44,355 nucleotides of DNA. Origin: an uncultured Pelagibacteraceae bacterium (lineage in GTDB: Bacteria; Pseudomonadota; Alphaproteobacteria; Pelagibacterales; Pelagibacteraceae). The DNA is taken from assembly GCA_902551215.1 (NCBI GenBank), contig CACDCI010000003.1, forward strand, positions 1 to 44,355, read 5' to 3'. The notes beneath the pieces were generated by a model. It saw only the letters and a list, made by a program, of their open reading frames with translations, had not been told where the DNA came from and ran no database searches. A program made the position numbers and the translations under genes. Below, piece by piece: positions 1-44,355 of the stretch. Numbering within the stretch: the first letter of the stretch is position 1; every line of letters starts with the position of its first letter.

Positions 1-80
1 CTGTCAAATTTTTCAAAAGCGGCAATGCTTAATTTTTTAGAACTTAAATCTATATAAATATCAAAATTTTTTTTACTCAT
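1..80 (-). CDS. ftsA: Cell division protein FtsA, N-terminal fragment (runs off window)
   Basis: Minus-strand ATG at 78-80 opens MSKKNFDIYIDLSSKKLSIAAFEKFD..., actin-like phosphate-1-type start; position directly after ftsQ. Only 26 codons visible. Confidence 0.6.
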   Translation of the reverse strand, partial: MSKKNFDIYIDLSSKKLSIAAFEKFD

Positions 81-762
81 TGGTTGAAATCACATTGTTA
101 TAAATTCTTAAATCAATAATTTTTTTGTTTTTAAAATTCTCATTAGTGGTCATTTGATGTGATAAATTTAGTACTTTTAATAAATTTTTTTGAGGAAGTT
201 TAATTAATATATCTTTATTAGTTTTAATGTCCCATCTTCCAGATGGAAAAAAATATAGCTCTGAAATTTCTTCAAAATTAAATTTAGAATTAACAATAAT
301 TTTTGTAAAACTAATAAATTCTTCAATTTTAACTTTTCCAAATACGTAAGGTAAATTTTTATCATAAGTTTGAAAATTAATTAACTTTCCATTAGATCCA
401 ATAAAAAATTTTTTTGCGTTGTAGTTAGTAACCGCTAAAAACTTCGTTTTTTTAATTTTTACTTCAATAGTATTTGGATAAATTTTTTTAACTTTGAAAG
501 AATGAACTAAACTATTTTTTTCTAAAACATTTGTAAAATAATCCTTATTTATAAAAAATAAATTTTTTTGACTTATTAATCTATTAAATTCTTTAGAAAT
601 ATTAAAATTATTTTCATCGTTAAGTCCATAAACCTTAATTTGATTAATTTTTAATTTTAGGTATCCAGAATTGCTTAATATTACATTGTTAGTTGTAGTT
701 AAAAAAAATAGTAAAAATAAATATATAAATAATTTTTTTTTTTTATCTATTCGTTGAAGCAT
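73..762 (-). CDS. ftsQ: Cell division protein FtsQ
   Basis: 229 aa, N-terminal TM segment followed by POTRA-like region; between ddl and ftsA. Confidence 0.75.
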   Translation of the reverse strand: MLQRIDKKKKLFIYLFLLFFLTTTNNVILSNSGYLKLKINQIKVYGLNDENNFNISKEFNRLISQKNLFFINKDYFTNVLEKNSLVHSFKVKKIYPNTIEVKIKKTKFLAVTNYNAKKFFIGSNGKLINFQTYDKNLPYVFGKVKIEEFISFTKIIVNSKFNFEEISELYFFPSGRWDIKTNKDILIKLPQKNLLKVLNLSHQMTTNENFKNKKIIDLRIYNNVISTNE

Positions 763-1663
763 CTTTTAAAATCCATTCAATTAAATCAATAAATTTCATT
801 CCTTTATAGTTTGCTATCTCTGGTACCAAAGAAAGTTTCATCATGCCTGGCTGTGTATTTGTTTCTAGTAAAAAAAATTTACCTTTGTAAAATTTAAAAT
901 CTGATCTTGTAACACCTCTACAGCCAATTAGTTCATGTGCTTTCAGTGCAATATTCATAACCTTTTGTAAATCTTTTTTACTCAGATCAACTGGGATTAT
1001 ATGCTTTGTTTTTGCCTTCTCATTATATTTAGCTTCATAATCATAAAATTTTCTTTTAGGTTTTAGTTCTATTGCTCCTAGTTTCCTTTTGCCTAATATT
1101 GCAACCTGTATTTCTCTTCCCGGAATAAATTCTTCAATCAAAATCTCTTTATAAAATATTAACTTTTTTAAATTTTTAATAAAATTTCTTTTAGTGCAAA
1201 TAAAAACATTGACACTAGATCCTTCATTGATTGGCTTTATAACAACTGGGAATTTCAATTTTCTTTGCGTCTTAATTATAATATTTTTTTTAATTTTATT
1301 ATTTTTAAATTTATATTTAAAATATTTTGGTGTTAGGATTTTTTTTTTTATATAAAGTTTTTTTGAAATTTCCTTATTCATAGCAATATATGATGCTATT
1401 ACTCCGGAATGCGTGTATTTCACTTTTTGTGATTCTAATATTGCCTGAATATATCCATCTTCTCCGAATTGTCCGTGTAAAGCGTTAAAAATAATATTTG
1501 GTTTAAAACTTTTAATATTTTTAATTAAATTACCATCTGGTTCGCAAATTTTAGTTTTATAATTTTTTTTTTTTAATTCTTTAAATACGCTTTTAGCTGT
1601 TTCTAAACTAATTAATCTTTCTTTAGAAATTCCTCCACCTAAAATTAAGATTTTTTTTTTCAT
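743..1663 (-). CDS. ddl: D-alanine--D-alanine ligase
   Basis: ATP-grasp ligase; LHGQFGEDGYIQ, EGSSVNV, ETNTQPGMM motifs; dcw context. Confidence 0.93.
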   Translation of the reverse strand: MKKKILILGGGISKERLISLETAKSVFKELKKKNYKTKICEPDGNLIKNIKSFKPNIIFNALHGQFGEDGYIQAILESQKVKYTHSGVIASYIAMNKEISKKLYIKKKILTPKYFKYKFKNNKIKKNIIIKTQRKLKFPVVIKPINEGSSVNVFICTKRNFIKNLKKLIFYKEILIEEFIPGREIQVAILGKRKLGAIELKPKRKFYDYEAKYNEKAKTKHIIPVDLSKKDLQKVMNIALKAHELIGCRGVTRSDFKFYKGKFFLLETNTQPGMMKLSLVPEIANYKGMKFIDLIEWILKDASTNR

Positions 1664-2571
1664 TGAATGATTTCTATTTCGGTTTCTATATTGATGCCCG
1701 TTTTTAATTTTACATTTTTTTTAACAAACTCAATTAAATTTTTCATATCTTTGAAGGTGGCATTATTTTTATTTACAAAAAAATTACAATGTTTGTTAGA
1801 AATTTCAGCATCCCCAAACTTCGTATCCAAAGGGACAGATTTTTTAATTAATTCCCAAACTTTTTCATTTGTTTGTTTTATAGGATTTTTAAATGTGCTT
1901 CCTCCAGTTTTTATTTTTGTTGGTTGTGTGTAATCTTTTTTATTTTTTATAACTTTTATGTATTCTTGAATTTTTTTTTTTTTTTTAAATTCACCTTTGA
2001 ATGATCCACTTAAAAATATTAAATTTTTATCTAAATCATTTTCTCTATACGAAAAATTAATTTTAGATGCTTGAATAGTTATAATCTCTCCGTTTCTATC
2101 AATTGCTTGCACTGATACCAGAATATCTTTGAATTCTTTTTGAAAGCAGCCAGAATTCATTTTTAATCCACCTCCAACGGTTCCTGGAATGCAAGATAAA
2201 AATTCTAAACCACCTATATTATTTTCTGATGCAAATGATGATAAATTTTTATCAGTAGTTGCGCTTCCTGCTACAATTGTTTTGTTTGGTAATAGTGAAA
2301 TATTAGAAAAATTTTTTCCTAATTTAATAACAACTCCATTAAATACCCCATCATTTATAAGAATATTAGATCCTGCTCCTAATACAAAATATTTTTCTGT
2401 TTTGCCAAATTCTCTTAAAAAAGAAATAAGCTCATTTAAACTTTCTGGCTTAAAATATGCTTTTGTTTTACCACCAATATTAAACCAATTACTTTTCTTT
2501 AAATCATAATTAAAAACTAATTTTCCTTTAATTTTTTTTGAAAAATTTTCTAATTTGTCAATTTGCATCAT
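1660..2571 (-). CDS. murB: UDP-N-acetylmuramate dehydrogenase
   Basis: VLGAGSNILI, CIPGTVGGGLKMNSGC, SYREND, KTGGSTFKNP motifs. Confidence 0.95.
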   Translation of the reverse strand: MMQIDKLENFSKKIKGKLVFNYDLKKSNWFNIGGKTKAYFKPESLNELISFLREFGKTEKYFVLGAGSNILINDGVFNGVVIKLGKNFSNISLLPNKTIVAGSATTDKNLSSFASENNIGGLEFLSCIPGTVGGGLKMNSGCFQKEFKDILVSVQAIDRNGEIITIQASKINFSYRENDLDKNLIFLSGSFKGEFKKKKKIQEYIKVIKNKKDYTQPTKIKTGGSTFKNPIKQTNEKVWELIKKSVPLDTKFGDAEISNKHCNFFVNKNNATFKDMKNLIEFVKKNVKLKTGINIETEIEIIQ

Positions 2572-3965
2572 ACCAAATTAGGTAGCTCTCTAATCCAATT
2601 TGAAATTGAACCTGCCCCCATGCCTATAACTATTTTTTTCCCATAAATATTTTGTTTTATAAATCTTGCAAGTTCATATTTGTTTTTAACTATAAAAACT
2701 TTTACTTTTGAATTATTAATTATTTCTCTTGCATAATTAAAATAGTTAAATCCAAGTTTTAATTTTTCACCAGCTGAATATACTGGGCATAAAACTACAC
2801 TATCTGCTTTTTTAAATGATTGGCTAAATTCTTTTCTAAGATCTTTTAATCTAGATATTCTGTGTGGTTGAAAAATACAAATTATCTCTTCTTTTTTATT
2901 ATAAACCTCCTTAACTCCATTCAAAACTTCTTCAATTTCTGTTGGATGATGCGCATAATCGTCATAAAATTCAGTTTCTCTATAGCTAAATATTTTATTA
3001 AATCTTCTTTGTACTCCTTTAAATTCTTTAAGACCTTTTTTAATAGTATCTTTTGATATCCCTATAGTTATAGCTACAGCGGCGGCAGCGGTAGCATTTC
3101 TAATATTGTGCAATCCTAGAAGTGGAATTGTTATATTTTTTATATATATTTGTTTTTTTCCAGGTAATCGAATGTCAAGATTAAACTTGGAAAAACTTCT
3201 TGATTGAAAAACATTTTTTATTTGAAATTGTGAATTTTTATTTACACCGTATGTATAATAATTTTTATTTTTAATTTTTTTAATTATTTGATTATTATTT
3301 TTATCATCTATACAAATAAATGATTTTCCAAATGATGGAACTTTTTCAATAAAATTTTGAAATAATTTTTTTAGTTTATCCATAGATTTATAATAATCCA
3401 TATGCTCTCGATCTATATTGGTTATAATTGAATATGTCGGAGGAACCTTTATAAAACTTCCATCTGACTCATCAGACTCTAAAATACACCAATTACTTTT
3501 TCCTAATCTTGCAGAATTATCAAAAGAATTTAATACACCACCATTAATAATTGTTGGATCTAATTTTGTTTTTGAAAAAATACTTGCAACAAGCGAGGTT
3601 GTTGTTGTTTTGCCGTGTGAACCAGCAACTACAATATTTTTTGTTAATAAAACAATATGCGCAAGCATATCACCTCTTTTATAAATAGGCAGTTGTTTTT
3701 TTCTTGCTGATAATATTTCGGGATTATTTTTTTTAATAGCTGATGAAATTACTAAAATTGTTGCTTTATTAATATTTTTTTTTTGATGTCCTATTGTCAC
3801 TTTAATTTTATTTTTTTTTAATCTTTCAATATTTTTATTTATTGAAATGTCACTACCTTGAATTCTAAAACCCATACCTTTCATTATTAAAGCAAGGCCA
3901 CTCATTCCAATTCCACCAATGCCAACAAAATGGATAGTTTCAGTTTTTGCTAATTCAATTTTCAT
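2568..3965 (-). CDS. murC: UDP-N-acetylmuramate--L-alanine ligase
   Basis: HFVGIGGIGMSGLA, AGSHGKTTTTS, DDYAHHPTEI motifs. Confidence 0.96.
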   Translation of the reverse strand: MKIELAKTETIHFVGIGGIGMSGLALIMKGMGFRIQGSDISINKNIERLKKNKIKVTIGHQKKNINKATILVISSAIKKNNPEILSARKKQLPIYKRGDMLAHIVLLTKNIVVAGSHGKTTTTSLVASIFSKTKLDPTIINGGVLNSFDNSARLGKSNWCILESDESDGSFIKVPPTYSIITNIDREHMDYYKSMDKLKKLFQNFIEKVPSFGKSFICIDDKNNNQIIKKIKNKNYYTYGVNKNSQFQIKNVFQSRSFSKFNLDIRLPGKKQIYIKNITIPLLGLHNIRNATAAAAVAITIGISKDTIKKGLKEFKGVQRRFNKIFSYRETEFYDDYAHHPTEIEEVLNGVKEVYNKKEEIICIFQPHRISRLKDLRKEFSQSFKKADSVVLCPVYSAGEKLKLGFNYFNYAREIINNSKVKVFIVKNKYELARFIKQNIYGKKIVIGMGAGSISNWIRELPNLV

Positions 3966-5031
3966 TAATCACACTTATAAGTTTTTCATTTGTATTGTCC
4001 CAAGTATTTTTACAACTAAAATTTCTCATACTATTTTTTTTTGATAAATAATCATCTTTATTCTGGATTATATTTATTAAATTATTTTCCAATGTATCAT
4101 CAGTAAGGTCATCTTGTTTCAATATCCAGCAACAATTCTTGTTTTTATAAAATAAAGCATTTTGAAATTGATGATCGTCCTTAGCAAATGGATAAGGGAT
4201 AGCTAAATATGGTATATTTAAATAAGTCAATTCTGATAAAGTTGACGCTCCAGCTCTTGTTATACACAAATTAGTATTACTAATAAATTTTAAAATATTT
4301 TCCTCAAAATTAAATAATTGATAAGAAATATTGTTTTGATTATAAAAATCCTCTAATTTTTTTTTATTTATAGAGCTAGTTTGCTGGCAAATATTCAATT
4401 TATATTTTTTTGATAAACTAATAATTGATTTTTTTAGTTTATTATCAAATAATTCTGCTCCTTGGCTGCCTCCTATGATTAAGAGATTAATTTCATTGTT
4501 TATTTCATTTTTATAATTTTTTGTAACTGAATAAAATTCTTTTCTAAGCAAAGAATCAATCAATAATATTTTGCTTAAGTATTTATTTGGAAAATTTATA
4601 ATTTTATCTGAATAGCAAAAAATTTTTTCCGTATACTTTAAAAAAATACTATTAACTCTACCTAAAACCATATTCGGTTCAAAAGAATAAATTTTTATAC
4701 TAAAAATTTTTGCAGCCATACATATTGGCAACGACATGTATCCTCCTGTAGAAATTAAAATTTCTATTCTATTTTTTTTTAAAAAAACTAAAGATTTAAT
4801 TATTGAAAAAAATAAAATAAACAAATTAAATGGTAATAAAAAAAAATTAGCTGTTAATTTTGGAGCATTAATAACAGTAAGTTTGTATTTTTCTAAATTT
4901 AAAAATCTGCATCCCCTTTTATCTGTAACAAAAAAAACATCAAATTTATCTTTTAATTGTTCATAAAATATTGTAGCTGGAATAACATGCCCTCCAGTTC
5001 CGCCAGTGCTTATTAAAATTTTTTTTTTCAT
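3955..5031 (-). CDS. murG: UDP-N-acetylglucosamine--N-acetylmuramyl-(pentapeptide) pyrophosphoryl-undecaprenol N-acetylglucosamine transferase
   Basis: ISTGGTGGHVIPA start, GGSQGA, RAGASTLSEL motifs. Confidence 0.95.
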   Translation of the reverse strand: MKKKILISTGGTGGHVIPATIFYEQLKDKFDVFFVTDKRGCRFLNLEKYKLTVINAPKLTANFFLLPFNLFILFFSIIKSLVFLKKNRIEILISTGGYMSLPICMAAKIFSIKIYSFEPNMVLGRVNSIFLKYTEKIFCYSDKIINFPNKYLSKILLIDSLLRKEFYSVTKNYKNEINNEINLLIIGGSQGAELFDNKLKKSIISLSKKYKLNICQQTSSINKKKLEDFYNQNNISYQLFNFEENILKFISNTNLCITRAGASTLSELTYLNIPYLAIPYPFAKDDHQFQNALFYKNKNCCWILKQDDLTDDTLENNLINIIQNKDDYLSKKNSMRNFSCKNTWDNTNEKLISVINEN

Positions 5032-6157
5032 TTATTGGCTAATTCTTCTTTTTGTAAGATTTAAAATAATACCTGACAAAATTGCCGTTCCTAATATTGA
5101 AGATCCACCATAACTCAAAAATGGCAAAGTCATTCCTGTAGTTGGAAATAATCTTATGTTAACACCAATATGAATTAAAGCTTGAAATAATATAATTGAA
5201 ATTGATCCCACGAGAATTAATTTTATTTTATCATTCTTTTCAAAGTATAATTTTTTAAATACTTGATAAATAAAAAATAAAAAAATTATCATTAAAATAA
5301 TTATGACTAATGCACCAAATTCTTCAGATATAACTGAAACAATATAATCTGTATGTGCTTCAGGAACTCTATTTTTTAAAATACCTTCTCCGATTCCTTT
5401 TCCAAAAAAACCACCATTTATTATTGCTTCTGAAGCTTTCTCTGATTGATAATTGTTACCAGAAGAAGGATCAAAAAATGACTTAAGTCTAATTAAAATA
5501 TAACTAAATTTTGAAACATAAAATACAAGATAAAGTAAAAAAGTTAGCATCATTCCAAAAAATAAAAAGAAAAAAAATAGGTTAATCCCAGAAATAAAAA
5601 TTAAAGTTAACCAGGTTAAAAAAAACTAAAAAAGTTTGACCAATATCCGGTTGTGTAATTAAAAGAAAAATAATTGGCATAATTACAATAAAGCTCAAAA
5701 AATATTTATAATAAAGACTGCTATTTTTTTCTGAACTTAAAATCGATGCAATAATTACAATAATAAAAGGTTTTAAAAGTTCTATTGGCTGAAATCTGGG
5801 TAAAAAAAGAAACTCCAACCATCTTTTTGATCCTTTGACTTCAATGCCAATAATTGGAACCAATGATAAAGAAATAAAACAAACAAAAAATAATATAATT
5901 GAAATTATAAATAAATTATCTTTGTTAATTGATGAAAAAAAAATTATAAAAAAAATACCAATGCCAATATAAAAAAAGTGTTTGAAAAAAAAATGATAAC
6001 TGTTCGTATTTAATTTATCTGAGGCAATTAATGATGTAGAAACTAATGAAAAAAACAAACCAAGACAAAATAATAAAATAATTAAAAAAAATATTGATTT
6101 ATCAATATTTTTCCACCATCCATAGTATAACTTATAAACAAAGGTACTATCTTGCAT
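5032..6157 (-). CDS. ftsW: Lipid II polymerase/flippase FtsW, interrupted by a frameshift (ORFs 5582-6157 and 5032-5553)
   Basis: N-terminal ORF ends ...LLITQPDIGQTFLVFFNLVNFNFYFWD*. Dropping one T from the coding-strand T8 run (plus-strand A8 at 5618-5625) gives ...QTFLVFLTWLTLIFISGINLFFFLFFGMMLTFLLYLVFY..., which joins the C-terminal ORF (EEFGALVII, MTLPFLSYGGSSI) with no stop. Confidence 0.88.
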
Positions 6158-7472
6158 TTAATATAATTTTTAAATTTAATTTTTTTATAAGTTTATTAAA
6201 TTTTTCCCCTCTATCTTCAAAATTTTTAAAACTATCAAATGAAGCTGCTGAAGGGCTAAACAAAATTGTTTTATGTTCTTTTTCTTTTTTTTTTACTTTT
6301 ATATCAAAAATAATTTTTTTTATCGCTTGTTTTAAATCATCAAAATGTTCATATTTTATTTTATTTTTTAATTCTTTGATAAAGGAATGTTTATTTTTAC
6401 CAAATATGTAAGCTTTAATGTTTGAGCATTCTTTTTTAGACATTAAAAATTTATCACCAGACTTAGGTATGCCACCCACAATCCAATAAACTTTTTTTAA
6501 AGATTTAAGAATATTTGTAGAAGATGAATAGCTTGTTGACTTTGAATCATTAATTAAAGTTAATTTTTTAGATTTATAAATTATTTGTTGTCTAAATTTT
6601 AATCCTTTAAATCTATTAAGCACTTTAAATAAAATACTTTTATTTACATTCAGTTTTTTAAGAACCGAAAAAATATATAATAAATTTTTTTTATTACCTT
6701 CGGTTAAAAAATATGCATTTTTTATTTTTAGCAGATCTTGATTCGTTTCTTTTATATTAACGTTAATTATTTTTGAATTTAATTTTTTTTTCTTAATTTC
6801 TTTTTTTAAAAGTTTATTATTTAAATCGAAAAATGAATAATCTTTATTAGTCTGATTTCTAATTAATTTAAATTTTGCTTTAACATAGCTTGCAAATGTT
6901 CCATGACGCTCCAAATGATCAGGAGTAATATTTAATATTGCTGCATAATTTGCTTTGAAATTTTTACTATATTGTATTTGGTAAGAAGAGGCTTCTATTA
7001 CAAAAATTGTTTTGGGAGTAATTTTTCTTTCAGATAAAATCGGATTACCAATATTTCCTGTTAATCTTACATCCTTTTTTTGTTTTTTCAAAACATCAAA
7101 TAAAATCTTTGCTGTAGTTGATTTTCCATTTGTTCCAGTAATAGTAATATTTTTATTTTCAGAGTAATGACTGTAAAAAACATCTAAATCAGTAATTATT
7201 TTTTTAAAATTTTTTTTTAAAAAGTTTTTTAAGAGACATTTTTCAATATTAATCCCGGGGCTGACTAACACAAAATCAATATTAATCTTATTAAAATGAT
7301 TTAATTTAATTATTAATTTTTTAATTTTTTTATTTTGAATAATATTTTTTTTATCGTCATATAAATAAACATCATTATTTTTCCTTAAAAAAAAATAACT
7401 AGAAAGACCACTTTTTCCTAATCCATAAATTAAAATTTTTTTTTTAAAAAAAATATTTTTGTTACCTATCAT
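6147..7472 (-). CDS. murD: UDP-N-acetylmuramoylalanine--D-glutamate ligase
   Basis: GLGKSGLSS, TGTNGKST, NDSKSTS motifs. The ORF extends to 7529, but ATG at 7470-7472 (MIGNKNIFFKKKILIYGLGKSG) fits better and abuts the mraY stop. Confidence 0.92.
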   Translation of the reverse strand: MIGNKNIFFKKKILIYGLGKSGLSSYFFLRKNNDVYLYDDKKNIIQNKKIKKLIIKLNHFNKINIDFVLVSPGINIEKCLLKNFLKKNFKKIITDLDVFYSHYSENKNITITGTNGKSTTAKILFDVLKKQKKDVRLTGNIGNPILSERKITPKTIFVIEASSYQIQYSKNFKANYAAILNITPDHLERHGTFASYVKAKFKLIRNQTNKDYSFFDLNNKLLKKEIKKKKLNSKIINVNIKETNQDLLKIKNAYFLTEGNKKNLLYIFSVLKKLNVNKSILFKVLNRFKGLKFRQQIIYKSKKLTLINDSKSTSYSSSTNILKSLKKVYWIVGGIPKSGDKFLMSKKECSNIKAYIFGKNKHSFIKELKNKIKYEHFDDLKQAIKKIIFDIKVKKKEKEHKTILFSPSAASFDSFKNFEDRGEKFNKLIKKLNLKIILNAR

Positions 7473-8557
7473 TATCTGAATTTTAATGTGGCCAAGCCAA
7501 TCATTGCCAATATAATTGAAATTATCCAAAATCTAATAACCACAGTTGACTCTGGCCAACCTTTTTTTTCAAAGTGATGGTGTATGGGGGCCATTTTAAA
7601 AATTCTTTTGCCAGTTAATTTATAGGAAAAAACTTGAACAATTACAGATACTGCTTCAAGAACAAATAGACCTCCTGTTATAGCGAGAACTATTTCATGT
7701 TTTGTAATAATTCCAACTGTACCTAGGGACCCTCCTAAAGCTAAAGAGCCTGTGTCACCCATAAATATTTTGGCAGGAGGTGCATTAAACCATAAAAAAC
7801 CTAAACAAGCTCCAATTATTGATCCCAAAAAAACAGCAACTTCACCAACTCCTTCAATATAAGGGATTTGAAGGTATTCTGAAAAAACAATGTTACCTGT
7901 AACATAGCTTATAAAAGCAAAACATGATGCAACAAGAATCACAGGAACAGTAGCTAAGCCATCTAATCCATCAGTTAAATTAACAGCGTTAGAAGATCCA
8001 ACAATTATAAAAGCCGCAAAAGGAATAAAAAACCAACCAAGATTTATCAATAAATTTTTAAAAAATGGAAAATATAAATACTCTAAATCAGAATGATCAG
8101 AAAATTTCATTAATATAAGTGTCCCTAGAACTGCAATTATAGTTTGAATTATTATTTTAAATCTAAATGAAACGCCAGATGAGTTGTTTAACTTAATTTT
8201 TTTATAATCATCATATGCTCCTAATAACCCAAAACTAGCAACAACAAATATCAGTGTCCAAATATATGGATTAGATAAATTACACCATAAAAAAACACCC
8301 GAGAACAGACCAATTAAAATTAAAACACCTCCCATTGTTGGTGTTCCAATTTTTTTAATTATATGATCATCAGGGCCATCTTTTCTTATTGGATTAATTA
8401 TTTGTTTTGCAGAAAAAAAATTTATAAAAGGTGTTCCAATTAAAAAAACTACAAACATGGATGTAAACATTGATAATCCAGTTCTTACTGTAAGATATTT
8501 AAATACATTTAAAAATGTAAAACTATCTACAAAATTTAAAATAAAGTTATAGAGCAT
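7472..8557 (-). CDS. mraY: Phospho-N-acetylmuramoyl-pentapeptide-transferase
   Basis: GTPTMGGVLI, NLTDGLDGLA, FMGDTGSLALGG, PIHHHFEKKGW motifs. Confidence 0.97.
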   Translation of the reverse strand: MLYNFILNFVDSFTFLNVFKYLTVRTGLSMFTSMFVVFLIGTPFINFFSAKQIINPIRKDGPDDHIIKKIGTPTMGGVLILIGLFSGVFLWCNLSNPYIWTLIFVVASFGLLGAYDDYKKIKLNNSSGVSFRFKIIIQTIIAVLGTLILMKFSDHSDLEYLYFPFFKNLLINLGWFFIPFAAFIIVGSSNAVNLTDGLDGLATVPVILVASCFAFISYVTGNIVFSEYLQIPYIEGVGEVAVFLGSIIGACLGFLWFNAPPAKIFMGDTGSLALGGSLGTVGIITKHEIVLAITGGLFVLEAVSVIVQVFSYKLTGKRIFKMAPIHHHFEKKGWPESTVVIRFWIISIILAMIGLATLKFR

Positions 8558-11402
8558 TTTTTCTTTCTTTTTTTAAAACACTAGTTAATTTATTAAGCCC
8601 TGTAGCATTAGACCCTTTAATCATTAAATAATCATTATTATTTATATTGTTTTTAATCAAATCAATTATTTGTGAAATTTCTTTTAAAATTAATCCTTTT
8701 TTCTTATTGTGAATATTTTTATAGGTTTCTCTTATATATTTACCAAAAACATGGACGTTGTTTAATGAAGAAGAATTAATTATTTTGCTTATTTCTAAGT
8801 GCAATTTTTTTGAATGTCTGCCAAGCTCTAACATATCGCCCAAAATTAGGTGTTTTTTATTATTTTTGCTATCGATTAAATCAAAATTATTAATTGAAGA
8901 TTTTAAAGACAAGGGATTTGAATTATAACTTTCATCAATAAGAAAAATTTTCTTTTTATTGATTGTGATTTTAGAGATATCACCGCGTCCGTATGGAATT
9001 TGATAGTTGTAAAAAATATTTTTATTTAAATTTTTGATATCTTTAAAAATTGAAATCACTGTAATAGCAGCAAGCAAATTTTTTAAATTATTTTCAAAAT
9101 TAGACGAAATAAAAAAATATTTCTTTTGATTATTAATATTTACATAAACTTTAAATTTTGTTTTTTCTTTTTTTATAGAAGTCAGACTAACTGTTGCACT
9201 TTTTTTATTCAAACTAAATGAATAAACTTTTAGTTTTTTTCTTATAGCTATCTTTCTATGAAATTTATAAAATTTATCATCGGCATTTAAAACTATTGAT
9301 CCACCACTCATAATGTTGTTCATTATCTCAGATTTTGCCAGTGCAATTTGCTTTAAATTTTTAAAATTTTTTGCATGAGCATAAGAAATATTTGTAATAA
9401 CTCCAACTTCTGGTTTGATAACCTTTGTTAATGTGTCTATTTCTCCCTTTTTATCCATTCCAACTTCAAAAACTCCAAAATTATCTCTTAAGTTTAAGTT
9501 AAACAAACTTAATGGAACCCCATATTTATTATTAAATGATTTATTGGAATAAGTTACACGACAAATTTTATTAAATGTCATTCCAATTAAGTCTTTCAAA
9601 GATGTTTTCCCACAACTTCCTGTTATAGCAATTATTTTTGCTGATGAATTTTCTCTCACTTTGCTTGAAGTTTTTGTTAGAAAATTCAAAGTATTTTTTA
9701 CTTTAATTTGTTTAGATTTTTTTTCTAAATTGCTAATTTTATTTACAATTGCTAACGATGCTTTTTTATTAAAAACCTCTCTTAAATAATGATTGCCATT
9801 TTTTCTTTTGCCTTTAATTGCAAAAAAAACATAATTTTTTTTTATTTCTTTTGAATTGATTGATGCATATTTCAATTTTGTTTTTAATGAAAAGTGATTT
9901 TGGCAACTTTCTTCTTTTAAAATATTTAATTTTAAGTCTTTTGATAAATGTTTATTTTTTTGTTTAATATTTTTTAAAATGCATTTTTTATCTGAAAAAA
10001 AATTTTTAAAATTTCCATAATCTTGAATATTTTCATGTCCCTTCCCTGCTACAACTAAAATTTCACCAGTTAGTAAATTTTTAATTGCTTCTTTAATTGC
10101 TTTTTCTCTACTGGGTATTTCATAAAGTTTTGATTTGTTAATTGTTTCTTTAATATTTGTTCTTATTGTTTTTGGATTTTCTTTTCTTGGATTATCATCG
10201 GTTAAATAAATTTTATTACAAAATTGATTTGCAATTTTACCCATTATAGGTCTCTTGAATTTATCTCTATCGCCTCCACATCCAAAAACAATGGAAATTT
10301 TATTATTTTTAAATTGATCTTTTAAATTTTGAAGGCATATTTTAAGAGCGTCTGGTGTGTGAGCATAATCTAAAATAACTTTAGAATTATTTCTAATTTT
10401 TCCAATTTTTTCTAATCTTCCATTAACAGGTTTCACTTTGCTAATAATTTTTACAATATTTTTAAAACTAATTTTACTTTTTTCTGCTGCAATCATCGCC
10501 ATTAATAGATTTTTAATCTGAATTTTCCCTATTAAATTTGTTTCAATATTGAAAAAATTATTTTTATACTTAATCTTAATAATTTGTTTTTCATTTATAT
10601 ATTCATGACCAACTATACTTGCGTCACCTTTTTCAAAACCAATAGTTTTTAAATTTAATTTTTTTTTTAAAGAAATTTTTTTAATTTTTTTATATTCTGG
10701 AATAGCTATATCTGTAATAATATTTGAATTTTTGCTAAGCAATTTTTTAAAAAGGTACAGCTTTGCATTTAAGTAATTTTTAAAGTTTTTATGATAATCT
10801 AAATGATCGTGAGATAGATTAGTAAAAAGAGCAGTGTTAAAATTTAATCCATCTAACCGATTCTGTTTTAGACCATGGCTAGATGCTTCAAGAATAACAT
10901 TGTCTATATTTTGTTTTTTCAATTTTTTTAAATGATAGCCAAGTTTAATTGGGTCCAATGTTGTATTGTTCACATCTACTTTGCTTGAAATAGTTTTAAT
11001 TCCTAGAGTTCCTATGGACGCTACTTTTTTTTTGTTTAATTTTAATATCTGAAAATAAAAATCAGCTATTGATGATTTGCCGTTAGTTCCTGTAACAGCA
11101 ATTAAATTTTTTGGTTTTTTTTGGTTAATTTTAAAAGCAATTTCAGAAAGTGTTTTTCTGACATTCTTGGTTCTTATATAAAGAATATTATTTTTTAAAC
11201 CTATAAATTTTTGATTTGATACAATTGTTCTAGCACCTTTTTTTATTGCATCTTTAATAAATTTATTACCATCAGTTTTGTTTCCTTTAATCGCAAAGAA
11301 AATGTTATTTTTTTTGCAGGACAAACTATTAAAGCTTAAACCCGAAAAAAAATGATTTTTATTTTTTAAATTATTATTTTTAAAATAGCTGCCGATCAAC
11401 AT
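8547..11402 (-). CDS. murEF: MurE-MurF fusion: UDP-MurNAc-tripeptide synthetase (mDAP type) + D-Ala-D-Ala adding ligase
   Basis: 951 aa single ORF. First half has TGTNGKSS, ASSHGL and DDNPRKENP (DNPR, mDAP-specific MurE). Second half starts a new Mur ligase N-domain at about residue 500 and has ITGSCGKTS, DESYNSNPLS, LGDMLELG (MurF). Confidence 0.93.
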   Translation of the reverse strand: MLIGSYFKNNNLKNKNHFFSGLSFNSLSCKKNNIFFAIKGNKTDGNKFIKDAIKKGARTIVSNQKFIGLKNNILYIRTKNVRKTLSEIAFKINQKKPKNLIAVTGTNGKSSIADFYFQILKLNKKKVASIGTLGIKTISSKVDVNNTTLDPIKLGYHLKKLKKQNIDNVILEASSHGLKQNRLDGLNFNTALFTNLSHDHLDYHKNFKNYLNAKLYLFKKLLSKNSNIITDIAIPEYKKIKKISLKKKLNLKTIGFEKGDASIVGHEYINEKQIIKIKYKNNFFNIETNLIGKIQIKNLLMAMIAAEKSKISFKNIVKIISKVKPVNGRLEKIGKIRNNSKVILDYAHTPDALKICLQNLKDQFKNNKISIVFGCGGDRDKFKRPIMGKIANQFCNKIYLTDDNPRKENPKTIRTNIKETINKSKLYEIPSREKAIKEAIKNLLTGEILVVAGKGHENIQDYGNFKNFFSDKKCILKNIKQKNKHLSKDLKLNILKEESCQNHFSLKTKLKYASINSKEIKKNYVFFAIKGKRKNGNHYLREVFNKKASLAIVNKISNLEKKSKQIKVKNTLNFLTKTSSKVRENSSAKIIAITGSCGKTSLKDLIGMTFNKICRVTYSNKSFNNKYGVPLSLFNLNLRDNFGVFEVGMDKKGEIDTLTKVIKPEVGVITNISYAHAKNFKNLKQIALAKSEIMNNIMSGGSIVLNADDKFYKFHRKIAIRKKLKVYSFSLNKKSATVSLTSIKKEKTKFKVYVNINNQKKYFFISSNFENNLKNLLAAITVISIFKDIKNLNKNIFYNYQIPYGRGDISKITINKKKIFLIDESYNSNPLSLKSSINNFDLIDSKNNKKHLILGDMLELGRHSKKLHLEISKIINSSSLNNVHVFGKYIRETYKNIHNKKKGLILKEISQIIDLIKNNINNNDYLMIKGSNATGLNKLTSVLKKERKNAL

Positions 11403-11406
11403 GGAG

Positions 11407-13098
11407 TTAATTAACTTCTACATATTTTGTGGCTAAAATGGGTCCGATTTTCTCTATAATTTTGCCTGCAATTTCAACTGATGTCCAACCAGCAGTATTG
11501 TAAGGAGTTCCAGTTTGTTTCCATCCACTACCATCTTTGTAATGATAAACATATTCTTTCGAAAGCTTTGGTTCATCTAATAAAATTAATAAAACATACT
11601 TTGGTTTTGATGTAGGAAATATTGATACAAAAGTATTAATTTTATCTTTTGTATATGTGCCATATTTTATTTTTTCAGCTGTTCCAGTTTTTCCACCAAT
11701 CTCATAACCTTTTATATTTGCAAACGTAGCAGTTCCTTCTTTAGTTGATACTACTTTTCTTAAAATAGGATTTATTTTTTCTGAAACCGATGCTTTTAAA
11801 ATTCTATCTCCTTTTGTTTTTTTTTTTAAAGTGTTCTTAATTAAAGTTGGTTTAATATCATAACCACCATTTGTTATAATTGAGTAACCTTTTGCTAGCT
11901 GCAATGGTGTGGTTGTTATACCGTGACCAAATGATGATGTAGCAAGTTTACATTTTCCCCATGTAAATGGGATAGGTTGACCAACTTCTTCAATATCAAA
12001 TTCAATTTTACTCAAAACTCCAATATTTTCTAAAAAAAATTTAAATTTTTCTATTCCTATTTTTTGTCCAATTCTAACGGAACCTATATTCCCTGATCTT
12101 ATTAAAATTTGTTCAGCAGTTAAATCTGAAGGAATTTCATTATCATATTCTCCTATTGGTCTTCCAGCGCATGTAATTTTTTTTGGTAGATCACTAAATT
12201 CAGTTTCTGGTTCAATAACTTCTTCATTTAATCCAGCAGCAATAGTAAAAGTTTTAAAAACAGAGCCAAGTTCATAAACACCTTTAGTCGCTCTATTTAT
12301 ATAATTAACATCTTTAATATTTTCTCTTTTGTTAAGGTTAAAATCTGGCAATGAAATCATTGATAATATTTCTCCATTATTAACATTCATGAGAATTGCT
12401 GCACTTCCTATGTATTGAAAAACTTCTTGAAACTTTATTAACTCTTGTCTAATTAGAAATTGTATATCTGTATCAACAGTTAATTGTAATGGTTCTTTTC
12501 TAGTTTTTAACTCATAATCAAAAAATTTTTCTATTCCTGATACACCATTATTGTCATCATCTATCTGTCCAATGATGTGGCTAAATAAATTTTCATGTGG
12601 ATATAATCTAGTTATTTGTTCTTCAAATCTTATAGATTTATCTCCCAAAAGACGAATTTCTTCAATTTGATTATGAGTAAGTCTTTTCTTAAAACGAAAA
12701 TATTTTTTATTTTTAATTTTTTTTTTAAATTTATTATAGTCTTCTCCTGGAAATAATATTTTCAATCTTATTAAAAGTTTTTTTTCATCAATAATTGAAT
12801 TTGGATTGATCCCAATAGTTTGTGTGTTGACAGCTTTAGCAATAAAATTGCCATTATTATCTAATATATCAGCCCTATAATTTTTTTTTATTGGTAAAAA
12901 TTTTTCTATTTTTATTTTAGAATTTAAAGAACCCAAATAAAAAACCTTGATAGAATAAATTACAGAAACCATAAAAAATACAAAATAAATAAATGCAATT
13001 CTATTAAATGTAATATTTAAATTAGATTTATTTTTTTTATATGAAAACTCACTTTCATAATCTTCCAAAACAAATATTTCGCTATTATCATTTTTCAT
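11407..13098 (-). CDS. ftsI: Penicillin-binding protein 3 / division transpeptidase FtsI
   Basis: 563 aa, single N-terminal TM, SVFK serine motif (YELGSVFKTFT), SGN (IRSGNIGS), KTGT (GGKTGTAEK). Confidence 0.93.
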   Translation of the reverse strand: MKNDNSEIFVLEDYESEFSYKKNKSNLNITFNRIAFIYFVFFMVSVIYSIKVFYLGSLNSKIKIEKFLPIKKNYRADILDNNGNFIAKAVNTQTIGINPNSIIDEKKLLIRLKILFPGEDYNKFKKKIKNKKYFRFKKRLTHNQIEEIRLLGDKSIRFEEQITRLYPHENLFSHIIGQIDDDNNGVSGIEKFFDYELKTRKEPLQLTVDTDIQFLIRQELIKFQEVFQYIGSAAILMNVNNGEILSMISLPDFNLNKRENIKDVNYINRATKGVYELGSVFKTFTIAAGLNEEVIEPETEFSDLPKKITCAGRPIGEYDNEIPSDLTAEQILIRSGNIGSVRIGQKIGIEKFKFFLENIGVLSKIEFDIEEVGQPIPFTWGKCKLATSSFGHGITTTPLQLAKGYSIITNGGYDIKPTLIKNTLKKKTKGDRILKASVSEKINPILRKVVSTKEGTATFANIKGYEIGGKTGTAEKIKYGTYTKDKINTFVSIFPTSKPKYVLLILLDEPKLSKEYVYHYKDGSGWKQTGTPYNTAGWTSVEIAGKIIEKIGPILATKYVEVN

Positions 13099-13363
13099 TA
13101 TTTTCTTCTTTGATTTTTTTAATTTTAGTAATATCTAAAGGAATTAAGTTTTTCTCAAAATATTTAGATTGATATTCAATCAATTTTTTAGGTGTAGTTA
13201 AATAATTATACTCTAATAATTCTAATTCATATTTATTTTTTAAAATACTTATTTTTTCTTTAGCGCTATAAATTTGACTCTCTAGTTTCTTTGTAGAATT
13301 TTTTGTGACAGTAGTAAATATTGTTAAAAAAATGATAAAAAAAATTAAAAATAATTTTTTCAT
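13088..13363 (-). CDS. ftsL: Putative cell division protein FtsL
   Basis: 91 aa, N-terminal TM then coiled-coil-like segment; lies between rsmH and ftsI, the standard ftsL position. Sequence itself is weakly diagnostic. Confidence 0.7.
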
Positions 13364-14370
13364 AATTTTTCAGAATAATTTTCAATTTTAATTAAATAAT
13401 TAAATTTATTTAAAATATCAGTTTCAAAGTTAGAAATATTTTTTTCTTTAATAGCAAATCTTAGTTTGGCTGATCTTGAAGGTTTATTTTCTTTAATTTC
13501 TTCAGTAGATGGGGTTATGGGCTTTTTGTTAATTAATTTAAATAGATTATTTTTTTTTTTTTCTTGAGGCATATATCTTGATACGCCTTTTGTTTTTGAT
13601 AAACTTCTAAAAAAATACTTAATTATTCTATCTTCTAAAGAATGAAAACTTACAACTGCAATAATTCCCCCTTCATCTAAAACTTTAGCTGCATTAATTA
13701 ATCCATAAATCAGTTCACTAATCTCTTTATTTACAAAAATTCTTAAAGCCTGAAAAACCTTTGTAGCGCTGTGAATTTTATAATTTTTTCTTATTTTTAA
13801 TGATTCTATGATTTTTACCAATTTTTGTGTGTCAATTTCCTTTATTTCTCTTTCTTTAGCAATTTTATAAGCAATTCTTTTACTATCTCTTTCTTCTCCA
13901 AAAAATTTAAATATTTTTTCTAAATATTTTTTATCTAACTTATTAATAGCATCTTTTGCTGAAAAATTATTTAAACCCATTTTCATGTTAAGTTCACCAG
14001 AAGCATCAAAAGACAAACCTTTTTTGGGATTTTTTATTTGAGCATATGAATAGCCAAGATCAAAAATTACTGCTTTAATTTTTTCTTTGGTTAATTCTAA
14101 ATCATTTATTTCACTAAATTTTTTATTTTTAAAAATAAACCTATTTTTAAATTTTTTCTCTAGTTCTAATGCAATTTTTTTTGTATCTTTATCTCTATCT
14201 AAAGCAATTATTTTGGTATTTGAAAATTCAAGGATTTTTTTAGTGTGTCCACCTTGGCCAAATGTGCAGTCAATAAATGTGCCACCATATTGAGGGGTAA
14301 TAATGCTAATTATTTCATCTAGCAATACCGGATAGTGTTTTTGTCTTTTCGGTATTATGGTGGCAATCAT
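13360..14370 (-). CDS. rsmH: 16S rRNA (cytosine-1402-N4) methyltransferase RsmH (MraW)
   Basis: [39 protein letters not shown] motifs. Confidence 0.96.
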
Positions 14371-14388
14371 TTATTTTTTTGAAGACCA

Positions 14389-15825
14389 TTAGTTTTTCTG
14401 TCTTCTCAAAAATGCTGGTATTTCTAAATCATCTTCTTCAGATTTATTTTCATCTTCGTCAGATGGTAAAAATTCTTGAGCAGAGCCATCATCGACTGAG
14501 TCAAAAAGTTTTGGATCCTCATCTTCAATCGCAAAATTTTCTAAACCATTTGAAGGTTTTTCCTCTTCTTTGTTCTCTTCAATATTTACTTCTGTTTTGC
14601 TTTCTTGATTGTTTAAGACTTGCTCATTATATTCTTGGTTAAGATCTTTTATTTCATCTGTTGAACAAACATCTTGCGATGTCTCAGTCACAATTTCATT
14701 TTCTAATTTTAATGCATTAGCACCATCTACTGCGGTGGTATGCATTGAATTTGAAAAATTAAAAGATTGTGCAGAACCAATATTAGAAAAATCTGAATAA
14801 CCTGGGTTCCGATTTTGTATTCTGTGAACCATGTTTATAACTGATTTTGCCTCTGGTTGTTGACCATCAAGAGCTGTTGCAACTATTGAAACTCTCATTT
14901 TTCCATCAAGCGAAGGATCTGTTATTGCGCCAATTATTAATTCAGCTTCTGGATCAACCTCAGCTCTTACTTTATTTACAGCTTCATCAACTTCAAAAAG
15001 TTTAAGATCTTTTCCGCCTGTAATATTAACTAGTAAGCCTTTAGCCCCTTTTAAAGTGTAATCATCTATTAAAGGATTGCTAATTGCCATCTCTGCTGCT
15101 TTAATTGCTCTTCCTTCTCCTTCGGCTTGACCAGTGCCCATCATTGCTTTGCCCATTGAACTCATAACTGTTTCAACATCAGCAAAATCTAAATTTATTA
15201 AACCAGGTCTCACCATTAAATCAGTCACACTTTGTACGCCATGCAACAATACGTCATTTGAAAGCTCAAAAGACTCTTCAAATGTTGTTTGTTCACTTGC
15301 AATTTTAAATAAGTTTTGATTTGGAATTACAATAATTGTATCAACGTGTTTTCTTAATTCTTCAAGACCTTGTTGGGCTCTTCTCATCCTTGAAGGTCCC
15401 TCATATAAAAAAGGCAATGTGACAACACCAACTGTTAGTATATTTAATTCTTTTGCTGCTCTTGCTATTACATGAGCAGATCCAGTTCCAGTTCCTCCAC
15501 CCATTCCAGCGGTTATGAAAACCATATTTGCACCTTGTAAAGTATTTACAATATCGTTTAATGATTCATCTGCAGCAGCTTGACCAATGTCTAACTTTGA
15601 TCCAGCTCCCAATCCTTTTGTTAAATTTAATCCAATTTGTATTTTTTGTGTCGCTTTACTATGTTTTAAGTCTTGAGCGTCAGTATTTACTGCAATAAAT
15701 TCTACACCTTGAAGTCCAGACTCTATCATTCCATTGATTGCATTTCCTCCTGCTCCTCCAACTCCAAGAACTAGTATTCTTGGTTTTAATTCTCTTATTT
15801 CCGGTTGTTTAAAGTTAATTGTCAT
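14389..15825 (-). CDS. ftsZ: Cell division protein FtsZ
   Basis: [26 protein letters not shown] (tubulin signature) and C-terminal peptide [12 protein letters not shown]. Coding-strand GAGGGGGGAC ribosome-binding sequence just upstream of ATG at 15825. Confidence 0.97.
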
Positions 15826-15997
15826 GTCCCCCCTCTTTATTTTTTATTAAGTTATAGTTTTTTTCTAACTTATTGAAAGTGTTAGTCCAAAACTCATACG
15901 CCCAAGTACCTTTCATAGATTTTTCTATCACGGTTAAACATTTGTATTGTAGATTTTCTATCTTTTGCCTTAAAATATATTCTTCCATCTTTTGCAT
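15815..15997 (-). CDS. Small hypothetical protein (60 aa) between mraZ and ftsZ
   Basis: [63 protein letters not shown]; starts 10 bp after the mraZ stop and overlaps the ftsZ start by 11 nt, matching the tight operon spacing. Confidence 0.6.
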
Positions 15998-16007
15998 TAT
16001 TTTTTCC

Positions 16008-16451
16008 TCATCTTTCCCATTTAAGGCTTGCTCTATTTATATTAGATTTCTTTCTTGCATGGGCCCTAAATTTTTCAAATATTGTTGGTTCCCAAATTTG
16101 AAATGTTTTACCTTGGCCAACAAATAAGATGCTATTTTTAATTTTTGCATGTTTTAATAATTTTTGCGTTAAAGAAATTCTTCCTTCGGTATCAAATTGT
16201 AAGTTAATACTTTCAGATAAAATTGATGTCGCAAAGTAATCTTTCTTTTCTTCAAAAGGATTTAAAGCGTCAATTGTATTCGAAATTTTTTCTATTCTGT
16301 CTTGTGGCCAAGCTTCTATTGATTGATTGTTAAACGATGGATAACAAACTACTCCGTTGTACCCTAAGTTTGAAAGGTATGATCTAAAGCTAGCTGGCAC
16401 TGACACCCTTCCTTTTTTGTCTAATTTGTTCTCGTAAGTCGATAAAAACAT
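16008..16451 (-). CDS. mraZ: Transcriptional regulator MraZ
   Basis: Two AbrB/MraZ-like repeats: YENKLDKKGRVSVPASFR and LQFDTEGRISLTQKLL; head of dcw cluster. Confidence 0.93.
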   Translation of the reverse strand: MFLSTYENKLDKKGRVSVPASFRSYLSNLGYNGVVCYPSFNNQSIEAWPQDRIEKISNTIDALNPFEEKKDYFATSILSESINLQFDTEGRISLTQKLLKHAKIKNSILFVGQGKTFQIWEPTIFEKFRAHARKKSNINRASLKWER

Positions 16452-16479
16452 AATTCATAATTTCCAATATCTCCCTTAT

Positions 16480-16504
16480 TGGGAATATATGGGATATTAT
16501 GGGT
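16480..16504. promoter_or_regulatory. Candidate MraZ operator: three direct TGGGN repeats
   Basis: Plus strand TGGGA-atata-TGGGA-tatta-TGGGT, starting at 16480, 16490 and 16500 (exact 10-bp period), 29-53 bp upstream of mraZ. Confidence 0.75.
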
Positions 16505-16522
16505 TTTCAACTTACACGTCAA
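16494..16522 (-). promoter_or_regulatory. Candidate sigma70-type promoter for mraZ/dcw cluster
   Basis: Minus-strand TTGACG (16522-16517), 17-bp spacer, TAATAT (16499-16494). An offset CATAAT overlaps the same -10 region. Prediction from motif only. Confidence 0.45.
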
Positions 16523-16693
16523 TCTCTAATTTTGGGCTATTTCACAACAATATTTAAGTACCCACTAGATGTTGTAAGGTCAATTATTTATTTAGTTAAA
16601 ACCAACTTGTGAAAGAAAATAGAGAACAAAAATGATTCAGGAATGAATCAAAAGAAGAACATTTAAAATTAATAATTTAGCAATGTGGATAAA

Positions 16694-17053
16694 CTTGCCA
16701 GACAAACTATAAGCCGGGTTCTGTCTTTTAAACTTATCATTTATCTAGGCTTAAAATCACTTTTAAGCTCAAGCAACTAACCCTGATGACTAGCCAAAGA
16801 CTGCTTTTAGTTTTTCAACAATGTCATCTCTACTTAGTCTTGCTCCCAGTGGGGTTTTCCATGCACTAATTGTTACCAATATAGCCGGTGTGCTCTTACC
16901 ACACCTTTTCACCCTTGCCTTGATATGGCGGTTTATTTTCTGTGGCACTATCCCTAGGGTTTCCCCCGCCAGGCATTACCTGGCACCGTGTCTTTGCAGA
17001 GCCCGGACTTTCCTCTTTAAAAAATTAAAGCGATAAGTCGTTTATCTGGCAAT
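16694..17053 (-). ncRNA. rnpB: RNase P RNA
   Basis: Minus strand contains GAGGAAAGTCCGGGCTC near the 5' end and ACAGAACCCGGCTTATAG near the 3' end, with terminal TTGCCAGATAAA/TTTGTCTGGCAA pairing as P1. Ends approximate. Confidence 0.94.
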
Positions 17054-17091
17054 TTGGAATTTATAACTAAATTCTTAATTTTCAAGAAAAA

Positions 17092-17835
17092 TTAAGGTCT
17101 ATTTTGTATTAAATTTTGACTGATTAATAAGCATTCTTGATCAATTTTTCCATCAACTAGTTTTTGTCTAAATCGTCTTTGAAAAGCTTTTGCAAGAAAT
17201 ACAAAATACTGACCTTTTTTTACATTATTTTTAGTTTTTTTTACATACCCAATATTGAATAAATTTTTAAAAAAAATTCTTTTCATTATTTTATTGCATT
17301 TTTTTTTTCTTAATTTTCTTAATTTTTGTTTATCTAAATTATGCCAAAAACTAACATTTTTTTTAGCTAAATACTCCCATGGAAATTTCTCACCAGGGTC
17401 TTTTTTTCGGTCTGGAGCAATATCTGAATGTCCTATAATATTTTTTTTATTAATTTTATATTTTTTGATTAAAAATTTGATTAAATTAATTAAAGAATTT
17501 ATTTGTTTATTGGAAAATTTTTTATACCCAAATTGATGACCTGGATTAGTAATTTCAATTCCTATTGAGCTTTTATTCAACGAATTAAAATTTTTCCAAA
17601 AAGAAATTCCTGCATGCCAAGCAATATATAAATCAGGAACTAAATTAATTATTTTACCATTTTTAGTTATTAAATAATGGCTTGCAACTTTAGATTGTAT
17701 ATTTGTTAGTCTATTTATTGCTACCTTTTCACTTTTCATTCCCGTATAGTGCAGAATTATGAATCGAACGTCTTTTTTTTGTCTCTTTTTAGAATTAAAA
17801 TTAGGAGAGTAATTTAGTGTTGTTTTAAAGGGCAT
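17092..17835 (-). CDS. N-acetylmuramoyl-L-alanine amidase, AmpD-like (amidase_2 family)
   Basis: FIILHYTGM, SHYLITKNGKI, AWHAGISFW, IGIEITNPG, IIGHSDIAPDRKKDPGEKFPW zinc-amidase motifs. Confidence 0.88.
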   Translation of the reverse strand: MPFKTTLNYSPNFNSKKRQKKDVRFIILHYTGMKSEKVAINRLTNIQSKVASHYLITKNGKIINLVPDLYIAWHAGISFWKNFNSLNKSSIGIEITNPGHQFGYKKFSNKQINSLINLIKFLIKKYKINKKNIIGHSDIAPDRKKDPGEKFPWEYLAKKNVSFWHNLDKQKLRKLRKKKCNKIMKRIFFKNLFNIGYVKKTKNNVKKGQYFVFLAKAFQRRFRQKLVDGKIDQECLLISQNLIQNRP

Positions 17836-17901
17836 TTTAATGCTTTATTATTTTTTTTACTGGATTTACATTATTAATAAAACAATTATATACAATTAAA
17901 A

Positions 17902-18693
17902 ATGAAAAAAATTTTAATAATAACAATGACAGTCATATTGCTTGCAATCAGTAATGTAAGTGCTGGAACTGATGGAGAAAATTCTCTATCAAAGAAAAAT
18001 CCAGGACAAACTAAAGATTGTTTTGAGAAAGTAAATAGAGGTATATTCGTTTTCAACCAAGCATTAGATGGAGCCGTTTTTGAGCCTCTAGCAAAAGGCT
18101 ATAGAAAACTTCCCGTGCCAATTAGAAGTGGTACTAGCAATGTTATAACCAATTTAACTAATCTGATAACAGTGCCTAATAATCTCTTACAAGGAGAATT
18201 TAAAAAAGCAGGTCAAAATACTTTAAGGTTTGCTGTAAATACAACTTTAGGTATTTTGGGAATATTTGACCCTGCATCAGGCTTAGGTTTTGATGAATTA
18301 GAAAAAGAAGATTATGGACAAACATTAGCAAGCTGGGGAGTTGGAGAAGGTTGTTATTTAGTTCTACCGGTATTAGGACCAACTACGGCAAGAGATGCAA
18401 TTGGCATGCTTGGTGGCACTATGGGTGGAGGAGACCCTTGGTATAATGTAACAGTAAAGAACGACACTCAATACTTCACAGATTTCGACTATTATGCTTC
18501 TAGAGCAACTACCGGAATAGATTTTAGAGCCAAAAATATTGAATCATTTGAAAATCTAGAAAAAAATTCAATGGATTTTTATTCATCTGTAAAAAGTTTA
18601 TATTTACAAGATAGAAAACAAAAGATTTCAAATTCCAAAAAGGTTATCGATGCCATGGATGACAGTGACTGGGAAGAAATAGAAACCAATTAA
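17902..18693 (+). CDS. mlaA: MlaA/VacJ family outer-membrane lipid asymmetry protein
   Basis: NRGIFVFNQALD, YRKLPVPIR, FAVNTTLGILGIFDPA, EDYGQTLASWGVGEGCYLVLPVLGPTTARDAIG motifs. Confidence 0.9.
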   Translation: MKKILIITMTVILLAISNVSAGTDGENSLSKKNPGQTKDCFEKVNRGIFVFNQALDGAVFEPLAKGYRKLPVPIRSGTSNVITNLTNLITVPNNLLQGEFKKAGQNTLRFAVNTTLGILGIFDPASGLGFDELEKEDYGQTLASWGVGEGCYLVLPVLGPTTARDAIGMLGGTMGGGDPWYNVTVKNDTQYFTDFDYYASRATTGIDFRAKNIESFENLEKNSMDFYSSVKSLYLQDRKQKISNSKKVIDAMDDSDWEEIETN

Positions 18694-18711
18694 ACTCATA
18701 CCATATCTCTT

Positions 18712-19314
18712 ATGAGTTTAAAAAAAATTTTATTTAAATTTTCTTTAATTTTAATTATTTTTTCTGTATTCACAGAAAAATCTTTTTCATTAGAGCCTAA
18801 AGATTTTGTTCAATCAGTAGTAGATCAAGCTTCATCAGTTTTAACTAAAAACTTTACAAAAGAGCAAAAAATAGAAAAACTAAAATCTATTGCAAGAGAA
18901 GCAGTCGATATTAGAGGTATAGGATATTATTCTTTAGGAGCCCATAGAAAAGCTTTGTCTGATGATAAAAAAAAAAAATACCTTGATATATTTGAAAAGT
19001 ATTTTTTAAAAAGTTTTTCAAGTAGATTGTCTGAGTACACAGACCCTAAAATTCGTGTTGATTCTGAAAAAAAATTGAATGAAAAATATACAATGGTATC
19101 AAGTACTTTATTGGCAACTGAAGAAAAACCAGAAGTTAAAATTGATTGGAGAATTGTTACCAAAAATCCAGATAAACCTTTAATTATAGACGTAGTAATT
19201 GAAGGTGTAAGTCTCGCAAAAGTTCAGAAGGAAGAGTTCAATTCTATTATTCAAAGCAATGACGGTGACATTAATGCTCTAATTGCAAGCTTAAAAGAGT
19301 TTATTAATAAATAA
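18712..19314 (+). CDS. mlaC: MlaC/Ttg2D family phospholipid-binding ABC transporter auxiliary protein
   Basis: Signal peptide, IRGIGYYSLGAHRKALSDDKKKKYLDIFEKYFLKSFSSRLSEY and VDVVIEGVSLAKVQKEEFNSIIQ patterns; directly follows mlaA. Confidence 0.85.
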   Translation: MSLKKILFKFSLILIIFSVFTEKSFSLEPKDFVQSVVDQASSVLTKNFTKEQKIEKLKSIAREAVDIRGIGYYSLGAHRKALSDDKKKKYLDIFEKYFLKSFSSRLSEYTDPKIRVDSEKKLNEKYTMVSSTLLATEEKPEVKIDWRIVTKNPDKPLIIDVVIEGVSLAKVQKEEFNSIIQSNDGDINALIASLKEFINK

Positions 19315-19321
19315 ATAGTTT

Positions 19322-19398
19322 TGGTGGGCCCGCCAGGACTCGAACCTGGGACCAATACATTATGAGTGTACTGCTCTAACCAACTGAGCTACAGGCCC
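19322..19398 (-). tRNA. tRNA with CAU anticodon (elongator Met, or Ile2 if lysidinylated)
   Basis: Minus strand GGGCCTGTAGCTCAGTTGGTTAGAGCAGTACACTCATAATGTATTGGTCCCAGGTTCGAGTCCTGGCGGGCCCACCA folds as a canonical cloverleaf with encoded CCA; lacks initiator GGG/CCC anticodon-stem signature. Confidence 0.93.
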
Positions 19399-19466
19399 TC
19401 ATTTATAAATAAAATCAATATATCAAATATTATTAACTGTCTACTAAGAGATATATAAAAAATTTA

Positions 19467-19541
19467 TGGTGGGCCGTGTTGGTTACGCTCCAACTACCCC
19501 TGCAATGTCAATGCAGTACTCTACTATTGAGCTAACGGCCC
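19467..19541 (-). tRNA. tRNA-Val (GAC) with non-canonical D- and T-loops
   Basis: Minus strand GGGCCGT TA GCTC AATAGTA GAGT A CTGCA TTGACAT TGCAG GGGTA GTTGG AGCGTAA CCAAC ACGGCCC ACCA; all four stems pair, CCA is encoded, anticodon GAC. Confidence 0.8.
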
Positions 19542-19566
19542 ATTAAATTTTTTTAAAAGCTCTAAC

Positions 19567-20787
19567 CTATTTTCTTTTATTAATAGAAAAAATGTTCATT
19601 TCTGGATTAGATGCAAAAAAAATTGCAATATTAAATCCGAATAATGTTATTCCATAATCATTAAAAAAAGAACCACTTGGTATCAAGGGGGTAAAAGTAA
19701 AAAAAATGTAAGTTAAACTTCCAATCTGAATATAATTAATTCTATTTAAATTACTTATAAATTTTGAAAAAATTAATTTATAGAAAATAAATAATATAAA
19801 AATTGAACCAAATAATCCATGCTCAGACAATAGTTCTACATAAATTTGATGTGGATGATTGCTACAAACATATTTATTTTTAGATATGTTTTTTTCATCT
19901 AATTTGACGCATGTTGCAACTCGATAATTTTTATTGCCTACTCCAAAAAACATATTATTTTTGAAAACTTGATAACCAGATTTATAAATGTCAAAATATA
20001 TTGTGTTTTGAGTGAGCAAAGATTTAACTTGATTTACATATCTTAGCTTAAAATATTGTGAATTTAAAATTATAGAAATAAAAAAAATTAATCCAATTAC
20101 AATAAATGTAATTTTATACTTGAGTTTATATTCTTTAAAAAAAGCATAAAAAGATACAATACCTAAAAAAGCTTTAATTAAGTTTGATCTTTCTCCAGTT
20201 AAAAAAATTGCAAAAAGAAAAAATATAGATAACAGTAAAATTTTATTTTTATGCTGGGTGGTAAATTTATTGTATAAAAAACCAATTAAAATTAAATAAA
20301 ATGCATTAATATAACCACCAACAATTGGCTCATCTTTAAAAAAACTTACAACTCTCCTGCCATATAGCTCACCATAACCAAGCATATTTCTTCCAGTGTA
20401 GCTTTCTAAAAAAATATCTATAGATACAAAAAAAATTATAATTAACCATATAAAAAAAACTTTATCAAAAAAAAATTTTTGATTAAAAAAGTAATTTACT
20501 GCAACAAATAGTATTATAATTCTAATAAAGCCAAAGTTTCTATAAATTCCTTCTGTTGGATCAATAGAGATTAAAGAATTAAATAATAAATAAAAATACA
20601 ACAAAAACAGATATTTCACAGCTTTATTTTTTAAAAAAGAAAATTCTCTAATATAAAAAATTAAAAACAAAAAAGATAAATCAATTAATAAAATGTTTAT
20701 TAATGAAATTGTAGAGCCTAGAATAATTGAAATTGGAAAAAAGGAAAATAAAACAATAAAATAGTTGTTTATAAATTTATTATACAT
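19567..20787 (-). CDS. O-antigen ligase/polymerase family membrane protein (WaaL/Wzy-like)
   Basis: Multi-TM protein with GVGNKNYR and SNHPHQIYVELLSEHGLFG (Wzy_C-type motif). ORF extends to 20859; ATG at 20787 avoids overlap with the upstream gene. Confidence 0.75.
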   Translation of the reverse strand: MYNKFINNYFIVLFSFFPISIILGSTISLINILLIDLSFLFLIFYIREFSFLKNKAVKYLFLLYFYLLFNSLISIDPTEGIYRNFGFIRIIILFVAVNYFFNQKFFFDKVFFIWLIIIFFVSIDIFLESYTGRNMLGYGELYGRRVVSFFKDEPIVGGYINAFYLILIGFLYNKFTTQHKNKILLLSIFFLFAIFLTGERSNLIKAFLGIVSFYAFFKEYKLKYKITFIVIGLIFFISIILNSQYFKLRYVNQVKSLLTQNTIYFDIYKSGYQVFKNNMFFGVGNKNYRVATCVKLDEKNISKNKYVCSNHPHQIYVELLSEHGLFGSIFILFIFYKLIFSKFISNLNRINYIQIGSLTYIFFTFTPLIPSGSFFNDYGITLFGFNIAIFFASNPEMNIFSINKRK

Positions 20788-20794
20788 AAAAAAA

Positions 20795-21496
20795 CTATAA
20801 ACTAAAATTACTGCAAATGATTCTTTTAGATTTATGAACAGTGTTTTGCATAAAGTCAATTATTTCAATATCTTGAAACATGGTTTTAAAATAATCTGGT
20901 CTTATTGTGTCAAAAATTAATTTTGTATCTTTGTTAAGTATTTTTTTAAAATAATCAAGGTATAAATTAAAATTGTAATGGTAATCTAAAGAATATAAAG
21001 AAATAATGAAATCAAATTTTTTTTCTGGAAATTGATTAAAATCAAAATCATAAATTTTAAAAGATTTTTTATTCATTCCATTTTTTATAAGAAAAAACTC
21101 CAATAATTTTAAATTATTATAAGCTTCTTTATTTTCATTATCCCATCCATAAATAACTTTTTTAGAAATATAATTTTTTTCAATTATCGAAAAAAAACAA
21201 TTTTTTGATTTTGAATTAATTATTAATTCTAACCCACACATTCCGCTTCCTATTGACAGAATATTCTTATTATCAAAATTCAAATTTTTTGCTAAAAGAT
21301 TATATTCACTCAACATAGACTCTAAATATTTACTTCCAATTAATTTTGGGGAAATAAAATATTTTGAGGCAAAATTAGTAAAAAAATATCTTCCTAATAT
21401 TTTTCTAACTCTTTTTAAGAATGGATTTAATAATTCAATTCTCTGCAATAAAATTAATTGAGCTATATCCCGATTCAAATGGATATTTTTTATCAT
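20795..21496 (-). CDS. Putative SAM-dependent methyltransferase
   Basis: NILSIGSGMCGLELII (motif I-like), FDFIISLYSLDYHYNFNLYLDYFKKILN (class I MTase arrangement). Substrate unknown. Confidence 0.6.
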   Translation of the reverse strand: MIKNIHLNRDIAQLILLQRIELLNPFLKRVRKILGRYFFTNFASKYFISPKLIGSKYLESMLSEYNLLAKNLNFDNKNILSIGSGMCGLELIINSKSKNCFFSIIEKNYISKKVIYGWDNENKEAYNNLKLLEFFLIKNGMNKKSFKIYDFDFNQFPEKKFDFIISLYSLDYHYNFNLYLDYFKKILNKDTKLIFDTIRPDYFKTMFQDIEIIDFMQNTVHKSKRIICSNFSL

Positions 21497-21514
21497 TATA
21501 GCTTATTCGAATAT

Positions 21515-23350
21515 TTAATTTTCTAAAAAACTTTTTAATTGCTTTGATCTGCTTGGGTGTTTTAATTTTCTAAGTGCTTTAGCTTCAATCTGTCTAATTC
21601 GTTCTCTTGTAACTGAAAACTGCAAACCAACTTCTTCCAGTGTATGGTCAGTATTCATGCCAACACCGAAACGCATTCTCAAAACTCTTTCTTCTCTTGG
21701 AGTAAGTGTAGATAATATTTTTGTAGTTGCCTCGCCTAAATTTGATTTTATTGCTTGCTCTAATGGTGCTAATGCTTTCGTGTCTTCAATAAAATCTCCA
21801 AGATTACTATCTTCTTCATCTCCAACTGGTTTTTCTAATGAGACAGGTTCTTTTGAAATTTTAAGAACTTTTCTAACTTTTTCTAAAGGCATTCTTAATT
21901 TTTTTGCTAATTCTTCTGGAGTAGCTTCTCTTCCAAATTCACTTAAAATTAATCTTTGTGTTCTAACAATTTTGTTGATTGTTTCTATCATATGCACTGG
22001 AATTCTAATGGTTCTTGCCTGGTCGGCTATCGATCTCGTTATTGCTTGTCTTATCCACCATGTTGCATAAGTTGAAAATTTATAACCTCTTCTATATTCA
22101 AATTTATCTACAGCTTTCATTAATCCAATATTTCCTTCTTGAATAAGATCTAAAAATTGCAAACCTCTATTAGTATATTTTTTAGCTATAGAAATTACTA
22201 ATCTTAAATTGGCCTCTACCATTTCTTTTTTTGCAATTCTTGATTCTTTTTCTCCTTTTTGTACTCTGCTAACCAATTTTTTAAAATCTGTAACAGTTAT
22301 TCCAAGTTTGTGACTTATTTCAACAAGCCTTTCTCTAATGTTTTTAAATTCCTCTTTATTTTTTTGAAAAAATTGTTTCCAAACTGAATTTGTATCTAAA
22401 AATTTTTTTAAGTTTGGATTAATTTCATTATCAACATAAAATTTTATAAATTCATTTCTTGATATTTTGTTATTTATTGCCAGCCTTAAAAGATTTCCTT
22501 CAAGAGAAACGATTTTTTTATTTTCAATATAATGTTTTTGCACCAATTCTTCTAAAACTGATGGTGACAATTGAAGTGTTTTAATATTTTTTAATATTTC
22601 GCCAACAATTTTTTGATAATTTTTTTCTTTTGAGTTTGAAAATGCACTTGATTTTAAAACACAATCTAATTTTTCTTTTTGATATTTAATTAATTTATTA
22701 TAGTCTTTGGTTAAAATATTTATTGTTTGCAAAACTTTTGGTTTAATTTCATTCTCCATAGCGGCGAGAGTAGGATTGAACTCATCATCTTCACTATTTT
22801 CACCATTATCTTCTAATTTTTCTTTTGTATCTTCATTTGAATCTTTTGATTTAGCATTTTGATCTATATTTTCATATTCCATATAGTTTGTATCAATATC
22901 AATAATCTCTCTAACTAGAATCTGGTCATTTTGAAGTTTTTCATTCCATTCAAAAAATTGTTGTGCGGTAATTGGGCTTTGAGATAATGCGTTAAGCATT
23001 ACATCTTTTCCTGCTTCTATTCTTTTTGCAATTGCAATTTCCCCTTCACGAGATAATAACTCTACTCCACCCATCTCCCTTAAATACATTCGTATAGGAT
23101 CATCACTTTTATCAATAGTTTTTCCTTCTTCTTTTGAAGCACTATCTTTCTTTTTTAAAACTTTAAAATCAGATTTTTTTTCTACTAATGTTATTTTTTC
23201 ATCAAAGATATGAATAAAAGCTTGCTCAAGATTTTCGCCTGAAAGGTTTCTTTTACCCAAAGATTTGTTTAATTCTTCATGAGTGATAAACCCTCTGTGG
23301 ACACCCCTGCCCATCAGTCTTGCAAATGATTTTGTAATTATTCTTTCCAC
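21515..23350 (-). CDS. rpoD: RNA polymerase primary sigma factor (sigma70)
   Basis: [98 protein letters not shown]. Confidence 0.98.
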
Positions 23351-23415
23351 AATAAAAAGTCCGGAAGACCTATATAATACTAAATTTAAAAAAATCCATG
23401 TCTAATTTAGATGAT

Positions 23416-25200
23416 TTAATTGATGTTTTGCTTTTTTTTTTGCTCTTTTAAATCTTTAATTTCATTAAATGTGGTTTCGCTCAAATCCTTAGAGAATTTT
23501 GATTCCAGCTCCTCTATTCTTACTTCTAGCCCATAAATTTTAAGATCGTGTAAATATTCAGCTAATAATTCAAATATTTTTTGTTGGTTATTTTTCTGAT
23601 TATTCAAAATATGCTTTATTGATGCAAATTTAAATATTCTATCAATCAGCTGTTCATCTATTTCAAGATTATTTAATGCAAGTTTTTGTTCAGATTTTAA
23701 TTTAGACAAAATAACATCAAAAATTAATTTATTTTCATTTGTGAAAAATTTTATGTTTTCAATTAAATGAATATTTTTTTGAAAAAGATCTAAATTATTC
23801 ATTATTAAGTATAAAAGTGAAAATTCTTTTAACTCAATTGGGCTTAAAGACTTTGTTTCATTAAAGTGTTTTTGGGTTGATTTTAAGGATTTAACTTTTT
23901 TAGTGTAAAATTGTTTTTTGTTTATATTAGAGTGAGGTGTTAAAGCTGAAACTTGTTCTAAAAAGTATTCTAGTACATACTTTTTTATAAAACTATCTTT
24001 TATACTATTGGCAATTGATCTTAAATTTTTTTCAAAAATAGCCATAGATGAAGGGCTGCCATCTGTCTGTTTTTTATAGTGATTAAATATGAATCTGTGT
24101 ATTGCAATTTTACTATTCTTGGCAAAATCAATAAAATAATTTTTACTATTCTTGTTTACAAAACTATCAGGGTCTTCACCATTTGGTAAAAATAAAAATG
24201 AAATATTTTTTTCAGGTTGCAGTTCCTTTATTGAATTTTCTGCAGCTCTTAATGCTGCTTTATATCCGCTTTCGTCACCATCAAAACAAATAATAATATC
24301 ATCAAAAAACTGATTCAAAATTAATATTTGTTTATCTGTCAATGAAGTTCCAAGATTAGCAACAACATTTTCAATTCCATTTTTGTTTAATCCAATAACG
24401 TCCATGTAGCCTTCAACAAGATAAACATTATCAACTTTATTAGACAACTTTCTTGCAAAATCTAAATTATACAAATTTGATCCTTTTTTAAAAAATAGAG
24501 TCTCCGGTGAATTAATATATTTTGCTAGATAATTCTTTTCTTCGATTGTTCTTCCGCCTAATCCTATAGGTTGCCCTGAAATATTATTAATTGGAAAAAT
24601 AATTCTGCTTCTAAATCTTTCAACATAAGTATTTTTCTTTTCATCCAAATAAAATAGACCACTTTCAGTTAAAATTTTTTCGCTAAATTCTTTTTTTAAT
24701 TTTTCATAAAAAACTGGATTTTTTTTAACGTATCCAATTTTGAACTTTTTAACTTCTTCTTTAGATAAGTTTCTTTTTTTTAAATAATTTCTTGCTGTTT
24801 CTGACTCTTTATTTTTTAAAATTTCATGGTGATAAAATTGAACATATTGATTGTATATTGAACAATACTCTTGCCAATTTTTTTCTCTTTCTTCATCTTT
24901 TTTTGAAAATGTGTACGGCCTCATTCCTGCTAAATTTGCTAATGATTTTACTGCTTCGCCAAATTTTAAATTTTGTGTTTTCATTACAAAATCAAAAATG
25001 TTTCCATGTTCTGATGTGCTAAAACAATGATAAAAACCTTTTTCATCATTTACGGTAAAAGATGGAGTTTTTTCTGTTTTAAAAGGAGAAAGGCCTATAA
25101 ATTCTTTTCCTCTTTTTTTTAGATTAACAGTTTTCGATACGACAGTCGAAACCTTCAGGCGCGCTTTAATTTCATCTAAATATTCCTTTGGATATTTCAT
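23416..25200 (-). CDS. dnaG: DNA primase
   Basis: EKTPSFTVNDEKGFYHCF N-domain, IGLGGRTIEE, VEGYMDVI (TOPRIM), CFDGDESGYKAALRA. Confidence 0.96.
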   Translation of the reverse strand: MKYPKEYLDEIKARLKVSTVVSKTVNLKKRGKEFIGLSPFKTEKTPSFTVNDEKGFYHCFSTSEHGNIFDFVMKTQNLKFGEAVKSLANLAGMRPYTFSKKDEEREKNWQEYCSIYNQYVQFYHHEILKNKESETARNYLKKRNLSKEEVKKFKIGYVKKNPVFYEKLKKEFSEKILTESGLFYLDEKKNTYVERFRSRIIFPINNISGQPIGLGGRTIEEKNYLAKYINSPETLFFKKGSNLYNLDFARKLSNKVDNVYLVEGYMDVIGLNKNGIENVVANLGTSLTDKQILILNQFFDDIIICFDGDESGYKAALRAAENSIKELQPEKNISFLFLPNGEDPDSFVNKNSKNYFIDFAKNSKIAIHRFIFNHYKKQTDGSPSSMAIFEKNLRSIANSIKDSFIKKYVLEYFLEQVSALTPHSNINKKQFYTKKVKSLKSTQKHFNETKSLSPIELKEFSLLYLIMNNLDLFQKNIHLIENIKFFTNENKLIFDVILSKLKSEQKLALNNLEIDEQLIDRIFKFASIKHILNNQKNNQQKIFELLAEYLHDLKIYGLEVRIEELESKFSKDLSETTFNEIKDLKEQKKKQNIN

Positions 25201-25661
25201 TATTTATTTAGTAATTCTTTTAATACAGAGCCAGCTTTCGCAAAGTCTAAACTATCTGCGTATTGTTTTTTTAATTCTCCCATAACTTTTCCCATATCTT
25301 TAATAGAACTTGCGCCTAATTTACTTGCAGTTTCGGTGCAAATTTTTTTAGTTTCTTCTTCCCCAAGTTGCTTCGGTAGGTAGCCTGACAATATTTCTGA
25401 TTCTTTTTCTTCAACTTCTAGCAAATCTTCTCTGTTATTTTTTTTGTAAATATCTATAGATTCAGACCGTTGTTTAATCATTTTTTTTAATAATTTTTTA
25501 ATATCTTCATCATTTGTCTCTTTCTTGTTTGGACTTGATCTGTTGGATATATCTAAATCCTTTATACCTGATAAAATTAGCCTATAAGTTGATATTTGAA
25601 TTTTATCTTTTGATTTTAAAGCATTTTTGTAGCCTGTATCGATTTTATCTCTTAGGGACAT
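25200..25661 (-). CDS. GatB/YqeY domain-containing protein
   Basis: 153 aa; RLILSGIKDLDI, LLKKMIKQRSESIDIYKKNNREDLLEVEEKESEILSGYLPKQL, MGKVMGELKKQY; typical partner of dnaG-rpoD. Confidence 0.88.
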   Translation of the reverse strand: MSLRDKIDTGYKNALKSKDKIQISTYRLILSGIKDLDISNRSSPNKKETNDEDIKKLLKKMIKQRSESIDIYKKNNREDLLEVEEKESEILSGYLPKQLGEEETKKICTETASKLGASSIKDMGKVMGELKKQYADSLDFAKAGSVLKELLNK

Positions 25662-25784
25662 TATTTTTTTAATCTACTGTATAGATAATTTTGTTCAAAA
25701 GAAAAAATTTTTTTTTAAATATACATTAGATCTGTTGCGGAAATTTAGGTTTTATTGTATTAACCTTTAACTCATGAGTTGTAA

Positions 25785-26978
25785 TTGAACAAAAAGCAAA
25801 AACTAGACTCAGCAAATTTTTCACATTTTTCATCAGGCGTTTTAGTTCTTGAAAACAAAACTATATTTAAAGGGATTGGTATCGGTTACCAAGGAACGGC
25901 TACTGGAGAAGTTTGTTTTAATACTTCTTTAACTGGTTACCAAGAAATTATATCTGATCCATCTTATGCTGGACAAATCATCAATTTTACTTTTCCACAC
26001 ATTGGAAATGTGGGAACTAACAATGAAGATCATGAATCTGATAAGATTTGGACAAAAGGAGTTATATTTAATTCAGAAATAACTAACCCTTCTAATTATA
26101 GATCATTGAGAAACTTAGATATCTGGTTAAAAAAAAACAAAATAGTGGGAATTACTGGGTTAGATACAAGAAGTTTAACTAATTTTATAAGAGACAAAGG
26201 AGCGCCTAAAGGTACAATTTCTAATAACAACAAAGGTATTTTTAATCTAAAAAAATTAACTAATAGCTCTATTAAATGGCCTGGACTTAATGGTCTTGAT
26301 TTAGCAAAAATAGTTACTGCCAAAAAAAAATACACATGGAAAGGTTTCAAAACTTGGAAAAAAGAAAGAGGTTTTGAAAAAAACAAAAAGAAGAAGTACA
26401 AAATTATCGCAATTGATTATGGAATTAAAAAAAATATTTTGAGATATTTTTCTAATTTTAATTGCCAAGTAATTGTTGTTCCTTGCAACCTTGAATCTGA
26501 AGAAATCATTAAAATGAAACCTGATGGTATTTTTTTATCAAATGGCCCTGGTGACCCTGCTGCAACAGGAAAATACGCAATAAATATAATTCAAAGATTA
26601 ATTAAAACAAATATTCCAATATTTGGAATATGTCTTGGACACCAATTGTTAGCTTTGGCGCTTAAAGCAAAAACAAAAAAAATGAAATTGGGTCACAGGG
26701 GTGCAAACCATCCAGTAAAAAATCTAATTAATAGTAAAGTTGAGATAACAAGTCAAAATCATGGTTTTGAAGTAATTGAAGAAAGCTTGCCAAAAAATGT
26801 TGAGATGACTCATAAATCTTTATTTGATAATTCTGTAGAAGGAATAAAGTTAAAAAATAAACCTGTTTTTTCTGTTCAATATCACCCAGAGTCAAATCCT
26901 GGCCCTCAAGATAGCCATTATTTATTTAATGAATTTATTAATTTAGTAAAAAAAAATGCCAAAAAGAAAAGATATTAA
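25785..26978 (+). CDS. carA: Carbamoyl-phosphate synthase small subunit
   Basis: [60 protein letters not shown] start at 25785, preceded immediately by an in-frame TAA. Confidence 0.95.
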
Positions 26979-29900
26979 AAAAATTTTAGTAGTAGGAGCT
27001 GGCCCAATAATTATTGGCCAAGCCTGTGAATTTGACTACTCTGGTACACAAGCATGTAAAGCATTAAAAGATGAAGGTTATAAAGTAATATTAATAAACT
27101 CAAATCCTGCAACAATTATGACTGACCCTGGTGTTGCAGATAAAACTTACATTGAACCAATAACAATAGATATTTTGGAAAAAATTTTAGTAACAGAAAA
27201 GCCTGATGCAATTTTGCCAACGATGGGAGGACAAACAGCATTAAATTTAGCAATTAAAGCTGAAAAAATTGGATTGCTAAAAAGATATAAAATTGAATTA
27301 ATAGGTGCAAATTCAAAAGCTATTTCTAACGCAGAAGATAGAAAAAAATTTAGAAAAAACATGACTGATATTGGATTAAATCTTCCAAAATCAGAAATCG
27401 TAAACAATATTAAACAAATTAAGAAATCTTTAAGTAAAGTTGGATTACCAGCAATAATCAGACCTGCATTTACTCTTGGTGGGCTTGGAAGTGGTATAGC
27501 CAAAACTAAAAAAGATTTTTTCAAACGTGTTAAGGAAGGTCTTGATGTATCGCCAGTAAATCAAGTTCTAGTAGAAGAATGTTTGGAAGGCTGGAAAGAA
27601 TTTGAAATGGAAGTAGTTAGAGACAAAAAAGATAACTGCATCATAATATGCTCTATTGAAAATTTAGACCCAATGGGAATTCACACAGGAGACTCTATCA
27701 CAATAGCGCCTGCTTTAACTCTCACAGATAAGGAATATCAAGTTATGAGAAATGCTTCCATTGCATGTTTAAGAAAAATTGGAGTAGAAACTGGAGGTTC
27801 GAACGTTCAATTTGCCATTAATCCAAAAAATGGACGAATGGTAATTATAGAAATGAATCCTAGAGTTTCTAGATCTTCAGCACTTGCATCAAAGGCAACT
27901 GGTTTTCCAATTGCAAAAGTGGCAGCAAAACTAGCCATTGGTTACACACTTGATGAATTAAAAAATGAGATTACTAAAGTTACACCTGCATCTTTTGAGC
28001 CAACTATAGATTATGTGGTTACAAAAATTCCTAGATTTACTTTTGAAAAATTTTCTAGTTCACCAGCAATATTAGGAACTTCAATGAAATCCGTAGGCGA
28101 AGCAATGGCAATTGGAAGAAACTTTAAGGAATCTCTTCAAAAAGCATTGATATCATTAGAGGTTGGTTTTTCAGGCTTGGACAGAATTTTTGATTTAAAA
28201 AAAAATGATATTCAAAGGAAACTAAAAACCAATATCCCAAATAAAATTTTATTAATTGCAGAAGCAATACGTAAAAAAATTAATTTAAAAAAAATATATA
28301 AATTGTCAAAAGTAGATCCTTGGTTCTTAGAACAAATTAAAGAAATTGTAGATGAAGAAAATAAAATCTCCAAAAAAGGTCTGCCTAAAAACTTTAATGA
28401 ATTTAATAGAATTAAATCAATAGGATTTTCTGATAGAAAATTATCTCAACTAACTAATTTAGAAGAAAAAATTGTTAGAAGTAAAAGATTAGCTTTAAAG
28501 ATTTTACCAGTATTCAAGAAAGTAGATACATGTGCTGCAGAATTTAAATCTTTTACACCTTATATGTATTCAACATATCAAAGAAACTTCAACTTAAATA
28601 CAGAATGTGAGGCAAGCCCATCATCTAAAAATAAAGTAATTATTTTGGGAGGTGGACCTAACAGAATTGGACAAGGTATAGAATTTGATTACTGCTGCTG
28701 TCAAGCGAGTTTCTCCTTAAAAGAAGCAGGATATGAAACAATTATGATTAACTGCAATCCTGAGACTGTTTCCACTGATTATGACACAAGCGATAGATTA
28801 TATTTTGAACCTTTAATTGAAGAATATGTTCATAACATAATTGTAAAAGAAAAATCCAAAGGTAATTTAGTAGGTATAATTGCTCAATTTGGTGGACAAA
28901 CCCCCATTAAATTAGCTAAATTTCTTCATGAAAATTCATTCCCAATTATAGGAACTCAGTATTTATCAATTGATCTTGCTGAAGACAGAGATAGATTTAG
29001 AAAACTTCTAATTAAATTAAAATTAAAACAAGCTGACAGTGGTATTGCAAAATCTTATAGCCAAGCAATTAAAATCTCTGAAAAAATTGGCCTACCTTTA
29101 GTTGTTCGACCATCATATGTTTTGGGGGGCAGAGCAATGGAAATAGTTCATGAAAAAAATCAGTTAAAAAACTTTGTGGAAGAAGCTTTTAAAGCCGCAG
29201 AGAATAATCCAATATTGATTGATAAATTTATCAATAATGCAATGGAAGTTGATGTTGATGCTATTTCGGATGGAAATGAAGTTTTTGTTGCAGGAATAAT
29301 GCAACACATTGAAGAAGCTGGCATTCATTCAGGTGACTCAGCATGTTGTATTCCCCCAATAGCTATCAAAGAAAAATTAATAATTGAAATAAAAAAACAA
29401 ACAAAAAAATTAGCATTAGCATTGAAGGTAAAAGGATTTATGAATGTACAATATGCAATCAAAAATGATGAAATTTATATAATTGAAGTAAATCCAAGAG
29501 CAAGCAGAACAGTTCCATTTGTTTCAAAAGCAAAAGGAATTCCTTTAGCTAAAATCGCATCAAGAATAATGGTGGGTGAAAAGTTATCAAAATTTAATTT
29601 AGTAAATAAAAACAAGAATATGTTTGCTGTCAAAGAAGCTGTTTTTCCGTTTAATAAATTTCCAAATGTTGATGTATTGCTGGGTCCTGAAATGAAATCT
29701 ACGGGAGAGGTAATGGGAATAGATGAAAATTTTGGTCTTGCATACGCGAAAAGTCAAATTTCAGCTGGAAATTCATTACCAACAAAAGGTTTGGCATTTT
29801 TATCTGTAAAAGACTCACATAAGAAGGAAGTGATTGATCTTGCAAAAAAATTAATAGAGTTAGAATTTACTTTATGTGGTACCAAAGGTACTGCAAGCAC

Positions 29901-30186
29901 AATTAGAAATAATGGTATGAAATGTAAAAAAATAAATAAGGTAAGCAGTGGAAGACCACATATCGTTGATGTGCTAAATTCAAAAAAAATTTCTCTAGTA
30001 ATTAATACTGGAGGTGGAAATAGTGAACATCGTATTAGTGATGCAAAAGCTTTGAGAAGAGGTACCCTAATTAATAAAGTTCCATATTGTACAAATATGT
30101 CAACTGCGTATGCTTGTTTAGAAGGTATTAAATCTCTAAAATCAAAAAAAATAAGTGTTAAAGCAATACAAAATATTTTTCGTTAA
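26956..30186 (+). CDS. carB: Carbamoyl-phosphate synthase large subunit
   Basis: 1076 aa, duplicated ATP-grasp halves: [56 protein letters not shown]-like C-terminus. Confidence 0.97.
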
Positions 30187-30845
30187 TCAACTGGCCAATC
30201 AGTTTTAAAAGTTACATAATTTACTTGTAAACATCGTCTTTCTTTTTTTATCTCTTTTTTTTCCATTCCATGCCAAGAATTAGGTCCACTAGAAAAAAAA
30301 TAACCATAATTATCTCTATAAGGTAAAGTTTTAATTTTTTTTAAATTTTTATCATAAAAGTCTGTTCCTAAACTTTCATCTTCATTAAATTTATTAATAA
30401 ATAACAAGCAAGACATTAATTTTTCTTTAATATCACAATGTGGTTTTAGCCAAAAACCTTGTCTGTCACAAATAACCTCTACTCTTACATAAGATTTAGA
30501 TAAATCTTTATTTATTAATTCAGAAACTTTTTTATACGTATTTTTATTTTGTAGCTCATTTATAAAACTTGTTAAACTAGGAAAATTATTAGAATTATTT
30601 TTATTTATAAAGCATCTAAATTTTAATGCTTTTCCTCCAGAAGCAATACCTTCTCTAAATTTTCCTTCCCCACCATCAATGGCCCTAGTGCCATCATATT
30701 GGAGATTGTGATCTGATGGGTTTGCAATATCGGCATTGCATATTTCTTGAATTGCAGATTCTGTTAGTGGCTGATTTAATTCCCAGTGAACAAATGGTTC
30801 ATCAAATTTTTTTGAGTTTTTTATTAAAGAATTAAAGAAAGACAT
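30183..30845 (-). CDS. 2OG-Fe(II) oxygenase family protein
   Basis: [19 protein letters not shown] (HxD), NSWHGM distal His, RRCLQVNYV Arg; double-stranded beta-helix pattern. Confidence 0.7.
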
Positions 30846-31784
30846 TTATAATATTTTTTTTTTAATTTCTTGGGCCACCCTATTAGTTTCATCTAATCTT
30901 TGATAGCTCCAATTTTCCAAATTGTGATTTAATTCTTTAATAATATTAAGTTCTTTAAATAAATCTATAAATTTTTTAAATCTATAATCATTTTTTGAAG
31001 TAGAAATTTGCGCTACATAAATTGGTTTACCTGTTAGAGATGCCTCTGAAATCATAGAAATTGAATCGCATGTTACTACAATAAACTTAGCTAATGATAA
31101 AGCTGATAAATATGCTTTCTTATCAACATTGTCTATTATTAAATGATCGGATCCGAAATATTCTTTAGCTAATTTTATAGTGTCAACTGGTGTTCTTATT
31201 GAAGGTATGACTACAAGCTGCAAGTTATTTTTATTTATATTTTCGTTTAAATTTTTATAAATTTTTTGAATATTCTCCTTTGTGTATTTATAGTATTTTG
31301 TAGGTCCTCCTAAAATTAAAATGATAATATCTTTTTTTTTATTAATTTTACCTTCTAAATAGCTCCTATTTTCATCAATTTCCTGCATAGTTAGATAATG
31401 CAATGCTCCTTTTGTAGAAATTACATTTTTGCCCTGAAGATTATCGTGTTCAGGAACTAATACAAAATCAAAGTTTTTTAATGAAACTTTAGGATTCTGA
31501 ATATGAATATTAAATATTTTTTTTTTTGAACTCTTTTTGAAAAAAATTGATGGTATCACACTCTTTCTTCCGCAAGAAATTATAACATCAAAATCTTTTT
31601 CAATAATATTTTTAAATACAAATTTTTTTACAGGAGTAAATTTTGGAGGAAAATATTTCCAAAAACTATTTAATTCAATTTTTTCGTGAAAAAAATCTAA
31701 TTCCAAAGCTTTAGCCAATCCTTCAACTTGGCTTATCATTCCATGCATTCCTTCAGTCAATAATAACCCTTTTAATTTACTCAT
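30846..31784 (-). CDS. Mitochondrial fission ELM1-like family protein (predicted GT-B-like)
   Basis: GMISQVEGLAKAL, ISCGRKSV, IHIQNPKVSLKNFDFVLVPEHD, LILGGPTKYY, VVTCDSISMISEASLTGKPIYV. Confidence 0.75.
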   Translation of the reverse strand: MSKLKGLLLTEGMHGMISQVEGLAKALELDFFHEKIELNSFWKYFPPKFTPVKKFVFKNIIEKDFDVIISCGRKSVIPSIFFKKSSKKKIFNIHIQNPKVSLKNFDFVLVPEHDNLQGKNVISTKGALHYLTMQEIDENRSYLEGKINKKKDIIILILGGPTKYYKYTKENIQKIYKNLNENINKNNLQLVVIPSIRTPVDTIKLAKEYFGSDHLIIDNVDKKAYLSALSLAKFIVVTCDSISMISEASLTGKPIYVAQISTSKNDYRFKKFIDLFKELNIIKELNHNLENWSYQRLDETNRVAQEIKKKIL

Positions 31785-31805
31785 TAATTACTATATAGCT
31801 TTGAT

Positions 31806-32753
31806 ATGAATCAAAATCCAACTAAACACGCAAAAGTGTTAATAATTGGATCTGGCCCAGCTGGATACACTGCTGCAGTTTATGCAGCAAGAGCTATGCT
31901 TAAACCAATTATGGTTTCAGGCATAGAGCCAGGAGGACAATTAACCACTACTACAGATGTAGAAAATTATCCTGGATTTTCAAAAGTTATCCAAGGACCG
32001 TGGTTGATGGAACAGATGAAAGAACAAGCAAAAGCTGTTGGAACAGAAATGATCGAAGATCATATTGCATCAGTAAATTTAAAATCAAAACCATTTGAAG
32101 CAGTCGGTGATGGTGGACGGAAATATACTGCTGATACAATTATAATTTCAACTGGAGCTCAAGCTAGATGGTTGAATATTGATTCTGAACAAAAATTTAG
32201 AGGATTTGGGGTTTCTGCATGTGCAACATGTGATGGATTTTTTTTTAAAGATAAAACAGTAGCTGTTGTAGGTGGAGGTAATGCAGCAGTAGAAGAAGCA
32301 ATTTTCCTTACAAAATTTGCATTAAAAGTTAAATTAATTCATAGAAGAGATTCGCTTAGAGCAGAAAAAATGCTTCAAAAAAAATTAATGGAGAATAAAA
32401 AAATTGAAATCATTTGGGATAGTGTAGTTGAAGAAGTTATTGGAGACAATAAACCAAAAAATGTTAAAGGACTAAAAATTAAAAATGTAAAAACAAATAA
32501 AGTAGAGGAATTAAAAATAGATGGTCTTTTTATTGCTATTGGTCATGATCCTGCAACGCAATTATTCAAAGATCAATTAAATATGGATAAAGAAGGATAT
32601 TTAACAACCAAACCAGATTCAACAGAGACAAATATACCTGGAGTTTTTGCCGCAGGAGATGTAAAAGATAAAATATTTAGACAGGCGGTAACTGCTGCTG
32701 GAATGGGTTGTATGGCTGCACTTGAAGCAGAAAAACATTTATCAAATAACTAA
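31806..32753 (+). CDS. trxB: Thioredoxin-disulfide reductase
   Basis: IIGSGPAGYTAAVYAARA, CATCDGFFF redox site, GGGNAAVEEA, GVFAAGDVKDK. Confidence 0.96.
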   Translation: MNQNPTKHAKVLIIGSGPAGYTAAVYAARAMLKPIMVSGIEPGGQLTTTTDVENYPGFSKVIQGPWLMEQMKEQAKAVGTEMIEDHIASVNLKSKPFEAVGDGGRKYTADTIIISTGAQARWLNIDSEQKFRGFGVSACATCDGFFFKDKTVAVVGGGNAAVEEAIFLTKFALKVKLIHRRDSLRAEKMLQKKLMENKKIEIIWDSVVEEVIGDNKPKNVKGLKIKNVKTNKVEELKIDGLFIAIGHDPATQLFKDQLNMDKEGYLTTKPDSTETNIPGVFAAGDVKDKIFRQAVTAAGMGCMAALEAEKHLSNN

Positions 32754-32756
32754 AAC

Positions 32757-33953
<1,197 letters not shown>

Positions 33954-33980
33954 TTAATATTCTAATACCTTGTTTAATAT

Positions 33981-36152
33981 ATGCAAAATACTTATCAAGA
34001 TTTAATTACAGATATTCAAAGCAAAAACCCAGAAATAAGAGGAAAACTTGAAGGAGGTAAAAAATTTAAACTTGTAACAGACTTTAAGCCTGCAGGAGAT
34101 CAGCCAGAGGCAATAAAAAAATTAGTTAATAGTGCAAATAAAGGTGAATTTAATCAAGTTCTACTTGGGGTTACAGGTTCTGGTAAAACTTTTACAATGG
34201 CTAAAGTCATTGAAAAAACTAATAGACCTTCATTAATTTTGGCTCCTAATAAAACTTTAGCTGCTCAACTTTATGGTGAGATGAAAAATTTTTTTCCAGA
34301 AAACGCTGTTGAATATTTCGTTTCTTATTATGATTATTATACTCCAGAAGCTTATGTGCCTCGGTCAGATACTTATATTGAAAAGGAAGCCTCTATAAAT
34401 GAACAAATAGATCGTATGAGACATTCAGCAACAAGATCGTTACTAGAAAGAGATGATGTTTTAATAGTTGCAAGTGTATCATGCATCTATGGTTTAGGCT
34501 CTGTTGAGGCTTATAGCAAAATGACCATAACTCTTAAAAAAAACTGTGAATATAATAGAGAACAAATTATAAAATCATTGGTTAACTTGCAATATAAGAG
34601 AAATGATCAAAATTTTTATAGAGGAACTTTTAGAGCTAGAGGAGAATATCTAGAAATTTTCCCTTCACACTTAGAAGATCGTGCTTGGAGGTTAAGTTTA
34701 TTTGGTGACAAATTAGAAAAAATAGAAGAATTTGATCCTTTAACAGGAGATCACGTTAAAGATTTAAAATTAGTTAAAATATATGCTAATAGTCATTATA
34801 TCACGCCAAAACCTACTATAGAACAAGCAATAATAAATATTAAAAAAGAATTAGAAATCACTCTCAAAAAACACAAAGAACAAAATAAATTACTTGAGGC
34901 ACAACGTTTAGAAGAAAGAACTAAATTTGATTTGGAAATGATTGAAGCAACAGGATCCTGTGCTGGAATTGAAAATTATTCAAGATTTTTATCAGGAAGA
35001 AAACCTGGTGAACCGCCCCCTACACTGTTTGAATATTTTCCAGATAACACTCTAATATTTGTAGATGAATGCCATGTAACTGTTCCTCAGCTAAATGGAA
35101 TGTTTAAAGGAGATAGATCAAGAAAAAGTACTCTTGCAGAATATGGATTTAGATTACCTTCTTGTATGGATAATAGACCACTTAAATTTGAAGAATGGAA
35201 TATGATGAGAACTCAAACAATTTTTGTATCTGCCACACCAGGACCTTGGGAGCTAGAACAAGTAAAAGGGAAGCATATTGATCAAGTAATTCGACCAACA
35301 GGACTAATTGATCCACTCGTTGAGGTAAGACCTGCAAAAAATCAAGTGGATGATTTAATGCATGAATGTAAAAAAACTATTGAAAAAAATTATAGAGTCC
35401 TAGTTACAACTTTAACAAAGAGAATGGCCGAGGACTTAACTGAATATCTTCATGAAAATGGAATTAAAGTTAGATACATGCACTCTGATATTGATACGCT
35501 TGAAAGAATTGAAATTATGAGAGATTTAAGAATGGGTGTGTTTGATGTTCTTGTTGGTATCAATCTTTTAAGAGAAGGATTAGATATTCCCGAATGTGCA
35601 CTAGTTGGAATTTTAGATGCTGATAAAGAAGGCTTTTTAAGATCGGAAAGATCATTAATTCAAACAATTGGAAGAGCTGCAAGAAACTTAGATGGGAAAG
35701 TTATTTTATATGCTGATAAAAAAACAAACAGTATTAATAAAGCCATTGAAGAAACAGATAGAAGAAGAACTATTCAAGTAAACTACAATAAAAAAAATAA
35801 AATTAGCGCAACAACAATAAAAAAAGAGATAAGCGATGTATTAGAAAGTGTTTATGAAAAAGATTATATAAAAATAGGAACTAATCAAAATATTGGAGGA
35901 AATCTAAAAAAACACTTAAAAGTTCTAAACAAAAAAATGAAGGAATCTGCTTCAAATCTAGAATTTGAAGAAGCGGCTAAGATAAGAGATGAAATTAGAA
36001 AACTTGAAAGTGCTGAATTAGAGATTACACTAAATCCTAAAGTAAAACAGTACAGTTTAAATAATAAAATTTATCCAAAAGGAAGATCAACTATGGGTAT
36101 GCCAGGAACAAGAGCAAAAAAAGGAAAGAAAAAGTGGAAGCAAATAAAATAA
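33981..36152 (+). CDS. uvrB: Excinuclease ABC subunit B
   Basis: [53 protein letters not shown]-terminal UVR motif. Confidence 0.98.
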
Positions 36153-36889
36153 TTATAACTGGTGGTGCTACAAGAATTGGTGCAGCAATTGCAAATAAAT
36201 TATCTGGTCCTGGGGTAGAAATTGTAATTCATTACAATAAATCAAAACTAAATGCTGAAAAATTAAAAAAAAAATTATCAAAAAATTTAACAAAAGTATA
36301 TTTGGTCAAAGGAGACTTAAGTAAAGAAACTGATTTAAAAAAAATAGTAAAATTTAGCAAAATAAAATTAAAATATTTTGACTGTTTAATAAATAATGCT
36401 TCATTGTTTGAAAATGATAAATTAGAAAATTTTACTACTGACAGCTGGGGAAAACATTTAAGAACAAACTTAAGAGCACCAGCATTACTTTCAAAAGAAT
36501 TTGCAAAAAACATTAAAGGTGAAAATAACAATATTATCAATATTATTGACCAGAGAGTTTTTAAATTAACACCATTCTTCTTTTCATACACAATAAGTAA
36601 GACCGGCCTTTATACTATGACCAAAACTAGCGCTATAAGCCTAGCTCCAAGAATAAGAGTAAATGGTATTGCGCCAGGACCAACTCTTAAAAATAAAAGA
36701 CAAAGTGAAAAACATTTTAAAAAACAATATTTAGCCACTCCTTTAAAAAGACAAGTTAATGTATCAGAAATTTGTAATGCAGTTGATTTTTTTATTAAAA
36801 ACAGATCAATTACTGGACAAGTGCTGGCCGTTGATAGTGGGCAAAATTTGAACTGGCAAACACCAGATATCATAGGAACTAAAGAATGA
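36134..36889 (+). CDS. SDR-family oxidoreductase, pteridine reductase/FolM-like
   Basis: [13 protein letters not shown] (TGxxxRIG), NNAS, YTISK catalytic motif, PGPTL; directly upstream of a FolB-like gene. GTG start. Confidence 0.75.
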
Positions 36890-37311
36890 AAAAAAATAAT
36901 CTAAAAGTTGTTAAAATAGATAAGAATAAAAGCTTATTTAATTATGAGAAAAAAATCCTTATTAAAGAGCTTACTTTAAATTTGAAGCTAGGCTATTTCG
37001 GTTTTGAAAAAGATAAACCACAGAAAGTAAAGTTTACATTAGAAATTGACTACAGAGATAAAAAGCCAACTAATGATAAAGATTTAAAATCAATAGTTAA
37101 TTATGACAAAATAGTAAAACTAATAAAAAAATTAGTAAAAAATAAACATTACAACTTTCTTGAAACATTAGCGGAAGATGTTTTTGATGAACTATTTAAA
37201 GATAAAAGAATTGATAAAATAAATCTACAAATAGAAAAATTAGAAATTATGAAAGACTGTTCATCAGTTGGAATACAAATTTCTAAAAAAAGAAGCCATG
37301 AAAAGTTCTGA
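36886..37311 (+). CDS. folB: Dihydroneopterin aldolase-like (FolB)
   Basis: [19 protein letters not shown] (catalytic Glu), VNYDKIV (Tyr), [28 protein letters not shown] (Lys region). Confidence 0.78.
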
Positions 37312-39133
37312 TCTTGGAAAAGAAGTAATCAAAAAAGAACTTTCTTTAATACCTAAAAGTCCCGGGATCTATAGAATGATAAACTACAAAGGGGACGTTC
37401 ATTATATTGGAAAAGCAAAAAACTTACCTAATAGACTTAAGAGTTATGTTTCTGAAAAAAACCATATAATTAGAACAGAAAGAATGTTGGCGCAAACTCA
37501 TAAAATAGAAATCACAACAACTTCTAATGAAAGTGAAGCTTTACTTTTGGAAGCAAATTTAATTAAAAAATTTAGGCCAAAGTTCAATATTTTACTTAAA
37601 GACGATAAATCATTTCCATTTATATACATTGGTAAGAAAGATAAGTGGCCTCAACTAATTAAACATAGAGGAAAAAAAGATAAACATGGTTTTTATTTTG
37701 GTCCATTTGCATCAGCTGGTTCGGCAAATTGGACAATCAAAATGCTTCAAAAAATATTTCAAATCAGAGTTTGCGATGAAGGCACATTTAAAAATAGAAA
37801 ACGCCCATGCATTTTATACCAAATCAAAAGATGTTCTGCCCCTTGTGTAGGATATGTAGATGAAGTTGAATATAAAAACTCTGTTCAAGATGCAATAAAA
37901 TTTGTTTCTGGAAAATCAAGAGAAATTCAAAAAAATTTATCCAAACAGATGGAAGAAGCAAGTGAAAAGCTAGATTTTGAAAAAGCTTCAATGCTTAGAG
38001 ATAAAATTAAATCACTCAATATAATTCAATCCTCTCAAAAAATTAATGAGTCCAACTTAGTAGATGCTGACGTAATTGCTGCATACAAAGAATCTGGTAA
38101 AACTTGTGTTCAAGTATTTTTCTACAGATCTAAACAAAATTGGGGAAATCAATCTTATTTTCCTAAACATGACCCTGATCAAAATATTTCTGAAATATTA
38201 TCTTCATTTATAATGCAGTTTTATGAAAATAAAAATGTTCCAAAATTAGTTATTTTAAATCATGAAATAAAAGATAAAAAATTAATTGAAAAAACTTTAG
38301 GTTCAAAAGAAGATAAAAGTATTTCAATTACAATAGTAAAAAAAGGATCCAAATCAAGCGTTGTTTTGCTTGCAGAAAAAAATGCAAAAGAATCTTTAAA
38401 TAGAAAAATTTATGAAGCAAACAATAATAAAAATTTATTTGAAAGAATAAATCAAAAATTCAATATTAAAAATAGTATTAGTTTAATTGAAGTTTATGAT
38501 AACAGTCACATTCAAGGAACAAATAGTGTTGGTGCAATGATTGCTTTCGGAGAAGAGGGATTTATAAAAAAAAGGTATAGAAAATTTGATATCAAAACAA
38601 AAAGTGCAGAAAATGATGATTATGCAATGCTTAAAGAAGTACTGAATCGAAGATTTAGAAGGGCTTTGCTCGAGAAAGGAAATTATTTATCTCTTCCTGA
38701 TCTTTTATTAATTGATGGTGGAAAAGGACAATATACTACATCAAGAGAAGTTTTAAATGAGTTTGGGTTATATGACTTGCCAATTATTGCTATTGCAAAA
38801 GGAAAATTTAGAAATAGTGGTAATGAAACTTTTTTTCATAATAGAAAAAGTTTTAAATTTGAAAAGAATGATCCAACACTTTTCTTTTTACAAAGATTAA
38901 GAGATGAAGCACATAGATTTGCAATTAGTACACATAGAGCTAAAAGAAAAAAAGGTATAAGTAGCTCTCTCTTAGATCAAATTAATGGCATTGGATCTAT
39001 AAGAAAAAGAGCTTTATTAAATCATTTTGGGTCGGCAAGAGCAGTAGAATCTGCAAGTTTTGAAGAAATTAAATCAGTCGAAGGTGTTGAGGAAAAAGTA
39101 GCAAAAAAGATATATAATTTTTTTCACGAATAA
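37298..39133 (+). CDS. uvrC: Excinuclease ABC subunit C
   Basis: [26 protein letters not shown] (GIY-YIG), [28 protein letters not shown]-terminal HhH. ORF begins at 37268; internal ATG 37298 minimises overlap with folB. Confidence 0.96.
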
Positions 39134-39134
39134 T

Positions 39135-39719
39135 ATGAAAATAAAAATACCAAATATTTTAACTATCGGCAGAATAATAATAGTACCTTTTTTTGTTCTT
39201 GCTTTTTATCTACCTGGTTTTTACGGTGATTTTATTGCTTTTGCATTATTTATTGTGGCCTCATTTACTGATTTTCTAGATGGTTTGCTAGCTAGAATGT
39301 TTAAAGAAGAATCTAAGCTTGGAGAATTATTAGATCCAATTGCAGATAAAATAATTGTTGCAGCGGCTTTAATTTTGTTGGTAATGAATGGGACAATTAA
39401 AAATTATGAAGTATTGGCAGCAATTATAATTTTAACTCGAGAAATATTAATTTCTGGATTAAGAGAATTTTTAGCAAAAGGACAAATAAAAATGCCTGTT
39501 TCAAATTTAGCAAAATTAAAAACTTTTTTACAAATGTTTTCAATAGCAATTTTATTAACAGGTGAAACAGGAAATAAAATTATAAATTTTCAAGATTATA
39601 ATGCTCAAACAATTGGAATAATCTTATTATGGTTATCAGCGTTTTTAACTTTATACACTGGGTACGAATATCTTAGAAAAGGTATTGATCATGCTATTTC
39701 TGAAGATGAAAAAAATTAG
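39135..39719 (+). CDS. pgsA: CDP-diacylglycerol--glycerol-3-phosphate 3-phosphatidyltransferase
   Basis: IPNILTIGRI start, DFLDGLLARMFKEESKLGELLDPIADKI (CDP-alcohol phosphotransferase motif). Confidence 0.93.
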   Translation: MKIKIPNILTIGRIIIVPFFVLAFYLPGFYGDFIAFALFIVASFTDFLDGLLARMFKEESKLGELLDPIADKIIVAAALILLVMNGTIKNYEVLAAIIILTREILISGLREFLAKGQIKMPVSNLAKLKTFLQMFSIAILLTGETGNKIINFQDYNAQTIGIILLWLSAFLTLYTGYEYLRKGIDHAISEDEKN

Positions 39720-40615
39720 GCAGCTTTCTTTTTTCTAACCAACTTGTCATAACTTGTGGATAAATCCAAAATAAGATTGCATACTTTGTAATTATGCTCA
39801 ATAATCTTTGAAACAGGAGTAACTTCCGCTGCCGTGCCAGTAAGAAAACACCCAGCAAAATTAGAAAGTTCATCTAGTGAAATTTTTCTTTCATTGATCT
39901 TTATATTTTTAGATTTTGCTATTTCAATTACTGTTCTCCTAGTTATTCCATCTAAAAAAGAATCTGGTATTGGTGTATGAAGTTCTCCATTTTTATCTTT
40001 AAAAAATATGTTTGCCCCAGTTGCTTCAGCAACATTACCTTCATGATCAAGCATTAATGAATCTGTATATCCATCTCTCTCAGCTTCATGTTTTGAAAGA
40101 GTGCAAATCATATATAATCCTGAAGCCTTAGTGTCCCAAGGAATTGTGTCGGGAGAAGGTCTTCTCCACTTAGAAATATTTAATTTTATTCCCTCAGTTT
40201 TTAATTTTGGATCAAAATAAGAGCCCCATTCCCATGTTGCAATTGCAACATGTATTTTTGTTTGTTGTGCTGAAACTGCCATCATTTCACTTCCTCGCCA
40301 AGCAAAAGGTCTAATGTATCCGTTTTGAACATTTTGAACTGAAACAATTTTCTTAGTAGCTTTATTTATTTCATCTTTTGAATAAGGAATTTTAATGTCC
40401 ATTCTTTTTGCAGAATGATAAAATCTATCTGTGTGCTCCTCTAGCTTGAATATCTCCCCATCATAAACTCTTAGTCCTTCAAATACAAAACTTGCATAAT
40501 GTAATCCATGACTGAGAGCATGAAGTTTTACTTCTTGCCAATCAACAAGTTCATTGTTGTACCAAATTTTGCCTTCTCTTTTATCGTAGGGTATCATTAG
40601 ATTTTTTTTCTTCAA
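39716..40615 (-). CDS. ilvE: Branched-chain amino acid aminotransferase
   Basis: HALSHGLHYASFVFEGLRVY, YIRPFAWRGSEMM, DTKASGLYMICTLSKHEA, EATGANIFF, GITRRTVIE. Confidence 0.94.
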   Translation of the reverse strand: MKKKNLMIPYDKREGKIWYNNELVDWQEVKLHALSHGLHYASFVFEGLRVYDGEIFKLEEHTDRFYHSAKRMDIKIPYSKDEINKATKKIVSVQNVQNGYIRPFAWRGSEMMAVSAQQTKIHVAIATWEWGSYFDPKLKTEGIKLNISKWRRPSPDTIPWDTKASGLYMICTLSKHEAERDGYTDSLMLDHEGNVAEATGANIFFKDKNGELHTPIPDSFLDGITRRTVIEIAKSKNIKINERKISLDELSNFAGCFLTGTAAEVTPVSKIIEHNYKVCNLILDLSTSYDKLVRKKKAA

Positions 40616-40658
40616 AAATTATCTTTGTATATATAATATGTCAATATAACTTACCAAT

Positions 40659-41096
40659 ATGCGTGAACTTTTATATTTAAAAGATGATCAATTGAAAGAA
40701 TTCATTGAAAAACTCTTTATCAGTTACAGAGAGTCGTTTTCTGATGCAAAAAAAACATTAGATAAATATTCAATTGGTGTAGCTCATCATAAAGTTATTC
40801 ACTTATTGTCCATTTATAAAGGCATAACAATTTCAGAATTATTAAAAAAATTAAAAATTACTAAACAAAGTTTAAATAGAGTTATAAAAGATCTAATAAA
40901 ACTAGATGCAATATCTTTTAAAAAAGATAAAAAAGACACAAGATTAAAGCATATTTTTTTAAGTGAAAAAGGTGAAAAACTTTTTAATGAAATTTTTTCA
41001 GTTCAAAAAAAAAGAATTTATAAGGCCTTTCTTAATTCAACTTCAGAAGAAGTTTTATACTTTGATAATGTTTTAAAAAAAATAATTCATGAATAA
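40659..41096 (+). CDS. MarR-family transcriptional regulator (PetP-like by context)
   Basis: winged-helix: KGITISELLKKLKITKQSLNRVIKDLIKLDAISFKKDKKDTRLKHIFLSEKG. Confidence 0.82.
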   Translation: MRELLYLKDDQLKEFIEKLFISYRESFSDAKKTLDKYSIGVAHHKVIHLLSIYKGITISELLKKLKITKQSLNRVIKDLIKLDAISFKKDKKDTRLKHIFLSEKGEKLFNEIFSVQKKRIYKAFLNSTSEEVLYFDNVLKKIIHE

Positions 41097-41766
41097 ATTT
41101 CTTGGCCATATACTTGTTGTTGATGATGACGATGGAATAAGAAATTTAGTAAAACAATATTTAACTGAAAATAATTTTTTAGTTACAACCGCAAATAGTG
41201 CAGAAGATGCAAAAGAAAAAGTTTCAATAATTAAATTTGATTTAATAGTTCTAGATATAATGATGCCAGGTAAAACTGGCCTAGAGTTTACTTTAGAAAA
41301 TAAGAATAAAATCAATACACCAATTATTCTTCTAACCGCAAAGGGTGAAACCACCGAAAGAATAGAAGGTTTAGAAACTGGAGCTGACGATTATTTACCA
41401 AAACCTTTTGAACCAAAAGAACTAATTTTAAGAATTAAAAATATTTTAGATAAAACAAAAAGTAAAAATCAAAAAAAAATTATTGAATTTGATAATATTA
41501 AAATAAATTTGAGTAAGTCATTAATAGTTCAAAATAAAAAAGAATTTAAAATAAATAATACAGAAAAAATTATACTGGAAAAAATGATTAATGCTCCTGG
41601 CCAAACTTTTTCAAGAGAATCTATTGGCAAATTAATTGATCTAGATAAAGAAAGATCTATTGATGTTATAATAACAAGATTAAGAAAAAAAATTGAAATT
41701 GATCCGAAAAATCCAAAATACTTACAAACAATAAGAGGAGTTGGTTATGTTTTATGGATTGAGTAA
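41089..41766 (+). CDS. OmpR/PetR-family DNA-binding response regulator
   Basis: ILVVDDDDGIRN, IVLDIMMPGKTGLE, TAKGE, GADDYLPKPFEPKEL receiver; winged-helix SREsiGKLIDLDKERSIDVIITRLRKKIE...IRGVGYVL. Confidence 0.94.
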   Translation: MNKFLGHILVVDDDDGIRNLVKQYLTENNFLVTTANSAEDAKEKVSIIKFDLIVLDIMMPGKTGLEFTLENKNKINTPIILLTAKGETTERIEGLETGADDYLPKPFEPKELILRIKNILDKTKSKNQKKIIEFDNIKINLSKSLIVQNKKEFKINNTEKIILEKMINAPGQTFSRESIGKLIDLDKERSIDVIITRLRKKIEIDPKNPKYLQTIRGVGYVLWIE

Positions 41767-43060
41767 ATTTATCAAAAATCTTTTACCTAAAAGATTATTT
41801 TATAGAGCATTATTAATTGTTGCAGCGCCTATAATTATTTTACAAATAACTATTTCTATAGTTTTTTTTGATAGCCTTTGGATAAAAACAAACAAAGGAA
41901 TGACTAGAGCTTTAGTTGGAGAAATTGCAACTTTTATAAGTGCATATGAAAATGAAGAATACAATAAAGATTCACTAATTAATCTTTTTAAGAAAAATTT
42001 ACATTTTCATGTAAAATTTGAACCAAAAAAATTATTACCTAAAAATGACACTCAAAGATGGTTCAGTCCTATAGATAGAACTTTAAGAAGAGAATTAAAA
42101 TCTAAACAATTTAATTATTGGTTCGATACAACTTCATATAAAAGTTTAATTGATTTAAGAATTCAGTATTTAAATGGATATTTTCAATTTTATATTCCAA
42201 AAGAAAGAGTAACAACTAGTTCTGCAAGAATGTTTGCACTATGGATAACTTTGCCTGCTTTCTTATTGATTGCTATTTCATTAATTTTTTTAAAAAATCA
42301 AACCAGACCAATAACAAATTTAGCTAAAGCATCTGCAAAATTTGGTAGAGGTGAAGAATTAGATGAATTTAGACCTTCGGGTGCACTTGAGATAAGGCAG
42401 GCAGGATATGAATTTGATAAAATGAGAAAAAGAATAATTCGTCATCTAAATCAAAGATCAGAAATGTTGTCAGGAATTAGTCACGATCTTAGAACACCTT
42501 TAACAAGAATAAAATTGCAACTAGCATTTATAAAAGATCAAGAAATTGCAAAAAAATTATCGAATGATGTGCAAGATATGGAAAAAATGTTAAATGAATA
42601 CTTGCAATTTGCAAGTTCTAGCTTTGCTGAAAAAACAGAAAAATTTAATATGGCTGAGTTGATATTAGAAAGTATTGATAAGTATGAAAATAAAAATATA
42701 TCAACAAATTTAGATAAAAAAATTATTATGAATGGCAGAAAAATTTTAATCCAAAGATGTCTTAATAATCTTATTGATAATAGTATAAAATATTCAAATA
42801 ATATTCATATAGAGTTAAGTAAAAGTAAAGATTTTTTGTCTCTAATAATAGACGATGATGGTCCAGGAATTTCAGAAAAAGAATATGACAATGTTTTTAA
42901 ACCATTTTATAAGATAGATAAAAGTAGAGGTGACTCTAAATCCAGTGTGGGTCTTGGAATGTCCATTGCTTCAGACGTAGTTAAATCGCATGGTGGAAAC
43001 ATCGCATTGGACAAGTCTCCACAAAATGGTCTGAGAGTTAAAGTTATCTTCCCTTTTTAG
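41741..43060 (+). CDS. EnvZ-like sensor histidine kinase
   Basis: Two TM segments, HAMP-like region, SEMLSGISHDLRTPLTRIK (H-box), NLIDNSIKYS, DDDGPGIS, GLGMSIASDVVKSHGG. Confidence 0.93.
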   Translation: MVMFYGLSKFIKNLLPKRLFYRALLIVAAPIIILQITISIVFFDSLWIKTNKGMTRALVGEIATFISAYENEEYNKDSLINLFKKNLHFHVKFEPKKLLPKNDTQRWFSPIDRTLRRELKSKQFNYWFDTTSYKSLIDLRIQYLNGYFQFYIPKERVTTSSARMFALWITLPAFLLIAISLIFLKNQTRPITNLAKASAKFGRGEELDEFRPSGALEIRQAGYEFDKMRKRIIRHLNQRSEMLSGISHDLRTPLTRIKLQLAFIKDQEIAKKLSNDVQDMEKMLNEYLQFASSSFAEKTEKFNMAELILESIDKYENKNISTNLDKKIIMNGRKILIQRCLNNLIDNSIKYSNNIHIELSKSKDFLSLIIDDDGPGISEKEYDNVFKPFYKIDKSRGDSKSSVGLGMSIASDVVKSHGGNIALDKSPQNGLRVKVIFPF

Positions 43061-43292
43061 TTTTTTTTTTTAAATAATTTTTTTCTAATTTTTTTATTTT
43101 TTTTTCTAAATTTTCAATTCTATTATTTAAAATTTCCGTTTCTTCTTTGCTGGTCAGTTTCATTTTAAAAATTACTTCATCTCTTTTTGAGTTTAATATA
43201 CTAATGATTTCAGAACTTAGATCTCTATAAGATATAAGACCCTGTTCAAATAATTTCGCTAATTTATCAATTACGAATTTTGATTTTGACAT
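43044..43292 (-). CDS. UbiK/BMFP accessory-factor-like small coiled-coil protein
   Basis: 82 aa; SKRDEVIFKMKLTSKEETEILNNRIENLEKKIKKLEK resembles the UbiK (YqiC/BMFP) pattern. Confidence 0.6.
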   Translation of the reverse strand: MSKSKFVIDKLAKLFEQGLISYRDLSSEIISILNSKRDEVIFKMKLTSKEETEILNNRIENLEKKIKKLEKNYLKKKTKKGR

Positions 43293-43337
43293 ATATTCAT
43301 TTATAAAATTAATATATTCTACATTTATTATTTAAAA

Positions 43338-44102
43338 ATGTTTATTAATAATTTTGACCCAGTTGCATTTCAAATTTTTTCCTTTGAAATAAGGTGGTAT
43401 TCTTTAGCATATATTTTTGGAATTGTATTTGGATGGCTTTATTGCAAAAAAAAATTAATTAAAGATGAAAAGCTACTTAATTTATTTGATGATTTAATAG
43501 CTTATTTAATAATAGGAATTATCATAGGTGGCCGTTTGGGTTATGTTGTATTTTACAATTTTAATTATTATTTAAATAATTTTTCTGAAATATTAATGAT
43601 TTGGAATGGAGGCATGTCTTTTCATGGTGGATTAATAGGTGTTATTTTGACAACCATAATATTTTGTAAAAAACATAAAATTAATTCATATATTTTTTTA
43701 GATTTAATTGCATTAGTTGCTCCAATTGGATTATTTTTGGGAAGATTAGCAAATTTTGTTAACTCAGAACTTTATGGAAGAGAAACAGATGTTTTTTGGT
43801 CAGTAAAATTTATTGCTATTGACAATATATCAAGACATCCTTCGCAAATATATGAAGCTATATTTGAAGGGCTAATTCTTTTCTTTCTATTAAATCATTT
43901 TGCAAAAAAGGATAATTTTAAAAAACCAGGATTAATTTCATCAATGTTCTTAATATTTTATTCTTTTTTTAGATTTACATTAGAATTTTTTAGAGAACCA
44001 GATTTTCAAATTGGCTACTTAATATATCAACTAACTCTTGGGCAATTTATTAGCATTGTATTTTTCTTTTTAGGAATATCTTTATATTTAAAAAATAAAT
44101 GA
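43338..44102 (+). CDS. lgt: Prolipoprotein diacylglyceryl transferase
   Basis: RWYSLAYIFGI, IGGRLGYVVFYN, WNGGMSFHGGLIG, GLFLGRLANFVNSELYGRETD, RHPSQIYEA. Confidence 0.97.
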   Translation: MFINNFDPVAFQIFSFEIRWYSLAYIFGIVFGWLYCKKKLIKDEKLLNLFDDLIAYLIIGIIIGGRLGYVVFYNFNYYLNNFSEILMIWNGGMSFHGGLIGVILTTIIFCKKHKINSYIFLDLIALVAPIGLFLGRLANFVNSELYGRETDVFWSVKFIAIDNISRHPSQIYEAIFEGLILFFLLNHFAKKDNFKKPGLISSMFLIFYSFFRFTLEFFREPDFQIGYLIYQLTLGQFISIVFFFLGISLYLKNK

Positions 44103-44355
44103 GAATTAAAAAAAATCATATTTTAACCGTAGATAAATATATTTACGAAGCATTATATAATAGAAAATCAGGCTACTATATGAATGACAATCCTTTTGGA
44201 AAAAATGGTGACTACATAACAGCTCCAAACATTTCTATATTATTTTCAGAAATGATTGCAATATGGATAATTTTATTCTGGGAAAATCTAAAACGTCCTA
44301 AAAAATTTAATCTTGTTGAGTTAGGCGCTGGCAATGGCGAAATGATAAAACAAAT
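44099..44355 (+). CDS. MidA/NDUFAF7-family SAM-dependent methyltransferase, N-terminal fragment
   Basis: ATG at 44099 overlaps lgt stop (ATGA); MRIKKNHILTVDKYIYEALYNRKSGYYMNDNPFGKNGDYITAPNISILFSEMIAIWI...LVELGAGNGEM; truncated by window end. Confidence 0.8.
   Translation, partial: MRIKKNHILTVDKYIYEALYNRKSGYYMNDNPFGKNGDYITAPNISILFSEMIAIWIILFWENLKRPKKFNLVELGAGNGEMIKQ

Follow-up and report, generated by a model that had tools for sequence, protein, structure and literature searches.

A conserved tRNA-Val(GAC) of Pelagibacteraceae with a putative alternative set of elbow contacts

The G18:psi55 and T54:A58 contacts of the tRNA elbow are regarded as near-universal: ordinarily, G18 is wedged between bases 57 and 58, where it bonds psi55, and U54:A58 closes the T-loop. 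ARAGORN called a tRNA-Val(GAC) gene with other bases at all four of these positions at 19467–19541, minus strand, of the window (the whole 44,355-nucleotide stretch of contig CACDCI010000003.1, from an uncultured Pelagibacteraceae bacterium, that was analyzed here). Is such a gene broken, does it serve a purpose other than translation, or does it encode a working tRNA whose elbow is built in another way? The features concerned are the following.

19467..19541, minus strand: tRNA-Val(GAC) gene with encoded CCA, A18:G55 and A54:U58, G19:C56 kept (ARAGORN, RF00005, fold, conservation)
19522..19528, minus strand: D-loop AATAGTA, positions 14–21, A18 replacing G18, G19 kept (sequence; A18 in all listed G55 tRNAs of the family)
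19483..19489, minus strand: T-loop AGCGTAA, positions 54–60 (A54, G55, C56, G57, U58) (sequence; A54-G55-C56-R57-U58 retained in variants of other genera)
19322..19398, minus strand: neighboring canonical tRNA with anticodon CAU, G18-G19 and T-loop TTCGAGT, serving as control (ARAGORN; RF00005, 72.7 bits)

The gene reads, segment by segment, GGGCCGT TA GCTC AATAGTA GAGT A CTGCA TTGACAT TGCAG GGGTA GTTGG AGCGTAA CCAAC ACGGCCC A CCA. It matched Rfam RF00005 over the whole model (1–71 of 71) at 53.6 bits (gathering score, 29), and its minimum-free-energy fold was the exact cloverleaf (−28.6 kcal/mol, z = −3.3), which no shuffle equalled. The anticodon GAC, U33, A37 and A73-CCA, as read from the sequence and by ARAGORN, all agree with its assignment as tRNA-Val(GAC). 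The original prediction, made from the DNA letters, had described perfect stems and an encoded CCA; the cloverleaf and the CCA are there, but 'perfect' is slightly generous, as the D-stem includes a G10:U25 wobble. Its two non-canonical loops, AATAGTA and AGCGTAA, were read correctly, as was the ordinary build of the adjacent tRNA(CAU).

Numbered by position, the D-loop is A14 A15 U16 A18 G19 U20 A21 and the T-loop is A54 G55 C56 G57 U58 A59 A60. The bases of G18:U/psi55 and U54:A58 are thus replaced by A18, G55, A54 and U58, and those of G19:C56 are present, as they are in every variant that we read. The proposed exchange of U54/A58 for A54/U58 is borne out by the sequence, and the target bases of TruB (U55) and of TrmA/TrmFO (U54) are indeed absent. 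The proposal that a single G stands in for G18-G19 was right in that G18 is gone, being A18 now, but G19 is retained; since only G18 is replaced, the outer elbow pair G19:C56 can form.

The window is AT-rich (22–33% GC per 2 kb) and comes from a small genome, of which 806 kb are assembled at 58.6% completeness; size, base composition and the genes present point to SAR11/Pelagibacteraceae. In 25 large window ORFs, 59% of the valine codons are GUU or GUC. A second tRNA-Val, whose presence the original prediction had proposed to check, does exist: a canonical tRNA-Val(UAC) is encoded besides tRNA-Val(GAC). Within 17902–21496 of the window, the two tRNA genes are flanked by an mlaA-mlaC gene pair on one side and an O-antigen-ligase-like gene on the other, with a methyltransferase gene after the ligase; many relatives also have mlaC-like sequence next to the tRNA genes, and few have the ligase there.

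The 75-nucleotide gene is 100% identical in 21 of the 26 other sampled genomes of the same genus. Two further genomes have variants that keep the switched elbow, one with an additional D-loop base (G097) and one with a different acceptor stem (G026). G105 and G109 have an ordinary tRNA-Val(GAC) with G18-G19 and the T-loop TTCRATT, and G131 (97% complete) is the only sampled genome of the genus in which neither search found a match to Val(GAC). In other genera, the switched variants have T-loops AGCGTAA, AGCATAA and AGCGTTA; their stems show compensatory changes and positions 57, 59 and 60 vary, while A18 and A54-G55-C56-R57-U58 are constant. A pattern restricted to this D-stem found Val(GAC) in 37 genomes of the family, 32 of them switched, five canonical and none mixed; the same pattern did not detect it in several complete genomes of other genera. 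Val(GAC) may be accessory at the family level, though it is nearly fixed in the genus. The D-loop-to-T-loop core of the window's genus recurs in another genus, in two genomes. In 385 genomes from the class, such a tRNA was seen, among the matches listed, in the window's genus only; the sole match from elsewhere (G270) was set aside, as it has G18 and is not called as a tRNA by ARAGORN.

The original prediction had held that conservation of the odd loops would speak for function and that an ordinary T-loop at this locus in relatives would point to error or decay. Both kinds of observation were made. The loops are conserved in the 21 identical copies, and the variants preserve A18 and A54-G55-C56-R57-U58; the first of these facts also upholds its view that the loops are not the product of random decay. 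Ordinary T-loops do occur in G105 and G109, but these homologs carry G18-G19 as well, which argues for a matched switch rather than decay. In G109 the canonical gene, like the window gene, adjoins tRNA(CAU), and these two Val genes share their acceptor stem, so that the locus looks orthologous in the two, with the elbow exchanged as a block.

How might the replaced bases fit together? In ordinary tRNAs, G18 is the D-loop base that inserts into the T-loop (PMC4810234). In UGNRA-type T-loops, or lonepair triloops, a loop G commonly contacts an A from outside to form a composite GNRA tetraloop (Barrick and Breaker, PMC2258182). G55 in place of U/psi55 would give the T-loop the G-N-R form of this motif (G55-C56-R57), and A18 in place of G18 would be the outside A that completes a composite GNRA-like fold with G55. 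The closing lone pair would be reversed from U54:A58 to A54:U58, with the outer pair G19:C56 retained. A G-N-R T-loop completed by A18 would explain why positions 18 and 55 change jointly and why C56, R57 and G19 are kept. An A54:U58 pair cannot have exactly the geometry of a standard U54:A58, and we infer its role as the closing pair, like the three-dimensional pairing as a whole; normal charging, decoding of GUU and GUC and independence from psi55 would be expected of such a molecule. We assign a probability of roughly 0.78 to the reading that the gene encodes a working elongator tRNA-Val(GAC) whose elbow would be an alternative, internally matched set of tertiary contacts; to judge from the sequence comparisons, it is rewired rather than broken.

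The resemblance to the UGNRA T-loop, or type R1 lonepair triloop, of riboswitches and other RNAs (PMC2258182) lies in the G at the second position, the G-N-R core and the externally supplied A. The differences are that the motif would here stand within a tRNA, with A18 as the putative outside base, and that the lone pair is A:U in the Val and His tRNAs. The window tRNA-Val, A-G-C-G-U, does not match the sequence U1-G2-N3-R4-A5, but a switched tRNA-Phe (TGCGA), with its U:A lone pair, and the tRNA-Val of G092 (TGCAA) match it in full.

A coupling of positions 18 and 55 is seen across the family in scans that presuppose a GCTC..GAG D-stem and in which related genomes are non-independent observations. 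In 147 family genomes, all listed G55 tRNAs have A18, these being Val(GAC), Phe(GAA) in two sequence types and a single tRNA whose anticodon is Thr(GGU), and the pattern search for A18 with U55 gave zero matches. The distinct family tRNAs that were fetched comprised 39 with G18:U55 and U54:A58, eight with A18:G55 and A54:U58, seven with A18:G55 and U54:A58, and one with T18:U55. The source genome itself has a tRNA-Phe(GAA) on contig C30 (L038:4368-4442) with D-loop AGGAGTA and T-loop TGCGAAT, that is, A18:G55 with U54:A58 kept. The tRNA-Val of G092 likewise combines A18:G55 with the old U54:A58, which indicates that the two switches can be acquired singly. The Thr(GGU)-type tRNA (G078:C1:1131490-1131541, plus strand; T-loop TGCAAGT, A18:G55) is the sole one of its kind listed in the 147 genomes.

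The same coupling extends beyond the family. When one genome per GTDB species was searched for G55 tRNAs with a D-loop of at least 8 nucleotides and a GCTC..GAG D-stem, at least 115 such tRNAs were found; among the matches listed, 104 of 115 have A18, most are Phe and Thr, and the taxa include Patescibacteria, Omnitrophota, Elusimicrobia, Mycoplasmataceae, Acidobacteria, DPANN archaea and others. Among the matches listed from IMG/VR phage sequences, A18 accompanies G55 in 117 of 123 tRNAs, compared with about 1 in 337 background U55 tRNAs. By sequence comparison, G55 thus covaries strongly with A18 in the family, the genome scan and the phage sequences, and about 5–10% of the G55 tRNAs outside the family do without A18. 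In the viral collection as a whole, 69 matches combine A18 with U55; in 20 of these, GG stands just upstream, and they may be G18-G19 loops. Positions 54 and 58 are coupled similarly: of 120 pattern matches with A54 on phage contigs, 92 have U58 (the other 28 loci have A58 in 27 cases and G58 in one), and U54 with U58 gave six matches, two of them callable as tRNAs. The double switch had 117 viral matches, those checked being mostly tRNA-Ile, with Val and His as well, and A54:U58 with an ordinary G18:U55 is common in phage tRNAs. As double, single 18:55, single 54:58 and canonical forms are all seen, all four combinations exist.

Evidence on function comes from a complete relative, G003, whose 33 tRNA-model matches include one tRNA-Phe, with A18:G55, and one tRNA-His, whose loops, AATAGTA and AGCGTAA, are identical to those of the window tRNA-Val(GAC). 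A gene for Leu(GAG) and an incomplete, CAU-like match are also among the 33. As G003 has no other decoder for Phe or His, the rewired elbow, judged from this gene set, must support charging, delivery and translocation there, and hence translation. The original prediction had supposed that elbow contacts would be lost, and had left open that the tRNA decodes poorly. The first supposition gives way to coupled changes, A18 with G55 and A54 with U58, with G19:C56 kept; the second sits badly with the use of the same elbow by the only tRNA-His, and of A18:G55 by the only tRNA-Phe, of this genome. As Val(UAC) is also encoded, tRNA-Val(GAC) itself need not be essential. G063 and G017 share this switched His T-loop, their acceptor stems showing compensatory differences; double-switched tRNA-His(GUG) genes that ARAGORN did not call lie at L092:2096-2169 and in L091 (minus strand, about 865–938). 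In the window's own genome, by contrast, tRNA-His is canonical (L038:4999-5073). The tRNA-His(GUG) of G003 (G003:C1:205065-205138; L745:116-189) was missed by ARAGORN even in this complete genome, and the tRNA sets of streamlined bacteria and phages may therefore be undercounted.

Among other explanations, the one that survives best is that the psi55 synthase TruB was lost in an ancestor of several genera, that U55 became dispensable, and that tRNAs drifted to A18:G55 because an unmodified G18:U55 is weaker. TruB (TIGR00431), which was detected in all 14 control genomes, was found in none of 16 genomes of the genus, nor in the members tested of seven further genera (g2, g3, g4, g6, g8, g10 and g14; some of the genomes outside the window's genus being incomplete), and most switched tRNAs of the family are in genera lacking it. 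It is present in g5, g7, g9 and g12. Yet g12 also has a switched Val; TruB-lacking genomes keep G18:U55 in most of their tRNAs; and the genera are not independent of each other. Many A18:G55 genomes of other phyla have TruB, and its loss as a general requirement for A18:G55 was rejected on that account. The distribution of TruB fits a relaxed dependence on psi55, although it does not make a rule, and we regard its loss as a possible but somewhat doubtful driver of the switch.

An origin from phages, by transfer of the tRNA gene or of its elbow by recombination, would concern the source of the elbow and leave its function unchanged. The same double-switched loops are found in phage tRNA-Val, -Ile and -His; among the 117 phage-contig stretches with the double-switch pattern, both Val(GAC) and Val(UAC) occur with AGCGTAA; the distribution of Val(GAC) across the family is patchy; and the core shared with two genomes of another genus would also be accounted for. 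Outside the elbow, however, the phage tRNA-Val are 75–77% identical to the window gene, compared with 87% for the canonical homolog from the same genus; the canonical G109 gene stands beside tRNA(CAU), as in the window; and a blastn search of 50,697 annotated phage records found no match to, and hence no relative of, tRNA-Val(GAC). We therefore consider a phage donor unlikely, and these comparisons favor a switching of the Val elbow in place.

That the gene encodes a specialized, non-translational tRNA (for cell-wall or lipid aminoacylation, for example), its loops weakening the use by EF-Tu or the ribosome, is very improbable. Loss of the D/T-loop consensus is a hallmark of the staphylococcal non-proteinogenic tRNA-Gly, to which the original prediction had likened this tRNA, and the canonical Val(UAC) is available as an alternative decoder. 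The likeness ends with the altered loop consensus in a bacterial tRNA, as the loops of tRNA-Val(GAC) are those of the sole decoding tRNA-His of G003, whose sole tRNA-Phe has A18:G55, both being needed for translation, and G19:C56 is retained. A decayed gene or assembly error, suggested by a model score that is low relative to most tRNAs of the genome, was rejected as practically negligible in view of the conservation across the genus (the identical gene in 21 other genomes), the compensatory stem changes in further genera and the paired rather than scattered substitutions.

The rewired tRNA-Val(GAC) shares with the canonical elbow (G18:psi55, G19:C56, T54:A58) the cloverleaf, anticodon loop, CCA, 7-nucleotide T-loop, G19:C56 and R57, and differs from it in A18:G55 and A54:U58 and in lacking U at the sites of psi55 and T54. 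Two eukaryotic tRNAs with A54:A58, initiator tRNA-Met and AGC-tRNA-Ala, resemble it in having A54 rather than U54 and a purine at 60, but they keep A58, and tRNA-Val(GAC) has U58 and a changed 18:55 as well; pairs of the A54:A58 type are reported to be absent from bacterial tRNAs (PMC7566577). The literature searched, largely open-access papers, yielded no report of a natural A18:G55 or a reversed 54:58 in bacterial tRNAs, so that novelty is provisional. A18 is not among the entries of a review of non-canonical natural tRNAs (PMC7609411), and the passages found of a paper on SAR11 tRNA signatures do not mention a switched elbow and state that its authors excluded sequences of unusual secondary structure (PMC3937112). 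As reported by Pan et al. 2006 (cited in PMC4810234), rapid translocation on the ribosome depends on the 18-55 pair.

We give even odds to a broader proposition: that a second elbow, needing neither psi55 nor T54, is maintained in bacteria and phages and arises from two separable switches at 18:55 (G:U to A:G) and 54:58 (U:A to A:U) in all four combinations; that the essential His and Phe tRNAs moved onto it alongside the loss of TruB in lineages like that of the window; and that G18:psi55 and T54:A58 would thus not be required in a working bacterial tRNA. A conserved, matched replacement in single-copy tRNAs is a natural experiment on what the elbow requires and on why psi55 is widespread.

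Two minor observations concern related tRNAs. The source genome has a second, divergent tRNA-Val(UAC) without an encoded CCA (contig C7:26198-26270; L041:69-142), which is possibly a duplicate or a remnant at an integration site. The viral loci L592–L710 have the T-loop ATCRTNN with G18:U55, and those read were mostly tRNA-Ile(GAU) and tRNA-Asn(GUU).
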